Below are positions 1-64,000 of a DNA stretch of 64,000 nucleotides, one piece after another. Source of the DNA: Synechococcus sp. WH 8109 (GTDB lineage: Bacteria; Cyanobacteriota; Cyanobacteriia; PCC-6307; Cyanobiaceae). Every line of letters starts with the position of its first letter. The first letter of the stretch is position 1. The notes beneath the pieces were generated by a model. The model saw nothing but the letters and a program-made list of their open reading frames with translations. It did no database searches and had not been told where the DNA came from. The DNA lies in assembly GCF_000161795.2 (NCBI RefSeq), contig NZ_CP006882.1, positions 434,001-498,000 of the forward strand, read 5' to 3'. The position numbers and the translations under genes are program-made.

Positions 1-250
1 ATCAGTCCGAGTCGGTCCGGCTGCCGTGTGCGCCCAGGGCACTTGGCGGCGCGGAAGCGTTGGTTGGTGGCCTTTGCCCAAGCGCTCGTGGTGGTGGAGT
101 GTCCGCAACGAAGCGGGGCACTGATTTCGGCCCGCTTGGCGAACCGGATGTAGTGCCCCGTGTGGGTGGTTCCGGGGGATGCCCGCCGTTGGTCCTGTCG
201 GGGCAGCAATGCCCTGCTTCGGGATGGTGCGACTGCCTTGGTTCACGCTA
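1..250 (+). ncRNA. candidate structured RNA, family unknown
   Basis: No convincing protein gene lies here. The DNA can form a 9-bp perfect stem, CGGGGCACT at 114-122 with AGTGCCCCG at 152-160, and a stem GGGCA (201-205) / TGCCC (210-214) capped by the GNRA tetraloop GCAA. Dense paired segments with a GNRA loop upstream of prmC suggest a stable RNA. I looked for signatures of RNase P RNA, SRP RNA and tmRNA and found none. The stretch 225-245 recalls parts of 6S RNA only loosely. The + orientation is assumed, and the 5' end may lie outside the window. Confidence 0.28.
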
Positions 251-310
251 AGGATCTGCTCGCTTCCATTGGCGCGGGCCCTTTGAGGTCAGAGCAGTCA
301 CGCGGCAAGC

Positions 311-323
311 ATTAACGGTTAAT
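311..323. promoter_or_regulatory. perfect palindrome upstream of prmC
   Basis: ATTAACGGTTAAT is a perfect 6+1+6 inverted repeat, AT-rich within GC-rich surroundings, 128 bases before the prmC start. It could be an operator or part of a promoter. No matching regulator is evident. The rest of 251-450 shows no gene. Confidence 0.25.
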
Positions 324-450
324 GGAGGCCATTGGCTCGGTGCGACCTTTGATCAGCTGGTGCTTCGTTTGCAGGGTTCCCCTGCTGAGCTGACCCCCAG
401 CTTTTGGCCCTTGAGTGTCGGCGCGAACTGCTGTGTGATTCTGGATTGCA

Positions 451-1356
451 TTGGCGCAAGCCTCGGCCTTGAGAGACTGCACAACCGTTGTCGGCACTGA
501 TGTGTTGCAGTGGCGGCGCCAACAACTCGCCCGGGGTGGCACCTCGGCTGATCTGGATTGGTTGCTTGATCTGGCCGGTGGTCTTCGTTGGGCCAGCCTG
601 CAACGGCTGTTGCTGGACCCCACGCGCACCGTCGCCCTGGAGCAGTCCCTTGAGGTGCTCTCTGAGCTGTGGGAGCGTCACCTTCACGGGAATGTTCCCC
701 TCCAGCACCTGGTTGGGCTCTGTCCCTGGCGGGATGTGCTGCTTGAGTCGTCGCCTGCCGCATTGATTCCCCGTCAGGAAACGGAACTGCTGGTGGATCT
801 GGCCATGAGCCAGTTCAAAACCACCCCTCCCGCTCGTTGGGCTGACCTCGGCACTGGTTCAGGGGCCATCGCTGTGGCTCTGGCCCGTGCCTGGCCGACG
901 GCACCAGGGCATGGCGTCGACCTCAGTCCCGATGCCTTGCAGTTGGCAGAACACAATCTTCAGGGTTGCGCCCCGCATCACAACTGTTCGCTGCACCTCG
1001 GTTCGTGGTGGTCTCCCCTCAAGAGCTGGTGGGGAAGCCTGGATTTGGTGGTCAGCAATCCTCCATACATCCCCTGTGCTGTGGTTGACGGTCTTGAGGC
1101 TGTGGTTCGTGACCACGAACCTCACTTGGCGTTGCTTGGAGGAGCGGATGGCTTGGATGCGATCCGAACGGTGGTGGATGGAGCACCAACGGGGCTGTCG
1201 CCTGGGGGCTGGCTTCTGCTCGAACACCACTACGACCAGAGCGTTCAGGTGATCCAGCTGCTGCAGGATGCCGGCTTGGTGGAAGTCAGAGCGGCCGCTG
1301 ATCTTGAAGGGACCCTTCGCTTCGCGCTTGCTCGCAAACCTGCCGCATCAAGCTGA
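451..1356 (+). CDS. prmC: peptide chain release factor N5-glutamine methyltransferase
   Basis: SAM-dependent methyltransferase that modifies the glutamine of the GGQ motif in RF1/RF2 and so supports translation termination in the cytoplasm. The 301-residue product has the PrmC/HemK layout: an N-terminal helical domain, the SAM-binding segment DLGTGSGAIAVALA near residue 131, and the diagnostic active-site motif NPPY in VVSNPPYIP near residue 205. The start is uncertain. TTG at 451 is the longest, and in-frame TTG (469) and GTG (502) would also keep the domain. A stop at 436 limits any upstream extension. It is followed after 28 bases by tsaC, suggesting co-transcription of two translation-fidelity genes. 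Confidence 0.93.
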   Translation: MAQASALRDCTTVVGTDVLQWRRQQLARGGTSADLDWLLDLAGGLRWASLQRLLLDPTRTVALEQSLEVLSELWERHLHGNVPLQHLVGLCPWRDVLLESSPAALIPRQETELLVDLAMSQFKTTPPARWADLGTGSGAIAVALARAWPTAPGHGVDLSPDALQLAEHNLQGCAPHHNCSLHLGSWWSPLKSWWGSLDLVVSNPPYIPCAVVDGLEAVVRDHEPHLALLGGADGLDAIRTVVDGAPTGLSPGGWLLLEHHYDQSVQVIQLLQDAGLVEVRAAADLEGTLRFALARKPAASS

Positions 1357-1384
1357 TGCAACTCCTGCGATGAAGGAAGGATTC

Positions 1385-1984
1385 ATGCCTGCTCCGGTTC
1401 TGGCCGCCTCCGACCTGGCGCTGCGGCTTCGTGCCGGTGAAGCCGCCATTATTCCCACCGATACGCTGCCGGGACTGGCGGTCCGTCCCGATCAAGCCCA
1501 GACCCTCTGGCGCTTGAAACGTCGACCAGCCGATAAGCCCCTCATTCTGATGGGAGCATCAGTCAAAGATTTGCTCCACGACGTGGCAGTTCCGTGCCAT
1601 CGGGAGGTTGCAGCGTTGGCTGAGCGCTATTGGCCTGGAGCGCTCACCCTGGTGTTGCCTGCCCGTGATGGCGGTGCGGGCCGGTATCTCAACCCAGGTG
1701 GCACAACGCTGGGCTGCCGCATTCCGGCCTGGGAGCAGACCCGCGCGCTGCTTCAGATCAGCGGGCCGTTGGCCACTACCAGTGCCAATCGCTCCGGTGA
1801 ACCCGCCAGCATGACCGCAGCAGAGGCGGCTCTGGTTTTCCCTGATGTCGCGCAGCTAGGTCCGCAGCCCTGGCCTCAACCCTCGGGCCAGGCCAGCACG
1901 GTGTTGGTCTGGGTCGAGGAAGGACGCTGGCGCCTGGTGCGCCGGGGTGCTGTGATTCCAGCAGGGGTTGAGGTGCTCGAGTGA
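1385..1984 (+). CDS. tsaC: threonylcarbamoyl-AMP synthase (YrdC/Sua5 family)
   Basis: Makes L-threonylcarbamoyladenylate from threonine, bicarbonate and ATP, the first step of the tRNA t6A37 modification. The 199-residue protein is a single YrdC domain with typical segments: IIPTDTLPGLAV near residue 20, LKRRPADKPLILM near 40, ERYWPGALTLVLPA near 80, and the C-terminal LATTSANRSGEPA. The ATG at 1385 was chosen because AAGGAAGGA sits 4-5 bases upstream. An ATG at 1370 would add five residues and further in-frame sequence overlaps prmC. The stop overlaps the start of the next small gene by four bases. Confidence 0.92.
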   Translation: MPAPVLAASDLALRLRAGEAAIIPTDTLPGLAVRPDQAQTLWRLKRRPADKPLILMGASVKDLLHDVAVPCHREVAALAERYWPGALTLVLPARDGGAGRYLNPGGTTLGCRIPAWEQTRALLQISGPLATTSANRSGEPASMTAAEAALVFPDVAQLGPQPWPQPSGQASTVLVWVEEGRWRLVRRGAVIPAGVEVLE

Positions 1985-2154
1985 TCTCGCTTGTTGGGCT
2001 CTGCCTGCTGGTGATGGCCTTGCTTCATTGGGTGCTGGAACCCCTTGAAGCTGTCTTCACCTGGACGCTTCAACTGAATCTTCTGCCCTGGCTGTTGGGG
2101 TTGTTCTTTATCTGGCTGCTGGCGGGCGAATCAGACCGCACCACGTCGAACTGA
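1981..2154 (+). CDS. small membrane protein, 57 aa, coupled to tsaC
   Basis: A 58-codon frame (57 aa) beginning with GTG that overlaps the tsaC stop as GTGA, the classic arrangement for translational coupling. The product is strongly hydrophobic, with two predicted membrane segments (about residues 2-16 and 31-48, the second rich in Leu/Trp/Phe) separated by a short loop, and a polar tail ending ESDRTTSN. It is short enough to be missed by gene callers. I do not recognise a family. The overlap and continuous hydrophobic pattern support a real gene, and it would be an integral membrane protein. Confidence 0.68.
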   Translation: MISLVGLCLLVMALLHWVLEPLEAVFTWTLQLNLLPWLLGLFFIWLLAGESDRTTSN

Positions 2155-2163
2155 TCCAGATCA

Positions 2164-2235
2164 AGCCGGCTAACGGATTTGAACCGATGGCCTTCGCTTT
2201 ACAAAAGCGCTGCTCTACCGCTGAGCTAAGCCGGC
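2164..2235 (-). tRNA. tRNA-Thr(TGT)
   Basis: A complete 72-nt cloverleaf on the minus strand. The acceptor arm is GCCGGCT/AGCCGGC, the D-arm reads TAGCTCAGCGGTAGAGC, the anticodon is TGT in a loop closed by GCGCT/AGCG, and the T-arm contains GGTTCAAATCC. The CCA end is not encoded. It sits between the convergent prmC-tsaC and ctpA-min operons. Confidence 0.95.
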
Positions 2236-2294
2236 ATGAGTTGCATCGTACCGGCTGCCAGGCGATTCAAGACGGGGTCTTGATCGCTGATCGG

Positions 2295-2480
2295 TCAAAG
2301 CACCAGCTCGAGTCGATTTCGACATCCGCTTTTCCGGAGTGCCCTGCTGATGTGGCACTCAACGGTGCGATGACTGATCACCAACCGCTGGGCGATGGCT
2401 CGGTTGTTGAGCCCTTCAAGCAACAAAATCACCACCCGCTGTTCAGCGGGGGTGAGGAGGTTCGGGATTCGAGGTTTCAA
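2295..2480 (-). CDS. small LuxR/GerE-type helix-turn-helix protein
   Basis: The 61-residue product is almost only a LuxR C-terminal DNA-binding domain: [19 protein letters not shown], then [19 protein letters not shown], then [14 protein letters not shown], matching helices 1-4 of GerE. No receiver or ligand domain is present. The start is TTG at 2480, overlapping the minE stop by four bases (TTGA), so translation is probably coupled to minE. As the last gene of a ctpA-HD-minCDE operon it may regulate division or photosystem genes, but its targets are unknown. Confidence 0.85.
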
Positions 2481-2785
2481 GCTTGAGCAGGTTGCTGCTC
2501 AGAGGGTTCTACCTTCGCGGGTTGGGCGATCGGGCGACGGATCGGCAGGTTGGCCACCAGGGCGGTGACGCGATCTTCCGTCTCGAGGCTCACATCACCT
2601 TCTGCTAGGTCGATCTCCACGTATCGGGCCACCACTTCGAGGATCTCGCGGCGCATTTGTTCGAGCAGCTCAGGATTGAGGTCGCTGCGATCGTGGGCCA
2701 GCACCAACTGGAGCCGCTCTTTGGCTGTTTCTGCACTGGCGGGCTGACGGCGCAGGAGTTTGTCGATGAATTCCTTGAGTGTCAT
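2477..2785 (-). CDS. minE: cell division topological specificity factor MinE
   Basis: 102-residue MinE, which stimulates the MinD ATPase at the membrane and sets up the oscillation that keeps MinC away from mid-cell. The N-terminus [19 protein letters not shown] is the membrane/MinD-binding part. [16 protein letters not shown] is the conserved MinD-interaction helix/strand, and the rest is the dimeric topological specificity domain ending near residue 85. It is followed by a polar tail rich in Gln and Ala. The gene is four bases downstream of minD. Confidence 0.95.
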
Positions 2786-2789
2786 CGCC

Positions 2790-3602
2790 TCAGAAAATCC
2801 GGGTTTGCATCAGCTTGCGCATCCTGGCGCGGAGGCCGCGGCGGGCCTGGGAGGGGTCCATCAGAGGAATGTCTTCACCCTGAAGCCGTTGAGCGATGTT
2901 GCCGTAGGCCTGGGCCGCTGGGGACGACGAATCACTCAGGGTCAAGGGTTCACCGCGGTTGGTGCTCACGATCACCTGTTCGTCTTCAAAAACAAGACCC
3001 AGAAGAGGTAACGCCAGGATGTCGGTGACGTCATCCACCGAAAGCATTTCCTGGTTCGACATCATCTTCGGCCGCACCCTGTTGAGCACGAGCTGCACCG
3101 GCTGCACGCCCTGGGTGTTCAGAAGCCCGATCACTCGATCAGCGTCCCGCACAGCGGCCACTTCCGGGGTGGTGATCACCACAGCTTCTCGAGCTGCGGC
3201 CGCGGCATTTTTGAATCCGTCTTCGATGCCTGCCGGGCAGTCGATCAACACGTAATCGAACTGGCGTTCCAACAGAGCAACGATGGCCTGCATGTCCTTG
3301 GGCTTGAGCCACTCGAGCATCCGTGGGTTGCCCGCAGGGAGCAGGGCCAGATTGGGCTCCTGCTTGTGCTTCACCAGGGCTTGCTCCAGCCGGCAGGTCT
3401 CGGCTAGCACCTCCTGAGCGGTGTAGACGATGCGATTTTCCAGGCCCAAGAGCAGATCAAGGTTCCTCAGGCCGAAGTCCGCGTCCAGAACCACGGTCTT
3501 GGCACCTTGGCGGGCAAGGGCGATCCCAAGGTTCGCCGTGGTCGTTGTTTTTCCGACACCGCCCTTGCCAGAACAGATGAGGATGGTTCGGGTCGTCGAC
3601 AC
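2790..3602 (-). CDS. minD: septum site-determining ATPase MinD
   Basis: 270-residue ParA/MinD-type ATPase that recruits MinC to the membrane. It shows the deviant Walker A motif [17 protein letters not shown] (residues 10-26), switch I around [14 protein letters not shown], and Walker [11 protein letters not shown]. The extreme C-terminus ([15 protein letters not shown]) is the amphipathic membrane-targeting helix. The length is normal for the family. It lies between minC and minE. Confidence 0.97.
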
Positions 3603-3665
3603 CAGGGTTCTGCTTTGTGCGGCCAGAATAATCTGGCTTTTGGGCCTGACAACGTGACAACGACG

Positions 3666-4304
3666 TCAGCGTTTTTGAAAGCTCTGGATGACGGCGGGTT
3701 CAATGGCGATTACGCCATCCTTTAGCTCGGCCTGTTCGGCCAAACCCGCCTGGGGCAGATCCTCGGGGCCTCGTGCGACAACATCAGCAATTCTCAGTTG
3801 CAGTGGCCGTAGCTGCAGGGCAACGATTTTCGCGGTTGTTGACCCCTCACATCCGGCATGGGCCACGCCCCGCAGGCGACCCCATACCAAAACATCAGCG
3901 GTTGAACTGATCCGCGCTCCGGGATTCACATCGCCATAGAGAAGGATGGTGCGCTCGCTTTGGAGATGGTCGCCGGAGCGCAGGGTGCCGTGGTGAAACA
4001 ACAGCTCGGAAGGGGCCGTCGTCACAGGATTGGGTTGGAGTTCACGGCTGGAAGGCGTGTTGGACCGGCGTGCGTCCAGTCCCAAGGCTGAAGCACTCAC
4101 AACGGTCTCGGCTGCCCGGCCGGTGATGCGTCCGAGTTGATGGCCTGCCTCGCTCACGGCGGCGCACAAATCAGCGAGGTCGCTGCAGTTCAGGACCCAG
4201 TCCCCGCAATCGAGATCAATAATCGGTTCGGAACACCTGCTCAGCAGATCAGGCAAACGATCCCTCCAGTGATCAAGGCGCTGGTCGGGAAGCCTCAAGG
4301 TCAT
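3666..4304 (-). CDS. minC: septum site-determining protein MinC
   Basis: Inhibitor of FtsZ ring assembly carried to the membrane by MinD. The C-terminal half (about residues 105-212) has the MinC beta-helix signature, with TILLYGDVNPGARISSTADV, then VWGRLRGVAHAGCEG and the final KDGVIAIEPAVIQSF. The N-terminal half is divergent. The ATG at 4304 (MTLRLPDQ) was chosen because it starts 7 bases after the upstream HD-domain gene ends. A longer frame to 4364 would overlap that gene by 53 bases. The minD gene lies 63 bases downstream. Confidence 0.92.
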   Translation of the reverse strand: MTLRLPDQRLDHWRDRLPDLLSRCSEPIIDLDCGDWVLNCSDLADLCAAVSEAGHQLGRITGRAAETVVSASALGLDARRSNTPSSRELQPNPVTTAPSELLFHHGTLRSGDHLQSERTILLYGDVNPGARISSTADVLVWGRLRGVAHAGCEGSTTAKIVALQLRPLQLRIADVVARGPEDLPQAGLAEQAELKDGVIAIEPAVIQSFQKR

Positions 4305-4311
4305 GGCTGCT

Positions 4312-5577
4312 TCACGCTGCTTCTGCTCGGGGCCATTCAACGTCCATCGCCTGCCTGAGCTCATTGCTGATGTCGCGTGGGTGAATCAACCAGGAGGTTG
4401 CCGCCGGGGTCGCCAGACTTTCGACCAGGCGGGAGGCTTTCTCCAGGGCTTGGAGCTGCTGCCCGTCCCAGAGGCGCAAACCGCCTCGATAGGGGTGGTA
4501 CCCGCGCAGCTGTTGATGACGCAATCCGCAGCAGAGTTCAGGGTCGTGGCCATGACGATCGGCCATGCGCCTGGCTGTTGCGAGCAATTGCAGTTGATCC
4601 GCCGGGGGAAGATGTTCAACGGCCGTTGCTTTGAGCAGGCGTCGATTCAGAAAACGCCCACTCAGTTCAGCCAGGGTTGCTGGCGCTTCGGCTTGCCATC
4701 GCTGGAGGTGGTAGCCGGTGCGTTGGTCATCGTTGGCGAGGAAGTCCTCCAAGCGGATCTGGTCTGGTTGCCAGAGCCAGTTGGCCATCACCTCATCAGC
4801 CCACACCTGCTCAGGACCCAGTTGTCGTGCTGTCAGGATCAGTTTTTCCAGCAGCCAGTTGCACACCACATTCAACCGGTGGTTGTAGACACTTCTGTAC
4901 ATGAGGTTCCTCACCACTAGGTAGTGCTCCACAGCCATCAGACCCTTGGGATGAATGGCCATGTCCCCGTCAGGGGCCAGGGTCAGTGCTCCCAGGATGC
5001 GGTCGAGATCCAGTTGCCCGTAGCGCGTTCCGGTGCTGTAGCTGTCGCGCAGGAGGTAATCCAGTCGGTCGCAATCCAGCTGACTGCTGACCAGGTGTTT
5101 GATCAGGGGGTGAGGGCTGTGTCCATGCTCCAGCAGGTTCGCCACCGCCTCAGCCGTGCCGGATGCATGGCTCTCCAGGTAGTCATGGATCTCTGGGTGA
5201 TGCCGGATCACCCGCGCTGACCACGCTTCATGGCGCAGGCCAAACATCTCTTCACCGGTGTGGCTGAGGGGGCCATGGCCGATGTCATGAAGCAAAGCAG
5301 CCCCATAGAGCAGCCCCCGGTAAGTCTCCAACTCGGGTGCCAACGGCAGCATCCGCTCAAACGCACGGCGCGCCAGATGAAAGACCCCCAGCGAGTGGGT
5401 GAATCGGCTGGATTCAGCGCTGTGAAAGGTGAGGTAGGCCGGACCCAGCTGGCGGATGCGCCGCAGGCGCTGGAACGGCGCCGTGTCCACCAGGTCCATC
5501 ACCATCCCCTCCGCTGGGGCTTGGCGGTCAAGTCCAATGCCGCGATGCAGAGGGTCGTGATAAGTCCGCTGGCTCAT
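4312..5577 (-). CDS. HD-domain phosphohydrolase (SAMHD1/dNTPase-like)
   Basis: 421-residue metal-dependent phosphohydrolase. The HD signature is complete: RFTHSLGVFHLARR near residue 58, LLHDIGHGPLSHTGEE near 93, and the downstream aspartate in SQLDCDRLDYLLRD near 167. The order and spacing match HD proteins that include dNTP triphosphohydrolases, so a nucleotide phosphohydrolase role is likely, but the substrate is not visible in the sequence. The ATG overlaps the ctpA stop by four bases (ATGA), placing it in the ctpA-min operon. Confidence 0.88.
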   Translation of the reverse strand: MSQRTYHDPLHRGIGLDRQAPAEGMVMDLVDTAPFQRLRRIRQLGPAYLTFHSAESSRFTHSLGVFHLARRAFERMLPLAPELETYRGLLYGAALLHDIGHGPLSHTGEEMFGLRHEAWSARVIRHHPEIHDYLESHASGTAEAVANLLEHGHSPHPLIKHLVSSQLDCDRLDYLLRDSYSTGTRYGQLDLDRILGALTLAPDGDMAIHPKGLMAVEHYLVVRNLMYRSVYNHRLNVVCNWLLEKLILTARQLGPEQVWADEVMANWLWQPDQIRLEDFLANDDQRTGYHLQRWQAEAPATLAELSGRFLNRRLLKATAVEHLPPADQLQLLATARRMADRHGHDPELCCGLRHQQLRGYHPYRGGLRLWDGQQLQALEKASRLVESLATPAATSWLIHPRDISNELRQAMDVEWPRAEAA

Positions 5578-6851
5578 GCCTCGGTCTCGTCAACGGGTTG
5601 TTCCAGCAGGGCCTCCATCCATTGCTCTGCTTCCGAGAGCCAGCGATCACCTTCACCGCCGGGGTTCAGGGGTTCCGGATCTGACAACCCACGATCTGGA
5701 GCGATGCCTTCCCCTTGGATGTCCCGTCCACTCGGTGTCACGTAGCCAGCAACGGTCACGGCGAGGCCGCTGCCATCACTGAGGTTGGTCAGCGTTTGAA
5801 TCAGCCCTTTGCCGAAGGTCTGTCCTCCGAGAAGGGTGGCGCGTTCGTTGTCCTGGAGGGCTCCAGCCAGGATTTCACTCGCACTGGCTGTTCCTCCATT
5901 CACGAGCGTGACCATCGGTCCGTCGTACACCGTCTGGAGACTGGCCTGGATCGTGTCATTGATGCCATCGCGGTTGCGGGTTTCAACGATGGCGCCACCG
6001 GAAAGGAAGTCGTCGGCGACCGCCAATCCAGCGCTCACCAATCCGCCTGAGTTGTTGCGGAGGTCGAGCACTAATCCTTCTATCTCCTTGTTCTGTAACT
6101 CTGTGAGGGCTTCTTTCACTTGTTCGGGGACTCCTTCGCTGAACTGGGTAATCCGCAGATAGCCAAGGGTGTGACTGCTGCTGCGCAAGCGCCTTGTGCG
6201 CACCGGCCTGAGGTCCACGCTGCGGCGTTCCAGGGTCAGCTCGTTTGATTCCCCGCTGCCGTTGTCCAGCGTCAGCACTACTTGCGAACCCACGTCTCCG
6301 CGCAGCGCTGCCACTGTTCCTTCCAGACCCAGATCCACCACGTCCCGGCCATCAACAGACAGCAACTGCGTTCCACTGGTGATCTCCGCCTCGCCGGCGG
6401 GTGAGCCCTCCAGGGCAGAAATCACCACAACACCATTGCTGCTTTCATCCGGACCGAGTTGCAAGCCCACACCGCTGAGGCTGCCGTTGGTGCTGTTCTT
6501 CAGCGCCGTGTAGTCCTCTGGACGAAGCAGCCGCGTGTAGGGGTCGCCCAGCTGGGCCAGCATCGATTCGATGGCTGCGTAGGCATCGTTGCTGCTCTCG
6601 ATGCTGCGTTCCATGGCCTTCTGCCGTTGACGCTTCCAACGCACCGCATCAAGTTGCTCTGGGTTCCAAAAGCCCTGGTTCACAAGCCGCCAGCTGTCCA
6701 CCACGAGCTGTTGTGTGTCGCTAAGTGCAACGGCTGTGCAGGCGCTGCCCAGCACCAAAAAGCAGCAAAGAGACGCTGTGATCAGTTGGCTCAGCGCTCG
6801 AAAACCTCTGCGCCGCAGCCAGTCTGAAAGATCGTTAACAGTTGGATACAT
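5574..6851 (-). CDS. ctpA: carboxyl-terminal processing protease (S41)
   Basis: 425-residue S41 protease of the CtpA type. In cyanobacteria this family removes the C-terminal extension of the D1 precursor in the thylakoid lumen. The N-terminus has a hydrophobic signal segment (about residues 20-43, ending VALS). A PDZ domain spans about residues 115-200. The catalytic core has the serine in GGTASASEILAGAL and the lysine in TFGKGLIQ, giving the Ser-Lys dyad. The target psbA gene lies elsewhere in this window. Three CtpA-like paralogues are usual in cyanobacteria, so the exact substrate is inferred. Confidence 0.9.
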   Translation of the reverse strand: MYPTVNDLSDWLRRRGFRALSQLITASLCCFLVLGSACTAVALSDTQQLVVDSWRLVNQGFWNPEQLDAVRWKRQRQKAMERSIESSNDAYAAIESMLAQLGDPYTRLLRPEDYTALKNSTNGSLSGVGLQLGPDESSNGVVVISALEGSPAGEAEITSGTQLLSVDGRDVVDLGLEGTVAALRGDVGSQVVLTLDNGSGESNELTLERRSVDLRPVRTRRLRSSSHTLGYLRITQFSEGVPEQVKEALTELQNKEIEGLVLDLRNNSGGLVSAGLAVADDFLSGGAIVETRNRDGINDTIQASLQTVYDGPMVTLVNGGTASASEILAGALQDNERATLLGGQTFGKGLIQTLTNLSDGSGLAVTVAGYVTPSGRDIQGEGIAPDRGLSDPEPLNPGGEGDRWLSEAEQWMEALLEQPVDETEA

Positions 6852-6918
6852 CGCGGTGGGTTCGCCTCAGTGGCAGAAGCGTGCTCAGTAGACTTTCGCA
6901 ACTCGAGCCCGCTTGTGC

Positions 6919-7575
6919 ATGGCGAACTCATCACCGGTTTACGACTGGTTCCAGGAACGTCTGGAAATCCAGGACATTGCTGACGACATTGGTTCCAAGT
7001 ACGTGCCTCCCCACGTCAACATCTTTTATTGCCTGGGGGGCATCACGTTGGTGTGCTTCCTGATCCAGTTCGCGACTGGGTTCGCGATGACCTTCTATTA
7101 CAAGCCCACCGTTGCTGAGGCTTACAAGTCGGTCGAATACCTGATGACCGACGTCAGCTTTGGTTGGCTGATCCGCTCTGTGCACCGCTGGAGCGCATCA
7201 ATGATGGTGTTGATGCTCATCCTTCACGTGTTCCGCGTGTACCTCACCGGTGGCTTCAAGCGTCCCCGTGAGCTCACCTGGGTCACCGGCGTGACCATGG
7301 CAGTGATCACCGTGTCCTTCGGTGTGACCGGTTACTCCTTGCCCTGGGACCAGGTTGGTTACTGGGCAGTGAAAATTGTTTCTGGAGTTCCTGCTGCCAT
7401 TCCTGTTGTTGGCGATTTCATGGTGGAACTACTTCGTGGTGGCGAAAGCGTTGGGCAGGCCACTCTCACGCGTTTCTACAGCCTTCACACCTTCGTGATG
7501 CCCTGGCTGCTGGCGGTGTTCATGCTCATGCACTTCCTGATGATCCGGAAGCAGGGCATTTCTGGTCCCTTGTGA
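6919..7575 (+). CDS. petB: cytochrome b6
   Basis: 218-residue core subunit of the cytochrome b6f complex in the thylakoid membrane, which carries electrons between plastoquinol and plastocyanin/cytochrome c6. Features seen: [18 protein letters not shown] at the N-terminus, CLGGITL with the cysteine that covalently binds heme c', the histidine pairs for two b hemes on helices B and D, and four membrane segments. The start is ATG at 6919; an upstream in-frame TTG at 6913 is not needed. petD follows 39 bases downstream. Confidence 0.98.
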
Positions 7576-7614
7576 TCTGCGTTCCTACTGTTCCCTCAAC
7601 ACCTGGACTAAACG

Positions 7615-8097
7615 ATGCACATTCTTAAGAAGCCTGATCTCTCCGATCCCAAGATGCGGGCCAAGCTCGCCAAAGGCATGGGCCACAACTATTACGGCGA
7701 GCCTGCCTGGCCCAACGATCTCCTCTACATCTTTCCGGTGGTGATTCTCGGCACCATCGCTTGTGTGGTTGGTCTGGCCGTGCTGGATCCAGCGATGCTC
7801 GCCGACAAGGCTGATCCCTTCGCCACCCCTCTGGAAATTCTTCCTGAGTGGTACCTCTATCCCGTGTTCCAGATTCTGCGGGTTGTTCCCAACAAGCTTC
7901 TGGGTATTGCTCTGCAAACCCTGGTTCCCCTGGGTCTGATGCTTGTTCCTTTCATCGAAAGCTTCAACAAATTTCAGAATCCTTTCCGCCGTCCGGTGGC
8001 TATGACTGTCTTCCTGACAGGAACCCTTGTCACCATCTACCTCGGTATTGGTGCAGCACTCCCGATCGATAAGTCCCTCACTCTGGGACTGTTCTAA
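7615..8097 (+). CDS. petD: cytochrome b6f complex subunit IV
   Basis: 160-residue partner of cytochrome b6 that completes the quinol-oxidising site. The sequence begins [32 protein letters not shown] and contains the conserved Qo-site segment [13 protein letters not shown], which includes the PEWY motif, then three membrane helices. It is co-transcribed with petB and closed by a clear terminator. Confidence 0.98.
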
Positions 8098-8123
8098 TCA
8101 ATTGTTTTAGCTCAGCTCATGGA

Positions 8124-8151
8124 CCCCGGCTCGTCGAGTCGGGGTTTTTTT
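8124..8151 (+). terminator. rho-independent terminator of petB-petD
   Basis: A 9-bp stem, CCCCGGCTC / GAGTCGGGG with one G-T pair and loop GTC, followed directly by seven T residues, 27 bases after the petD stop. Confidence 0.9.
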
Positions 8152-8171
8152 GTGATGGCTTCGGGGGTTCG

Positions 8172-9629
8172 TCAGTGACCCATCGATTCGTCGAGGTTGA
8201 GCATCAGCACGTCGTCTGGGTTGACGTGGAGAAAGTGGTGCATCAGCAGAAAACCAACGATGGTCCAGGTCTGATACGTGCGTGATTGCTGTCCAACCCA
8301 GGTTCCTGTGGGGCCATCGAAATATTCAGCCCACTGCTGACGGGGCAGTTGGTTGAGATGGCTCCAGTAGCACTCGTCCAACAGTGTTTTCATTTGCCCC
8401 ATCAGCAATACATCGGCCTGGGGATTCAGCCGTTCGTGCAGAAGGATGGACGCTCCAAAAAACCAGAGCAGGCTCGGCCAGTGGCCACCGTTGTGATAAC
8501 TCCAGGGCCAGTTCTTGGGGTCGGAGCCCGTTTTGTTCTCCCATTCCACGTCCTCCATGGGGGGATGACAGATGCGCATCGGCATCTGGGCCATGAGGTG
8601 GTCACGATTGTGCAGCACCAGTCGGAACAGGGCCCGTTGCTGTGGCGCGGTCAGCAACCCGAACAGCGATGCCAGGGAATTTCCTAAGGAGTAGAAGCGG
8701 AAATCCGGTCGTCCGGTCCGCATGTTCCCGATCATGTAACCGCCACGGTTCTCGAGCCAGTCCTGCAACCAGTCGGGTATGACCTGGGGTTGAACGTTGA
8801 ATTCGTTGTGGTGCTGGTTTGCGCCGTACTGCTCTGTAGGCCGTCGCCGAAGCACTTGCATCGTTTTGCTGGTCACCCAGTAGTGCTTCAGCAGGAACTG
8901 CCGCAAGTCATGGGTCCATTGCCGGCTCAGCCGTAACCGTTCCTCCAGAAGAACGCTGTTCTCGTGTCGTTGGCAGAGTTCCATTAGCCCAACGCAGCTG
9001 CGCAGTGCTGCGAAGAGCAGCACCTCCACTTCCAGTGGAGCGCCCCACACGTCCATGGGGCGATCGATCATGAATGCGCAGTCGGGAACGAACAGCACCG
9101 GTGTGCCTTCGAAGCTGGGGTGAAGAACGAGATCGAGCAGCAGTTGCAAACCGCGTTGCACTTCCGGACTGCGACCGAAGTCGATGTCCCCACTGCGTTT
9201 GACGTAGATCCAGCAGAGAATCGGCCACCAGAGGCTTGCATCCACTGAGGTGATGCGACCGATTGAGCGTTGGCCATAGTCCGCAACCAGTTCTCCGTCT
9301 TCCTCCACAAAGCTGGTGGGGAAGACACCGCGGGTTTGAACGTTGGTGCTTTGGAGCTGAAGGCTGACGCTCAAAAACTGCTTCACGATGGCGAAGCGGC
9401 CTTCCAGCATCAGGTAGATCATCACGGGAACGTTGTCCCGCAGGAAGATCTCGCCGTAGTTGAGGGCGTCGTCAGCGCGGCGATGTTCCATTGCGGCAAC
9501 GCTGCCGGCGAGTTCCCCCTGTACGCCAATCAGCGTGGCTTCGAAGTGTTCCCGTGCTTTTTGCAGCACCTGCTCTTCGTTTGAGTTGGGGCGGAAACGC
9601 TGGCTTTGTTCGGTGAAACGCGTTGGCAT
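8172..9629 (-). CDS. alkaline/neutral invertase-like glycoside hydrolase (GH100)
   Basis: 485-residue cytoplasmic enzyme expected to split sucrose into glucose and fructose. It matches the GH100 family over its length: LNYGEIFLRDNVPVMIYLML, VDASLWWPILCWIYVKRSGD, CAFMIDRPMDVWGAPLEVEVL, RPDFRFYSLGNSLASLFGL and WPWSYHNGGHWPSLLWFF. Marine picocyanobacteria use sucrose as an osmolyte and carbon store, so a role in sucrose turnover is likely. The ATG at 9629 was chosen because GGAGG lies eight bases upstream; a TTG at 9686 would add 19 residues without that support. Confidence 0.9.
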   Translation of the reverse strand: MPTRFTEQSQRFRPNSNEEQVLQKAREHFEATLIGVQGELAGSVAAMEHRRADDALNYGEIFLRDNVPVMIYLMLEGRFAIVKQFLSVSLQLQSTNVQTRGVFPTSFVEEDGELVADYGQRSIGRITSVDASLWWPILCWIYVKRSGDIDFGRSPEVQRGLQLLLDLVLHPSFEGTPVLFVPDCAFMIDRPMDVWGAPLEVEVLLFAALRSCVGLMELCQRHENSVLLEERLRLSRQWTHDLRQFLLKHYWVTSKTMQVLRRRPTEQYGANQHHNEFNVQPQVIPDWLQDWLENRGGYMIGNMRTGRPDFRFYSLGNSLASLFGLLTAPQQRALFRLVLHNRDHLMAQMPMRICHPPMEDVEWENKTGSDPKNWPWSYHNGGHWPSLLWFFGASILLHERLNPQADVLLMGQMKTLLDECYWSHLNQLPRQQWAEYFDGPTGTWVGQQSRTYQTWTIVGFLLMHHFLHVNPDDVLMLNLDESMGH

Positions 9630-10310
9630 CTCGGTGACCTCCAACTGAAACGTAGTTCTGGCAATGGGTTTCGCCAGTGGAAGCAACCCTTCAGATCTTC
9701 AGGGGGCTTGCCCATTGCGACAGCGGGGGATGTGGTGTTATGGTTTTGTCTTGCGCGGGAGCCGAGAGGCTGTTGCGCAAGCCGAAGCGCTTGAGGCGAA
9801 AGTCTTGATGTGTCTGAGGCGACTTACGAGACCAAGAGGGAGCGATCCCACGGTGTTGTAAGTTCTTCAAGCGGTCGCGAGAGGCCGCGCTGACCAACCA
9901 ACCGATCTCCTGAGAGGGAGTGAGGAAAAGTTTGGTCGCACCTGGACAATTGAAAAGTTTAGGAACTGACGCTTTCATCGCGTTTAGTTCTGAGCCGAAC
10001 CGAGAGGTGAGGTGAGGAGCTGAATGAAAGAGCGATGAAGGTGTGAGGTCCCGTCAAAAAATTTCGTTGCGCTGAAGCAATTCGCTGCAACGGGAGAGTT
10101 TTCACGAACTCTCTTGTTGTCGGTGTGCGAATTGTGGAGCAACAACCGGATCTGAGATCCCGGAAAGTCATTGACAGAGAAATCTAGAGATGCACTCTTA
10201 AGAACCCTTTTGTGTCAGCGAAAGGAGGCCTCAACTGTTGCCAGTTTTCACTGAGCGATGGGTGACGCAAATCATTTTGAGGAAGCGAAAGTTTCTAAGA
10301 GGAAATGATC
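9630..10310 (+). promoter_or_regulatory. rRNA operon promoter and leader region
   Basis: No coding gene is supported in these 680 bases. A candidate promoter is TTGCGA (9716-9721), 17-base spacer, TATGGT (9739-9744). A TTGACA at 10171-10176 lacks a good -10 element. The remainder is long untranslated leader with many short inverted segments, as expected for a processed rRNA precursor. The promoter is only a consensus match. Confidence 0.4.
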
Positions 10311-11797
<1,487 letters not shown>

Positions 11798-11981
11798 CAG
11801 GGAGACAACACAATGATTTTGATGCCTGAGTGTTTTTATTCTTAGGCCGAAATCCTGTCACCTTAGGTCGATCGGTACCTCAGCTTTGAAGTTAAGAATC
11901 AGCAGAAATGTTGATTGCTTAATGGAGATTTTCAGTTCCTAAACTTTGTCTAGGTCACACCCCAAAAGGGATGAGACTCCT

Positions 11982-12055
<74 letters not shown>

Positions 12056-12064
12056 TTCGGTGTT

Positions 12065-12137
12065 GGGGGTTTAGCTCAGTTGGTAGAGCGCCTGCTTTGC
12101 AAGCAGGATGTCAGGAGTTCGAGTCTCCTAACCTCCA
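12065..12137 (+). tRNA. tRNA-Ala(TGC)
   Basis: 73-nt tRNA nine bases after tRNA-Ile, the usual order in bacterial rRNA spacers. The acceptor is GGGGGTT/AACCTCC, the anticodon TGC sits in CCTGCTTTGCAAGCAGG, and the T-arm contains AGTTCGAGTCT. Confidence 0.97.
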
Positions 12138-12572
12138 CTGACCGAACTTGATTCCCATCTCCAATTCTTTTGGAGTTGAGCTCGATTGGAGTGTGATTTA
12201 GATGTGTCCGCTGGATGACCCCAGCTTCCTGTCATTCCAAGTTTTAGGTTAAAGCCTTGAATTTGGTTGATAAGATGCTGGGCTCGGATCAAATAATCAA
12301 GAAATTGATGATTTGATTTGAAGTTCTAGCAGAACCTTGACAACTGCATAGGTGAGTCTGGAAAAAACAAAGCATCTTACAGATGCATTGTTTTGAATCT
12401 GATCTTCTGAAAGGGAGATTGGATCTAGAACAATGAAAATTCTTTTGAGCAAGAGCCGAGACTCTTGAATGTTCTTTGATTCGTGTCGAGCGAATCAGAG
12501 TTTGATCTTGTTTTTAGCAATAAAAACTTGAGAATCTGCTTTCAACGGCGGTAAGCGTTCAGGAGGTTAATT
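12138..12572 (+). promoter_or_regulatory. 16S-23S spacer with antitermination-like elements
   Basis: This 435-base spacer holds no gene. It contains a strong hairpin at 12288-12317 (ATCAAATAATCAA with TTGATGATTTGAT, one mismatch). A boxB-like hairpin GTTCT-AGC-AGAAC (12323-12335) overlaps the boxA-like sequence GAACCTTGACAA (12332-12343). A further small hairpin, GCATCT/AGATGC, lies near 12372. BoxB/boxA pairs in rRNA spacers act in antitermination and processing. Confidence 0.6.
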
Positions 12573-15437
<2,865 letters not shown>

Positions 15438-15547
15438 ACATTTTGGTTCTTGCCTGAAGACTAATTTCTTTGTTTGATTCAGACGTGCAGCGTTAGCTGC
15501 AGATCCTATGCAGTTCTCAGGGTTCACCCCTTGAGAATGTTTATCTA

Positions 15548-15666
15548 TCCTGGTGTCCATGGCGGTGTGGTCCCACTCCGATCCATCCCGAACTCGGTTG
15601 TGAAACGCATCAGCGGCGACGATATTTGGGGGGTAGCCCCCTGAGAAAATAGCTCGATGCCAGGTA
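15548..15666 (+). rRNA. rrf: 5S ribosomal RNA
   Basis: About 119 bases, starting TCCTGGTGTCCATGGCGG and ending ATGCCAGGTA, with the conserved CCATCCCGAACTCGG. The terminal stem CCTGG/CCAGG closes the molecule. It follows 23S by about 110 bases. Confidence 0.95.
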
Positions 15667-15735
15667 AAACATTCTCTGAATAGGTTGATGATGTGCTGAT
15701 TGCTGAAGCAATCACCATCGCGCCACCCGCGAAGA

Positions 15736-15763
15736 AGCCACCTCATCATGAGGTGGCTTTTTT
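15736..15763 (+). terminator. terminator of the rRNA operon
   Basis: Near-perfect hairpin AGCCACCTCA...TGAGGTGGCT followed by six T residues, 70 bases after 5S rRNA and immediately before the convergent mtnC stop. Confidence 0.88.
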
Positions 15764-15768
15764 GTTGG

Positions 15769-16518
15769 CTATTGTTCTGCTGTTAGGTGAGCACTTACCT
15801 CGCGGAGTGATTGAACCACCGTGTGATCCCGTGGGTCACGGTCAGGGTTGCCGTCGCGAAGGCTGAAGAGAGAGTGCATCCCTGCCGAACGAGCGGAATC
15901 GCATTCAGCTCTGTTGTCACTCACAAACCAAATCTTGTTGGGCGAGCTGTGGAGCTGCTCAGCGATTGTTGTGTAGCTCTCCGTGGATTTTTTAGGGCCC
16001 GTATGGGTGTCAAACCAGTGGCTGAAAAGTTTTTCAAGGTCACCCGCAGGGCTGTGCCTGTAAAGCAGTTTTTGAGCTTGAATGCTGCCCGAAGAATAGA
16101 CGGATAACGTTAATCCTTGCTCGTGCCATTCACGCAGGCATTCAGAAGTTTCTGGAAACAGTTGAGATTTGAGCTCTCCGACGTTGTACCCGTTTTCCCA
16201 GATTCTTCCCTGTAGATCTTTGAGTGCTGTCGACTTTTTGTCGATGGCAATCAAGTGTTTGAGGTATTTAGTTAATCCGTCTATTTCCTCTATCTCTCCC
16301 TTCAAAACCTGCTGTTTCATCTGGTTGCTTTCGGGAGATTGGTCATCCAGCCATTCCCTCTTGGCCGCTTGGATTGGCTTGTTGTGAGGGCTCTTGTTCC
16401 AGTGTTGTTTGATGTAATTGCTTAGTTCGTGTTTGGCGAAGGGGAATAAAACTTCGCTGACAAAGCTCACTGGGCATGTCGTTCCTTCGATGTCCAGCAG
16501 AAGATGTTGTTGATTCAT
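15769..16518 (-). CDS. mtnC: acireductone synthase / enolase-phosphatase E1
   Basis: 249-residue HAD-superfamily enzyme of the methionine salvage pathway. It converts 2,3-diketo-5-methylthiopentyl-1-phosphate to the acireductone. Motif I is LLLDIEGTTCPVSFV (residues 6-20) with the aspartate-x-glutamate pattern typical of MtnC, motif II is LSVYSSGSIQAQK, and motif III/IV is IWFVSDNRAECDSARSAGM. It overlaps the mtnB stop by four bases, so the two are one operon. Confidence 0.93.
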   Translation of the reverse strand: MNQQHLLLDIEGTTCPVSFVSEVLFPFAKHELSNYIKQHWNKSPHNKPIQAAKREWLDDQSPESNQMKQQVLKGEIEEIDGLTKYLKHLIAIDKKSTALKDLQGRIWENGYNVGELKSQLFPETSECLREWHEQGLTLSVYSSGSIQAQKLLYRHSPAGDLEKLFSHWFDTHTGPKKSTESYTTIAEQLHSSPNKIWFVSDNRAECDSARSAGMHSLFSLRDGNPDRDPRDHTVVQSLREVSAHLTAEQ

Positions 16519-17135
16519 AATTGATCTCCAATCTGTATTTGTGTCAATCTCACCTTCAAGAGAAATTCCAGGATTTCCAGGTGTCGTTTGCTCGCATCCA
16601 GGTCAGCCCCCCACGCGTAAAGGCCGTGCCCGGCCACGAGAAATCCGCAGGGCGAGGTTTCCAAAAAGGGTGCGACGGCCTCGCCCAGCTCATGCATCGA
16701 CTGACTGTTGCTGATCACAGGGATGGTGATGCTGCTGGCGTGGGTGTTGATTCCGACTAGGCCTTTCAGCATTTCCCAGCCCTCCAAGGCAATCCCTCCT
16801 GTGTTTTCGTAATGGCGGGACAACACTGTTCCGGGGACGGAATGGGTGTGCAGTACAGCTCCTGCCTTTGTCGCTTCAATAATTCTTAGATGCAGCGCCG
16901 TTTCGGCACTGGCTTTTCCCTTGCCCGTTAAAACCTTTCCTTGCCCATCCACAACAATCAGCTGATCGCTAGGTACCTGCCCCTTGTCCATACCACTGGG
17001 TGCCATGAGTAACTGCAGGGGCTGATGCTGCAGCACCATGCTGAAGTTCCCTCCGGTGCCATCGCACCAGCCGCGTCGGTGGATGCCTTGCATCACCTCA
17101 GTCAATCGTTCGCGCTGTGTTTGGTTTGCGTTCAC
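16515..17135 (-). CDS. mtnB: methylthioribulose-1-phosphate dehydratase
   Basis: Class II aldolase-family zinc enzyme of methionine salvage, acting between MtnA and MtnC. The 206-residue product has GWCDGTGGNFSMVL, the zinc-binding VLHTHSVPGTVLS, and the later histidine in VAGHGLYAWGADLDASKRHLE. The GTG at 17135 was chosen, giving the usual family length; the frame stays open to 17186. mtnA starts on the opposite strand about 50 bases away, so the two promoters must lie in or near 17136-17185, or overlap the genes. Confidence 0.9.
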   Translation of the reverse strand: MNANQTQRERLTEVMQGIHRRGWCDGTGGNFSMVLQHQPLQLLMAPSGMDKGQVPSDQLIVVDGQGKVLTGKGKASAETALHLRIIEATKAGAVLHTHSVPGTVLSRHYENTGGIALEGWEMLKGLVGINTHASSITIPVISNSQSMHELGEAVAPFLETSPCGFLVAGHGLYAWGADLDASKRHLEILEFLLKVRLTQIQIGDQL

Positions 17136-17185
17136 GATCCGCTTATCCCTTCGTCTTCTATACAGGACACAGAGGCCCACGTGCA

Positions 17186-18199
17186 TTGACGCTTCCCCCC
17201 AGTTGCCGCTGGAGCGGTGATCACCTGGAGTTGCTGGACCAGCGACAACTTCCCGGTGCTTTGGTCTTCATGCAATTGCACCGATGGCAGGAGGTTGCTG
17301 AGGCGATTGCCTCCATGGCTGTGCGCGGTGCACCCGCGATAGGCATCGCGGCGGCCTGGGGGGTTGTTCTGGCTGCACGCTCCGGTGATGACCTCCCCAC
17401 TGCCATCCGAGGCCTGCGTGCATCACGGCCAACCGCCGTCAACCTTGGCTGGGCCCTCAATCGGATGCAGGCTGCCATTGGTTCCGCCGTTCCGGTTGAT
17501 GTTGAAGCGCTCGCAGGTGTGGCCGCTGCGCTTCAGCATGAGGATCGTTTCCTGACCCAGCGGCTGGTGGATCATGGCGTTTCCCTGTTGGCTCAGGGCA
17601 GCCGGGTCTTGCATCATTGCCACACGGGAGCGATCGCTACGGGAGGCGTTGGAACCGCCCTCGGGGTGATTGCAGCCGCCCATGACCGTGGTCTGCTTCG
17701 CCACGCTTGGCTGGATGAAACGCGTCCCCGCTTTCAAGGGGCTGCTCTCTCTGCCTGGGAATTGGGTTGTCTCGGGGTTCCCTGCACCGTGCTTGTTGAT
17801 GGAGCCAGTGGATTGCTGATGCGCCGGGGTGAGGTGGATGCCGTGATGGTGGGCTGTGATCGTGTTGCTGCCAATGGCGATTTTGCCAACAAGATCGGCA
17901 CTTACAACCTGGCACTCGTGGCTCGAGCCCATGGCATCCCCTTTTATGTCTGCGCCCCTGCCAGCAGCATTGATCGAGCGACGGCTGATGGGGATGCGAT
18001 CACCATTGAGCAACGCGATGCAGAGGAGATCACTCACGTAAGTGGAGTGGAAGTCGCGGCTCCTGGAGCCCAGGCCTGGAACCCTGCCTTCGACATCACT
18101 CCGGCTCATCTGGTGACGGGTTTCATCACCGAATTCGGCGTTCTTCGTCCTCCCTATCGGGAGGTTCTCTCTGCGCTTCCGCTGCCCAATCAGCTTTGA
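17186..18199 (+). CDS. mtnA: S-methyl-5-thioribose-1-phosphate isomerase
   Basis: 337-residue isomerase (eIF2B-related fold) opening the sugar ring of methylthioribose-1-phosphate. Diagnostic segments are HLELLDQRQLPGALVF near the N-terminus, VRGAPAIGIAAAWGVVLA, LHHCHTGAIATGGVGTALGV with the catalytic cysteine, and VMVGCDRVAANGDFANKIGTY with the catalytic aspartate. The TTG at 17186 gives the normal N-terminus and length; the frame remains open to a GTG at 17117 inside mtnB. The end overlaps convergent mutM by ten bases. Confidence 0.93.
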   Translation: MTLPPSCRWSGDHLELLDQRQLPGALVFMQLHRWQEVAEAIASMAVRGAPAIGIAAAWGVVLAARSGDDLPTAIRGLRASRPTAVNLGWALNRMQAAIGSAVPVDVEALAGVAAALQHEDRFLTQRLVDHGVSLLAQGSRVLHHCHTGAIATGGVGTALGVIAAAHDRGLLRHAWLDETRPRFQGAALSAWELGCLGVPCTVLVDGASGLLMRRGEVDAVMVGCDRVAANGDFANKIGTYNLALVARAHGIPFYVCAPASSIDRATADGDAITIEQRDAEEITHVSGVEVAAPGAQAWNPAFDITPAHLVTGFITEFGVLRPPYREVLSALPLPNQL

Positions 18200-19026
18200 C
18201 AGGTCGGGCACCAGTGGGTGCTTCGGCCCGACAGCTTCTCCCTTTGAATTGGCGTTCCACAGCTGCGGCAGGGGTCTCCTCCACGTCGGTAGACCCAGGC
18301 CTGGCCGCCGTAGTTGCCATTCACCCCCTCGAGATCGCGGAAATCACTGAAGGTGGTGCCACCGGCTCCAATGCTGATGGTCAGAACATTCACCAGGGCA
18401 TCCCGCAACCTCTCTAGTTGTTTGAGCTCCAGCTGCCCTGCGGGAGTGTAGGGCGCTATGCCAGATGCGAAAAGGGATTCATCTGCGTAGATGTTGCCTG
18501 CTCCAGCCACCAGGGCTTGATCCAACAGCGCTGTTTTGATCGGTCGGCTGCTGCCCTTGAGTTTCTGCTTCAGATAACTGGCGGAGAAGTCGGTGCTGAA
18601 GGGTTCAGGCCCGAGTCGCGTTAAACCTGTGATCACCTCTTCAATCGCCTGGCCTGGAGGCACCCACCACATTTCCCCGAAGCTGCGCACATCCACAAAG
18701 CGCAACTCCTGCTCTTTCGAGTTCCAGAGGCGAACACGGGTGTGTTTGCACGGTTCTGAGGGCTGCTCATGCCATTGGAATTGGCCGGTCATGCGCAGAT
18801 GAACACCCCAAACACCGCCTTCAGGCTCAAGGGCTGCCATCAGATATTTTCCTCTGCGCTGCCACTGACCCACTGTCATTCCGCAGAGGCCCGCAACAAA
18901 GGCCTCGGGACCTCCAGGGCTGGCAATGGCCCTTGATCTGCAGACTTCAACTTGGGCAATTTTGAAATCAACAAGACGGTCCGCCAGTCCCCGACGGACC
19001 GTCTCGACTTCAGGGAGTTCAGGCAA
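18190..19026 (-). CDS. mutM: formamidopyrimidine-DNA glycosylase
   Basis: 278-residue bifunctional glycosylase/AP lyase that removes 8-oxoguanine and formamidopyrimidines. It starts MPELPEVETVRRGL, where the N-terminal proline and the glutamates form the active site. It contains the helix-two-turn-helix around QALVAGAGNIYADESLF, with N and Y as expected. The C-terminal zinc finger has four cysteines (CRSCG and CPTCQ). It lies five bases downstream of psaE, which is on the same strand. Confidence 0.96.
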   Translation of the reverse strand: MPELPEVETVRRGLADRLVDFKIAQVEVCRSRAIASPGGPEAFVAGLCGMTVGQWQRRGKYLMAALEPEGGVWGVHLRMTGQFQWHEQPSEPCKHTRVRLWNSKEQELRFVDVRSFGEMWWVPPGQAIEEVITGLTRLGPEPFSTDFSASYLKQKLKGSSRPIKTALLDQALVAGAGNIYADESLFASGIAPYTPAGQLELKQLERLRDALVNVLTISIGAGGTTFSDFRDLEGVNGNYGGQAWVYRRGGDPCRSCGTPIQREKLSGRSTHWCPTCQS

Positions 19027-19031
19027 CGGCC

Positions 19032-19241
19032 TCAGGCCGGCTCGAGTTCCGCTTCAGCGAAATTGTTGGTGTTGATGCCACCGTCAACGCCTTGCAGGCC
19101 GCTGTAGTTGACCTTTTCGAAGCGAACGACAACGGGGTAGCGGATTCCCGAGGTGTCGATGGAGGCAACGGTGCCAACTTCGTTGAACCAGTAGGACTCA
19201 GGACGCTTGATGCGCACCTTGGCGCCGCGGGTGATCGCCAT
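19032..19241 (-). CDS. psaE: photosystem I reaction centre subunit IV
   Basis: 69-residue stromal-side PSI subunit with an SH3-like fold that helps ferredoxin docking and cyclic electron flow. The whole protein is typical: [34 protein letters not shown], then [10 protein letters not shown]. The start ATG at 19241 is only 41 bases from the divergent gene at 19283. Confidence 0.98.
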
Positions 19242-19282
19242 CGCTAGGCATAAGGAGATGCAATCGGAGCGTATCTCGTGGA

Positions 19283-20386
19283 ATGGATGGTGATGACCTC
19301 TGCGTCACAGAATGTCGTCCCTTCGTCGTCGGCGTCCCTTTGACCAGTTCCATCGCCCTAGATCCAGATCCGTCGCTGTTTCAGCTGGATTTGCCGGACC
19401 CGGAGCAGGACGACATCAGCACGATGGAATTTCTGGCTCGGCTGGAACAGGCCTGGGCCGTCTGCGACCGCTTTGATCTCCAGACCGAGATCTGGCGCGG
19501 TCGCATCCTCCGCGCTGTGCGGGATAAGGAAAAGCGAGGCGGTGAAGCCCGGGGCGCAGGATTTCTGCAGTGGCTGCGGGAGCGGGAAATCAGCAAGACC
19601 CGCGCCTACGGCTTGATTCAACTGGCGGAATCCGCCGACAGCATGCTCAGCGACGGCACCCTGGAAGAGAGCAGCGTCAATCAGTTCTCCAAGCGGGCCT
19701 TCATGGAAACCGCTCAGGCGGTTCCCGAAGTGCAGCTGATGATTTCCGAAGCCGCCAACGAGGGGCAGGAAATCACCCGCAAGCAGGTGCGCCGCCTCAC
19801 AGATGAATTCACGGCGGCCACCAGCCCTTTGCTGCCGGAGGAAATTCGTCAGCGCACTCAGGAGAACCTTCTGCCACCCCGTGCGGTGGCCCCTCTGGTG
19901 CGGGAATTGGCCAAGCTTCCTGAGCTGCAGCAGGAAGACCTGCGCAAGGTGCTCCGAGATGAGCCCGAACTCGATCGGATCAAGGACGTCACCAGCACAG
20001 CGCGCTGGATCACCAAGGCAACCGAGTCGGGTGTTGCCGTGCGGGCTTTCCAGCAGGGGGAACTGGACCTGGACCGCGCTATGCAGGAGGCCCAGCGCCT
20101 GGATGCCCTTGGTCTGCTGGCCGATGCGGTGGGCCAGGCCCAGGCCCTTGAGTCGGCTGTGCTGAAGCTGCATACCTCCTGGCGGCGCTTGGGGGGGCTT
20201 CAGGAGCGGCTCTGGGTTGAAAGCGGAAGCAGCACGCCCTATCTGCGCGATGTGCTGAATGCTCTGCAGACCCTCAGCGGCGCCACCTTGCGGGTGTCGT
20301 TGGGAGAGCTCGCGGGTGGCAAGCGGGTGCGGCTCCAGCTGGTGGAGGAGTCCCCCGATCAATTGGATCCGCCACCGCTGGCCTGA
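19283..20386 (+). CDS. conserved unknown protein, possible DNA-binding
   Basis: A 367-residue acidic, helix-rich protein without signal or membrane segments. Residues about 60-120 ([39 protein letters not shown], then LAESAD) resemble the helix-turn-helix of phage/plasmid-type DUF3102 or ParB-like proteins. Two long helical regions follow, with repeated Glu/Leu/Arg patterns. I cannot name a function. The start is uncertain: GTG/ATG-type at 19283, TTG at 19340 and ATG at 19424 are all in frame. It is divergent from psaE and upstream of recQ. Confidence 0.75.
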
Positions 20387-20431
20387 CACCAGATCTTGTG
20401 CTCGATAATGTGAAGCCTCCACATCTGGTGT
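20386..20431. repeat. inverted repeat at the recQ start
   Basis: Perfect 9-bp arms ACACCAGAT (20386-20394) and ATCTGGTGT (20423-20431) with a 28-base loop. It starts at the last base of the stop codon of the preceding gene and ends just before the recQ reading frame becomes conserved. It could be a transcript-stability or translation-control hairpin, or an operator. Confidence 0.55.
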
Positions 20432-20434
20432 GTT

Positions 20435-21916
20435 CTGGCTTCGCTCGAGCGTTCACTGCAGACCCACTTCGGCTGGGATGGCTTCCGCCCCGGGCAACGA
20501 CCTGTGGTGGATGCTGTGCTGGCTGGCAGGGACGCGCTGGCGGTGCTGCCCACCGGTGGAGGTAAGTCGCTCTGTTATCAGCTGCCGGCCCTGGTGCGCG
20601 AGGGCTTGGTGGTGGTGATCTCACCGTTGGTGGCGCTGATGGAGGACCAGGTGATGGCCCTGCAGCGACGGGGAATCGCTGCGGCCTGCCTGCATGCCGG
20701 ACTCGAGCAAGCTCGACGACAGCAGGCCCTGGAGCAGCTGCAGGACGCCACGCTGCGTCTTCTCTACATCGCGCCGGAACGACTTCAGGGTGAGCAGACC
20801 CGGCTGATGCTGGAAGGTCATGCCAGGGAGGGCCGACTGGTGGCCCTGGCGGTGGATGAAGCCCATTGCATCAGTGCCTGGGGGCATGACTTCCGCCCCG
20901 ATTACCGCCGCCTGGGTCAGATCCGCAGCCTCTGCCCGGGAGTGCCGATGCTGGCCCTCAGCGCGACGGCAGCCCCAAGGGTGCGGGCCGACATCATTCG
21001 CCTGCTAGATCTGCGTCGCCCGCTCGTGCAGGTGAGTTCGGCCCGCCGGGACAACCTGCACTACACGATGAAGCGGCGCCCCAGGGACCCCATGCTGCAA
21101 GTGTTGGAGGCACTGGAGATGTCTCGTGGTGCTGCGCTGATCTATGCCCGCACCCGTCGTTCGGTGGATCAGTGGGCGGAACGTCTCACTGATCAAGGGG
21201 TTGCCGCAACGCCGTATCACGCCGGTCTGGATCCGGAGACCCGCCAGCAGGCTCTGAAGCTGTTTCTTGGGCACGAGCGGCCCGTTCTGGTGGCGACGGT
21301 GGCCTTCGGCATGGGCGTTGACCGTGGCGATGTGGGCCTGGTGCTTCATCTAGATCTGCCCGCTACACCTGAGGGCTATCTGCAGGAATCGGGCCGCGCC
21401 GGCAGAGACGGCAAGCCGGCCCATTGCCAGGTGCTGTTTTCGCCGGGTGATCGCACCAGCCTAGGCTGGGCCATGCGGGCCTCGACCCGGGGCAGCAATT
21501 CCCTGGAGGACCGTCGCCGCCTAGACCTGGCACAGCAGCAGCTGCGTCGCATGGAGGCCGTCGCTGAGGGTGAAATGTGCCGTGAACAGGCGTTGCTGCT
21601 GGCTGTAGGCGAGTTGGTGGGTCCCTGTGGTCGCTGCGATCGCTGCGTGGAATCCCCCAAACGACGCGACTGGTCAGCTCAGGTGGAAACGCTCCTGGCC
21701 CATCTGGCCGAGCAGGACGGCACGGAGATGCGTCGCCTTGGAGAGCACCTGGCTCTGCATGAACCCGGACGCCACGACCGCTGGACCTGGTTGGCGCGTC
21801 GGCTCGTGCAAGAAGAGTTGATCCAGGAAAGCAACGACGGTGCTCAGAGGCTTTATCTCCGCGAAAGCGGCCGGAGATTCCTGGATTCCCCCTGGCCGCT
21901 CGATTACGCCGCCTGA
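20435..21916 (+). CDS. recQ: ATP-dependent DNA helicase RecQ
   Basis: Superfamily 2 helicase (3'-5') of recombination and fork repair. It shows motif 0 HFGWDGFRPGQRPVV, Walker A LPTGGGKSLCYQ, the DEAH-type box DEAHCISAWGHDFRP, SATA, and motif VI ESGRAGRDG. A cysteine-rich zinc-binding segment follows (CGRCDRC) and part of the winged-helix region. The start is odd. Between the frame opening (20414) and motif 0 there is no ATG, GTG or TTG. The first canonical start, GTG at 20504, lies inside the conserved motif. I place the start at CTG 20435 as the nearest plausible codon. About 490 residues. Confidence 0.9.
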   Translation: MASLERSLQTHFGWDGFRPGQRPVVDAVLAGRDALAVLPTGGGKSLCYQLPALVREGLVVVISPLVALMEDQVMALQRRGIAAACLHAGLEQARRQQALEQLQDATLRLLYIAPERLQGEQTRLMLEGHAREGRLVALAVDEAHCISAWGHDFRPDYRRLGQIRSLCPGVPMLALSATAAPRVRADIIRLLDLRRPLVQVSSARRDNLHYTMKRRPRDPMLQVLEALEMSRGAALIYARTRRSVDQWAERLTDQGVAATPYHAGLDPETRQQALKLFLGHERPVLVATVAFGMGVDRGDVGLVLHLDLPATPEGYLQESGRAGRDGKPAHCQVLFSPGDRTSLGWAMRASTRGSNSLEDRRRLDLAQQQLRRMEAVAEGEMCREQALLLAVGELVGPCGRCDRCVESPKRRDWSAQVETLLAHLAEQDGTEMRRLGEHLALHEPGRHDRWTWLARRLVQEELIQESNDGAQRLYLRESGRRFLDSPWPLDYAA

Positions 21917-21922
21917 TTCAGA

Positions 21923-22906
21923 TCAGGCCTTGACCTGACAACGGTCCTTCACCAGGTCTTTTTCGAAGCGGTTCTTCGGTGCTTCCCAGGTTTTCCAGCT
22001 CCCATCGGCACCAGTGGCATTGATCTTTTTGGCGGAACAGTTCACAGCCAGGTAAAGAGCCTGCCCCTGGGCATTGAGCGTAGGCACCACTTGACTGCCA
22101 CCCATGGCTTGCCAGTTGCCCCAGTCCACCTGGAGCGGGCCATAGGTGCGCCAATCAGCCGATTTTGCCAGGGTCTGCTTGGGCTTGGCGGCCTGGACCG
22201 GCTTGGCCTTGACCACCGGTTTTTTGGCCTGAACCGGTTTCGTTTGCACTGCCATGGTTTGGACGGGCTTGGCCTTGGCTTGAACCGGTTTCGTTTTTGC
22301 CGCCTGCGCCTGGGTGGTAGTGGGTGTCTGGAAGGAGGGATCGGTCAGGTAGAGGCGCGTGCCTACCTCCACTTTGTTGGGGTCACTCAGCTGGTTGATG
22401 CTGATCAGGCTGGCCACCGGCAGCTTGTAGGCCTTGGCGATCTGCGTGAGGGTCTGCCCTTTGGCAACGGTGTGTTCCGTGGCTCCCGGGATCGGTGTTA
22501 CAGCCACCGGCTTGAAGGCCGGACGGGGCATCACGGCATTGCTGGGAAGTCGCAGGGTCTGGCCGATCTCAACGTGGTTGGCATTGCGCAGGTTGTTGAG
22601 GGCCATCAGGTCGCGACTTCGGACCTGGTATCGCCTGGCAATGATGCTGAGGGTTTCACCGCTGTTTACGCGATGGCGGCCCGAGCCTGCAGTCACGGTG
22701 GGGCCTGGCACCTGCAGACGTCTTCCGGCTTGAACAAGGTCTGGATTGCGGATCTCATTCATCCGCATCAGCGTGCCGACGCTTACCCCATAACGGTTAG
22801 CGATATCTGAAAGTGTTTCGCCGGACCGCACCGTCACCGAGGCAGCCGTGGCTGACAGGGGGAACCAGGCCGTTAGCAGCAGGGCGGCAAGAGCGGTACG
22901 GCGCAT
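21923..22906 (-). CDS. LysM-repeat cell-wall binding protein, secreted
   Basis: 327-residue exported protein. The N-terminus MRRTALAALLLTAWFPLSATA is a signal peptide. Three LysM domains follow: VRSGETLSDIANRYGVS, VNSGETLSIIARRYQVR and VAKGQTLTQIAKAYKLP. A Lys/Pro/Gln/Ala-rich low-complexity linker (repeated KPVQAK type) leads to a C-terminal domain of about 65 residues with two cysteines. LysM domains bind peptidoglycan, so it probably acts in the periplasm or wall. The ATG at 22906 has GGAGA just upstream; the frame is open to 22969. Convergent with recQ, six bases apart. Confidence 0.9.
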   Translation of the reverse strand: MRRTALAALLLTAWFPLSATAASVTVRSGETLSDIANRYGVSVGTLMRMNEIRNPDLVQAGRRLQVPGPTVTAGSGRHRVNSGETLSIIARRYQVRSRDLMALNNLRNANHVEIGQTLRLPSNAVMPRPAFKPVAVTPIPGATEHTVAKGQTLTQIAKAYKLPVASLISINQLSDPNKVEVGTRLYLTDPSFQTPTTTQAQAAKTKPVQAKAKPVQTMAVQTKPVQAKKPVVKAKPVQAAKPKQTLAKSADWRTYGPLQVDWGNWQAMGGSQVVPTLNAQGQALYLAVNCSAKKINATGADGSWKTWEAPKNRFEKDLVKDRCQVKA

Positions 22907-23005
22907 TCGTCTCCGGCAGATGCCCGCAACATACGGTGCCTGGGGTAATGTGCCAGCCCTCCAGAGCACTTGCTGCAGAAGGGATGTGCTGGTGATGCGT
23001 GCGGC

Positions 23006-24385
23006 TTATCCCGCCAGCCGCTTCAGCAGGTTGAGATCCACCTTGTAGGGCGGGTAGCGCAGCTTGAAATCAAACCGGAAGGGGCGCTTGAGCACCGCTT
23101 TGTTGTGGCTGAACGTATCGAAGCCGCTTTGACCGTGGTAGCTGCCCATACCGCTGGCGCCGACGCCGCCGAAGGGCAGTTGTGGCACTCCGGCCTGCAT
23201 CACAACATCGTTCAGGCAGACACCGCCTGAGCTGGTGGTGGTGAGCACCTGCTTTTGCTGGGCCTCATCACCGCCGAATAGATATAGCGCCAACGGTTTG
23301 GGTCCTTGGCGGATCTCCTGAAGGGCTGTGGTGAGGTCCTCGAGCACCAGCACAGGCAGGAGAGGGCCGAACAGTTCCTCGGCCATCAGCGGATCATTGC
23401 GGTCATCCACGCGAATCACGGTGGGGGCAATGCGCCGCTGCTCGCGGTTGATTTCGCCTCCGATCAGGATGCGCCCATCCGCTCTGGCGGACTCCAGCAG
23501 TTGCTCCAGTCGAGTGAACTGGCGCTCATTGATGATCTGCCCCAGCTGATTCGAGTTGAGGGGATCGGTGCCATACATCTCCGTTCGGGCCTCTTCCATC
23601 GCCTTCAGCAGCGGTGAACGCAGTGCTGGTGGCACCAGCAGATGGTCTGGAGCGATGCAAGTCTGCCCGGCATTGATCCCTTTGCCCCAGATCAAGCGAC
23701 GCGCTCCCACCGCGAGGTCGGCCCCCTCAAGAACGAGGGCGGGGCTCTTGCCACCGAGTTCCAGGGTCACCGGCGTCAGGTGTGCCGCGGCCCCCTCCAG
23801 CACCTTCCGGCCGATGCTGCCGCCACCGGTGAAAAAGATGTGGTCGAAGGGCATCGCCACCAGGTTGGCCGCGACGGCACCATCTCCCTGAACCACCTGC
23901 ACCACCTCAGGCTCGAAGTGCTGAGGGATTAGCCGTGCGATCAGATCCGCGATGGCACTCGCGTGTTCAGAAGGCTTGAGCACGGCGGTGTTGCCAGCAG
24001 CCAAAGCACTGATCAAGGGCCGCAGCGTCAGTTGAAAGGGATAGTTCCAGGGTCCGATCACCAGAACGCACCCGAGTGGTTCAGGCACAACCTTGGCCTG
24101 GCCGGGGCGCAGGGAGAGAGGGACGGCCACACGGCGCGGGCGCATCCATCGCTCCAACTGCCGGCCGGTGAGCTTGAGCTCCTGCCGCAGGGCCACCAGC
24201 TCAAAAAAGGCTTCGGTGGGTGGTTTGCCGAGGTCGGCGGCGAGGGCCTCGAGCACCTCCGATTCATGCTCCTCCACCAGGGCGGAGAGCCTTTGCAATT
24301 GCTCTCGGCGCCAGGCCATTGGACGGGTCAGCCCAGCTCCCACGAGCTCCTGCATCCGGCTCAGTTGCGTTTGGGTGAGGGCCAC
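23006..24385 (-). CDS. aldehyde dehydrogenase, ALDH3-like
   Basis: 459-residue NAD(P)-dependent aldehyde dehydrogenase. It has the cofactor-site GPWNYPFQLTLRPLISALAAGN, the catalytic glutamate in VTLELGGKSPALVLEGAD, and the catalytic cysteine in GKGINAGQTCIAPDHLLVP. The extended C-terminus (RFDFKLRYPPYKVDLNLLKR) is typical of ALDH3 fatty aldehyde dehydrogenases, including cyanobacterial enzymes that oxidise fatty aldehydes. The substrate is inferred. It is divergent from the trehalose synthase gene, 54 bases apart. Confidence 0.92.
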   Translation of the reverse strand: MALTQTQLSRMQELVGAGLTRPMAWRREQLQRLSALVEEHESEVLEALAADLGKPPTEAFFELVALRQELKLTGRQLERWMRPRRVAVPLSLRPGQAKVVPEPLGCVLVIGPWNYPFQLTLRPLISALAAGNTAVLKPSEHASAIADLIARLIPQHFEPEVVQVVQGDGAVAANLVAMPFDHIFFTGGGSIGRKVLEGAAAHLTPVTLELGGKSPALVLEGADLAVGARRLIWGKGINAGQTCIAPDHLLVPPALRSPLLKAMEEARTEMYGTDPLNSNQLGQIINERQFTRLEQLLESARADGRILIGGEINREQRRIAPTVIRVDDRNDPLMAEELFGPLLPVLVLEDLTTALQEIRQGPKPLALYLFGGDEAQQKQVLTTTSSGGVCLNDVVMQAGVPQLPFGGVGASGMGSYHGQSGFDTFSHNKAVLKRPFRFDFKLRYPPYKVDLNLLKRLAG

Positions 24386-24439
24386 AGGGCTGACGTTCAG
24401 GCCAGTCGGGTCTAGCAGTGGTGAATCTGCAACCGGGGG

Positions 24440-26101
24440 ATGACCCCAGAGCTTCCGTGGTGGTCAGGGACGGTTATCTATCAGCTGATCGTTCGCAGCT
24501 ATTCCGATGGGAATGGCGATGGCACCGGTGATTTCAAGGGTCTGGCGGCGCGGTTGCCCTATCTGCGCTGGCTGGGGGTCAACACCCTCTGGCTGACCCC
24601 GATCTACCCGTCCCCCCTACGGGATGGGGGTTATGACATCACCGATTTCACCGGGATCCACCCAGATCTGGGCGATCTCGCCTCCTTTCATCGGTTCCTG
24701 ACGGCGGCCCATAGCCAGGGAATGCGCGTGATTTTGGACCTGGTCCTCAATCACACCAGTGACCTGCACCCCTGGTTCCAGCGGGCCCGCTGGGCTCCCA
24801 AGGGCAGTCCGGAACGGGATGTGTACGTCTGGAGTGACGACCCCAAGCGCTATGCCGAGGCACCGGTTCTGTTCCGGCACTTCGAGGCCTCGAACTGGGA
24901 GTGGGATCCGGTGGCCGAGCAGTACTACCTGCACCGCTTCCTGCGCCATCAGCCCGATCTCAATTACGAGAACCCCTGGGTGCAGGACACGATGCTGGAG
25001 GTGGTTGACTTCTGGCTGGACCGCGGCGTGGATGGGTTCCGCCTGGATGCGGTTCCGTTCCTGTTCGAATCAGAGGGCAGCCGCTGCGAGGGGTTGCCGG
25101 AGACCCATGCTTTCCTCAGGCGGTTACGGGAACGGGTCGATGGCCATGGGCGAGAGGTGCTGTTGCTGGGAGAGGCGATTCAGCCGGTAGAGGAGGCAGC
25201 TCCATATCTGGCGGATGACGAGTTGCATGGCGCGTTCAACTTCGTGCTCACGGCCCATTTGTTCGCCGCCATCGCCAGTGGCCGCACCCAGCAGCTCGGG
25301 GAGTGCCTGATTCAGGCCGAGCAGGCGGTGTCTGGTCCTCGCTGGGCCTTGCCGCTACGCAACCACGACGAACTCTGGCTGGGGGATGGGCATCTCATCA
25401 GCGATGAGGTGATTCAGACCATCCGAGTGGGTCTGCCCCAGGGGCAGGGGCACTGGTTGAACTGGGGCATCAACAGACGCCTGGCCTCGCTTCTGAATGG
25501 TGATCCGCGCTCCAACCGGTTGCTGCATGGTCTCCTTTACAGCCTTCCGGGGATGCCTTGCCTGTACTACGGCGATGAACTGGGCATGGGCGACTGGCCC
25601 GGTCTGCGAGACCGCGATCCCAACCGCACGCCGATGGCTTGGACGCCGGCCCGTAATGGTGGCTTTTCCACCGCCCCCGACCCGCTACTGGTGTTGCCAC
25701 CGATCACCGCTCCCGGCTACGACTACCGCGTGGTGAATGTGGAGGTGCAGAAGCAGCTGCCGGGATCGCTGCTGAACTGGCACCGTCGCATGCTCACCTG
25801 CCGCCGGCTGCTGCCAGCCCTGCGGCATGGAAGCTTCCGCTTGCTCCATAGCCCCCACCCCGGGGTGTTGGTGTACCTACGCTGCACAGAGGCGATGACG
25901 GTGCTCGTGGCCGCCAATGTCACCGCCGCCGGGGCGTCCCTCAGTTTGGATTTGTCGGAGTGGTCCGGCGAGCGAACCCGTGAGGTGATGTGGGGCTGTG
26001 AATTCCCGCCCGCTGCGGCGGAATGGTTCGTGAACCTTCCGCCCTATGGATTCAACTGGTGGTTGATCGGAGAGGTGGAGCCCGCTGGCACGCCCGCCTG
26101 A
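24440..26101 (+). CDS. treS: trehalose synthase-type alpha-glucosyltransferase (GH13)
   Basis: 553-residue GH13 enzyme matching the maltose-trehalose interconverting TreS group. Seen: VIYQLIVRSYSDGNGDGTGD, LWLTPIYPSPLRDGGYDITD, ILDLVLNHTSDLHPWF, the nucleophile in DGFRLDAVPFLFESEG, the acid/base in LLLGEAIQPVEE, and the third acid in LRNHDELWL. The insertion and 'SEGSRCEGLPETH' region are characteristic of TreS. Only the catalytic part is present, with no fused maltokinase. Trehalose would serve as compatible solute or a step in maltose use. The 3' end overlaps convergent glpD by 58 bases. Confidence 0.85.
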   Translation: MTPELPWWSGTVIYQLIVRSYSDGNGDGTGDFKGLAARLPYLRWLGVNTLWLTPIYPSPLRDGGYDITDFTGIHPDLGDLASFHRFLTAAHSQGMRVILDLVLNHTSDLHPWFQRARWAPKGSPERDVYVWSDDPKRYAEAPVLFRHFEASNWEWDPVAEQYYLHRFLRHQPDLNYENPWVQDTMLEVVDFWLDRGVDGFRLDAVPFLFESEGSRCEGLPETHAFLRRLRERVDGHGREVLLLGEAIQPVEEAAPYLADDELHGAFNFVLTAHLFAAIASGRTQQLGECLIQAEQAVSGPRWALPLRNHDELWLGDGHLISDEVIQTIRVGLPQGQGHWLNWGINRRLASLLNGDPRSNRLLHGLLYSLPGMPCLYYGDELGMGDWPGLRDRDPNRTPMAWTPARNGGFSTAPDPLLVLPPITAPGYDYRVVNVEVQKQLPGSLLNWHRRMLTCRRLLPALRHGSFRLLHSPHPGVLVYLRCTEAMTVLVAANVTAAGASLSLDLSEWSGERTREVMWGCEFPPAAAEWFVNLPPYGFNWWLIGEVEPAGTPA

Positions 26102-27621
26102 TCCAGCAGCTCCTCCACCTGTGGCCGGAGTCGTTCGGCCTCGTTCAAATCCACCATGGCCAGACGGCAGCGGCGGGCCAGCACATCACTGCTGCTTTGC
26201 GCATGTTCCCGCTGAATGGAATGGTCCAGTTCTGCGCCGCAGAGGGGGATCACCGGGCTGAGGGGTTCGCGTCGGCTGGGCTCCGCGGGCTCGATCAAGG
26301 CCACGGCCTCCAAGCCATAGGTGCTTTGGAGATGGGCGATTTGCGCAGCTTTGAGGGCGGTGTCGGGAAGCAGGGCGGCGAGTTGGTGTTTCTGGTATTC
26401 GAGGCCGCGCTGGGTGGCCTCCAGCGACTTCGCTGCACCCCGCAAGGGCATCGCTTCAGGGGTGGGCAGCGCCTTTCCAAGCTGGCATTCCACCGCGGTC
26501 AGGGTGTCTTCAGCCATGGGCCGGCAGGTGGTCCATTTGCCCCCCATCACACTCACCAGGCCACAGGCCAGGGTCTCCACCTCGTGCTCTCGCACCACAC
26601 GGCTGCTGTCCATGCCCTGGTCTGCTGGCTTCAGCAACGGTCGCCCCCCCGCCCATCGGCTGCTCACCTGCGGATGCTGGAGCTGGGGAAACCAATCACG
26701 CACGTAGTTGAGCAGGTAGGCCTCCTCCTCTGGAGAAGGGGATGTGGCGTTCTCCTTTGTGCAGGCTTCATCCGTCGTCCCCACCAGGGTGCGGCCGTGG
26801 AAGGGGAGCATGAACAGCACGCGTCCATCCGCGGTGGATGGCACCAGAAGCCCAAGCCCTTCCGGGCAGAGGTTCTGCTCCAGCACGATGTGGGCCCCAC
26901 GGCTGGTGAGCATCCTTGGGGTGGCATCAGCCTCTGCCATCTGGCGGATCTCATCCGCCCGGATGCCCGTGGCATTCACAAATGCTGAGGCGCACCAACG
27001 TTCCCGTTGGCCCGTGGCGGATTCACTGATGGCGCCCTTGAGCTGGCCCGTGCCGTCGGTCTCTAGCTCCACCACCCGGCAACGGGTGCGCAGGGTTGCC
27101 CCCCGTTGCTCGGCGGTGAGGGCCAACAGCAGGTTGAGGCGTGCATCGTCGAACTGCCCGTCGCTGTAGGCGACGCCCCCTTGACACGGCTTCAGCAGAG
27201 GCAGGGCCTGACGCATCTGCTGCTTGGATAGCAGTCGGCTATGGCCGATGCTTCGCTGACCGGCCAGGGCGTCGTACATCCCCAGACCAAGTCGGTAGTA
27301 GGCCTGTCCACAGAGCTGTTGTGTTGGCAGGGCCAGCTCGAGTCGTTGGGCCAGGAAAGGTGCCTGGGCCAACCAGTGGCTCCGTTCGAGCAGGGCTTCC
27401 CGCACCAGCCTCAGCTGGGCTATGTCCAGAGTTTTAAAGGCCAGCTCCAGGTAGCGCACCCCGCCATGGAGCAGCTTCGTGCTGCGGCAACTGGTGCCAC
27501 CGCCGATGTCTCCGGCCTCGAGCAGGGCCACGCTCAGCCCCCGCCGTGTTGCCTCGTAGGCCACGCTGGCCCCGCTGGCACCGGCGCCGATGACCAGCAG
27601 GTCCACCTGGTGATCAGCCAT
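26044..27621 (-). CDS. glpD: FAD-dependent glycerol-3-phosphate dehydrogenase
   Basis: 525-residue membrane-associated flavoenzyme oxidising glycerol-3-phosphate to dihydroxyacetone phosphate and feeding electrons to quinone. The FAD-binding N-terminus reads DLLVIGAGASGASVAYEATRRG, followed by GGGTSCRSTKLLHGGVRYLE typical of GlpD. Later segments include the active-site region VPSTADGRVLFMLPFHGRTLVGTTD and MGGKWTTCRPMAEDT. The ATG at 27621 overlaps the glpK stop by eight bases, a coupled operon; the frame remains open to 27687 inside glpK. Confidence 0.93.
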   Translation of the reverse strand: MADHQVDLLVIGAGASGASVAYEATRRGLSVALLEAGDIGGGTSCRSTKLLHGGVRYLELAFKTLDIAQLRLVREALLERSHWLAQAPFLAQRLELALPTQQLCGQAYYRLGLGMYDALAGQRSIGHSRLLSKQQMRQALPLLKPCQGGVAYSDGQFDDARLNLLLALTAEQRGATLRTRCRVVELETDGTGQLKGAISESATGQRERWCASAFVNATGIRADEIRQMAEADATPRMLTSRGAHIVLEQNLCPEGLGLLVPSTADGRVLFMLPFHGRTLVGTTDEACTKENATSPSPEEEAYLLNYVRDWFPQLQHPQVSSRWAGGRPLLKPADQGMDSSRVVREHEVETLACGLVSVMGGKWTTCRPMAEDTLTAVECQLGKALPTPEAMPLRGAAKSLEATQRGLEYQKHQLAALLPDTALKAAQIAHLQSTYGLEAVALIEPAEPSRREPLSPVIPLCGAELDHSIQREHAQSSSDVLARRCRLAMVDLNEAERLRPQVEELLDQAGVPAGSTSPINHQLNP

Positions 27622-29119
27622 GCCACCCCAGACTTCTGGAGACGGCGTCTTGCCAGCGTGTGCGCCAGCGGTCGCGCTGGGATGCATCCATCTGGGGTTG
27701 GAACAGTTCCGCTCCGTCCCTCCGTGCGGTCGCGAGCTGCTCCAGGTCGCTGATCACCCCAGCCTGGAGGCCTGCGAACAGTGCCACTCCCCGGGCGGTG
27801 CTCTCGAGGCTTGCGGGTCGCCGCACCGTCAGACCGGTGCAATCTGCCTGCGCCTGCAGCAGAGGATCGGAGGCCGCGGCGCCACCATCCACCGCCAGTT
27901 CACCCAAGCCGGTCCCGAGGGCCTGTTCGGCCAGCTCCACCAATGTCGCTACTGACAGGGCGATCCCCTCAAGTGCAGCGCGGGCGATGTGACCGCGTCC
28001 GCTGTCACGGGTGAGGCCCACCAGAACACCGCGTGCCTGGGGATCCCAGTGCGGTGTTCCCCAGCCGGTGAAAGCGGGCACGAGCATCACCCCTCCTGAA
28101 TCCGGTACCGAACGCGCCAGTTCGTTCACCTGGGGCGCTTGATCAATGATCTGCAGCCCATCCCGGAGCCACTGGATAACAGTGCCGGCGTTGAACAGAC
28201 TTCCCTCAAGGCAGAAGCTGGGTGTTCCAGCGGCATCTGTCCAGCCGAGGGTGCTGAGCAGCCCCGCATCTGAGCGGCGGATGATGTTGCCGGTGTTGAT
28301 CACCAGAAAAGCCCCCGTGCCGTAAGTGCACTTCCCTTCTCCGGGCTGCAGACAGAGCTGGCCCAGGGTGGCGGCCTGTTGGTCGCCGAGCATGGCCTGG
28401 ATCGGCAAACCTGCAAAGGGAAGGTCCGCAGCCATGCGCCCGAATTCTCCGCGGCATGGCAGCAGTTCGGGCAGAGCGCTGGCGGGGAGCCCTGTGGGCT
28501 CTCGGAAGTCATCCACCCAGTGCTGCTGCTCCAGGTCCATCAGCAGCGTTCGGCTGGCATTGCTCATATCACTGCCGTGGCGCTGGCCGCCGGTGAGTTG
28601 CCAGAGCAGCCAGCTTTCCACCGTGCCGAAACAGAGGTCATCGCTGGCCGCGGCAGCCTGGGCGTCGTCGTAGTGGTCGAGCATCCAGCGGATCTTGCTG
28701 GCACTGAAGTAGGGGTCAAGCAGCAAGCCCGTGCGCCGGCACCACTCCTGCTCCAGTCCCTGCTGCTTCCAGGCCTCGCAGATGGCGGCGGTGCGGCCGT
28801 CCTGCCAAACAAGGGCCGGTCCGCAGGGGAGGCCACTGCTGCGGCGCCAGAGCACGGTGGTTTCCCGTTGGTTGGTGATGCCGCAGCTCACCACTGCCTT
28901 GCGCTGCCCTTCACTGAGCTTCGAATCGAGCTGCACCAGGGCCTGGCGTTGGCTGGTCCAGATCGCCATCGGGTCCTGTTCCACCCATCCATCGGCGGGG
29001 TAGGAAATCGGCAGCGGTGCACTGGCGCTGACCACCAGATCCCCTGAGCTGCTGAACAGCGCGGCTCTGGAGCTGCTGGTGCCCTGATCGAGGGCCAGAA
29101 GGAGAGGCTGTTCAGCCAT
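27614..29119 (-). CDS. glpK: glycerol kinase
   Basis: 501-residue FGGY-family kinase making glycerol-3-phosphate from glycerol. Seen: LLALDQGTSSSRAALFSSSG at the N-terminus, ITNQRETTVLWRRSSG, LVWQDGRT, the ATP-site region GEGKCTYGTGAFLVINTG, and VPAFTGWGTPHWDPQARGVLVGLTRD. The ATG at 29119 is preferred over an adjacent TTG at 29125. With glpD it forms a glycerol-use operon, flanked by two GH13 genes. Confidence 0.95.
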   Translation of the reverse strand: MAEQPLLLALDQGTSSSRAALFSSSGDLVVSASAPLPISYPADGWVEQDPMAIWTSQRQALVQLDSKLSEGQRKAVVSCGITNQRETTVLWRRSSGLPCGPALVWQDGRTAAICEAWKQQGLEQEWCRRTGLLLDPYFSASKIRWMLDHYDDAQAAAASDDLCFGTVESWLLWQLTGGQRHGSDMSNASRTLLMDLEQQHWVDDFREPTGLPASALPELLPCRGEFGRMAADLPFAGLPIQAMLGDQQAATLGQLCLQPGEGKCTYGTGAFLVINTGNIIRRSDAGLLSTLGWTDAAGTPSFCLEGSLFNAGTVIQWLRDGLQIIDQAPQVNELARSVPDSGGVMLVPAFTGWGTPHWDPQARGVLVGLTRDSGRGHIARAALEGIALSVATLVELAEQALGTGLGELAVDGGAAASDPLLQAQADCTGLTVRRPASLESTARGVALFAGLQAGVISDLEQLATARRDGAELFQPQMDASQRDRWRTRWQDAVSRSLGWHG

Positions 29120-29170
29120 GGCCAATGTCTTTCTCTCCTGCTAGCCAGGAGATGGCTGACTGCAAAGGTT

Positions 29171-30633
29171 TTGGCAGCGACCACACCGTTTCGCGATCCC
29201 CCCGTCTGGGTGGCGGATGCGGTGATCTATCAAATTTTTCCCGACCGTTTTCGCCGCAGTGGCCGCGTCGCTGCGCAGCGTCATCTCGCTCTGAAGCCGT
29301 GGGGAGCGGATCCTCGCGAGGAGGGATTTCAGGGCGGGGATCTCTACGGCGTCATCGATGCTCTTGATGGGCTCCAAGCCATGGGCATCACCTGCCTGTA
29401 TCTCACGCCGATCTTCAGCTCAGCCGCCAACCATCGTTACCACGCCTACGACTACTTCGAGGTGGATCCCCTGCTGGGGGGCAATGCAGCACTCACGGAC
29501 CTGATCGATGCCGTGCATCGGCGCGGCATGAGGTTGGTTCTGGATGGGGTGTTCAACCACTGCGGCCGCGGCTTTTGGGCCTTTCATCATGTGGTGGAGA
29601 ACGGTGCGGATTCGCCATACCGGGATTGGTTCCATCTGCACCGTTGGCCCCTTCAGCCCTATCCCGCCCCTGGCGAGGATTGTGGCTACGACGGCTGGTG
29701 GGCCTTGCCGGATCTGCCCAAGTTCAACCATGCCAATCCAGGGGTTCGGGAGCACCTGCTGGCGGTGGGCCGTCACTGGCTTGAGCAGGGGATTGACGGC
29801 TGGCGTCTTGACGTCCCTGCCGAGGTGCCGGCCGACTTCTGGGTGGAGTTTCGGCAGATGGTGCGGTCCACCAACCCGGAGGCCTGGATTGTCGGAGAGG
29901 TGTGGGGTGATGCGACCACTTGGCTGCAGGGCGAGCACTTCGATGGCGTGATGAATTACCGGCTTGGTTGGAGCAGCATTTGCTGGGCCGCCGGTGAAGC
30001 GTTGCGGCGGGACTATCGCAATTCCGATTACCCCCTCGATCCCCTGGATGGGCAGGCTTTATTGACCATTTGGACGAGAACAACACGTTCCTACCGGGAG
30101 GTGGTGAACCGGGCCCAGATGAACCTGCTTGACAGCCATGACGTGCCCCGGGCCCTTCACAGCCTCAACAACGACTTGGAGTCCCTGAAGTTGGCCCTGC
30201 TGCTTCTCTTTCTCCATCCGGGAGCGCCCTGCATCTACTACGGGACCGAAGCTGCTCTGGCGGGTGGCCCTGAACCGGGCCCCTCCAGCGGTCCTGGACC
30301 TGCCTGCCGGGAGGCCTTTCCCTGGGATCTTCCCTGGAGCGCTGATCTACGCCCTTTCATTCATTCCCTCGCAGAACTTCGCTTTGCCCATGGGGTCTTG
30401 CGTAGGGACGGTCTGCGCTGGTCAGCCCCAGGGGCGGACGTGCTGGAGGGCGTTGCGGATGGTCTGCGGGTCGTGATTAACCGCAGTCGCTTCAACCCTG
30501 TTCCCCTAACCATCGAGCCGGGATGTTCCTGTGTTTGGACGCTGGGAACTATCGACAGCCGAGGTGTTGGACCGCAATCTGCGGCCGTTCTGGGGTCGTA
30601 TCCCCTCTCCCCTGGTGCCGAGGGGAGCAAGAA

Positions 30634-30652
<19 letters not shown>
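29171..30652 (+). CDS. GH13 alpha-amylase family enzyme, neopullulanase-like
   Basis: 493-residue glycoside hydrolase of family 13. It begins VADAVIYQIFPDRFRRSG and has GGDLYGVIDALDGLQAMGIT, YHAYDYFEVDPLLGG and LVLDGVFNHCGRGF. The catalytic triad is visible as nucleophile DGWRLDVPAE, acid/base WIVGEVWGD and LLDSHDVPRAL. This pattern matches cyclomaltodextrinase/neopullulanase-type enzymes that cut maltodextrins; the exact specificity is not decidable. The start is TTG at 29171, the only candidate that keeps the conserved N-terminus. The last six codons and the stop lie within the antisense tRNA-Thr gene. Confidence 0.87.
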
Positions 30653-30705
<53 letters not shown>

Positions 30706-30715
30706 ATGTGGAGGA

Positions 30716-30797
30716 TGGGCCGGGTTGGATTTGAACCAACGTAGGCAGAGCCAGCGGATTTACAGTCCGCCCCCATTAACCACTCGGGCACCGACCC
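30716..30797 (-). tRNA. tRNA-Tyr(GTA)
   Basis: 82-nt class II tRNA on the minus strand. The acceptor is GGGTCGG/CCGGCCC, the anticodon GTA sits in GGACTGTAAATCC, there is a long variable arm (GCTGGCTCTGCCTAC region), and the T-arm contains GGTTCAAATCC. Ten bases upstream of tRNA-Thr in the transcript, so probably one precursor. Confidence 0.95.
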
Positions 30798-30881
30798 GAA
30801 CCACACCGCAAGAACTTACCAGTCGATGTGTCCTCCCCCACGATCTCGATACGATCTGCCGAGCTGAACCGATCGCCAGCC

Positions 30882-31322
30882 ATGCATGTTCTGCTGTTGA
30901 ACGGTCCGAATCTGAACTTGCTGGGCCAGCGTGAGCCTGGGATCTATGGCCATTCCTCTCTGACGGATATCGAAGCGGCGCTGACCCGAGAGGCGGAGCA
31001 GGAATCCGTGCAGCTGGACTGCTTTCAAAGCAATTTCGAAGGTGCCTTGGTGGATCGGATTCACCAGGCCGTGGGCCGATGCGATGGAATCTTGATCAAC
31101 GCCGGGGCTTACACCCACACGTCCATCGCCATCCGTGATGCCTTGGCTGGTGTCGCGATCCCCTATGTGGAACTGCATCTCAGCAACACCCATGCCCGGG
31201 AAAACTTCCGCCATCACTCGTTTCTGGCTGAGCGCGCTGTGGGTGTGATCTGCGGTTTCGGACCCGCCAGTTACAGCCTTGCCCTGAACGGATTGCTCAG
31301 CCACCTGCGCCGGAACGCGTGA
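30882..31322 (+). CDS. aroQ: type II 3-dehydroquinate dehydratase
   Basis: 146-residue dodecameric-type dehydratase of the shikimate pathway. The sequence starts [23 protein letters not shown], containing the catalytic loop tyrosine and arginine, then [19 protein letters not shown] and the substrate-binding [18 protein letters not shown]. The ATG at 30882 gives the exact family N-terminus; the frame is open upstream to 30828. The stop overlaps the miaE start by four bases. Confidence 0.96.
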
Positions 31323-31993
31323 CCACCACTGTTCCAGCAAAAGCTGTTCCCTCCAAGACAGTGGCGTCGATCCGCTGGTTGGCTGCGCCCACCAGCTGGA
31401 GCTGGGTGGAGCAGGCCAACGCCAGGCCGATGGAGGTGCTGATCGATCACGCCCACTGCGAACGCAAGGCTGCCGGGGCTGCTGTGCAGATGATGTTCCG
31501 CTACCTCTGCGAACCGGGTCTGGGTGAAGCCCTCAGCCCTCTGGCGCGGGAAGAGCTGGAGCACTTTGAGCAGGTGCTGGCGTTGATCAAGGCCCGGGGG
31601 CGCTACCTGGAACCGCTGCCTTCCCCGGGCTATGGCGCTGATCTAGCCCGGCAGATCCGTAAAGGTGAGCCGCAGAGAATGCTCGACTCCTTTCTGGTGG
31701 CGGGTCTGATCGAAGCCCGTAGCCATGAGCGCATGGCCCTGCTGGCGGAGCACAGCCCGGATCCTCAGTTGAGGGAGCTTTACAGCGAGCTCTTGGCGAG
31801 TGAAGCCCGCCATTTCGGCCTGTATTGGGTGTTGTGTGAGCAGCGCTATCCGCGGGAGCTGATCGTTGAGAGACTCGAAGTGCTGGCCCTCGCCGAAGTG
31901 AAAGCGCTGGAAGGGGAGTTGGCACGCCCTGAAGACGTGCGGATGCATTCCTGTGGTGTGGATGGCACACAGATCAGCAGTCAGATCAGCTGA
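31319..31993 (+). CDS. miaE: tRNA-(ms2io6A)-hydroxylase MiaE-like
   Basis: 224-residue ferritin-like diiron monooxygenase family that hydroxylates the isopentenyl group at A37 of tRNAs. Metal ligands are spread over a four-helix bundle: [47 protein letters not shown] and [13 protein letters not shown], giving the E-x2-H pairs expected. The GTG at 31319 overlaps the aroQ stop (GTGA). It overlaps the convergent sulP gene by 13 bases. Confidence 0.9.
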
Positions 31994-33657
31994 GCCGCCT
32001 CCTGCAAGGCTTCCAGCCTGGATGGCCGAAGCACCCCCTCCACGCCAAATTGCCGCAGCCTTTGTTCGAGGGTGTCGTTGGCTCCGGCGATGAACAGAAT
32101 GCGGCCCGCCGATCGTGCTTCCTCCACCATGCGTTCGATGGCCAGGGTTGCGGTGACACCGATGCGGGGCACATCAGTGAGGTCAAGGATCAGGACCCTG
32201 TAACTCTGGATCAATCCCATTCGGGCACTGATGCCTTTGGCGGCGCCAAAACTCAGAGGGCCGCGAAGACGAAACAGCATCAAGGCCTTGCCGCAGCGCA
32301 GGATCAGGGCTTCCTCCTCCGGGGAAAGATTGGCGTGAAGTGCATCGCTGGCATCGGAGGGGTTGTCCTCTTCCATCCCTTCCAGTTGGGACCGCGTGAT
32401 CGCATCAACGGTCAACAGGTTGGCCACGAACATCCCCACCAAAACGCCCCAGATCAGATCCCAGAACACCGTCATCAACAGCACGGCGTACATCAGCGCA
32501 GCTGTTTTCGCCGACAGGCGATGGGCGCGGAGCAGAAAGCCCCAATCGATGATGTCGAGGCCGACTTTGATCAGGATTCCCGCCAACAGCGCCGTGGGGA
32601 TCTGTGCCGCAAGGGGGCCTGCCCCCAGCAGTACAAGCAGCAGCACCAGGGAATGGGTCATGCCCGACCAGGGCGTCTGACCACCGGATTTGATGTTGAT
32701 CACTGTTCGCATCGTGGCTCCGGCACCGGGAAGGCCTGAGAGAAACCCGGCCGCAGTGTTGGCGATGCCCTGGCCGATCAGCTCACGGTTGGAGTCGTGG
32801 TTGGTCTGGGTGATGTTGTCGGCCACCAGGGAGGTGAGCAACGAGTCGATCGCCCCGAGCAGGGCGAGAACCATGCCGGCTTTCACCAGCTCTGGCAGGT
32901 GCTGACTGAAATCGGGAACCACCAGTTGCAAGCCCCCCTCCGGGATGGCTCCGATCCGGGCGATGGGTTCAAGGCCCAGCTCCAGCAGTCGGTTGTCGTT
33001 GAACAGCAGCAGCGACAACGGCGTCACAATCAGCAGCGCCAGCAGAGGCGTTGGCACCCATTGGCGTATCCGCAGGGGGGTCAAAAACACCACGGCGAGT
33101 GTCATCAATCCAACTGCGAGCGCAGCTGGATTCCAGCTGGGGGCCTCGATCAGCGAACTCAGGGACGCAACCACGCCGCCCCCGGTGCTCACCCCGATGA
33201 AGGGTCCAAGTTGCAGCACAAGGATGATGAAACCGATCCCCGACATGAAGCCGGAGACCACCGAGTAGGGCACCAGGGTGATGAAGCGCCCCAGCCGCAG
33301 CACCCCGAGCAGGGTTTCGAACACACCACCGATCACCACAGCGGCCATCACCAACGGCAGCATCTCGCCGGCATCGAGATCACGACCGATGCCGATGGCG
33401 GCCAGGCTGGAGACGATCCCTGCCACGGTGACGCTCATGGGTCCGGTGGGTCCGCTCACCTGGGCGGGAGTTCCCCCGAGCAAGGCCGCCAGGAATCCGG
33501 TCACGATGGCGCCATACAGGCCGTAAATGGCGCCGCCTGGTCCCAGGGCGGCATTGCCGAAGGCCAGGGCAAGTGGCAGCGCAACCACGGCGGCCGTCAA
33601 TCCTCCGAGAAGGTCGCCTCGGATGTTGCGTTGATGCAGGCCGTGAATCAGTGCCAT
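31981..33657 (-). CDS. SulP-family anion transporter (BicA-like)
   Basis: 558-residue integral membrane transporter. The first 430 residues have about ten or more hydrophobic segments with the SulP signature AAVVALPLALAFGNAALGPGGAIYGLYGAIVTGF near the N-terminus. The rest is a cytoplasmic STAS domain (ALMLFRLRGPLSFGAAKGIS, then YRVLILDLTDVPRIGVTATL). Length and layout match cyanobacterial BicA, the sodium-dependent bicarbonate transporter, but SulP proteins also carry sulfate or other anions and the sequence alone does not decide. It starts one base after the upstream thioredoxin-like gene. Confidence 0.88.
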   Translation of the reverse strand: MALIHGLHQRNIRGDLLGGLTAAVVALPLALAFGNAALGPGGAIYGLYGAIVTGFLAALLGGTPAQVSGPTGPMSVTVAGIVSSLAAIGIGRDLDAGEMLPLVMAAVVIGGVFETLLGVLRLGRFITLVPYSVVSGFMSGIGFIILVLQLGPFIGVSTGGGVVASLSSLIEAPSWNPAALAVGLMTLAVVFLTPLRIRQWVPTPLLALLIVTPLSLLLFNDNRLLELGLEPIARIGAIPEGGLQLVVPDFSQHLPELVKAGMVLALLGAIDSLLTSLVADNITQTNHDSNRELIGQGIANTAAGFLSGLPGAGATMRTVINIKSGGQTPWSGMTHSLVLLLVLLGAGPLAAQIPTALLAGILIKVGLDIIDWGFLLRAHRLSAKTAALMYAVLLMTVFWDLIWGVLVGMFVANLLTVDAITRSQLEGMEEDNPSDASDALHANLSPEEEALILRCGKALMLFRLRGPLSFGAAKGISARMGLIQSYRVLILDLTDVPRIGVTATLAIERMVEEARSAGRILFIAGANDTLEQRLRQFGVEGVLRPSRLEALQEAAQLI

Positions 33658-33658
33658 C

Positions 33659-34069
33659 TCAGTTCAGACCACTCCAGCGGCTCAGGGCTTCCAGGGACTG
33701 AACTCCCACTTTTCGGCGCCCATCGGGGAGAACCCAGGTGGGATAAGCCCTGATCTTTGCGGCGTTGCAGGCTTCGGCTTGCTCCGGCAGCTGCTTCGGC
33801 TTGCGGCATTCCACATAGGTCAGGTTCGCTCCGGCCTGTTTGCCGAACAGGTTCATCTGCTTGAAACAGGCCGGGCAGGTCCAGGCGCCATAAAACTTGA
33901 CCCCAATCGCCTTCAGATGCTTCGTCAGTTCGAGGGCTTGGGGACTTGAGTCGTGCAGGGGCTCTCCGATCGTGCGGGCCGAGGGAGCGGCCGAACCAGG
34001 TGGGCCACCAACAGCTCCGCCAGCTGCGACCAGCACGGATGTCAGCAGGGATGAAGCCATGCTCCTCAT
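33659..34069 (-). CDS. exported thioredoxin-like protein with CPAC motif
   Basis: 136-residue protein with a hydrophobic N-terminal segment (residues 4-18) followed by an Ala/Gly/Pro-rich stretch, consistent with export or anchoring. The globular part has a thioredoxin-like active site, FYGAWTCPACFKQMNLFGKQA, and a cis-proline-type segment RAYPTWVLPDG. It resembles the thioredoxin domain fused to VKOR in cyanobacteria, but stands alone. A role in periplasmic or lumenal disulfide formation is inferred. It is upstream of and nearly touching the SulP gene, so they are probably co-transcribed. Confidence 0.8.
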   Translation of the reverse strand: MRSMASSLLTSVLVAAGGAVGGPPGSAAPSARTIGEPLHDSSPQALELTKHLKAIGVKFYGAWTCPACFKQMNLFGKQAGANLTYVECRKPKQLPEQAEACNAAKIRAYPTWVLPDGRRKVGVQSLEALSRWSGLN

Positions 34070-34185
34070 GCTGATGCAGTGGTTGGTCTGAAGCTAGGTC
34101 GCATTAAGGCGTTCGGGCTTCCCTCCATGCGGAAGCAACAACGCAAGCCCTGTTGCGGTGAAACTGGGACCACCACTGGACGGGT

Positions 34186-35157
34186 ATGGCAGGCAGCGGA
34201 TACAAGGATTATTTCCAGGTGCTCGGTGTTGATCGCAGCGCCGATGCCAACACCATCAAGAAAGCCTTTCGCAGCCTGGCCCGCCAATACCACCCTGACG
34301 TCAACCCCGGTGATGCCCAGGCTGAAGCGCGGTTCAAAGAGATCAGTGAGGCCTACGAAGTGCTCTCCGATCCCGATAAACGGCGTCGTTATGAGCAATT
34401 CGGCCAGTACTGGAATCAGGCCGGCGGTATGGGCGGGGGAGCCGCGCCCGGGATGGATGTTGACTTCGGTCGCTACGGCAATTTCGACGATTTCATCAAC
34501 GACCTGTTGGGCCGTTTCGGTGGACCGGCCGGCGGTGGTTTCCAGGGCGGTGGATTCCCCGGAGGAGGATTCGCAGGGGGCGGTTTCCCGCGTGGTGCCC
34601 AGGCTTCACGCCCTCCGGTGAATCTGGATGCCGAAGCATCGGTGAATGTGACTTTTTCAGAGGCCTTTCGCGGTGGTGAACGCAGCCTCTCGGTGAACAA
34701 CGAGCGCGTTCAGGTGCGCATTCCTGCTGGAGTGAAGAACGGCTCACGGCTTCGGTTGAAGGGCAAGGGCAACCTGCAACCGGGAACCGGACGTCGGGGC
34801 GATCTCTACCTCAACCTCAAGATTCAGGACCACCCGATCTGGCGCCTGGAGTCGGATCAGCTGCGGGCCGATCTCCCCGTCAGCCTCGATGAACTGGCCC
34901 TTGGAGGCATGGTCTCGGTGATCACGCCCGATGGTGAGGCCCAGGTGAGCATTCCGCCCGGCACCGCCCCGGGCCGCAGTCTGCGGTTGAAGGGCAAAGG
35001 CTGGCCGTCGAAGACCGGTCGCGGTGATCTCCTGCTCACGCTGACGCTGGCCATGCCTGCCTCGTGGAGTGAGGAGGAGCGTCGATTGTTGGAGCAACTG
35101 CGTGCCAAGCGCACGGACCATCCACGTCAAGAGTGGCTTCGTTCGGCGGCCCTCTGA
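34186..35157 (+). CDS. DnaJ-type co-chaperone without zinc finger (CbpA-like)
   Basis: 323-residue Hsp40. The J domain is at residues 5-72, with the HPD motif in ARQYHPDVNPGD. A Gly/Phe-rich region follows (residues 80-145, with repeated GGGF), then the two C-terminal beta-domains (VNVTFSEAFRGGERSL and later GKGWPSKTGRGDLLLTL). The cysteine-rich zinc finger of DnaJ is absent, as in CbpA. It stimulates DnaK ATPase in protein folding. It is 39 bases upstream of hemB. Confidence 0.93.
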   Translation: MAGSGYKDYFQVLGVDRSADANTIKKAFRSLARQYHPDVNPGDAQAEARFKEISEAYEVLSDPDKRRRYEQFGQYWNQAGGMGGGAAPGMDVDFGRYGNFDDFINDLLGRFGGPAGGGFQGGGFPGGGFAGGGFPRGAQASRPPVNLDAEASVNVTFSEAFRGGERSLSVNNERVQVRIPAGVKNGSRLRLKGKGNLQPGTGRRGDLYLNLKIQDHPIWRLESDQLRADLPVSLDELALGGMVSVITPDGEAQVSIPPGTAPGRSLRLKGKGWPSKTGRGDLLLTLTLAMPASWSEEERRLLEQLRAKRTDHPRQEWLRSAAL

Positions 35158-35196
35158 TCGGGTGACCCTTACGATCACACCTTGTGTTTGGGTCTG

Positions 35197-36198
35197 ATGG
35201 AGCTCACCTACCGCCCCCGTCGCCTTCGGCGTACGCCCGCCCTACGCGCCATGGTGCGTGAGCACAGCCTCTCGGCTGCAGACTTCATTTATCCCCTCTT
35301 TGTGCATGAAGGCGCTGAGGTGGAGCCAATCGCTGCCATGCCTGGTGCCAGCCGTTGGAGCCTTTCGGCCCTCACCGGCGAAGTGCAGCGTGCCTACGAC
35401 CTTGGGGTTCGTTGCATCGTTCTCTTCCCCAAGGTGTCTGAGGGACTGAAGACCGAAGACGGGGCTGAGTGCTTCAACGCCAATGGCCTCATTCCACGGG
35501 CGATCCGCCAGATCAAGGAAGCCATCCCCGAGATGGCGATCATGACCGACGTCGCCCTCGATCCCTATTCCTGCGATGGTCATGACGGGATCGTCAGCCA
35601 GGACGGCGTGGTCCTCAACGACGAGACGATTGAACTGCTCTGCAAGCAGGCCGTTGTGCAGGCTGAAGCGGGCGCTGATCTGATCGGTCCCAGCGACATG
35701 ATGGATGGCCGGGTCGGTGCCATCCGGGAAGCCCTCGACGACGAAGGCTTTGAACATGTGGGCATCATCAGTTACACGGCGAAGTACTCCTCCGCGTACT
35801 ACGGCCCCTTCCGTGAGGCCCTCGATTCCGCTCCGCGTGCCGCCGGCAGCAAGCCGATCCCCAAAAACAAAGACACGTATCAGATGGATCCCGCCAATGC
35901 TCGGGAAGCCATCACAGAAGCACAGCTCGACGAGCAGGAGGGTGCCGACATCATGATGGTTAAGCCTGGTTTGGCTTATCTCGACATCATCCACCGTCTG
36001 CGCGAGGAGTCGGAACTCCCCATCGCTGCCTACAACGTTAGTGGTGAGTATTCGATGGTGAAGGCCGCGGCGGAGCGGGGCTGGATCGATGAAAAAGCCG
36101 TTGTGCTGGAGACGTTGCTGAGCTTCAAGCGCGCCGGTGCTGATCTGATCCTCACCTACCACGCCTGCGATGCAGCGGCTTGGTTGAAGGAGGCTTGA
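35197..36198 (+). CDS. hemB: delta-aminolevulinic acid dehydratase (porphobilinogen synthase)
   Basis: 333-residue enzyme joining two 5-aminolevulinate molecules into porphobilinogen for chlorophyll, bilin and heme. The two Schiff-base lysines lie in SYTAKYSSAYYGPF and MMVKPGLAYLDI. The metal region reads DVALDPYSCDGHDGIV, aspartate-rich with one cysteine, as in the magnesium-dependent plant/cyanobacterial type rather than the three-cysteine zinc type. The start is ATG at 35197; an in-frame TTG at 35182 adds only five residues. Confidence 0.97.
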   Translation: MELTYRPRRLRRTPALRAMVREHSLSAADFIYPLFVHEGAEVEPIAAMPGASRWSLSALTGEVQRAYDLGVRCIVLFPKVSEGLKTEDGAECFNANGLIPRAIRQIKEAIPEMAIMTDVALDPYSCDGHDGIVSQDGVVLNDETIELLCKQAVVQAEAGADLIGPSDMMDGRVGAIREALDDEGFEHVGIISYTAKYSSAYYGPFREALDSAPRAAGSKPIPKNKDTYQMDPANAREAITEAQLDEQEGADIMMVKPGLAYLDIIHRLREESELPIAAYNVSGEYSMVKAAAERGWIDEKAVVLETLLSFKRAGADLILTYHACDAAAWLKEA

Positions 36199-36202
36199 TC
36201 CG

Positions 36203-36601
36203 ATGGCAGCAGCCGATCAACCCAAGGGTGTGGATCGTCTCGGTCACGTTGCGATCCGTGTTGAGAACGTCGATCGGGCTGTTGCCTTCTACACCGATCT
36301 GGGCATGCGTCTGGTCTGGCGTGCCAACGACTGGTGCTATCTGGAAGCCGGGGAAGGTCGCGATGGACTCGCCCTGTTAGGCCCGGATTACAAAGCTGCT
36401 GGCCCACATTTCGCCTTCCATTTCCGCGATCGTGCGGAGGTGGATGTGATTCACGATCGTCTCAAAGCGCAGGGTGTGCACGTTGGTGCCGTCCATGACC
36501 ACCGCGACGGCACGGCGTCTTTTTATCTGAAAGACCCGGAAGGCAACTGGCTCGAAATGCTTTATGAACCCCCCGGTGGCATCCCCTCCAACTGCAACTG
36601 A
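36203..36601 (+). CDS. gloA: glyoxalase I-like VOC-family enzyme
   Basis: 132-residue vicinal oxygen chelate protein, probably lactoylglutathione lyase removing methylglyoxal. Metal-ligand positions are visible: RLGHVAIRVENVDRAVAFYTDLG (His), GPHFAFHF (His) and DPEGNWLEML (Glu). The gene starts four bases after the hemB stop and its 3' end overlaps mutS2 by 38 bases, so it is part of the dnaJ-hemB-gloA-mutS2 run. Confidence 0.87.
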   Translation: MAAADQPKGVDRLGHVAIRVENVDRAVAFYTDLGMRLVWRANDWCYLEAGEGRDGLALLGPDYKAAGPHFAFHFRDRAEVDVIHDRLKAQGVHVGAVHDHRDGTASFYLKDPEGNWLEMLYEPPGGIPSNCN

Positions 36602-39002
36602 CTTGAGTCAAGGGGTGGACCGGGCTCAGCAGGAAACCCTTGAACTGCTGGAGTGGCATCGGGTCTGTGACCATCTCAGTGGCTTTGCCAGCACCGGCAT
36701 GGGTCGTGATGCGGCTCGGGTTCAACCGCTGCCCGCCAGCCTGGAGGAGTCGAAACAGCGCCTGGCCGAGACGGTTGAAATGGCGGTGCTCGATGACCTC
36801 ACTGAGGGGGGGCTCAGCTTCCGCGGTGTGCAGAATCTCGAGCCCGTTGTGCTGCGCTGCAGCAAGGGAGGCGTGGCCTCCGGTGAAGAGCTGCTGGCCG
36901 TGGCGGAAACGTTGGCAGCGGCCCGTCGCCTGCGCCGTCAGACCGACGACCCCGAGCTGCGCCCGGTGTGCACCGCGTTGATCGAAACGATGGTGACGCT
37001 GCCGGAGTTGGAGCAGCGGCTCAAATTTGCGCTCGAAGAGGGCGGCCGCGTTGCTGATCGCGCCAGCTCGGCGTTGTCGGCGTTGCGGCATCAATGGAAC
37101 GGTCTGCGCCAGGAACGTCGCGACAAACTTCAGGAGCTGCTGCGGCGTCTGGCCCCATCCCTGCAGGACAGTGTCATCGCCGAGCGTCATGGCCGTCCGG
37201 TTTTGGCTGTGAAGGCCGGTGCGGTGAGCCAGGTGCCGGGGCAGGTTCACGACAGTTCGGCCTCAGGCAGCACCCTCTTTGTCGAACCCCGGTCGGTGCT
37301 CACCATGGGCAACAAGCTGGTGGAGCTGGAGTCCCGCATCAGGGATGAGGAACGCAAGGTGTTGGCGGAGCTGAGTGCTCTGGTGGCTGAAGAGGCGTCC
37401 GTCCTCAACCAGGTGGTAGCCGTGCTGCGCGCGCTTGATCTTGCACTGGCCCGTGGGCGTTATGGCCGCTGGCTTGGTGGCGTTGAGCCTCAGCTTGAGG
37501 CGGCATCGGAGGCTCCGTTTCGCTTTTCAGGTCTGCGGCACCCACTGTTGGTGTGGCAGCACAAACGGGCGGACGGGCCGCCCGTGGTTCCCATCTCGCT
37601 GGAGGTGTCGCCGGAGCTGCGGGTGGTGGCGATCACCGGGCCGAACACCGGTGGCAAAACGGTCACCCTGAAAAGCATTGGCCTCGCTGCACTTATGGCA
37701 CGCGCCGGCATGCTTTTGCCCTGTTCGGGGCAACCCTCCCTGCCCTGGTGTGCCCAGGTGCTGGCGGACATCGGAGATGAGCAATCCCTTCAGCAGAGCT
37801 TGTCCACCTTCAGTGGCCATGTGAAGCGCATCGGGCGCATTCTTGAGGCGCTGCACCGCGGTGGTTCTCCTGCCCTGGTACTGCTGGATGAGGTGGGTGC
37901 TGGAACGGATCCCAGCGAGGGAACGGCCCTGGCCACGGCTCTGCTCAAGGCTCTTGCGGATCGGGCTCGGCTCACGATTGCCACCACCCACTTCGGTGAA
38001 CTCAAGGCCCTCAAATATGACGATGCTCGTTTTGAGAATGCCTCTGTTGCCTTCAATCCTGAGACCTTGTCCCCCACCTATGAATTGCTGTGGGGAATTC
38101 CGGGACGCAGCAATGCACTGGCGATCGCGACGCGCCTGGGGCTCGATTCGGATGTGCTTCACCAGGCCCAGCAGCTTCTGGCTCCAGGCGGTGATGGTGA
38201 GGTGAACAGTGTGATCCGTGGCTTGGAGGAGCAACGGCAGCGCCAGCAGGCCGCGGCAGAAGACGCTGCAGCACTCCTGGCCCGCACGGAGCTGCTGCAC
38301 GAGGAGTTGCTGCAGCGCTGGCAGAAGCAAAAGCAGCAGACCGCGCAACGCCAGGAGCAGGGCCGTCAACGCTTGGAGCAGTCGATCCGTCAGGGCCAGA
38401 AGGAGGTTCGCACCCTGATTCGCCGGCTGCGTGATGAGCGCGCGGATGGCGAAACCGCGCGAAAGGCCGGGCAACGGTTACGCAGCTTGGAAGACCATCA
38501 CCGCCCAACCCCTGAACGGCGTGCACCCAAGCCGGGCTGGCGTCCGTCTGTGGGGGATCGCGTGCGCTTGCTCGCCCTCGGCAAGGCCGCAGATGTGTTG
38601 GCCATCACCGATGACGGCCTTCAGCTGACGGTTCGTTGTGGGGTGATGCGCACCACGGTGGATCTGGCGGCGGTGGAAAGCCTGGATGGGCGTAAGCCGG
38701 AGCCGCCTCCAAAGCCAGTGGTGAAGGTGCAAGCCCGTTCAGTCGGTGGCGGCGGTGCACAGGTGCGCACCAGTCGCAACACCCTTGATGTGCGTGGCAT
38801 GCGGGTGCATGAGGCTGAAGCGGCGGTTGAGGAATGCTTGCGCTGTGCCGATGGTCCGGTTTGGGTGATCCATGGCATCGGCACGGGCAAGCTCAAGCGC
38901 GGCCTGCGCGCCTGGCTGGACACTGTGCCCTACGTGGAACGGGTGACGGATGCCGAGCAGGGGGATGGCGGACCGGGCTGCAGCGTTGTTTGGGTGCGCT
39001 GA
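36564..39002 (+). CDS. mutS2: MutS2 family ATPase with Smr nuclease domain
   Basis: 812-residue MutS homologue lacking the mismatch-recognition domain. It has the MutS core and clamp helices, Walker A VAITGPNTGGKTVTLKSIGL near residue 355, Walker B LVLLDEVGAGTDPSEGTALA, a long Gln/Arg/Glu-rich coiled coil (about residues 550-640), and a C-terminal Smr domain with LDVRGMRVHEAEAAVEECL and WVIHGIGTGKLKRGLRAWL. MutS2 proteins act in suppressing recombination or in rescuing collided ribosomes. The ATG at 36564 lies inside the gloA end. Confidence 0.94.
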   Translation: MNPPVASPPTATDLSQGVDRAQQETLELLEWHRVCDHLSGFASTGMGRDAARVQPLPASLEESKQRLAETVEMAVLDDLTEGGLSFRGVQNLEPVVLRCSKGGVASGEELLAVAETLAAARRLRRQTDDPELRPVCTALIETMVTLPELEQRLKFALEEGGRVADRASSALSALRHQWNGLRQERRDKLQELLRRLAPSLQDSVIAERHGRPVLAVKAGAVSQVPGQVHDSSASGSTLFVEPRSVLTMGNKLVELESRIRDEERKVLAELSALVAEEASVLNQVVAVLRALDLALARGRYGRWLGGVEPQLEAASEAPFRFSGLRHPLLVWQHKRADGPPVVPISLEVSPELRVVAITGPNTGGKTVTLKSIGLAALMARAGMLLPCSGQPSLPWCAQVLADIGDEQSLQQSLSTFSGHVKRIGRILEALHRGGSPALVLLDEVGAGTDPSEGTALATALLKALADRARLTIATTHFGELKALKYDDARFENASVAFNPETLSPTYELLWGIPGRSNALAIATRLGLDSDVLHQAQQLLAPGGDGEVNSVIRGLEEQRQRQQAAAEDAAALLARTELLHEELLQRWQKQKQQTAQRQEQGRQRLEQSIRQGQKEVRTLIRRLRDERADGETARKAGQRLRSLEDHHRPTPERRAPKPGWRPSVGDRVRLLALGKAADVLAITDDGLQLTVRCGVMRTTVDLAAVESLDGRKPEPPPKPVVKVQARSVGGGGAQVRTSRNTLDVRGMRVHEAEAAVEECLRCADGPVWVIHGIGTGKLKRGLRAWLDTVPYVERVTDAEQGDGGPGCSVVWVR

Positions 39003-39024
39003 GCTGGTTCAGCCGTTTCAGTGG

Positions 39025-40203
39025 CTAACGGATCGCTTCACCATCCGCATCGAACAACCGCCAGCCTGTGGGGTCAGGGTCGAGGTGGATGGCATCGCCG
39101 GCAGTGATGTTGATCTCCGTTGAACCTCTGACCTGGATCAGTTGATCACCATCCAGGAGCCGACAGGTGAGGATCTGCTCATTGCCCAGACGCTCGCAAT
39201 GGCTCACCTCGGCTTGGAGGTTCCGGTTCGTTGCCGGTGCCAGATGCCAGTGTTCAGGCCTCAATCCTGCGGTGAGGTTTTGGCCTTCTCGTTGAAGTAA
39301 AGGCGCGACCATTGCGCCTTCAACCTGAATGCGCTTGTTCCCCAGAATCAGAGTTGCGTTGGGTCCCACCGTGACGGGCAACAGGCTCATCGCTGGGCTG
39401 CCAATGAACTGGGCCACGAAGATGTTGGAGGGCCATCTGTACAACTCCATGGGGGTCCCGAGTTGCTGCAGGCGCCCTTGGTTCAACACAGCGATGCGGT
39501 TCCCCATGGTCATCGCTTCCACCTGGTCGTGGGTCACATAAACCGTCGTTGTTCCCAGTTCACGCTGCAGCTCGACGATTCTTTGGCGCGTGCTCGTTCT
39601 GAGTTTGGCGTCGAGATTGCTCAGCGGTTCATCCATCAAAAACACCTCAGGATTGCGCGCCATGGCGCGTCCGAGGGCGACCCGTTGTTTCTGTCCGCCG
39701 GACAGTTCCTTCGGCCTTCGATCCAGCAATTCTGTGAGTTCAAGAGATCTGGCAATGGTGTTCACCCGGGCTTCGATTCGGTCTTCTCTGACCGACCGCA
39801 CCCTCAGTGGTTTGGGTAAGGCGCGCGTGGCTTGAAAGGCTTGATCTTGGATGCGCTGGACTATTGATTTCGCCTGGCTTCTGCGCAGTCCAAAACTGAG
39901 GTTGTCCCGCACGCTGAGATGCGGGTAGAGCGCATAGCTCTGGAACACCATGGCGACGTTGCGGCGCGCTGGCGGCACATCGCTGATGGGCCGGGAACCG
40001 ATTTTGATTTCGCCGCTGGTGGGGCTGTCGAGACCAGCGAGCAGTCGCAGCAAGGTGCTTTTCCCGCACCCCGAGGGACCGACTAGCACCAAAAACTCGC
40101 CATCGTTGATCGTCAGATCCAACTGACGAATCACCTCAACGGGATCACTGCCGCCGCGTCCTGGGAAGGTCTTGCTGAGGTCTTCGAAACGGACGCCGGC
40201 CAA
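39025..40203 (-). CDS. sugar ABC transporter ATPase, MalK/UgpC/GgtA type
   Basis: 392-residue ABC ATPase. The nucleotide-binding domain has Walker A LVGPSGCGKSTLLRLLAG, the Q-loop MVFQSYALYPHLSVRDNLSFGL, signature LSGGQKQRVALGRAMA, Walker B VFLMDEPLSNLDAKLR, and the H-loop THDQVEAMTMG. Residues about 260-392 form the TOBE/OB regulatory domain of MalK-type proteins. No permease or binding-protein genes are adjacent, so it probably energises a transporter encoded elsewhere, for example a glucosylglycerol/sucrose system, which is inference. Divergent from obgE. Confidence 0.9.
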   Translation of the reverse strand: MAGVRFEDLSKTFPGRGGSDPVEVIRQLDLTINDGEFLVLVGPSGCGKSTLLRLLAGLDSPTSGEIKIGSRPISDVPPARRNVAMVFQSYALYPHLSVRDNLSFGLRRSQAKSIVQRIQDQAFQATRALPKPLRVRSVREDRIEARVNTIARSLELTELLDRRPKELSGGQKQRVALGRAMARNPEVFLMDEPLSNLDAKLRTSTRQRIVELQRELGTTTVYVTHDQVEAMTMGNRIAVLNQGRLQQLGTPMELYRWPSNIFVAQFIGSPAMSLLPVTVGPNATLILGNKRIQVEGAMVAPLLQREGQNLTAGLRPEHWHLAPATNRNLQAEVSHCERLGNEQILTCRLLDGDQLIQVRGSTEINITAGDAIHLDPDPTGWRLFDADGEAIR

Positions 40204-40261
40204 CGACAGAGCTGCAGCGGCTGAATCTTAGGGTTATGGATTGGATTGAGCCGGCAGCACC

Positions 40262-41251
40262 GTGCAGTTCATCGATCAGGCACGGATCACGGTCCGAGGC
40301 GGGCGCGGCGGTGATGGCATCGCTGCATTTCGCCGTGAAAAGTATGTGCCCGCTGGAGGCCCCTCCGGAGGTGACGGCGGGTGTGGGGCTCCAGTGGTTC
40401 TCGAGGCCGACAGCAACCTGCAAACCCTGCTCGATTTCAAATACAAACGCCTGTTCGCTGCTGACGATGGGCGACGCGGTGGTCCGAACAAATGCACCGG
40501 CGCATCAGGGAAAGACCTGGTGATCAAGGTGCCTTGCGGCACGGAGGTGCGCCATCTGCGCACCGGCATTCTTCTCGGCGACCTCACCACCCCGGGTGAT
40601 CGTCTCACTGTTGCCTTCGGTGGGCGAGGTGGTTTGGGCAATGCCCATTACCTGAGCAATCGCAACCGCGCTCCGGAGAAATTCACCGAGGGCCGTGAGG
40701 GTGAGGAATGGCCCCTCCAGCTGGAACTCAAGTTGCTGGCTGAGGTGGGCATCATTGGTCTTCCCAATGCCGGCAAAAGCACCTTGATCGCCGTGCTGTC
40801 GGCAGCACGACCCAAGATTGCCGATTACCCCTTCACCACTTTGGTTCCCAACCTTGGTGTGGTGCGCCGCCCCAGTGGAGATGGAACCGTGTTCGCGGAT
40901 ATTCCAGGCTTGATTGAGGGGGCCGCCCAGGGCGCTGGTCTTGGCCACGACTTTCTGCGTCACATCGAACGCACCCGTCTGCTGATCCACCTCGTGGACG
41001 CAGGATCCGAGGATCCCGTGGCTGACCTGAACGTCGTCCAGCAGGAGCTGGAGGCCTATGGCCATGGTCTGGTTGATCGGCCACGTCTGTTGGTGATCAA
41101 CAAGCAGGAGTTGGTGACAGAAGAGGATCTCCCGACGTTGCGGCAAGACCTCGAAGCGGCGAGTGGTCGTCCTGTGCTGTGCATTTCAGCCGCCATGGGA
41201 ACCAACCTCGATCAGCTGTTGGCCGAAACCTGGGCCGAGCTCGGGGTGTGA
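40262..41251 (+). CDS. obg: ribosome-associated GTPase ObgE/CgtA
   Basis: 329-residue essential GTPase of 50S assembly and stress signalling. The N-terminal glycine-rich Obg domain spans residues 1-158 ([31 protein letters not shown]). The G domain shows G1 [10 protein letters not shown], switch with [14 protein letters not shown]3 DIPGLIEGA, and NKQE in LLVINKQEL as G4. The extra C-terminal OCT domain is absent. The start codon is GTG at 40262. Confidence 0.96.
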
Positions 41252-41344
41252 GTTGATGCTCAAGACAATCTTCATGTGATCAGCCACACCAATGCTTGTG
41301 GCCTGAACACGGGAGAGCCATAACGGGAATGTCTCTCCCATGAC

Positions 41345-41527
41345 ATGACCTTTTACACCTGTCTGGACAAGAAAGGCGACGTGATTGCCCGGTGCCAAAC
41401 GAAAGAAGATGTTGCTGTGCTTCAACGCATGGGACGCCCGATCGCTGAAGTGAAGGCGATGCGTAAAGAGGAGGCTGTCGTCTGCAGCCTGACCGGCAGC
41501 CCCTCTGACTACAACGAGGACTACTGA
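41345..41527 (+). CDS. small unknown protein, 60 aa
   Basis: The product MTFYTCLDKKGDVIARCQTK... is soluble with three cysteines (residues 6, 17 and 47) and ends in an acidic DYNEDY tail. There is no signal or membrane segment. Good codon use and the ATG 93 bases after obg make it a likely real gene. I do not recognise a domain. Confidence 0.7.
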   Translation: MTFYTCLDKKGDVIARCQTKEDVAVLQRMGRPIAEVKAMRKEEAVVCSLTGSPSDYNEDY

Positions 41528-41557
41528 GCCCTCGTTGGATCTCCGTCGCAGGTTGAC

Positions 41558-41776
41558 TCAGTCGTCATAGACGCGGCACTCGTCTGCATCGGGATTGGCC
41601 TCGCAATGCAGCTCGAGCGAGGTGGGGTCGTGGCTGTCGTCGGGGTGGTGCTCCTTGTATTCCTCCAGCGACTTCAGCTCATCGGTGAGGTGACGAACCT
41701 TGGCCTCGTCACCAGCTGCCTTGGCAGCTTCGATTTCCGATTGATCCTTCTGGATGTGTTCGTCGATGGACTTCAT
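41558..41776 (-). CDS. cp12: CP12-type regulator of the Calvin cycle
   Basis: 72-residue, highly charged and probably disordered protein. CP12 binds GAPDH and phosphoribulokinase in the dark and switches off carbon fixation. The C-terminus LHCEANPDADECRVYDD is the diagnostic CP12 end, with the redox cysteine pair spaced C-x8-C. The canonical central AWDxVEE core and the N-terminal cysteine pair are absent. The N-terminal part is a Lys/Glu/Asp-rich helix. The short form is what I would expect in marine picocyanobacteria, from memory of the family. Confidence 0.85.
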   Translation of the reverse strand: MKSIDEHIQKDQSEIEAAKAAGDEAKVRHLTDELKSLEEYKEHHPDDSHDPTSLELHCEANPDADECRVYDD

Positions 41777-41825
41777 GAATTCAGACCGTGGCCTGGGTGC
41801 ACATTACGGCGATTCATCGGTTTTG

Positions 41826-41844
41826 GAGGGGTGGAATCCCACCC
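41826..41844. other. GC-rich hairpin between CP12 and ABC-F genes
   Basis: GGGGTGG-A-ATCCCACCCC forms a strong stem 50 bases upstream of the CP12 start. It has no T-run, so it is not a clear terminator. It could be a 5'-leader structure of CP12. Confidence 0.3.
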
Positions 41845-41914
41845 CATGACCATCCGACAACGTTGATCTGAAGTGGTGGTAGCCCTGGCTACAACAACGG
41901 CTCAAGATCGTTGA

Positions 41915-43816
41915 TCAGGGCGCCAATTCGCTGAGTTCCAGCCAGCGTTCTTCCGCCTGTTCAATGCGGGTGATGAGCTCAGCCAGATCGAGACTCAGCT
42001 TGGCCATGTCAGCGCCTTCCTGGGTCATCTGCTGTTCCAGCTCCTCTTTCTTCAGCTCCAGTTCAGGCAGCTGTTGATCAAGCGCCGCAAGCTCCTCGTT
42101 TTCCTTGAAGTTGCGACGCCGCAGACCATCGCGCTTGGTCTGGCCGCTGCGCTCTGGTTTTGGTATGGAGGGTTTGCTCGCCTGGCTTTGGCTGCGTTCC
42201 TCCTGGCGTTGCTGCTCCAGAAACGCGCTGTAGTTCCCTTCAAACCGATTGAGCCGTCCTTGGTCGAAACAGAACAGACGATCAACCGTGCGATCCAGGA
42301 AGTAACGGTCGTGGGAAACAACGATCACGCAACCTCGGAAGTCCTCAAGAAAATCCTCCAGAACGCTGAGGGTCTGAACATCTAGATCGTTGGTGGGTTC
42401 GTCCAACAGCAACACGTTGGGCGCCTGGATCAGCATTCGGCAGAGGGTGAGGCGGCGCCGCTCGCCTCCCGAGAGCTTGGCCAAGGGGCTGTGCTGCTGG
42501 GCCGGTGGAAACAAAAAGCGTTCCAGAAGCTGGGATGCGGTGACTTGCTGACCCCCCAGATCGATCCGGCTGGCGGCTTCTTCCACGAACTCGATCACTT
42601 TGCGATCGAGACCCTTGCCTTCGTTGAAGGCTTCGGTGTGCTGGTCCAGATAACCGATGTGAACGGTCTCCCCAAGCAGCAGCCTGCCTTGGGTTGGCTC
42701 GCGCCGTCCGGCGATGAGATCGAGCAGGGTGGATTTGCCGCTGCCGTTGGGGCCGATGATGCCGATTCGGTCTTCAGGGCTGAAGCTGTAGCTGAAGCCA
42801 TCGAGGAGTGGGCGACCGCCCGCGCTGCCATCGGCTGTGACCCCAACGGCTTCCGCTTCAATCACCTGTTTGCCGATGCGCCGGCTGATGCCGCTCATCT
42901 CCAGCTTTGCTTTGGCCTGATTGGGTTTCTGCTCGCGCATCGCTTCGATGCGTTGCAGTCGAGCCTTCTGTTTGGTACTGCGCGCCTTGGGGCCCTGGCG
43001 TAGCCAGGCCAACTCGCGGCGAAGCACGCTTTTGAACTTGGCTGCTGAGGCCGCTTCAGAGGCCTCTTCTTCTGCTTTGTGCTGCAGAAAGGTGCTGTAG
43101 TTCCCCTGATAGGTGCGGGCCTGGCCTCGGTCCACCTCCACCATCCGCCGCGTCACCCGATCGAGCACATAGCGGTCATGGGTGACCAGCACCAGAGCAC
43201 CGGGATAGCGATCCAGCCAGCTCTGCAGCCATTCCACGGCAGCGGCGTCGAGATGGTTGGTGGGCTCATCCAGCAGCAGCACATCGGGGCAGGCCACCAG
43301 GGCTGACGCCAGACCCACCCGTTTGCGGTATCCGCCGGAGAGGTCGTCGACCAGGCGCTGGAGATCGCTGATGCCCAATTTCTGCAGCACTTCCCGGCAT
43401 TGCTGCTCCAGGCTCCAGGCGTCCTCTTCATCCATCCGTTGGCTGAGCTGACCCAGCTCCGCCATCAGTGCTTCATTGCTGGGGTCTCTCGCGATGGCGT
43501 CGCTGAGGGCGCTGAAGCGCACCAGCAGATCCCGTTTGGCACCACAGCCCTCCAGCACCTGCTCCAGCACCGTGAGCCCTGGAGTGATCCGGCTCTCCTG
43601 ACCCACCAGCTCCACCCGAAGCCGGGGTGAGCAGCGGCGTTCCCCTTCACCAAGCGGTTCTTTCCCCGCAAGCACCTTCAACAGGGTGGATTTGCCGGCG
43701 CCATTGGGACCGATCAGTCCCAGCCGCTCTCCTTCACCGATGTGGAGATCGAGAGCGGAAAAGAGGGTGCGGATGCCGAAATCCTTGGCCGCACCCACCA
43801 GGCTGATCAGACTCAC
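41915..43816 (-). CDS. ABC-F family ATPase (Uup/Ettα-like)
   Basis: 633-residue soluble protein with two ABC domains and no membrane segments, the ABC-F layout that acts on ribosomes or DNA. Both Walker A sites are intact (GLIGPNGAGKSTLLKVLAG and GIIGPNGSGKSTLLDLIAG), as are both signatures (LSGGYRKRVGLASAL and LSGGERRRLTLCRML). A charged linker follows domain 1, and a coiled coil forms the C-terminus (about 570-633), as in Uup. The GTG at 43816 overlaps the upstream DUF2301 gene stop by four bases. The frame remains open to 44290, but that extension is an Arg/Pro-rich shadow. Confidence 0.92.
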   Translation of the reverse strand: MSLISLVGAAKDFGIRTLFSALDLHIGEGERLGLIGPNGAGKSTLLKVLAGKEPLGEGERRCSPRLRVELVGQESRITPGLTVLEQVLEGCGAKRDLLVRFSALSDAIARDPSNEALMAELGQLSQRMDEEDAWSLEQQCREVLQKLGISDLQRLVDDLSGGYRKRVGLASALVACPDVLLLDEPTNHLDAAAVEWLQSWLDRYPGALVLVTHDRYVLDRVTRRMVEVDRGQARTYQGNYSTFLQHKAEEEASEAASAAKFKSVLRRELAWLRQGPKARSTKQKARLQRIEAMREQKPNQAKAKLEMSGISRRIGKQVIEAEAVGVTADGSAGGRPLLDGFSYSFSPEDRIGIIGPNGSGKSTLLDLIAGRREPTQGRLLLGETVHIGYLDQHTEAFNEGKGLDRKVIEFVEEAASRIDLGGQQVTASQLLERFLFPPAQQHSPLAKLSGGERRRLTLCRMLIQAPNVLLLDEPTNDLDVQTLSVLEDFLEDFRGCVIVVSHDRYFLDRTVDRLFCFDQGRLNRFEGNYSAFLEQQRQEERSQSQASKPSIPKPERSGQTKRDGLRRRNFKENEELAALDQQLPELELKKEELEQQMTQEGADMAKLSLDLAELITRIEQAEERWLELSELAP

Positions 43817-44451
43817 GGCGTGCCAGCGGGCAGTTGACCGTCCAGATAAGCAAACACGCTTTTGTCGCCCACATCCGCTGCTGCTTCCATGCCGAATTTG
43901 CGCAGGGCCAGCAGCACCAGCAGCAACGCTGCACTTTCCAGTAAAGCCAGGCAGAAGGGGCCATTGATCAAGCCCACCAGATGCCCCAGCAGCGCTGCCG
44001 GCAGCAGCAAGGTGAGGCCGATGGCTTCGGGCCGTTGGAAGCAGAAAAACTCCTTGAAGCCGATGCCCGCCAAGGCGGCAAACAGCGGCCCTATGGCCAG
44101 GATCCACAGTGGCTGTTCCCGGAGGGCGGCGAGCGCTTCGGTGGGGCCGGCCTGCAGCAGCAGGGCCCCCCAACCGATGCAACCACTGAGCCAGAACAGT
44201 TGAAGGGCGCGGTGCAAGGGGCGGAGGTAGATGTGGATCCAGCGCAGTGCCAGGCCCAGGGCCGTGGCCATCGGCAGCACCCAGAGCCATGCCCAGGGGC
44301 TATCGGTCTGCCACCACTGCAGCACTCCTGCAGCGAGGCTGAGGCCGGTGATCAACAGGGCGATCCGATAGGAACGCACCTCCTGGCGATCGGCAGCGGT
44401 GATGGAGTAAGGGCCGTAGACACCTTCAAAGGTTGGATCTGCGCTGGTCAT
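43813..44451 (-). CDS. DUF2301-type membrane protein
   Basis: 212-residue integral membrane protein with about six hydrophobic segments. It opens FEGVYGPYSITAADRQEVRSYRIALL and contains ALAGIGFKEFFCFQRPEAIGLTLLLPA, consistent with the cyanobacterial and algal DUF2301 family. No function is known to me. It is overlapped by four bases at both ends, by the GST gene upstream and by the ABC-F gene downstream, so the three are translated as a coupled unit. Confidence 0.82.
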   Translation of the reverse strand: MTSADPTFEGVYGPYSITAADRQEVRSYRIALLITGLSLAAGVLQWWQTDSPWAWLWVLPMATALGLALRWIHIYLRPLHRALQLFWLSGCIGWGALLLQAGPTEALAALREQPLWILAIGPLFAALAGIGFKEFFCFQRPEAIGLTLLLPAALLGHLVGLINGPFCLALLESAALLLVLLALRKFGMEAAADVGDKSVFAYLDGQLPAGTP

Positions 44452-45422
44452 CCCGACGCTGCTGTGCTGTTAACCAGTGTGCTCAGGTCAGGACCGGCTG
44501 GAACGATGCCGCCGGGATTGAGGGGGAACAAGGCACCGAAGTAGTCGTTTCGCCAGGCGTTGCCGTCGCAGGTGTCCGCCACGCCCGGCAAGGCGTAAAA
44601 GCGTTGTCGCCATGCCCAGAGGTGTGGGTAGTGCCAGAGCGGCTGCCGAGTGCAGCCGAACAGGGGCGCATAGACCAGCTCCCAGCGGATCAAGGTGGGG
44701 AACAACCGCACGTCCGCCAGGGTCAGTGTTGTGCCGCACAGCCATGGACCATTGGTTTCGAGACTCTTCTCCACCGCAGCAAGGGCGGCGAAGAGATCGG
44801 CTTCAGCGCGGTCGTAGGCCGCTTGGTTGCGGGCGAAACCGCAGCGGTACACCCCATCGTTGATGGCCGGTTGCAGTCGCTGCTGCCAGGCATGGATCCT
44901 GTCGGTGGCTTCAGCCGGTGCCAGGTCTAAAACCGCGTCTTGATGGGGCCAGCGGTTCAACAGGTCCACCAGTGGTGCACTGTCATTGCCCAGCAGGGTG
45001 CGCGTCTTGGGATCCACCAGCACAGGAACGGTGGCCCGGTAGCTGGGGGGCGCGCCGCAGTGCTGATACAACTCCAGCAGCGTGTCGCACCCCTCCCAGG
45101 CTGGATTGAGGGCCCAGCGTCCAGCGTTGTGATCCGCCTGTGCCATCACGAGGGTGACGCTGTTGTGCAGATGGCGCAGCCGATGCACCAGCCAGGTGCG
45201 ATGGGCCCAGGGGCAACTGCGCCCGATCACCAGGATTGGTCGTTGGCCTGCGCTGCGCTGGAGCAGGTCTTCGGGGTTTAAAGCCGGCCGGGTGAGCGGA
45301 TCGCTGTTGGGGCGCGTGTAATTGCCGGCCGCATCGGCTGGGCCCAGCCCACCCATGAGCCGTTGCCATTGCCATCGCCAACTGCGACGGGCGGCCGTGA
45401 CAACGAAAGGTGGGATCGACAT
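44448..45422 (-). CDS. xi-class glutathione transferase (glutathionyl-hydroquinone reductase)
   Basis: 324-residue GST with the active-site cysteine in IGRSCPWAHRTWLV, the CPWA motif specific for xi-class enzymes that reduce glutathionyl-hydroquinones. The C-terminal helical domain contains YRCGFARNQAAYDRAEADLF and GTTLTLADVRLFPTLIRWE, also conserved in this class. A role in quinone detoxification is inferred from the family. First gene of the GST-DUF2301-ABC-F operon. Confidence 0.88.
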   Translation of the reverse strand: MSIPPFVVTAARRSWRWQWQRLMGGLGPADAAGNYTRPNSDPLTRPALNPEDLLQRSAGQRPILVIGRSCPWAHRTWLVHRLRHLHNSVTLVMAQADHNAGRWALNPAWEGCDTLLELYQHCGAPPSYRATVPVLVDPKTRTLLGNDSAPLVDLLNRWPHQDAVLDLAPAEATDRIHAWQQRLQPAINDGVYRCGFARNQAAYDRAEADLFAALAAVEKSLETNGPWLCGTTLTLADVRLFPTLIRWELVYAPLFGCTRQPLWHYPHLWAWRQRFYALPGVADTCDGNAWRNDYFGALFPLNPGGIVPAGPDLSTLVNSTAASG

Positions 45423-45492
45423 GGCGCGGTTTGGATCGCTTTCATCCTCGCTGTGACTCGTGCTTCAGTCAGAACTTGGTTCGCTGTGGTCC

Positions 45493-46407
45493 ATGAGCAG
45501 CTGTGGCGTTCTTGTGGTGGCCGGCACCCACGGCAATGAGGTCAATGCCCCTTGGTTGCTGCAGCAGTGGCAGGCCAACCCTGATTTGATCGACGTTGCT
45601 GGTTTGGCGGTACAGAAGGTGATCGGTAACCCGGAAGCGTTGCGCCGCCGCTGCCGTTACGTCGATCGTGACCTCAACCGCTGCTTCCTCCCGGAACAGT
45701 TAGAGCAGGAGGCCCCCGGCTTGGAGTTTCAGCGTGCAGGGGAACTCCTGCGGTTGCACGGCCCGAGCGGCGAGCAGCCTTGTGCTGTGGCCATCGATCT
45801 GCACAGCACCACAGCGGCCATGGGCAATTCCCTGGTGGTGTACGGCAGGCGTCCCGCTGATCTGGCCCTCGCGGCTTTGGTACAGGGAGCGCTCGGCCTT
45901 CCGATTTATCTGCACGAAGCCGATGCTCAGCAGACCGGCTTTCTTGTTGAATCCTGGCCCTGCGGCCTGGTGATCGAGGTGGGCCCTGTGCCGCAAGGTC
46001 TGCTCAATGCTCGGGTAGTTGAACAGACACGTCTTGGCTTGGAAACCTGCCTGAGGGCGATGGATCAGGCAAATCAGGGGTTGGCCCGGCTGCCGGATGC
46101 TCTGGTGGTTCACCGTCACTTGGGGAGTAGGGATCTTCCAAAGGCGGAGAACGGAGAGCCTCAGGCCCTTGTGCATCCCGAACTGCAGGGCCGCGATTGG
46201 CAGGACATCAGCTCAACCCAGGCCATGTTTCGTGCTGCGGATGGGACCGATCGTGGTCAAGCATGGGTTGATGGGGAGATTCCGGTGTTTGTGAATGAAG
46301 CGGCTTACGCAGAGAAAAGCATTGCTTTCTCCCTCACGCGCCGGGAGGTGTTGCCCGTGGATCCCACCTGGCTGCCGGCCTTGCAGCAGCTGCTCTCTGC
46401 GGCTTAA
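45493..46407 (+). CDS. aspartoacylase/succinylglutamate desuccinylase family
   Basis: 304-residue zinc carboxypeptidase-like hydrolase. Zinc ligands are seen as [13 protein letters not shown] (His, Glu) and [16 protein letters not shown] (His). The substrate arginine region is [14 protein letters not shown] and the catalytic glutamate lies in [12 protein letters not shown]. These match aspartoacylase, which releases acetate from N-acetylaspartate; in cyanobacteria the true acyl-amino acid substrate is not known to me. The ATG at 45493 is preferred to GTG at 45460. Confidence 0.88.
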
Positions 46408-46730
46408 CCGCAGGCCCATACACCTTTACCTTCTTGAGAGCAGATCAGATTGCTGGTCTGACCATTGGCCCAGTACATCCGCAATCGGTCGTCCTCGGTG
46501 CCGATCCGCAGGGTGAGGGATCGCAGAGGGCCGGCCGGGGTCTTGCTGTCTGCATCGCCGCCGGGAGACTTGAGGTGTTGCAGTTCCTGCTCCAGCTGGT
46601 TGATGCGTTGTTCCAGCTGTTCGATAGAAGCGCTTGCGTTTGGTTTGTCGCCGCTTGAGGTCACCAGTCCACAGCTGGTGAGACCAACCGACGTCAGCCC
46701 AAGACAAATCAGAGGAATCAAACGCTTCAT
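46404..46730 (-). CDS. small lipoprotein with coiled coil
   Basis: 108-residue predicted lipoprotein. The signal [20 protein letters not shown] ends with the lipobox LTSC. Residues 35-55 ([20 protein letters not shown]) form a heptad coiled coil. A C-terminal segment with Trp/Tyr and two cysteines follows. Anchored in a membrane facing the periplasm. No family recognised. It overlaps the end of the convergent aspartoacylase-type gene by four bases. Confidence 0.8.
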
Positions 46731-46757
46731 GGGCCTGTCCTGATTGGCCCCAGCCTC

Positions 46758-46925
46758 TCAGCAGAACTGGCCCTGGGCCAGACGTTCACTCCAATAGACG
46801 GTTGCACCTTGAGCCTCCAGCTCCAGTCGCCTGTGGCGGGCCTGGGTCAGAGGAACGGTTTCCTCCAAGCGGTGGCCGGCTTGCATCCAGCGGATCAGAA
46901 CCAAAAGCGCCTTCGTGAGTCTCAT
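46758..46925 (-). CDS. small unknown protein, 55 aa
   Basis: An ATG frame of 56 codons on the minus strand: MRLTKALLVLIRWMQAGHRL..., ending ATVYWSERLAQGQFC. It is basic, probably helical, with one terminal cysteine and no clear membrane segment. It lies upstream of the lipoprotein gene and divergent from psbA. Its shortness hides it from usual length cut-offs; codon use looks normal for the window. Confidence 0.55.
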   Translation of the reverse strand: MRLTKALLVLIRWMQAGHRLEETVPLTQARHRRLELEAQGATVYWSERLAQGQFC

Positions 46926-46993
46926 GAATCTTAAGTCTTTCGAAAGCGTCGCTCTTCATGCCTGGGGCTCCTGAGCGTTGGTTTCGCAATCTG

Positions 46994-47090
46994 TGGACAC
47001 ACAGCGCAAACTTCCTTTACAATCCCGATCAGGCAGGGCTCTCCTGCCCTTCCTTAAACCGTTCCTTCGGGAACATTTCTTTCCGTTCTC
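46994..47090 (+). promoter_or_regulatory. psbA promoter and structured leader
   Basis: TGGACA (46994-46999), an 18-base spacer and TACAAT (47018-47023) form a good sigma-70-type promoter. The leader holds two hairpins: GGCAGG/CCTGCC near 47032-47048 and GTTCC-TTCG-GGAAC at 47061-47074, the latter capped by a UUCG tetraloop. The bases before the ATG are pyrimidine-rich (TTTCTTTCCGTTCTC), with no Shine-Dalgarno sequence. Leader structure in psbA mRNAs is known to affect stability and translation. Confidence 0.65.
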
Positions 47091-48170
47091 ATGACCACCA
47101 CCCTCCAGCAGCGCTCCGGCGCTTCCAGCTGGCAGGCCTTCTGTGAGTGGGTCACCTCCACCAACAACCGTCTCTATGTCGGTTGGTTCGGTGTGCTGAT
47201 GATCCCCACACTGCTGGCTGCCACCATCTGCTTCGTCATCGCTTTCGTCGCCGCTCCCCCGGTCGACATCGATGGCATCCGCGAGCCCGTCGCTGGCTCC
47301 CTGATCTACGGCAACAACATCATCTCTGGTGCTGTTGTTCCTTCCAGCAACGCCATCGGCCTGCACTTCTACCCCATCTGGGAAGCTGCTTCCCTCGATG
47401 AGTGGCTGTACAACGGCGGCCCCTTCCAGCTGGTTGTTTTCCACTTCCTCATCGGCATCTACGCCTACATGGGTCGTGAGTGGGAACTTTCCTACCGCCT
47501 GGGCATGCGCCCCTGGATCTGCGTTGCCTACAGCGCACCTGTCGCTGCAGCTTCTGCTGTCTTCCTGGTTTACCCCTTCGGTCAGGGTTCCTTCTCTGAC
47601 GCAATGCCCCTGGGCATCTCTGGCACCTTCAACTACATGTTGGTGTTCCAGGCCGAGCACAACATCCTGATGCACCCCTTCCACATGCTGGGCGTCGCAG
47701 GTGTTTTCGGCGGCAGCCTGTTCTCCGCCATGCACGGCTCCCTGGTGACCTCCTCCCTGGTGCGTGAAACCACCGAGAGCGAGTCCCAGAACTACGGCTA
47801 CAAGTTCGGCCAAGAGGAAGAGACCTACAACATCGTGGCTGCCCACGGTTACTTCGGTCGCCTGATCTTCCAATACGCCTCCTTCAACAACAGCCGTAGC
47901 CTTCACTTCTTCCTGGCTGCTTGGCCTGTTGTCGGCATCTGGTTCACCGCCCTCGGCGTGTCAACCATGGCCTTCAACCTGAACGGCTTCAACTTCAACC
48001 AGTCCATCCTTGATGGTCAGGGCCGCGTCCTGAACACCTGGGCTGATGTGCTGAACCGTGCCGGCCTCGGCATGGAAGTGATGCACGAGCGCAACGCTCA
48101 CAACTTCCCCCTCGACCTGGCTGCTGCTGAGTCCACTCCTGTGGCTCTGCAGGCTCCTGCCATCGGTTGA
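47091..48170 (+). CDS. psbA: photosystem II D1 protein, D1:2 (Glu130) form
   Basis: 359-residue reaction-centre protein of photosystem II with five membrane helices, binding P680 chlorophylls, pheophytin, QB and the Mn cluster. Residue 130 is glutamate (YMGREWELS), the marker of the high-light D1:2 isoform; D1:1 forms have Gln. The C-terminus HNFPLDLA (ending Ala344) is followed by a 15-residue extension, [15 protein letters not shown], that must be removed by CtpA. Marine Synechococcus carry several psbA copies; only one is in this window. Confidence 0.98.
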
Positions 48171-48208
48171 TCTGGAATCAACAAACGATTCAGATCAACT
48201 GAATCGGA

Positions 48209-48236
48209 AAGCCCCCTCCTCGGAGGGGGCTTTTTG
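48209..48236 (+). terminator. psbA terminator
   Basis: GCCCCCTCC-TCG-GAGGGGGC followed by TTTTT, about 40 bases after the psbA stop. The stem is nine base pairs, strong and symmetrical. Confidence 0.93.
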
Positions 48237-48356
48237 TTGTGCTTTCAGAATTGAGCTCCAATCAACCATCAATAGCGAGGAGCCATCTGAGGTTCTCTCT
48301 GCACAACTCAGTGCGATGTGGAGGCTGCCAACCCCTCAGCAACGCTTTACGTCGAT

Positions 48357-48842
48357 TCAGCAGTGTGGAAGCGAGGCCACGGCAATCTCCGTGCCGACCA
48401 TTGAACTCACGGCACTGGGGTTGAGCTTGGCGTAGGTCGCGATATCACCTGCCGCCAGGGCGATGCCTGAATCAAACATGTTGGGCTCAAGTCGGGCGAC
48501 GATCTGTTCTGGCAAGTCCTCGACCACAAGCAATCCCTGACTGCGTGCGATTAGGCCCAATCCGATCGACAGGATCAAGGTGATCCCTGCTCCGACGACA
48601 AGGGTGATCAGTGATCGTGACAACAGCCTGGCCTGCTCGATCAGGATCGCGAACATCGCCACACGCAGCGGCAAGATTCACGGCGCCACAACCATGGCAC
48701 CGATAATTACAGCATTGTTTTCGGCGACTTGACCCACGCTGGCGCCAACCGTCAGAAGGATGAATGATTCGTTCAGCCGTGTTTCAGCGTCGTAACTGCG
48801 GTGCAGTTCTTCGTGACGATCTTTGTCTTCGAAAAGCGATTG
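48357..48842 (-). pseudogene. decayed DUF389 membrane protein gene
   Basis: Reading the minus strand in one frame gives LNESFILLTVGASVGQVAEN and NAVIIGAMVVAP, an in-frame TGA at 48678-48680, then ILPLRVAMFAILIEQARLLS, hydrophobic segments and LEPNMFDSGIALAAGDIATY. These are the ordered landmarks of DUF389 membrane proteins (VVIGAMLIAP..., then the LDL-IALAAG segment). The N-terminal part upstream of 48842 is cut by a TAA, and the C-terminus stops at SLPHC where the family continues for another membrane segment. So the gene is interrupted and truncated at both ends. An ORF of 105 codons (48357-48674) survives but is unlikely to make a working protein. Confidence 0.78.
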
Positions 48843-48870
48843 TTAATCAACAACCACGGCTGGCGTTGGT

Positions 48871-49665
48871 TCAGCTGCGTCGCCCCACAATTACTGGAGG
48901 TGTGCTCGCGTTGCTGCCCGGAAGGGCCGGCACCACCTCCGTTTGCCCATCCCATTTGTCGAGGAAAAGCTTGTAGAGGACCTGATCGTCAAGGCTCCGG
49001 TTGAGGGTGTCGTAGCGCAGGGCTTCCTGCTCAGCGATTTTTACTTCGGTCTGGGCGCGGAGCAGTTGCTGCTCTGCGATCTGTTTCTGTTCAATGGCAG
49101 CGCGATATTCCTCAGCGATCTGCAAGCCCGTGAGGTCAAGACCGCGCACTTCCACGTAATCAAATTTGTCGAGTTCTTCGGCGACAGTGCGCTCCACCAG
49201 GGAGGAGATGTCGTTCCATTCGGTGGCAATGGTGACGAGCTCGTACTGGGAGAAAACCGACTTTAGGGCTTTCAGCAAAGACGGCTGAATGATGCGGGGG
49301 TAGATCTCGCGGTCGTTGCCGGCAATCGTCCTGTAGATCCGTCCGGCTTCGTTGGGGCGAACGGCGTATTTCACGGTTGCGGTGGCTTCGATCACCTGGA
49401 GGTCCTTTGTGAGGGTGGCGAATTCCTCCGGTTTGACCTGGGTGCGCACATCAAAGGGATACACCGATTGAATGAACGGAATCTTGAGATTGAGGCCGGG
49501 GAGTCTTGATCCTCCGCTCACCTTGCCCAAGGTGGTGAGCACGGCAACTTTGCCGGCCGGAACGATAAACAGAGCCTGCCCCAACAACAACAGCGCGCTG
49601 AGAATGACGGCAACCACGACGGCGAGACTACTTGCGGGATCGTTGATCCGTCGTGGGGTTTGCAT
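48871..49665 (-). CDS. prohibitin-like SPFH-domain protein
   Basis: 264-residue membrane-anchored protein. A membrane segment (VVVAVILSALLLLGQALFIV) is followed by the SPFH domain: VPAGKVAVLTTLGKVSG, GLNLKIPFIQSVYPFDVRTQ, LTKDLQVIEATATVKYAV. A coiled coil near residues 190-235 (EQKQIAEQQLLRAQTEVKIAEQ) ends the protein. Prohibitins form large rings that scaffold membranes and regulate FtsH-type proteases. The ATG at 49665 is preferred; the frame is open to a TTG at 49740. Confidence 0.9.
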   Translation of the reverse strand: MQTPRRINDPASSLAVVVAVILSALLLLGQALFIVPAGKVAVLTTLGKVSGGSRLPGLNLKIPFIQSVYPFDVRTQVKPEEFATLTKDLQVIEATATVKYAVRPNEAGRIYRTIAGNDREIYPRIIQPSLLKALKSVFSQYELVTIATEWNDISSLVERTVAEELDKFDYVEVRGLDLTGLQIAEEYRAAIEQKQIAEQQLLRAQTEVKIAEQEALRYDTLNRSLDDQVLYKLFLDKWDGQTEVVPALPGSNASTPPVIVGRRS

Positions 49666-49768
49666 GATGCGCCGTGATCCTGAGTTGATGATGTCGGGTT
49701 TGCTCGTGCGCTGTTGGCTTATGGCCGGGTTCTCCGCCAAACCGACATCAACTGGATCTAGCGAATGC

Positions 49769-50047
49769 CTAGTTCAACCAAAGCGACTTAAAGGCTCTTG
49801 GGTATGAATCCCGCAGGGTCATCGAGGTCTCGCGGATGAAGGTGATGCACGCTTTGGATCCGTCGAAGACGTTCGCTTGAATCATCATCTGCATGGCTTG
49901 CTGAAGCGTATTTCCTTTGCCCAGGCTGGTGTCGATGATCTTCACCGCTTTGGCAGGTTCACAAGGACCTAGCTCCAGAGTGCTTGCTGCAGACGGGAGC
50001 ATGCTCAGAGCAATCGCTAGCAGCAGCAATCGGTTCAGGGCACGCAT
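49769..50047 (-). CDS. small secreted protein, 92 aa
   Basis: N-terminal signal peptide MRALNRLLLLAIALSMLPSAAS, then a mature part of about 70 residues with two cysteines (GPCEPAK and KACITF) that could form a disulfide, and a Met/Gln-rich helix (LQQAMQMMIQANVF). No family recognised. Located upstream of the SPFH gene on the same strand. Confidence 0.72.
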   Translation of the reverse strand: MRALNRLLLLAIALSMLPSAASTLELGPCEPAKAVKIIDTSLGKGNTLQQAMQMMIQANVFDGSKACITFIRETSMTLRDSYPRAFKSLWLN

Positions 50048-50283
50048 CTGGTCGAGATCTTGTGTTGCTGCACGGAGCCTATGGCGTGGGTCTGACTCTT
50101 GTCTGACAAAGTTGTTTTTTTGATTTCACTGGCCTGGGTCAGACCCTGAAGCAGTCTCCAGTTCACTGAGATGAGTCAGATCCGTGAACAAAGTTGTGCA
50201 GATGTGGCTTACCTCCTCTACATGGACATGCTCCTTGGCCATGTGAGCTCTGCAGACAGGACTGACTTGTCATGAAGAAGTCA

Positions 50284-50307
50284 TAAAAAACCTCCGTTGA
50301 ACGGAGG
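50284..50307 (-). terminator. minus-strand terminator
   Basis: On the minus strand CCTCCGTT-CAACGGAGG is followed by TTTTTT. No protein gene lies directly upstream on this strand, so it may end a transcript starting within 50310-50600, possibly antisense to the candidate RNA there. Confidence 0.6.
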
Positions 50308-50320
50308 AATAAGCCAAGTA

Positions 50321-50540
50321 ATCCCCATCACCCGGCTTTTCAATAAGTGTAGTGCTTCTCGTCAAGTTTGTGCAGCTGATCCACCAGATGTGGTGGATTG
50401 AATTTCACAAAACACCGCTTGGCTGCAGCTTTTCCACAGGAAGGTGGAAAACTTTGGCAGTCCGTGTTGTCGCCGTTTCTTCAAAAGGCCTGCAATCACT
50501 GGATCGTTCGGGTAAGCTGTGGATATCCCCATCACCCGGC
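50321..50540. repeat. 16-bp direct repeat
   Basis: ATCCCCATCACCCGGC occurs at 50321-50336 and again at 50525-50540, 204 bases apart, framing most of the hairpin-rich interval. The second copy runs into the stem of a terminator hairpin. Confidence 0.6.
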
Positions 50541-50562
50541 CGCCCATTTGTGGCGGCTTTTT
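50360..50562 (+). ncRNA. candidate small RNA with three hairpins and terminator
   Basis: The interval 50048-50603 has no supported gene, but this part is full of structure. ATCCACC/GGTGGAT (50379-50398) and TTTTCCAC-AGGAAG-GTGGAAAA (50430-50451) are perfect stems. GCCGCC-CATTTGT-GGCGGC followed by TTTTT (50539-50562) is a good rho-independent terminator. Since no upstream + strand gene explains the terminator, a small RNA transcript is the simplest reading. It could also be a leader attenuator of the gene at 50604. The 5' end is a guess. Confidence 0.5.
50539..50562 (+). terminator. terminator of the candidate RNA or attenuator
   Basis: Stem GCCGCC (50539-50544) with GGCGGC (50552-50557), seven-base loop, then five T residues. 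It lies 41 bases before the start of the next + strand gene. Confidence 0.75.
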
Positions 50563-50603
50563 GTGCCTGGGCTGCCAGTGTGGACCCGTATTCCACAAGG
50601 TCT

Positions 50604-50897
50604 ATGTCGGTGAACCGAGAACAGGCCAGGGACGCACTGGCGACACTTCTCGAGGTTTTCGCGGGGCCGAACTACTCGGGCGCATTGCGTGATGGTGATC
50701 TCACCACCCGCTTGGAGCGATGCACGAGCTGGGTGAAGGCTGAAGCCTCTGAGGCGGCATCTCTGATCGAATCATGCGTCCCCCATGGCAAGCCGATGCT
50801 TGCTCAAGCTCAGCAACGCCTGGCTGTTCTGGAATCGTTGAAGACGTTGCAGGCTGTTGCCGTCAACCATTTCGGCCCCCTCGACGATCCCAGCTAA
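50604..50897 (+). CDS. small unknown helical protein, 97 aa
   Basis: Product starts MSVNREQARDALATLLEVFAG and is soluble and mostly helical by composition, with two cysteines. The ATG at 50604 was chosen because the upstream open frame (to 50352) runs through the hairpins and terminator. Conserved-looking but not recognised. Confidence 0.65.
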   Translation: MSVNREQARDALATLLEVFAGPNYSGALRDGDLTTRLERCTSWVKAEASEAASLIESCVPHGKPMLAQAQQRLAVLESLKTLQAVAVNHFGPLDDPS

Positions 50898-50903
50898 GGC
50901 GCG

Positions 50904-51200
50904 TCAGTCGCGACGCAGCCAAGGCGAAGCATTGCTGAACCAGTCGCCGAGATCATCTTCTGGATGCTCCGGGTCGTCTGGATAACGTCGCCCTAAGTCG
51001 AGATCGGCCATCAAGCCGTCGAGGCCTTGTTGTGTGCCTTCCCGTTGAAAACGTTGCGCTCTGCTCACCCACGTGCTCACGCTGCGATCGCGTTCGGCAA
51101 ATTTTTGAAGGTAGACGCGTTCCTGGAGTGACACGAACTCACCCTGAGCCAGGCGGCTGCAGATGTTTTGCAGTTTCAAGCGTGTCGATGTGGTCAGCAT
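50904..51200 (-). CDS. small unknown protein, 98 aa
   Basis: Soluble protein beginning MLTTSTRLKLQNICSRLAQGE with a basic helical first half and an acidic Pro/Asp-rich second half (RRYPDDPEHPEDDLGDW) ending in SPWLRRD. No signal peptide. Convergent with the 50604 gene, six bases apart. No family recognised. Confidence 0.7.
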   Translation of the reverse strand: MLTTSTRLKLQNICSRLAQGEFVSLQERVYLQKFAERDRSVSTWVSRAQRFQREGTQQGLDGLMADLDLGRRYPDDPEHPEDDLGDWFSNASPWLRRD

Positions 51201-51307
51201 GATCGGTTCACCTTTTTCAGGTGATAGGGAGTTCCGACCTTGCCTTCAGTGGCCCAAGGCACCATTTGTTGCACGGGTGCATGGCCTGGTTTTCATATCC
51301 TGACGTG

Positions 51308-51796
51308 ATGGATCATGAGGAAACCCAGAGCCTGACGCCGATTGCATCGGACTCGCTCTGGTTGGAGCGCTGTGGCACCCTGTTGCGTCCGCAGAACGAT
51401 CCTGCATTGTTCGGTTCAGCGGACGCAGATCTGTACTTCGCTGTAGATGGTCAACCGCGCTTTTACGTGATGCGGATCCGCCGCCGGCCTCCTGTGCTCA
51501 AGTCGATGACGCGGCACCGTCGCGTGAGTCAGTGTCTGGGATCTGCCGATGCACAGCCCTGGTGGATGGCCATGGCCCCTTCCACGGATTCCGGCTGTCC
51601 GCCCCCCGCATCCTCGATCGTTCTGGTCAAGTTTAAGGCCGGTGAAGCCTTCAAGCTGCATCCGGGAACGTGGCATGCAGGCCCTTTTGTTCAGGAGCAA
51701 TCAGCGCTTTTTTTCAACCTTGAATTGAGAACCACCAACGAAGACGACCACAACTCGCTCACATTGGCACAGCTTTTGCGGTTGAACTTGATTTAA
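51308..51796 (+). CDS. ureidoglycolate lyase/hydrolase-like protein
   Basis: 162-residue cupin-like protein. The segment FKLHPGTWHAGPFVQEQSAL, preceded by SIVLVKFKAGE, matches the metal-binding region (G-x-WH) of the ureidoglycolate hydrolase family, which releases ureide nitrogen in allantoin breakdown. In cyanobacteria, proteins of this family often have unclear substrates. The ATG at 51308 (MDHEETQSLTPIA) is preferred; the frame is open to 51221. Confidence 0.72.
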   Translation: MDHEETQSLTPIASDSLWLERCGTLLRPQNDPALFGSADADLYFAVDGQPRFYVMRIRRRPPVLKSMTRHRRVSQCLGSADAQPWWMAMAPSTDSGCPPPASSIVLVKFKAGEAFKLHPGTWHAGPFVQEQSALFFNLELRTTNEDDHNSLTLAQLLRLNLI

Positions 51797-51856
51797 TTTC
51801 CTCTGGCTGTAACGGGATGAACAGCGCAACCGGGCTTGGGTGCTCTATATTTTTTT

Positions 51857-51872
51857 TGTAGCAACTGCTACA
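51857..51872. promoter_or_regulatory. candidate NtcA box
   Basis: TGTAGCA-AC-TGCTACA is a perfect inverted repeat and fits the NtcA consensus GTA-N8-TAC (51858-51871). A second hairpin, CTTCGC/GCGAAG, lies at 51881-51898. The site is 80 bases upstream of the small gene at 51952 and 61 bases after the preceding gene. A canonical -10 box about 22 bases further is not obvious, which lowers confidence. Confidence 0.45.
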
Positions 51873-51951
51873 AACGTTCACTTCGCTACATGGCGAAGCG
51901 CAGTTCGACTCAGGGCATGGAACGGGGCCTGAGCTTTCTACGAGGAACACC

Positions 51952-52158
51952 ATGAATGCTCTTCAGCTTCTGAAGGAGCGTGAGCTGCGCGTGCAGCTCC
52001 GCAACAGCTCCAAAAAGGTCCTGGCTCGCGGATCTGAATCCGGCGACTACACCTCTGCACATCTCTCTCCCGTCAAGCTGGCGAAAGAGAAGGTTGCTCC
52101 CACTCAGTTGAAATACCGAGGAGTGACCTACGAGGCAATGCGTGCCAATTGGCTCTGA
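51952..52158 (+). CDS. DUF4278-like small protein, 68 aa
   Basis: Basic 68-residue protein ending in LKYRGVTYEAMRANWL. The Y-R-G-V-x-Y motif is the mark of the cyanobacterial DUF4278 family. Its length suits a single unit, and the function is unknown. It is followed by a strong terminator, so it is a monocistronic gene, and lies downstream of a candidate NtcA site. Confidence 0.75.
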   Translation: MNALQLLKERELRVQLRNSSKKVLARGSESGDYTSAHLSPVKLAKEKVAPTQLKYRGVTYEAMRANWL

Positions 52159-52181
52159 CCCCTGTTTCATTCAAGGGATGA

Positions 52182-52205
52182 AGCCCCACTTCGGTGGGGC
52201 TTTTT
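52182..52205 (+). terminator. terminator of the DUF4278-like gene
   Basis: AGCCCCAC-TTCG-GTGGGGCT followed by TTTTT, a perfect 8-bp stem with a UUCG-type loop, 24 bases after the stop. Confidence 0.92.
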
Positions 52206-52269
52206 GTTTGGATGGACTGATCGTGTCTGCAAGTCGACAGTGGCCTTTGATGTTGCGACCACCGGATCA

Positions 52270-52524
52270 ATGTCGTATCTGGATGTAAGGGATCAACTGC
52301 CATCGATTGACCCTGACAATCTTTCGCCGCAGGACGTTCTGACCATTCTTTTGCATCTGTTCCAGCAGCAGCCCGGATTCGTCGACCGTGGCCATGAGGT
52401 CAACAATAAAGAGACAGCTTGGGTAAATGGCTTTCTCTTTCGTCTTCAAAATGACGCCACAGCTGAGCGTCTTTCGATTGAGGAAGTTGGTTCAAGTGTC
52501 GACAAAATCTCGGCTTTGCGCTGA
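52270..52524 (+). CDS. small unknown protein, 84 aa
   Basis: Product begins MSYLDVRDQLPSIDPDNLSP and is acidic and soluble, with a hydrophobic helix-forming stretch DVLTILLHLFQQQPGF. The ATG at 52270 follows the terminator of the previous gene; upstream frame to 52204 is unlikely. No family recognised. Confidence 0.6.
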   Translation: MSYLDVRDQLPSIDPDNLSPQDVLTILLHLFQQQPGFVDRGHEVNNKETAWVNGFLFRLQNDATAERLSIEEVGSSVDKISALR

Positions 52525-52619
52525 TTACAACAGCTGATCAAGCGATCCCAACGAGTTTCTGTTGATCCCGCACAGAGAGCGCGTGCCCCTCGAGCATTTG
52601 TTCATTACGAGTCCGGCGC

Positions 52620-52811
52620 ATGTTTGCGGTACAAGAGCTAACAGTTGACGGCTGGTCCAATCGCGCCGAACACGCTTCCAAAGACAATGCCTTCTGGCAT
52701 GCCCGTGCCCGTAGTGATGCTGATGGGCACACGTATCGCCTGATCAGCGAGGAAAAGCACGTTGTCTGCCTGCTCACCAGTCGTGGGTCTGAGTGCTGGG
52801 AGCTCGACTAA
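52620..52811 (+). CDS. small unknown protein, 63 aa
   Basis: Compact product starting MFAVQELTVDGWSNRAEHAS, with alternating hydrophobic pattern YRLISEEKHVVCLLTSRG typical of a small beta-rich fold. No signal peptide. The ATG at 52620 is isolated between other small genes. Family not recognised. Confidence 0.62.
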   Translation: MFAVQELTVDGWSNRAEHASKDNAFWHARARSDADGHTYRLISEEKHVVCLLTSRGSECWELD

Positions 52812-52850
52812 TCTGCTGCTCTGGCTGCCCTGTTCAGGCATGATCGGTGG

Positions 52851-53168
52851 ATGACCGACGATATGCAGCAAACCCATCCGCTTTACGCCATCGATCGCGA
52901 CCAGATCGATGCTGTGTTGGGTCACGAGGGCGAACCAGGCCCGCAGCAGTTGACAACGATTGCCGCGTTATTTTCGCGATATGCGGATTTTCCTGGCGCT
53001 GAAGATATTCGTGATGATCTGCAGAAATGTCTCACGCTATGGGGACTTTCGCGCGACGAGTTGAACCTTAAGACGCGTGAAATCTGGGAGAGTGGTTGGC
53101 GGCCTGGGCAGGATCCTGTGGCTGAAGGTGTTGGTTCTGGGGCCGATGTGGAGGATGCAGACGCTTGA
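52851..53168 (+). CDS. DUF3288-family protein, 105 aa
   Basis: The segment MQQTHPLYAIDRDQIDAVLG followed by LTTIAALFSRYADFPGAEDI and a helical C-terminus (LQKCLTLWGLSRDELNLKTREI) matches cyanobacterial DUF3288 proteins, whose N-terminus reads QTHPLYxxDR. Function unknown. A 15-residue acidic tail extends the usual length. Confidence 0.8.
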   Translation: MTDDMQQTHPLYAIDRDQIDAVLGHEGEPGPQQLTTIAALFSRYADFPGAEDIRDDLQKCLTLWGLSRDELNLKTREIWESGWRPGQDPVAEGVGSGADVEDADA

Positions 53169-53738
53169 TGCTTGTCTGTATGGCTCTTCCCTTAACTGTT
53201 TAAACGTGAGCCCGAGATGAGATCGGGTTGCACCTGTTTCATGGGTGATCAGCCAAAGAGGAAGGCCGCCCTTCCCGGTGGAAAGACGGCCTAACTCGCT
53301 CGTTTGTGCATCGTTCAACCCATCACTTCAGCTAGGGAAAGAAAGGGTCGAAGCGTCTGGCTCGAGGCGCCCTGGGGCCATGGGCTCGAGGTGTTGGGTC
53401 GTTTTCTCCGAGGGCACCTGAGACGGTGCAAGTGGAGCGTCGATTGGCGTGGCGGACCATTGCGTGCCCACCAAAGGACCAACCCAGGTCATTGTTGAGA
53501 CTGTTGGAGCAGGGGCCAGAAAGTCAGTCTGCTTCTTCGGTCTGCTGGGGTGGAGTGTCGTCCGTCATGGGCTCCTCCGATCTCGATGCCCATAGTTTTG
53601 TGCCTGCAGAGCACAAAGTCATCAGCATTAAGGCGCATTGTCTTGAGGGCCTGAACGATCGATTGTTGAGGTGGCGTGCCTGTCCGTTGCCTGAAGCCTG
53701 GTCTTGATCTCGCGTGGACCCGGGAGCATGCGATCTGA
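53169..53738. other. gene-poor interval of 570 bases
   Basis: No convincing gene. Hairpins CCCGA/TCGGG (53212-53228) and GGCCGCCC...GACGGCC (about 53265-53292) occur. The second, read on the minus strand, is followed by a pyrimidine stretch and may be a weak terminator. A 14-residue minus-strand ORF with a GGAGGAG ribosome site is at 53524-53568. Longer overlapping ORFs here have compositions unlike the neighbouring genes. Confidence 0.4.
53524..53568 (-). CDS. possible micropeptide, 14 aa
   Basis: ATG preceded by GGAGGAG with a four-base spacer, encoding MTDDTPPQQTEEAD and stop. The Shine-Dalgarno sequence is among the best in the window, but so short a frame can arise by chance. Confidence 0.22.
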   Translation of the reverse strand: MTDDTPPQQTEEAD

Positions 53739-53942
53739 TCAGATCTCGGTCTGGTTGTCGACGCCCCTTGATGTCCGTTCTTCCTCTGTGAGGTATTCCT
53801 CAATGAGGGGGGAGTGTTCACCCCGCTGAACGGCGCTGATCTCCCGTTGGATGTTCTGAATGAACAGCTCGTTCCCGTTCCGCTTGGCCACCGCAAGCAC
53901 ACGCTCGAGGCGTTCAAGTTCCGCCTGCTGTTCGTTATTCAT
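53739..53942 (-). CDS. small unknown helical protein, 67 aa
   Basis: Product starts MNNEQQAELERLERVLAVAK and continues RNGNELFIQNIQREISAVQR, a highly charged helical hairpin followed by an acidic tail. No signal or membrane segment. Likely real from its regular amphipathic pattern. Function unknown. Confidence 0.65.
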   Translation of the reverse strand: MNNEQQAELERLERVLAVAKRNGNELFIQNIQREISAVQRGEHSPLIEEYLTEEERTSRGVDNQTEI

Positions 53943-54062
53943 GCCATGGAACGTCAGTTATTACCCACGCTGGCAGGGTTGGATCAATAACGCCGAACAA
54001 GCTGGCCTGATGTGTTGCTGAACCCGATGGGGTTGTGCTCTGAGGCTGAGGTCAAAATCCGC

Positions 54063-54245
54063 TTAAGCAGCATCTGATTCCGCCTCCTCATACAGAGCCT
54101 TGAGCTGATCGAGCTCAACCATCAGGTATTGAATTTCAAGCCAGTCCGTCGAAAGGTCAATGGTGGTTTCCAGGCGGTCAATCTGACGCTTGAGAAGCTC
54201 CGTCATTCCGCCATCTGGCTGCTTGGCTCCCATGTAACCGCGCAT
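54063..54245 (-). CDS. small unknown coiled-coil protein, 60 aa
   Basis: The core MTELLKRQIDRLETTIDLST and DWLEIQYLMVELDQLKALYE forms two amphipathic helices. The start is uncertain: ATG codons at 54245, 54233 and 54206 are in frame and none has a good ribosome site. Similar in style to the 53739 protein (charged helical pair), but not clearly homologous. Confidence 0.6.
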   Translation of the reverse strand: MRGYMGAKQPDGGMTELLKRQIDRLETTIDLSTDWLEIQYLMVELDQLKALYEEAESDAA

Positions 54246-54373
54246 GACGCTGGATGCAAGACGACTGCTGATGACGATTGAGGGAAGGGCTTGTAGCGTT
54301 CCATCCCTCCGTGTTCGCTCTCACAGACAAGCTGTATGGCCCGTGGGAATGTTGGTTAGCTTCAACACCTTTC

Positions 54374-54646
54374 ATGACCTTTTTGATGCACTGGTCTTTC
54401 AAGACCGGCTACCACGAAATAGCTGCCAAGAAGTTCCTGGCAACGGGTGCGCCTTTCCCCGAGTGCATGTCTTGGAAGCGTTGGCATGCACCTGGCTCTG
54501 TTGAAGGCTGGATCCTCGTGGAGGCAGACAACGCCGATGCCTGTTACGAGCATGCCGCGGAGTGGGCCGAGTGCCTTGACTGGGAGGTCACCCCAGTTCT
54601 TTCAGATGAGCAAGCTGGCCCCCTCATCGCGAAGGCCTACAGCTGA
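54374..54646 (+). CDS. DUF3303-family protein, 90 aa
   Basis: The sequence MTFLMHWSFKTGYHEIAAKK, then FLATGAPFPE, KRWHAPGSVEGWILVEADNA and a final VTPVLSDEQAGPLIAKA matches the DUF3303 pattern, a small ferredoxin-like alpha/beta fold of unknown role. The ATG at 54374 gives the family start; the frame is open to 54278. Confidence 0.85.
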   Translation: MTFLMHWSFKTGYHEIAAKKFLATGAPFPECMSWKRWHAPGSVEGWILVEADNADACYEHAAEWAECLDWEVTPVLSDEQAGPLIAKAYS

Positions 54647-54705
54647 TCGCCTGATGGGAGCGATGCCCCTCGACACTCCGGGGGGCTCAATAACCCGTTT
54701 AGATC

Positions 54706-55047
54706 GTGCCAAACATTTCCGATCCCTGGGGGAGTTCACTACCACCCAGAAAACGAAAGGGTTTCGGCAGTGACCCTTGGCGACCTTTCAGTGACACTGA
54801 TGTGAGCAAGGCTGGCTACGTCTACGTCATCCAAGCCGTGTACACCGGCATGTGCAAAATTGGCCGGACAAAAGATTTTGATCGCAGGCTGAAGGAACTG
54901 GGAGTTGGTGTGTCAGCCAACCTGATCAAGGCGCAGTTCTTCAATGACTGTCACGCCGTTGAGAAGCGGATGCATAAGGAATATGCGGACAGTCGCCTTC
55001 TAGGGACGGAATACTTCAGGCTGAGCTGCCCTCCCTGGCTGGGCTAG
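54706..55047 (+). CDS. T5orf172/MUG113-type GIY-YIG protein
   Basis: 113-residue protein. From residue 36 the sequence GYVYVIQAVYTGMCKIGRTKDFDRRLKELG carries the Y-V-Y-x-I and K-I-G-x-(T/S) elements of the T5orf172 branch of the GIY-YIG nuclease superfamily. It ends with AVEKRMHKEYADSRLLGTEYFRL, supplying the conserved Glu/Lys/His and aromatic residues. Such domains are common in phages and mobile elements. Start GTG at 54706; about 35 residues precede the domain. No partner gene is evident. Confidence 0.8.
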   Translation: MPNISDPWGSSLPPRKRKGFGSDPWRPFSDTDVSKAGYVYVIQAVYTGMCKIGRTKDFDRRLKELGVGVSANLIKAQFFNDCHAVEKRMHKEYADSRLLGTEYFRLSCPPWLG

Positions 55048-55133
55048 CGCCGGTAGTAGTGGCTCCCGTGAACAGGCGAGCGCATGTTGTGCTTCCCGAT
55101 GCCGACTATCGCGCTCAATTCTCTGAGGGCGGT
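55044..55133 (-). pseudogene. orphan copy of a C-terminal tail
   Basis: Directly after the TAA of the small gene at 55134, and in the same frame, the codons give TALRELSAIVGIGKHNMRSP, then VHGSHYYRR and a TAG. This closely resembles the end of the frameshifted gene at 55373-55728 (ARELRAMLGIGVHNRRAPHHQYRR). The matching ends, including the DNA GCGCCGGTA on the + strand, show a duplication. There is no start codon of its own. It could be a remnant, or a readthrough extension of the upstream gene. Confidence 0.55.
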
Positions 55134-55310
55134 TTAGTTCAGGACACGATCCAGAAAGCGAGTAATCGCTTTAAAGGACCAGCCATTACCAGTGGCCTTG
55201 AGCTTGGGAACGCAATCTGCGTGAACAGCTGAGCCAGCCGCGTGTTTCGCTGCAACCTCAGAGAGTTCGATCGTCTTGCCGCACACTGTGCAGGGGAGCT
55301 TCTTGACCAA
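55134..55310 (-). CDS. small CxxC...HxxC protein, 58 aa
   Basis: A 59-codon frame starting TTG at 55310. The product has LPCTVCGKTIELSEVAAKHA, then AGSAVHADCVPKLKATGNGW and SFKAITRFLDRVLN. C-x2-C with H-x2-C is a plausible zinc site, as in treble-clef or phage zinc fingers. A TGA six bases upstream of the TTG bounds the frame. The TAA is followed in frame by a duplicated tail. Confidence 0.5.
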   Translation of the reverse strand: MVKKLPCTVCGKTIELSEVAAKHAAGSAVHADCVPKLKATGNGWSFKAITRFLDRVLN

Positions 55311-55372
55311 GCGGTGATGCCTTCAACCCTGTTGTCAGTCGTAGCTCTACAACCTACGAAAAGGCCACTCCC

Positions 55373-55728
55373 TTAGCGCCGGTATTGGTGGTGCGGTGCA
55401 CGCCGGTTGTGCACCCCGATGCCCAACATCGCTCTCAGCTCACGAGCAGTGGCAACAGCGGCACCAATGTTGTTCGATTTCACCCCGCAGGCCATGCACT
55501 CCTGCAGGTTGTGGATCAAAACCATGGCCATTTGAGGGTTCTCTACGTTCGTTGCCTCAAGGTCCTTGTGGACCAGATCCATTGCCTTGCTTGCGATCCG
55601 CCGGGCTGTACGTCTACTGACCCCCTCGGATCGGCCAGTCTGGCCACAACGTGGCTGACGGAGTGCCCCTGCAGGATCCATCCAGCTGCCTTGCGGACGC
55701 GGATCTTGTTTTCGGTCCGGGTGGTCAT
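55373..55728 (-). pseudogene. frameshifted helix-turn-helix gene, terminase-small-subunit-like
   Basis: The ATG at 55728 has AGAGGTAG upstream and reads MTTRTENKIRVRKAAGWILQ, then GHSVSHVVARLAD, then leaves frame. The -1 frame continues GVSRRTARRIASKAMDLVHK and on to GIGVHNRRAPHHQYRR at the stop (55373). Joined, this gives a 118-residue protein with a helix-turn-helix (VSHVVARLAD / VSRRTARRIA) and helical C-terminus, like phage terminase small subunits or related DNA-binding proteins. The break falls by GATCC and a run of five G (55620-55630). A single missing base, decay or programmed frameshifting are all possible. Confidence 0.6.
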
Positions 55729-55776
55729 GGCTACCTCTGGGTGGCGACGACTGACTGGTGATGGATTGGGCTGTCT

Positions 55777-56048
55777 GTGATTTCTTTCGCCTTTCTTTGG
55801 ATACCGTGCGCCGTCTTTTGCGGAGCCATTGCTCACGACAAAGGACATAGCGGTGTGGCTTGGTTCTTTGGTGGCTTGTTTTTGGCCCCCTTGGCGTGGT
55901 GGCTGTAGCCGCTCTCAGTGACCGCAAACTGCGGCGCTACATCCGGCTGATGGCTGAAAAACAAGGTGTTCCGCAGGACGCCTTCGGAAAGGCAGAGCAA
56001 GCATCCGAGACTTCGGAGCCAACAGACCTCTACCCCAAGCTCAAGTGA
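55777..56048 (+). pseudogene. frameshifted small membrane protein gene
   Basis: From GTG 55777 the frame reads VISFAFLWIPCAVFCGAIAH, then DKGHSGVAWFFGGLFLAP and soon a TAG. The next frame, from the same place, continues GPLGVVAVAALSDRKLRRYI to a stop at 56046-56048. Together this is the familiar small membrane protein with a 'GW/FF-GGLFLGPLG' turn between two membrane helices and a basic cytoplasmic tail. One G seems to be missing in TTTTTGGCCCCC (55881-55890). About 90 residues if restored. Confidence 0.6.
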
Positions 56049-56050
56049 CA

Positions 56051-56251
56051 TCACAGCAACCCCGCTGAGATGAAGTGCTCCTCGACCAGGGATAGGTCTG
56101 CGTCGTCAAGGTCCTCAGCCATATCGGCGATGACACCGGCAACGATGGCTCTGTTGATGCGAAACCATTCCTCCCGGCTGCAGCTCCGAGGCCAGTCCTG
56201 AATACCTTCGAGGAGAGGGGGCTGGCGGACGTGATCGAGAATGAGGGCCAT
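56051..56251 (-). CDS. small unknown protein, 66 aa
   Basis: Soluble product MALILDHVRQPPLLEGIQDW... with a helical acidic C-terminal half (INRAIVAGVIADMAEDLDDA). The pattern of hydrophobic and charged residues is protein-like. No family recognised. It is convergent with the frameshifted membrane protein gene, two bases apart. Confidence 0.6.
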   Translation of the reverse strand: MALILDHVRQPPLLEGIQDWPRSCSREEWFRINRAIVAGVIADMAEDLDDADLSLVEEHFISAGLL

Positions 56252-56265
56252 TGTTCAGATGACAC

Positions 56266-56499
56266 GTGCGTAGTGCGTTGCTGGCGTTGTTGGTGCTGAT
56301 ATCAGTGCCAGTGCACGCCGCAGAACCCATTCGGCTGCAGGTGATTCCGTATCAAGTGAGAAGCCAAGAGATACCGGTCCTGCCGTTCTTGCTGCCGCCA
56401 CCTCCCTTGCTCTTAGAACCAGCCAAGCCGAAGAAACGCAGGCGAAATAGCGGAAGGGATCGAGTCTGGGTGGACGATTCTGATTGGCTGATGGATTAG
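56266..56499 (+). CDS. small secreted proline-rich protein, 77 aa
   Basis: Start GTG at 56266. Signal peptide MRSALLALLVLISVPVHAA, then a short mature chain with a Pro/Leu-rich segment (FLLPPPPLLLEPAKPKKRRR) and a tail with two Trp and several Asp (RVWVDDSDWLMD). Exported, function unknown. Confidence 0.6.
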   Translation: MRSALLALLVLISVPVHAAEPIRLQVIPYQVRSQEIPVLPFLLPPPPLLLEPAKPKKRRRNSGRDRVWVDDSDWLMD

Positions 56500-56502
56500 T
56501 CA

Positions 56503-57075
56503 TCACCCAGCACCCGCGGTGTCGAGTTCGTTTCTGAGCCAGAGGCGCTGCTGAATCAGACAATCGCGTTCATCAAGCAAGCCACCGGCTCTGTCTTCGA
56601 TCTCTTTTTGGAGCTTGGCGATCTTCGTGGCCAACGAATCGATGTAGGTCTCTGCTTGTTTCTGGTAGTAAGTCCGCCCGATGTTGCTGGGCAGCCATGT
56701 CCTGCGACAACACGCTTGGAGTGATGGTGGGCAACCGTCAGCCCGTGAAGCCTCGCCGCGGTCATTACGGCCTCGCACCTGCGCTGATTCAATGCTTAGA
56801 GGCTGATTATCTGGTGGGAAGTAATTCAGAGAGATCTCAGTCAGAGAGAGAGGTTTCTGAAGTTCCCGACGAAGTTCCCACGGGAAAACCATCGGGAAGT
56901 CAGCAGACCCGTTGCAGCACGGGGCATCAGCCGCAATTACTCCCCATGAGGCATCAACCCCGGGGTTCTGGGGAGGAAGACCCTCACTGGGCCCCCCGAC
57001 CGGCCTGACCAACTGCTCCATGTGCAGATGGTCGATGCCCGTAGATCCAATCCCAACACTGATCTCAATCGCCAT
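56503..57075 (-). CDS. doubtful ORF, coiled-coil C-terminus
   Basis: A 190-codon open frame. Only the last 55 residues (TYYQKQAETYIDSLATKIAK, LQKEIEDRAGG) look like real protein, forming a clear coiled coil. The first 130 residues have an odd composition with no start supported by a ribosome site. An overlapping + strand ORF at 56697-57008 competes. The likely reading is a real small coiled-coil gene, perhaps with a frameshift in its 5' part. Confidence 0.35.
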   Translation of the reverse strand: MAIEISVGIGSTGIDHLHMEQLVRPVGGPSEGLPPQNPGVDASWGVIAADAPCCNGSADFPMVFPWELRRELQKPLSLTEISLNYFPPDNQPLSIESAQVRGRNDRGEASRADGCPPSLQACCRRTWLPSNIGRTYYQKQAETYIDSLATKIAKLQKEIEDRAGGLLDERDCLIQQRLWLRNELDTAGAG

Positions 57076-57163
57076 GGCACCGGTTGTCGTGACCTATGCC
57101 GTGGCCCGAACCCCTTATATTGGGTAAACATATGCATAATGAAAACAAATCAAAAGCTCGAAA

Positions 57164-57475
57164 ATGAGTCAATCAAGTCATCAAAAATGGAATTATTTTG
57201 TTCTAAATATCAATATCGAGTCCGCCCCTTCGCCGCCAAATCCAGAAGAGGCAAGTAAAAAACTGAAAGGCACACTTAGTCCTTCCTTTATACAAGATCA
57301 GTTTCCAGAGGAATACAAGGAGGTTCGCCAGGGTGAGCCGATGGAGGTTCAGCTCCAAAAAAGTTTAGATCACTTAGGATCGCAAGGATGGGAATTAATA
57401 AATATATCGACTATTGGCCCCAAGTTATTATTTTTCTTTAAAAGAACCGATAAAAGTATTGCTGGTGAGGGATAA
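57164..57475 (+). CDS. DUF4177-like protein, AT-rich, 103 aa
   Basis: The C-terminal half, LQKSLDHLGSQGWELINIST followed by IGPKLLFFFKR, has the pattern of DUF4177 domains (L-N-x-L-G-x-x-GWELV). The N-terminus MSQSSHQKWNYFVLNINIES fits the same fold. Its DNA is much more AT-rich than the surrounding genes (many A/T runs), suggesting recent transfer. Convergent with the giant RTX gene. Confidence 0.72.
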   Translation: MSQSSHQKWNYFVLNINIESAPSPPNPEEASKKLKGTLSPSFIQDQFPEEYKEVRQGEPMEVQLQKSLDHLGSQGWELINISTIGPKLLFFFKRTDKSIAGEG

Positions 57476-57629
57476 TTTCTTTTTATTTTGCATGTCTGTG
57501 CTTCGAATGCTTGCTTCCTGTTGTGACTCATGCCACTTCTTTGTTTTTAGTTCCCGATCAATGATTGCTCATGGATGAGCATAGAAAACACCTTATAGGC
57601 TTTCTTGTAGTTGCCGCCCATGTAGCTTG

Positions 57630-60600
57630 TTAAATAAAGTCGGTGTACCAAGCAATTCCTTCGTTTACAAAGAGGTCCGATTCATTTAGTAATTCACACT
57701 CATCCTCTGAAGATGAATACATGTGTGTGTTTGACTGTGTATTGAAGAAGCGAATCACCTCAAGTTTCTCATTTGCTGCTCCGTATTCGAGTGAGTAAGC
57801 CTTGAATGCGACTCCTTCGTAAATGTACTCGCCTTCACTAGAGGCAATGATTGAATCTTTTTCAAAGTCCGAGGAGGTGTACAAATGGCTGCCCTTGTGC
57901 GGATTAAAAAACCTATATATGTTTTCGCTTTTTTCTGACGGTGAGGTGGAGTAAATTCCTTCGTTTATCCACTGTTCGCTTGTTAGCTTATCGATTTCGT
58001 ATTGATTTGCCGAAGAAAGGTGGCAATTTGATTTAGGGTTAAATAGCCTCGAAACAGTCAAAAAAGTGTCGACACCGATTGTCACGGAATTATTGCTATC
58101 GCTGCCATCGGCGTTGCTGTTGCCGATTGAATTAGAGAAGGCTCCAGATGCAACGGCAATGACAGCCTCTATTCTGCTGTCTGCTTTTGGCGTAAACGTA
58201 GCGGAATAGGAGCTGCCGGTACCGTAGAAGTTGGAGAGGCTGCCGCCCGTTATGGAGACATCAGCCTCTACGAAATCTGTGGCAGCGTCTGAAAGGGTGA
58301 AGGTGAGGGAAGCGGTTTCGCCAGCTCTTAAAGAGGAAACATCAGAGCTGACAGCGATGGTGGGTCTGACGCTGTCGACGCTAAAAGTGACGGAATTGTT
58401 GGCATCGGAGCCGTCATTGTTGGTATTGCCGGCTGAATCAGAAAACTTTGTACTGGCGACAGAGATCACACCATCTGCGGTGCTGTTGTCAGTAGGTGTG
58501 AAGGTGGCGGTGTAGACGGTGCTGGAAACAGCGGTCCAATTGGAGAGTGATCCACCGGAAACGGCGATATCGGTCTCTACGAAATCTGTGGCAGCGTCTG
58601 AAAGGGTGAAGGTGAGGGAAGCGGTTTCGCCAGCTCTTAAAGAGGAAACATCAGAGCTGACAGCGATGGTGGGTCTGACGCTGTCGACGCTAAAAGTGAC
58701 GGAATTGTTGGCATCGGAGCCGTCATTGTTGGTATTGCCGGCTGAATCAGAAAACTTTGTACTGGCGACAGAGATCACACCATCTGCGGTGCTGTTGTCA
58801 GTAGGTGTGAAGGTGGCGGTGTAGACGGTGCTGGAAACAGCGGTCCAATTGGAGAGTGATCCACCGGAAACGGCGATATCGGTCTCTACGAAATCTGTGG
58901 CAGCGTCTGAAAGGGTGAAGGTGAGGGAAGCGGTTTCGCCAGCTCTTAAAGAGGAAACATCAGAGCTGACAGCGATGGTGGGTCTGACGCTGTCGACGCT
59001 AAAAGTGACGGAATTGTTGGCATCGGAGCCGTCATTGTTGGTATTGCCGGCTGAATCAGAAAACTTTGTACTGGCGACAGAGATCACACCATCTGCGGTG
59101 CTGTTGTCAGTAGGTGTGAAGGTGGCGGTGTAGACGGTGCTGGAAACAGCGGTCCAATTGGAGAGTGATCCACCGGAAACGGCGATATCGGTCTCTACGA
59201 AATCTGTGGCAGCGTCTGAAAGGGTGAAGGTGAGGGAAGCGGTTTCGCCAGCTCTTAAAGAGGAAACATCAGAGCTGACAGCGATGGTGGGTCTGACGCT
59301 GTCGACGCTAAAAGTGACGGAATTGTTGGCATCGGAGCCGTCATTGTTGGTATTGCCGGCTGAATCAGAAAACTTTGTACTGGCGACAGAGATCACACCA
59401 TCTGCGGTGCTGTTGTCAGTAGGTGTGAAGGTGGCGGTGTAGACGGTGCTGGAAACAGCGGTCCAATTGGAGAGTGATCCACCGGAAACGGCGATATCGG
59501 TCTCTACGAAATCTGTGGCAGCGTCTGAAAGGGTGAAGGTGAGGGTGGATGTATCGCCTGCGCCCAGGGAGTTGTCGGCATCGTCATGAGTTATGGCGAT
59601 GGTGGGAGGGGTGGTATCAGCTGTTGTTGTATCAACAGTGAAGGTAACGGAATTGTTGGCATCGGAGCCGTCATTGTTGGTATTGCCGGCTGAATCAGAA
59701 AACTTTGTACTGGCGACAGAGATCACACCATCTGCGGTGCTGTTGTCAGTAGGTGTGAAGGTGGCGGTGTAGACGGTGCTGGAAACAGCGGTCCAATTGG
59801 AGAGTGATCCACCGGAAACGGCGATATCGGTCTCTACGAAATCTGTGGCAGCGTCTGAAAGGGTGAAGGTGAGGGAAGCGGTTTCGCCAGCTCTTAAAGA
59901 GGAAACATCAGAGCTGACAGCGATGGTGGGTCTGACGCTGTCGACGCTAAAAGTGACGGAATTGTTGGCATCGGAGCCGTCATTGTTGGTATTGCCGGCT
60001 GAATCAGAAAACTTTGTACTGGCGACAGAGATCACACCATCTGCGGTGCTGTTGTCAGTAGGTGTGAAGGTGGCGGTGTAGACGGTGCTGGAAACAGCGG
60101 TCCAATTGGAGAGTGATCCACCGGAAACGGCGATATCGGTCTCTACGAAATCTGTGGCAGCGTCTGAAAGGGTGAAGGTGAGGGAAGCGGTTTCGCCAGC
60201 TCTTAAAGAGGAAACATCAGAGCTGACAGCGATGGTGGGTCTGACGCTGTCGACGCTAAAAGTGACGGAATTGTTGGCATCGGAGCCGTCATTGTTGGTA
60301 TTGCCGGCTGAATCAGAAAACTTTGTACTGGCGACAGAGATCACACCATCTGCGGTGCTGTTGTCAGTAGGTGTGAAGGTGGCGGTGTAGACGGTGCTGG
60401 AAACAGCGGTCCAATTGGAGAGTGATCCACCGGAAACGGCGATATCGGTCTCTACGAAATCTGTGGCAGCGTCTGAAAGGGTGAAGGTGAGGGAAGCGGT
60501 TTCGCCAGCTCTTAAAGAGGAAACATCAGAGCTGACAGCGATGGTGGGTCTGACGCTGTCGACGCTAAAAGTGACGGAATTGTTGGCATCGGAGCCGTCA

Positions 60601-63434
60601 TTGTTGGTATTGCCGGCTGAATCAGAAAACTTTGTACTGGCGACAGAGATCACACCATCTGCGGTGCTGTTGTCAGTAGGTGTGAAGGTGGCGGTGTAGA
60701 CGGTGCTGGAAACAGCGGTCCAATTGGAGAGTGATCCACCGGAAACGGCGATATCGGTCTCTACGAAATCTGTGGCAGCGTCTGAAAGGGTGAAGGTGAG
60801 GGAAGCGGTTTCGCCAGCTCTTAAAGAGGAAACATCAGAGCTAACGGCAATGGTTGGAGCAGAGCCGTCGATAACGAGTGCGCTGTTGCCGGCGAGGGAA
60901 TCGCTGCTGGCAAGGGCGGGGAGTGTGAGGGTGGCGTTGTTGCCAGCGGCGTCTCGGATGGTGGCGCCGTTGAGTGCGAGAGAGGAGGTGGCTTTGTAGT
61001 TGAGGTCGGCGGAGGTATCGCCGTTTTGGACGGTGTAGGAGAAAGCGAGTGTGTTGGTGCCGGAGCCAGAGGAATAGGAGACGGTCTGGTCTGTAGAACC
61101 GGTTTCAAGGGTGAGTTGTGGAGTGCCGCCAGTGGTGTTGACGGTGACGGCCTCAGAGAAGAGGACGTTGATGTTGATGACGTCGCCGGCTTTGTAGGTG
61201 CCATCAGCGGTGGAACTGCTGACGGATTGAACGGTTGGAGCAGAGCCGTCGATAACGAGTGCGCTGTTGCCGGCGAGGGAATCGCTGCTGGCAAGGGCGG
61301 GGAGTGTGAGGGTGGCGTTGTTGCCAGCGGCGTCTCGGATGGTGGCGCCGTTGAGTGCGAGAGAGGAGGTGGCTTTGTAGTTGAGGTCGGCGGAGGTATC
61401 GCCGTTTTGGACGGTGTAGGAGAAAGCGAGTGTGTTGGTGCCGGAGCCAGAGGAATAGGAGACGGTCTGGTCTGTAGAACCGGTTTCAAGGGTGAGTTGT
61501 GGAGTGCCGCCAGTGGTGTTGACGGTGACGGCCTCAGAGAAGAGGACGTTGATGTTGATGACGTCGCCGGCTTTGTAGGTGCCATCAGCGGTGGAACTGC
61601 TGACGGATTGAACGGTTGGAGCGGTGGCATCAGTAATCGTGATGGAAACGGACTGCCACGTATTAACGCTACCCAGTTCGATTGAACGTTCACTCGTAGT
61701 AGAGCCGGTGTTGCCGAGAGTTGCCATAACGTCAACCTCGTAAGTCCCGTCAGAGTTGGCATCGGTGTTGTTTCCATATATGGGAGCTGTGTCAAATGAA
61801 AGTGCCCCAGTCGATTCATTGATTGAAAAGAGTGATTTATCTGCACCTCCTGCTAGTGACCAAAAAATCGATTTTGTGCCAGGAACACTGCCGGTATTGG
61901 AGAATGTATGTACAGCCGAATTGTTTTCAGCTAAGGAAAAGGATGTGCTGCTATCACCTGCATTGCCGTTGGGCCCATTGATCAGTATTTTTTGCCCATT
62001 CAGAGGATTGGTGCTGCCAATATCTGCAACCATGTCGGTTGGATGGGCTCGGTTGTAATTGAATTTGAGAACAAGAAAGTTGGTGTTGTTTGTGTTGAAA
62101 AAGTCTGTTGACTGTGCGTTATAAAGGGCTAAAAAGCTGTAGTCTTGATCTGAACTTGTGCTTTCTCCGGTGGTAAATGAGCCAGAGTAATCATTAGAGT
62201 CATAGCTCGAGCTGTGATTTGAGAATCCAGATTTAGACCAGCTGCCTTGAATGAAATAGTTTTGGCCAATGGTTAGGCCAGTTAAGGCGTCTCCGCTGCT
62301 TAATAAGTTGAACGAATTGTTGGGTAGATAAAGGTTGTAATATGTATGGCTAAAGTTATAAATAACATCTACGCCGTTCCCAAAAGTTATTGTTTCGTCG
62401 TTGATTAGCGTCGCGCTGCTGCCCAGGTTTCCTGCGTCTGTCCAGATGACTGAGTCGCCATCATGTTGATATACGTCTTCTCTGCTATATCCTCCTCCCC
62501 AAATAATGTCTGCCCCTGGTCCCCCATCAAATATATTTTTGCCGCCTCCGCCATCAAGGCGATCGTGGCCTTTGCCACCTGTTAGTAAATCATTTCCGCC
62601 ATTTCCCTTGAGAACGTCATTGCCTTCGTTGTCTGAGGATTCTTGACCGCTTTGATTACCATCGCCACGCATAATATCTTTTTTGCTGGCTCCCCAGATA
62701 ATGTCGTCTCCTTCGCCGCCAAATAAGTAATTGAAGGCGCCGCTACCTTCTTCTAAATCCCCTGACCATTTGCCACGGATCTTGTCAGCACCACCACCGC
62801 CGTAGATGTAATCTGAACCTCCTCCACCTTTTAGGAAATCGGCGCCACCATACCCATACATGGTGTCAGAGGACCCTGTTCCGTTGAAATTATCGGCACC
62901 ATCTGTGCCATAGAAATTTTGAAATTCTGCTTCAAGTTGATTTCCGTTAATATTGATATAGCCATGGTCGTCTTCTTTATGAAAATGATTGTTTTTGTAG
63001 CTTTGCAAGCTATTGTTGGCAGCGCCAAGAAGTTGTTCCGCGAATGCAGCGCCTTCATCGCCTGCTGTATCAGTTTTGTTGAGCTGGTTGTCTAAATAAT
63101 GACCATATTCTTCCGTGAGGAGATTGGCGATGTCCTTGGGATTACTTGCCTGAAGCCAGTCCTGATTGACGTAAATCGTCCCAGTCGCATGCGCAAAAGC
63201 TCCAGCGGCGCCAGGCATGGCGCTGCCCGGTAGCAGCTCAACAGGCGGAAGATCTTGCGTTTCGCCCTTCGCGAGCCGAGTGGCGATGCGCTTCAGCTGG
63301 TCCGTCGCTTGGCCTGGCTTCAGCCGTAGGGCATCAACGCCTGCTGAGAAGAGGCGCCCATCTGCTGCCCAGGTCTGCAGTTGGAGCAACCAACTTTGAT
63401 AGAGCCGATCGTCCAGCGACACCCTGTGAGGCAA
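57630..63434 (-). CDS. giant RTX surface protein with Ig-like repeats
   Basis: 1934 residues. N-terminus (1-150): ATGTIYVNQDWLQASNPKDI then LLTEEYGHYLDNQLN, an E-E-x-G-H segment seen at the start of other large cyanobacterial RTX proteins. Residues about 170-325 are glycine-rich calcium-binding repeats (GGADFLKGGGGSDYIYGGGG). Residues 480-605 are cadherin-like. Two identical 127-residue Ig-like repeats (606-859) follow. Nine about 103-residue Ig-like repeats (860-1791) come next, and then a C-terminal domain with three F-F-N-P-x-x-x-x-H-x-Y-x-S units, as in DUF5648. No classical signal peptide, consistent with type I secretion. Likely a cell-surface or released adhesin-like protein. Start uncertain: TTG 63434 or GTG 63422. 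Confidence 0.88.
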   Translation of the reverse strand: MPHRVSLDDRLYQSWLLQLQTWAADGRLFSAGVDALRLKPGQATDQLKRIATRLAKGETQDLPPVELLPGSAMPGAAGAFAHATGTIYVNQDWLQASNPKDIANLLTEEYGHYLDNQLNKTDTAGDEGAAFAEQLLGAANNSLQSYKNNHFHKEDDHGYININGNQLEAEFQNFYGTDGADNFNGTGSSDTMYGYGGADFLKGGGGSDYIYGGGGADKIRGKWSGDLEEGSGAFNYLFGGEGDDIIWGASKKDIMRGDGNQSGQESSDNEGNDVLKGNGGNDLLTGGKGHDRLDGGGGKNIFDGGPGADIIWGGGYSREDVYQHDGDSVIWTDAGNLGSSATLINDETITFGNGVDVIYNFSHTYYNLYLPNNSFNLLSSGDALTGLTIGQNYFIQGSWSKSGFSNHSSSYDSNDYSGSFTTGESTSSDQDYSFLALYNAQSTDFFNTNNTNFLVLKFNYNRAHPTDMVADIGSTNPLNGQKILINGPNGNAGDSSTSFSLAENNSAVHTFSNTGSVPGTKSIFWSLAGGADKSLFSINESTGALSFDTAPIYGNNTDANSDGTYEVDVMATLGNTGSTTSERSIELGSVNTWQSVSITITDATAPTVQSVSSSTADGTYKAGDVININVLFSEAVTVNTTGGTPQLTLETGSTDQTVSYSSGSGTNTLAFSYTVQNGDTSADLNYKATSSLALNGATIRDAAGNNATLTLPALASSDSLAGNSALVIDGSAPTVQSVSSSTADGTYKAGDVININVLFSEAVTVNTTGGTPQLTLETGSTDQTVSYSSGSGTNTLAFSYTVQNGDTSADLNYKATSSLALNGATIRDAAGNNATLTLPALASSDSLAGNSALVIDGSAPTIAVSSDVSSLRAGETASLTFTLSDAATDFVETDIAVSGGSLSNWTAVSSTVYTATFTPTDNSTADGVISVASTKFSDSAGNTNNDGSDANNSVTFSVDSVRPTIAVSSDVSSLRAGETASLTFTLSDAATDFVETDIAVSGGSLSNWTAVSSTVYTATFTPTDNSTADGVISVASTKFSDSAGNTNNDGSDANNSVTFSVDSVRPTIAVSSDVSSLRAGETASLTFTLSDAATDFVETDIAVSGGSLSNWTAVSSTVYTATFTPTDNSTADGVISVASTKFSDSAGNTNNDGSDANNSVTFSVDSVRPTIAVSSDVSSLRAGETASLTFTLSDAATDFVETDIAVSGGSLSNWTAVSSTVYTATFTPTDNSTADGVISVASTKFSDSAGNTNNDGSDANNSVTFTVDTTTADTTPPTIAITHDDADNSLGAGDTSTLTFTLSDAATDFVETDIAVSGGSLSNWTAVSSTVYTATFTPTDNSTADGVISVASTKFSDSAGNTNNDGSDANNSVTFSVDSVRPTIAVSSDVSSLRAGETASLTFTLSDAATDFVETDIAVSGGSLSNWTAVSSTVYTATFTPTDNSTADGVISVASTKFSDSAGNTNNDGSDANNSVTFSVDSVRPTIAVSSDVSSLRAGETASLTFTLSDAATDFVETDIAVSGGSLSNWTAVSSTVYTATFTPTDNSTADGVISVASTKFSDSAGNTNNDGSDANNSVTFSVDSVRPTIAVSSDVSSLRAGETASLTFTLSDAATDFVETDIAVSGGSLSNWTAVSSTVYTATFTPTDNSTADGVISVASTKFSDSAGNTNNDGSDANNSVTFSVDSVRPTIAVSSDVSSLRAGETASLTFTLSDAATDFVEADVSITGGSLSNFYGTGSSYSATFTPKADSRIEAVIAVASGAFSNSIGNSNADGSDSNNSVTIGVDTFLTVSRLFNPKSNCHLSSANQYEIDKLTSEQWINEGIYSTSPSEKSENIYRFFNPHKGSHLYTSSDFEKDSIIASSEGEYIYEGVAFKAYSLEYGAANEKLEVIRFFNTQSNTHMYSSSEDECELLNESDLFVNEGIAWYTDFI
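58062..60857 (-). repeat. nine tandem 309-bp-type repeats
   Basis: Units begin (minus strand) at 60857, 60548, 60239, 59930, 59606, 59291, 58982, 58673 and 58364. Seven intervals are 309 bp or close; the fifth unit has a variant start (TTPPTIAITHDDADNSLGAG) and small length changes (324 and 315 bp). Most units read identically base for base over their full length. The last unit is divergent in its second half. Each codes PTIAVSSDVSSLRAGETASL... of the Ig-like fold. Confidence 0.95.
60858..61619 (-). repeat. two identical 381-bp repeats
   Basis: Units 60858-61238 and 61239-61619 read as identical DNA, coding PTVQSVSSSTADGTYKAGDV..., an Ig-like domain of 127 residues. The repeat boundary lies at APT, the same junction used to join to the first 309-bp unit. 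Confidence 0.95.
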
Positions 63435-64000
63435 CTATCAATCCTTGCGTCGAATTATGAGTGGTTTTGGCTGAGTTTCATGGGCCGAAAAGTACGAAGA
63501 GGCCGCGACTGTTACAGCCCATCACCTCCCCTCGGCATCGGCTCTAAAAGCTTGGACTTCTTCTGTTGCACTCCGTTCTGTCGTCAGCTTGATAAGTGAC
63601 GCACATCAACGGCGTACGCCATCACCGCGGTGGGAGTTGTACCCAGTGCCAGTCATTTGATCTAGCTAGCGGAGGGCGCTGACCACGGCTCCCGGGTTCC
63701 ACTGTTGTATCGCCTGCCCAGCCGCAGCCATCAACGTCTGAATTCACCAGCTCAGCAGCTCCTGCCGATCAATGCCCGTCTCGTCGATGTTGTCCTTGAT
63801 CTGAGACCAGGCCCTCCTTACGAGCTTCTAGCCCTGCGCCCTGGAGACCCCCCCACTATTTCGAGACAAGCGGAGCCACGGGTGCATGGGGTGTGGCTCT
63901 GCCGCCTCGGCTCCTCTCCCCGCCCTATGCGGAGATGAGCGGAGCCCCGAGCGATGGTGGCTCCGCCGCACACGCAGCTCTCTCACTACCGGTGTGCAAT
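63435..64000. other. intergenic end region with GCGGAGCC inverted repeats
   Basis: No supported gene. A perfect palindrome GGCGTACGCC is at 63611-63620. Stems GCGGAGCCAC (63870-63879) / GTGGCTCTGC (63893-63902) and GCGGAGCC (63939-63946) / GGCTCCGC (63959-63966) share one sequence, suggesting a small repeat family or a structured leader/terminator. Upstream regulatory DNA for the giant gene must lie near 63435-63550, but no clear promoter was found. Confidence 0.4.

Follow-up and report, generated by a model that had tools for sequence, protein, structure and literature searches.

What does the stretch between the 92-aa gene at 50047-49769 (minus strand) and the 97-aa gene at 50604-50897 (plus strand) encode, a pair of small RNAs or a leader for the gene at 50604? 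The stretch, whose two neighbors belong to no known family, lies within a window of 64,000 nt (the whole stretch of DNA that was analyzed) from the genome of a marine Synechococcus (G000, 2,111,515 bp). A sequence-only reading had described outward terminators, perfect hairpins and a 16-bp repeat in the absence of a protein gene, and had offered both answers. A terminator scan located the outward terminators at 50307-50291 on the minus strand and 50538-50558 on the plus strand, and the perfect hairpins correspond to two palindromes with perfect arms at 50379-50398 and 50430-50451. The repeat (ATCCCCATCACCCGGC, 16 nt) is exact and present in two copies, at 50321-50336 and 50525-50540, and a search for exact 15-mers within the window returned two matches in total, both in these copies. 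It had been taken for a direct repeat; since the terminators face outwards, the copies are read from opposite strands, and what was seen is really antisense complementarity of 16 nt between two divergent RNAs, a minus-strand RNA (A) that holds GCCGGGUGAUGGGGAU and a plus-strand RNA (B) that holds AUCCCCAUCACCCGGC. Long ORFs across the region, such as a 181-aa GTG ORF from 50352, are 5′ extensions of the conserved 50604 gene, and no conserved ORF appears to lie wholly inside the region, in agreement with the earlier description.

Five terminator-like sites were called in 2 kb compared with 2.2 ± 1.4 in shuffled sequences, so that the terminators on their own are weak evidence. RNA folding on the minus strand far exceeds that of shuffles (z = -3.2), and a 131-nt stretch of the plus strand displays no folding excess over shuffles (z = -1.0). 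The decisive support comes not from folding within a single genome but from the relatives, which have kept the spacing along with the cores, the promoter-like boxes and the terminators. No family of the Rfam 15 covariance models scored above the gathering cut-off at the locus, and a Flavi_CRE match (E = 1.9, under the gathering score) was rejected as chance; at the paralogous loci, Rfam matches were restricted to neighboring Cyano-1 and Cyano-2 RNAs and a tRNA. Elsewhere in the window, Rfam identified a Glutamine-II riboswitch aptamer (51872-51933) upstream of a 68-aa gene at 51952 and a PhotoRC-I RNA (47031-47074) just 5′ of a psbA-like gene at 47091.

RNA A is a predicted RNA of ~55 nt (50284-50339, minus strand; 5′-AAAGCCGGGUGAUGGGGAUUACUUGGCUUAUUCCUCCGUUCAACGGAGGUUUUUU) for which both a -10-like box and the terminator are conserved in relatives. 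Its 5′ end was placed from the box, TACACT (50346-50351, minus strand), a putative element recognized by sequence comparison; divergent loci carry TATCTT, TATTTT or TACAAT at the corresponding distance. The terminator (50285-50307, minus strand) consists of a 7-bp stem (50307-50291) followed by TTTTTT, and in relatives (e.g., L014, L016 and L020) the stem is retained with a different stem sequence. RNA folding and comparison of the A RNAs define a hairpin (50311-50338, minus strand) with a 12-bp stem (AAGCCGGGUGAU / AUUACUUGGCUU) and a GGGG tetraloop, and A has a core, GGUGAUGGGGAU (50321-50332, minus strand), that recurs within genomes. A total of 83 distinct A/B pairs were gathered from Synechococcus and Prochlorococcus genomes, a collection that required an 8-nt core and T-runs and in which core identity is therefore partly a matter of construction. 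The U-GGGG-A closing pair is retained in 81 of the 83 A RNAs, and 82.3% of the cells in the A alignment are paired compared with at most 51% for a slid register. The RNAs fold at -12.1 kcal/mol with their own 3′ arms and at -10.6 kcal/mol with arms swapped between loci (swap sd 0.18, kinship uncorrected). Covariation, proposed earlier as a check, was found in the hairpin, where 5 of 11 pairs are changed on both sides and the double changes exceed those in all 500 shuffles. Judged by these alignments, the A hairpin is maintained in the family. The core itself is invariant, so covariation is unusable as proof of pairing between A and B.

RNA B is a predicted RNA of ~38 nt (50525-50562, plus strand; 5′-AUCCCCAUCACCCGG and then the terminator hairpin), delimited by conservation and promoter-like boxes, the latter being used to place its 5′ end. 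These putative boxes, recognized by sequence comparison, are CTGCAA (50490-50495) and TAAGCT (50513-50518) on the plus strand, separated by 17 bp; a consensus promoter scan made no call at them, and equivalents are TTGCAG-17-TAAGCT in L017 and TTGATT-17-TAGAAA in the g31 loci. B consists of an unstructured AUCCCCAUCACC at the 5′ end with the terminator immediately 3′, a 7-bp stem (50538-50558) followed by TTTTT (50538-50562, plus strand). The TGTGGATATCCCCATCAC of B is retained throughout genus g1, and in L017-L020 the terminator is swapped for another stem (CCAGCA...TGCTGG). The 16-nt seed of B (50525-50540, plus strand) is a perfect complement of A and is also complementary to the start of a sigma factor mRNA. 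The interaction of the seed with A was calculated at -35.5 kcal/mol; A exposes GGUGAUGGGG within and beside its hairpin and B bears the complementary CCCCAUCACC in its unpaired 5′ end.

BLAST detected the locus in 19 of 34 genomes of the genus, in some by the B region alone. The distance between the core starts is 204 bp in 13 out of 15 loci of the window type (203 bp in L009 and 206 bp in L015), including L014, L016 and L020, whose interiors are just 27-41% identical to the others. Four loci (L013 and L017-L019) contain a degraded A and retain B. Over all collected pairs the spacing ranges from 103 to 206 bp: divergent pairs in the genus of the window fall into classes of ~204, 175, 160, and 153 bp, and the spacing elsewhere is ~196 bp in g34, 111-114 bp in Prochlorococcus (g17) and ~103-171 bp in other genera. 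The earlier suggestion of a new small RNA pair is supported by these alignments, in which predicted divergent, separately terminated and mutually complementary RNAs recur across the family.

The window pair belongs to a multi-copy family. Core pattern searches in G000 returned 10 exact copies of the A core (GGUGAUGGGGAU / GGTGATGGGGAT), two of which are the window pair, compared with ~0.25 expected in random sequence. The other core loci comprise A RNAs at p734, p835 and p1300 with a partial copy at p1307, a B-like element with a nearby A-like hairpin at p271, a protein gene start at p2077 and a coding match at 182223; p734 and several more are solo A RNAs. Exact core copies number 3-11 in 18 of 19 well-covered genomes of the genus, with none for the reversed-pattern control. 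A two-core pattern search matched 39 out of 400 genomes of the family (part of them coding coincidences) compared with a control total of 1. Core matches with two mismatches outside the genus were set aside as probably chance for the most part, since the reversed control matched too. A covariance model built from 37 A sequences recovers the A RNA of the window (G000:C1:484285-484341, E = 4e-11) and, in a sample of 195 genomes of the class, matched 23, consisting of 22 Cyanobiaceae and a single marginal match outside the family (E = 0.0016). Most, not all, of the newly found A loci that were read have a B mate 111-176 bp away. Two low-GC picocyanobacteria, G084 (L306-L311) and G063 (L312-L315), contain four to six A/B pairs, which often lie in clusters spanning tens of kilobases, indicating that the copy number was expanded by lineage. 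Separately, L098 and L099 (G000:C1:1300339, minus strand, and 1307224, plus strand) share 191 identical bp in inverted orientation ~7 kb apart, an identity that begins at the base preceding the A core, at its first G run, and extends outwards. The arrangement resembles a partial duplication broken at the sRNA core and may be the trace of an integration site. The p1300 pair also lies within ~1.5 kb of the Cyano-1 and Cyano-2 matches (L098 1826-1890, minus strand, and 2827-3012, plus strand), forming a cluster of noncoding RNAs.

Two of the core matches connect the family to protein genes. The match at p2077 is the start of a gene for a group-2 sigma factor of 328 aa, which scores above the cut-off of TIGR02997 (cyanoRpoD subfamily). 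This start, AGGAGACCAGGGUGAUGGGGAUCCCUCUGG, folds into an A-like hairpin that takes in the Shine-Dalgarno sequence, the GUG/AUG start codon and the initial codons, and it has GGGUGAUGGGGAU in common with A. The same 24-27 nt are preserved in g1, g34, g17, g58, and g39, and GGG ATC CCT CTG is retained even in AT-rich Prochlorococcus, where GGG and CTG codons are unexpected. The unpaired, conserved seed of B contains a perfect 13-nt complement of the sigma start, with a calculated interaction of -28.8 kcal/mol compared with a median of -14.8 kcal/mol for 4000 background stretches; 11 of the 4000 reach -28.8 kcal/mol or lower, and the best of these include the locus itself. The energy gained by co-folding B with the sigma start is equaled or bettered by 14 of 600 random stretches. 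The second connection, p271, is found at L092 1501-1620 (G000:C1:271462-271593), where a B-like element and terminator follow the upstream gene and an A-like hairpin lies 120 bp past the B-like element on the same strand, in the leader of a gene for a DUF565 membrane protein. This arrangement is conserved in several genomes of the genus, and in both g1 and g34 the 5′ leader of the DUF565 mRNA carries the A-like hairpin.

The distribution of the sigma motif was compared with that of the pairs. G029, the sole g1 genome checked in which no pair was detected, has an altered sigma start (GGUGAUAGAG / GGUGAUAGAGAUCC), a single case that is suggestive of linked loss at the sequence level. Some freshwater-type genera likewise display altered sigma starts and no or weak A matches. 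G037 contains the sigma motif and has no A match, and its motif may have a role of its own as a start-codon hairpin or a protein site. With the core nearly invariant, no compensatory changes are visible between B and either the sigma mRNA or A; the flanking variants (C/U at the 11th position of the B seed, A/G in A) show no co-variation at individual loci.

Given this anatomy, conservation, complementarity and phylogenetic spread, we infer that A and B are both transcribed, which is very probable, and that they pair in the cell, which is probable. The direction of regulation is a step further: the chances that B acts on the sigma mRNA are placed at about even, and the case for A as a decoy of B is finely balanced. 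The preferred reading as a whole, in which the locus encodes two very short, divergent and separately terminated regulatory RNAs, an antisense sRNA B and decoys A, is given one chance in two. According to this model, B would be a trans-acting antisense RNA whose seed covers the ribosome-binding and start-codon region of the group-2 sigma mRNA, and given this complementarity its binding should block translation. The seed is also complementary to the hairpin in the 5′ UTR of the DUF565 gene. The A RNAs would mimic the sigma start and titrate B as sponges, so that the ratio of A to B produced from several differently regulated loci could set the output of the sigma factor. Sponge circuits are a feature of enterobacteria (ChiX/chb, GcvB/SroC), where a base-pairing sRNA is titrated by a decoy resembling its target; those decoys are usually unlinked fragments of mRNAs or tRNAs, whereas here dedicated decoy genes would adjoin the sRNA genes and occur in paralogous copies.

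The palindromes between the A and B genes would be candidate operators in the model. The first, ATCCACCAGATGTGGTGGAT (50379-50398, perfect arms ATCCACCA-GATG-TGGTGGAT), lies ~40-59 bp upstream of A, and CACYANATNTRGTG with at most one mismatch was found three times in 64 kb compared with 0.24 expected. The second, TTTTCCACAGGAAGGTGGAAAA (50430-50451, perfect arms TTTTCCAC-AGGAAG-GTGGAAAA), was read directly from the sequence as a candidate operator, and its TCCACAG...GTGGA is preserved in relatives. In several locus classes the interval between A and B is enriched in palindromes of the first kind, and other classes lack them; palindromes between A and B occur in the 204-bp class and in Prochlorococcus, not in all classes. 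Two sequences close to such a palindrome (CACCAGATCTTGTG and CTCCACATCTGGTG) are located 30 bp apart at 20387-20430 of the window, possibly marking another gene that shares the regulator. An oriC or DnaA cluster at the locus was considered and rejected: dnaA is far off, and DnaA-box-like motifs are present but not general.

These palindromes also bear on an improbable alternative, in which the conserved elements act at the DNA level, as operators or DnaA-box-like sites (TTTTCCACA/TTATCCACA) within a control region that works in both directions, the RNAs being by-products. The enrichment of palindromes between A and B, the exact 204-bp spacing and the presence of TTATCCACA-like motifs in many loci would suit such an arrangement, but the spacing depends on the lineage (103-206 bp) and several locus classes have no palindrome. 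The core, moreover, sits inside the RNAs and recurs in mRNAs, and terminators on both strands are retained despite differing in sequence while the hairpin is maintained. Even less probable is the attenuated leader offered earlier, according to which B and its terminator would control the 50604 gene and A would be incidental. The B terminator does end ~40 nt before the start codon of 50604, a gene in the same orientation, but most pair loci adjoin other genes: a 50604 homologue is confined to 11 of the pair loci collected, which belong to a single clade of the genus. In L014 and L016 the B terminator is flanked by a homologue of the 49769 gene that is oriented towards B, which leaves B with no gene to lead there; the leader reading is already largely refuted by this comparative anatomy of the sequences.

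The main rival to the model of an antisense B and a sponge A keeps the decoy and changes the reader: the hairpin with its GGGG loop would be bound, both at the sigma start and in the leader of the DUF565 mRNA, by an RNA-binding protein for which A would be the decoy, and B would silence A. It is unlikely, though well ahead of the other alternatives. A shares a hairpin, and not sequence alone, with the sigma start and the leader of the DUF565 gene, and G037 carries the motif without an A match, as such a protein would allow. Counted against it, we know of no protein that reads this hairpin, and the retention of B at loci with a degraded or missing A (L013, L017-L019) would be odd for a mere silencer of the adjacent A, a point limited by the other A loci that remain in these genomes. 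The outlasting of A by an antitoxin-like B would also fit a type I toxin-antitoxin system, with A as a mini-mRNA for a tiny peptide read from the core AUG (MGITWLIPPFNGGFFM in the window) and B as the antitoxin RNA. Divergent type I loci such as tisB/istR-1 and zorO/orzO encode small RNAs with ~16-20 nt of complementarity, the divergent layout and short trans complementarity seen here resemble them, and several g1 loci have the frame open. Conservation of the frame is lacking, however: it stops after four codons in L081 and crosses terminators of differing sequence, no hydrophobic segment is encoded, and a Shine-Dalgarno sequence is absent from A. Unlike the known loci, A/B has no conserved toxin ORF, and this alternative is highly unlikely.

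The nearest system to the proposed sRNA and decoy pair is Yfr1/Yfr10-Yfr2. Yfr1/Yfr10 and Yfr2-Yfr5 are multi-copy sRNA families of Prochlorococcus with short complementary motifs (PMC2518516, PMC6778093, PMC1242208), and binding of Yfr2 in vitro keeps Yfr1/Yfr10 off the mRNA target ppa (PMC6778093). In both systems the genes are often adjacent, one RNA is C-rich and single-stranded and the other has a 5′ hairpin, but the motifs differ (ACUCCUCACAC and GGAAACA / GUGUGUAGGAG in the Yfr families, CCCCAUCACC / GGUGAUGGGG in A/B). The unadecanucleotide ACUCCUCACAC of Yfr1/Yfr10 (PMC2518516) is absent from B, which carries AUCCCCAUCACC, and A, with its GGGG loop and ~55 nt, differs from Yfr2-Yfr5, which have a GGAAACA loop in the 5′ hairpin and 89-95 nt (PMC1242208). 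Yfr103, an RNA of marine picocyanobacteria that is multi-copy and has an imperfect palindrome 5′ of its start site, was rejected as the identity of A/B, since it is 290-328 nt long and unpaired and the A/B RNAs are ~40-70 nt (PMC5069720). Unlike Yfr1 and Yfr2, A and B are divergent, have a fixed short spacing and their own terminators, and share their core with the start of a sigma factor. The Prochlorococcus genome with a pair near 348.8-349.0 kb is taken here to be MED4. Yfr19, a candidate by strain distribution and rough position, was rejected as the Prochlorococcus pair, being located at 1086081-1086162. On the same assumption, the ncRNA tables of two surveys hold no entry at 348.8 kb (PMC1242208, PMC2518516). 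Single members may have been detected earlier; what appears to be new, as far as the sequences indicate, is the combination of a base-pairing sRNA and a dedicated decoy in divergent, repeated pairs.

Marine picocyanobacteria are the commonest photosynthetic cells of the ocean, and protein regulators are few in Prochlorococcus and marine Synechococcus, which raises the question of how their transcription is controlled. A paired sRNA family with a sigma-start core would, if true, be a direct link from RNA regulation to global transcription. The family extends to a phage: the cyanophage contig L389 (IMGVR_UViG_3300006565_001309), which bears host-like metabolic genes, contains a complete A/B pair at 10526-10730, which is 91% identical over 380 bp to a pair from Prochlorococcus G088. 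No record among the INPHARED phages is related to this pair, and the matches in other viral contigs are mostly chance, L504 and L505 looking like coding sequence. The copy suggests that the pair may be useful during infection. As a tentative extension of the model, rather less probable than the model itself, several divergent sRNA/decoy pairs with their own control regions would jointly set the translation of the group-2 sigma factor and the DUF565 protein, and a cyanophage would have captured one pair, retuning host transcription in infection. The ORFs of L389 resemble amt, pstS, heme oxygenase, plastoquinol terminal oxidase and genes of T4-like cyanophages, and its PHROG matches include the phage plastoquinol terminal oxidase.
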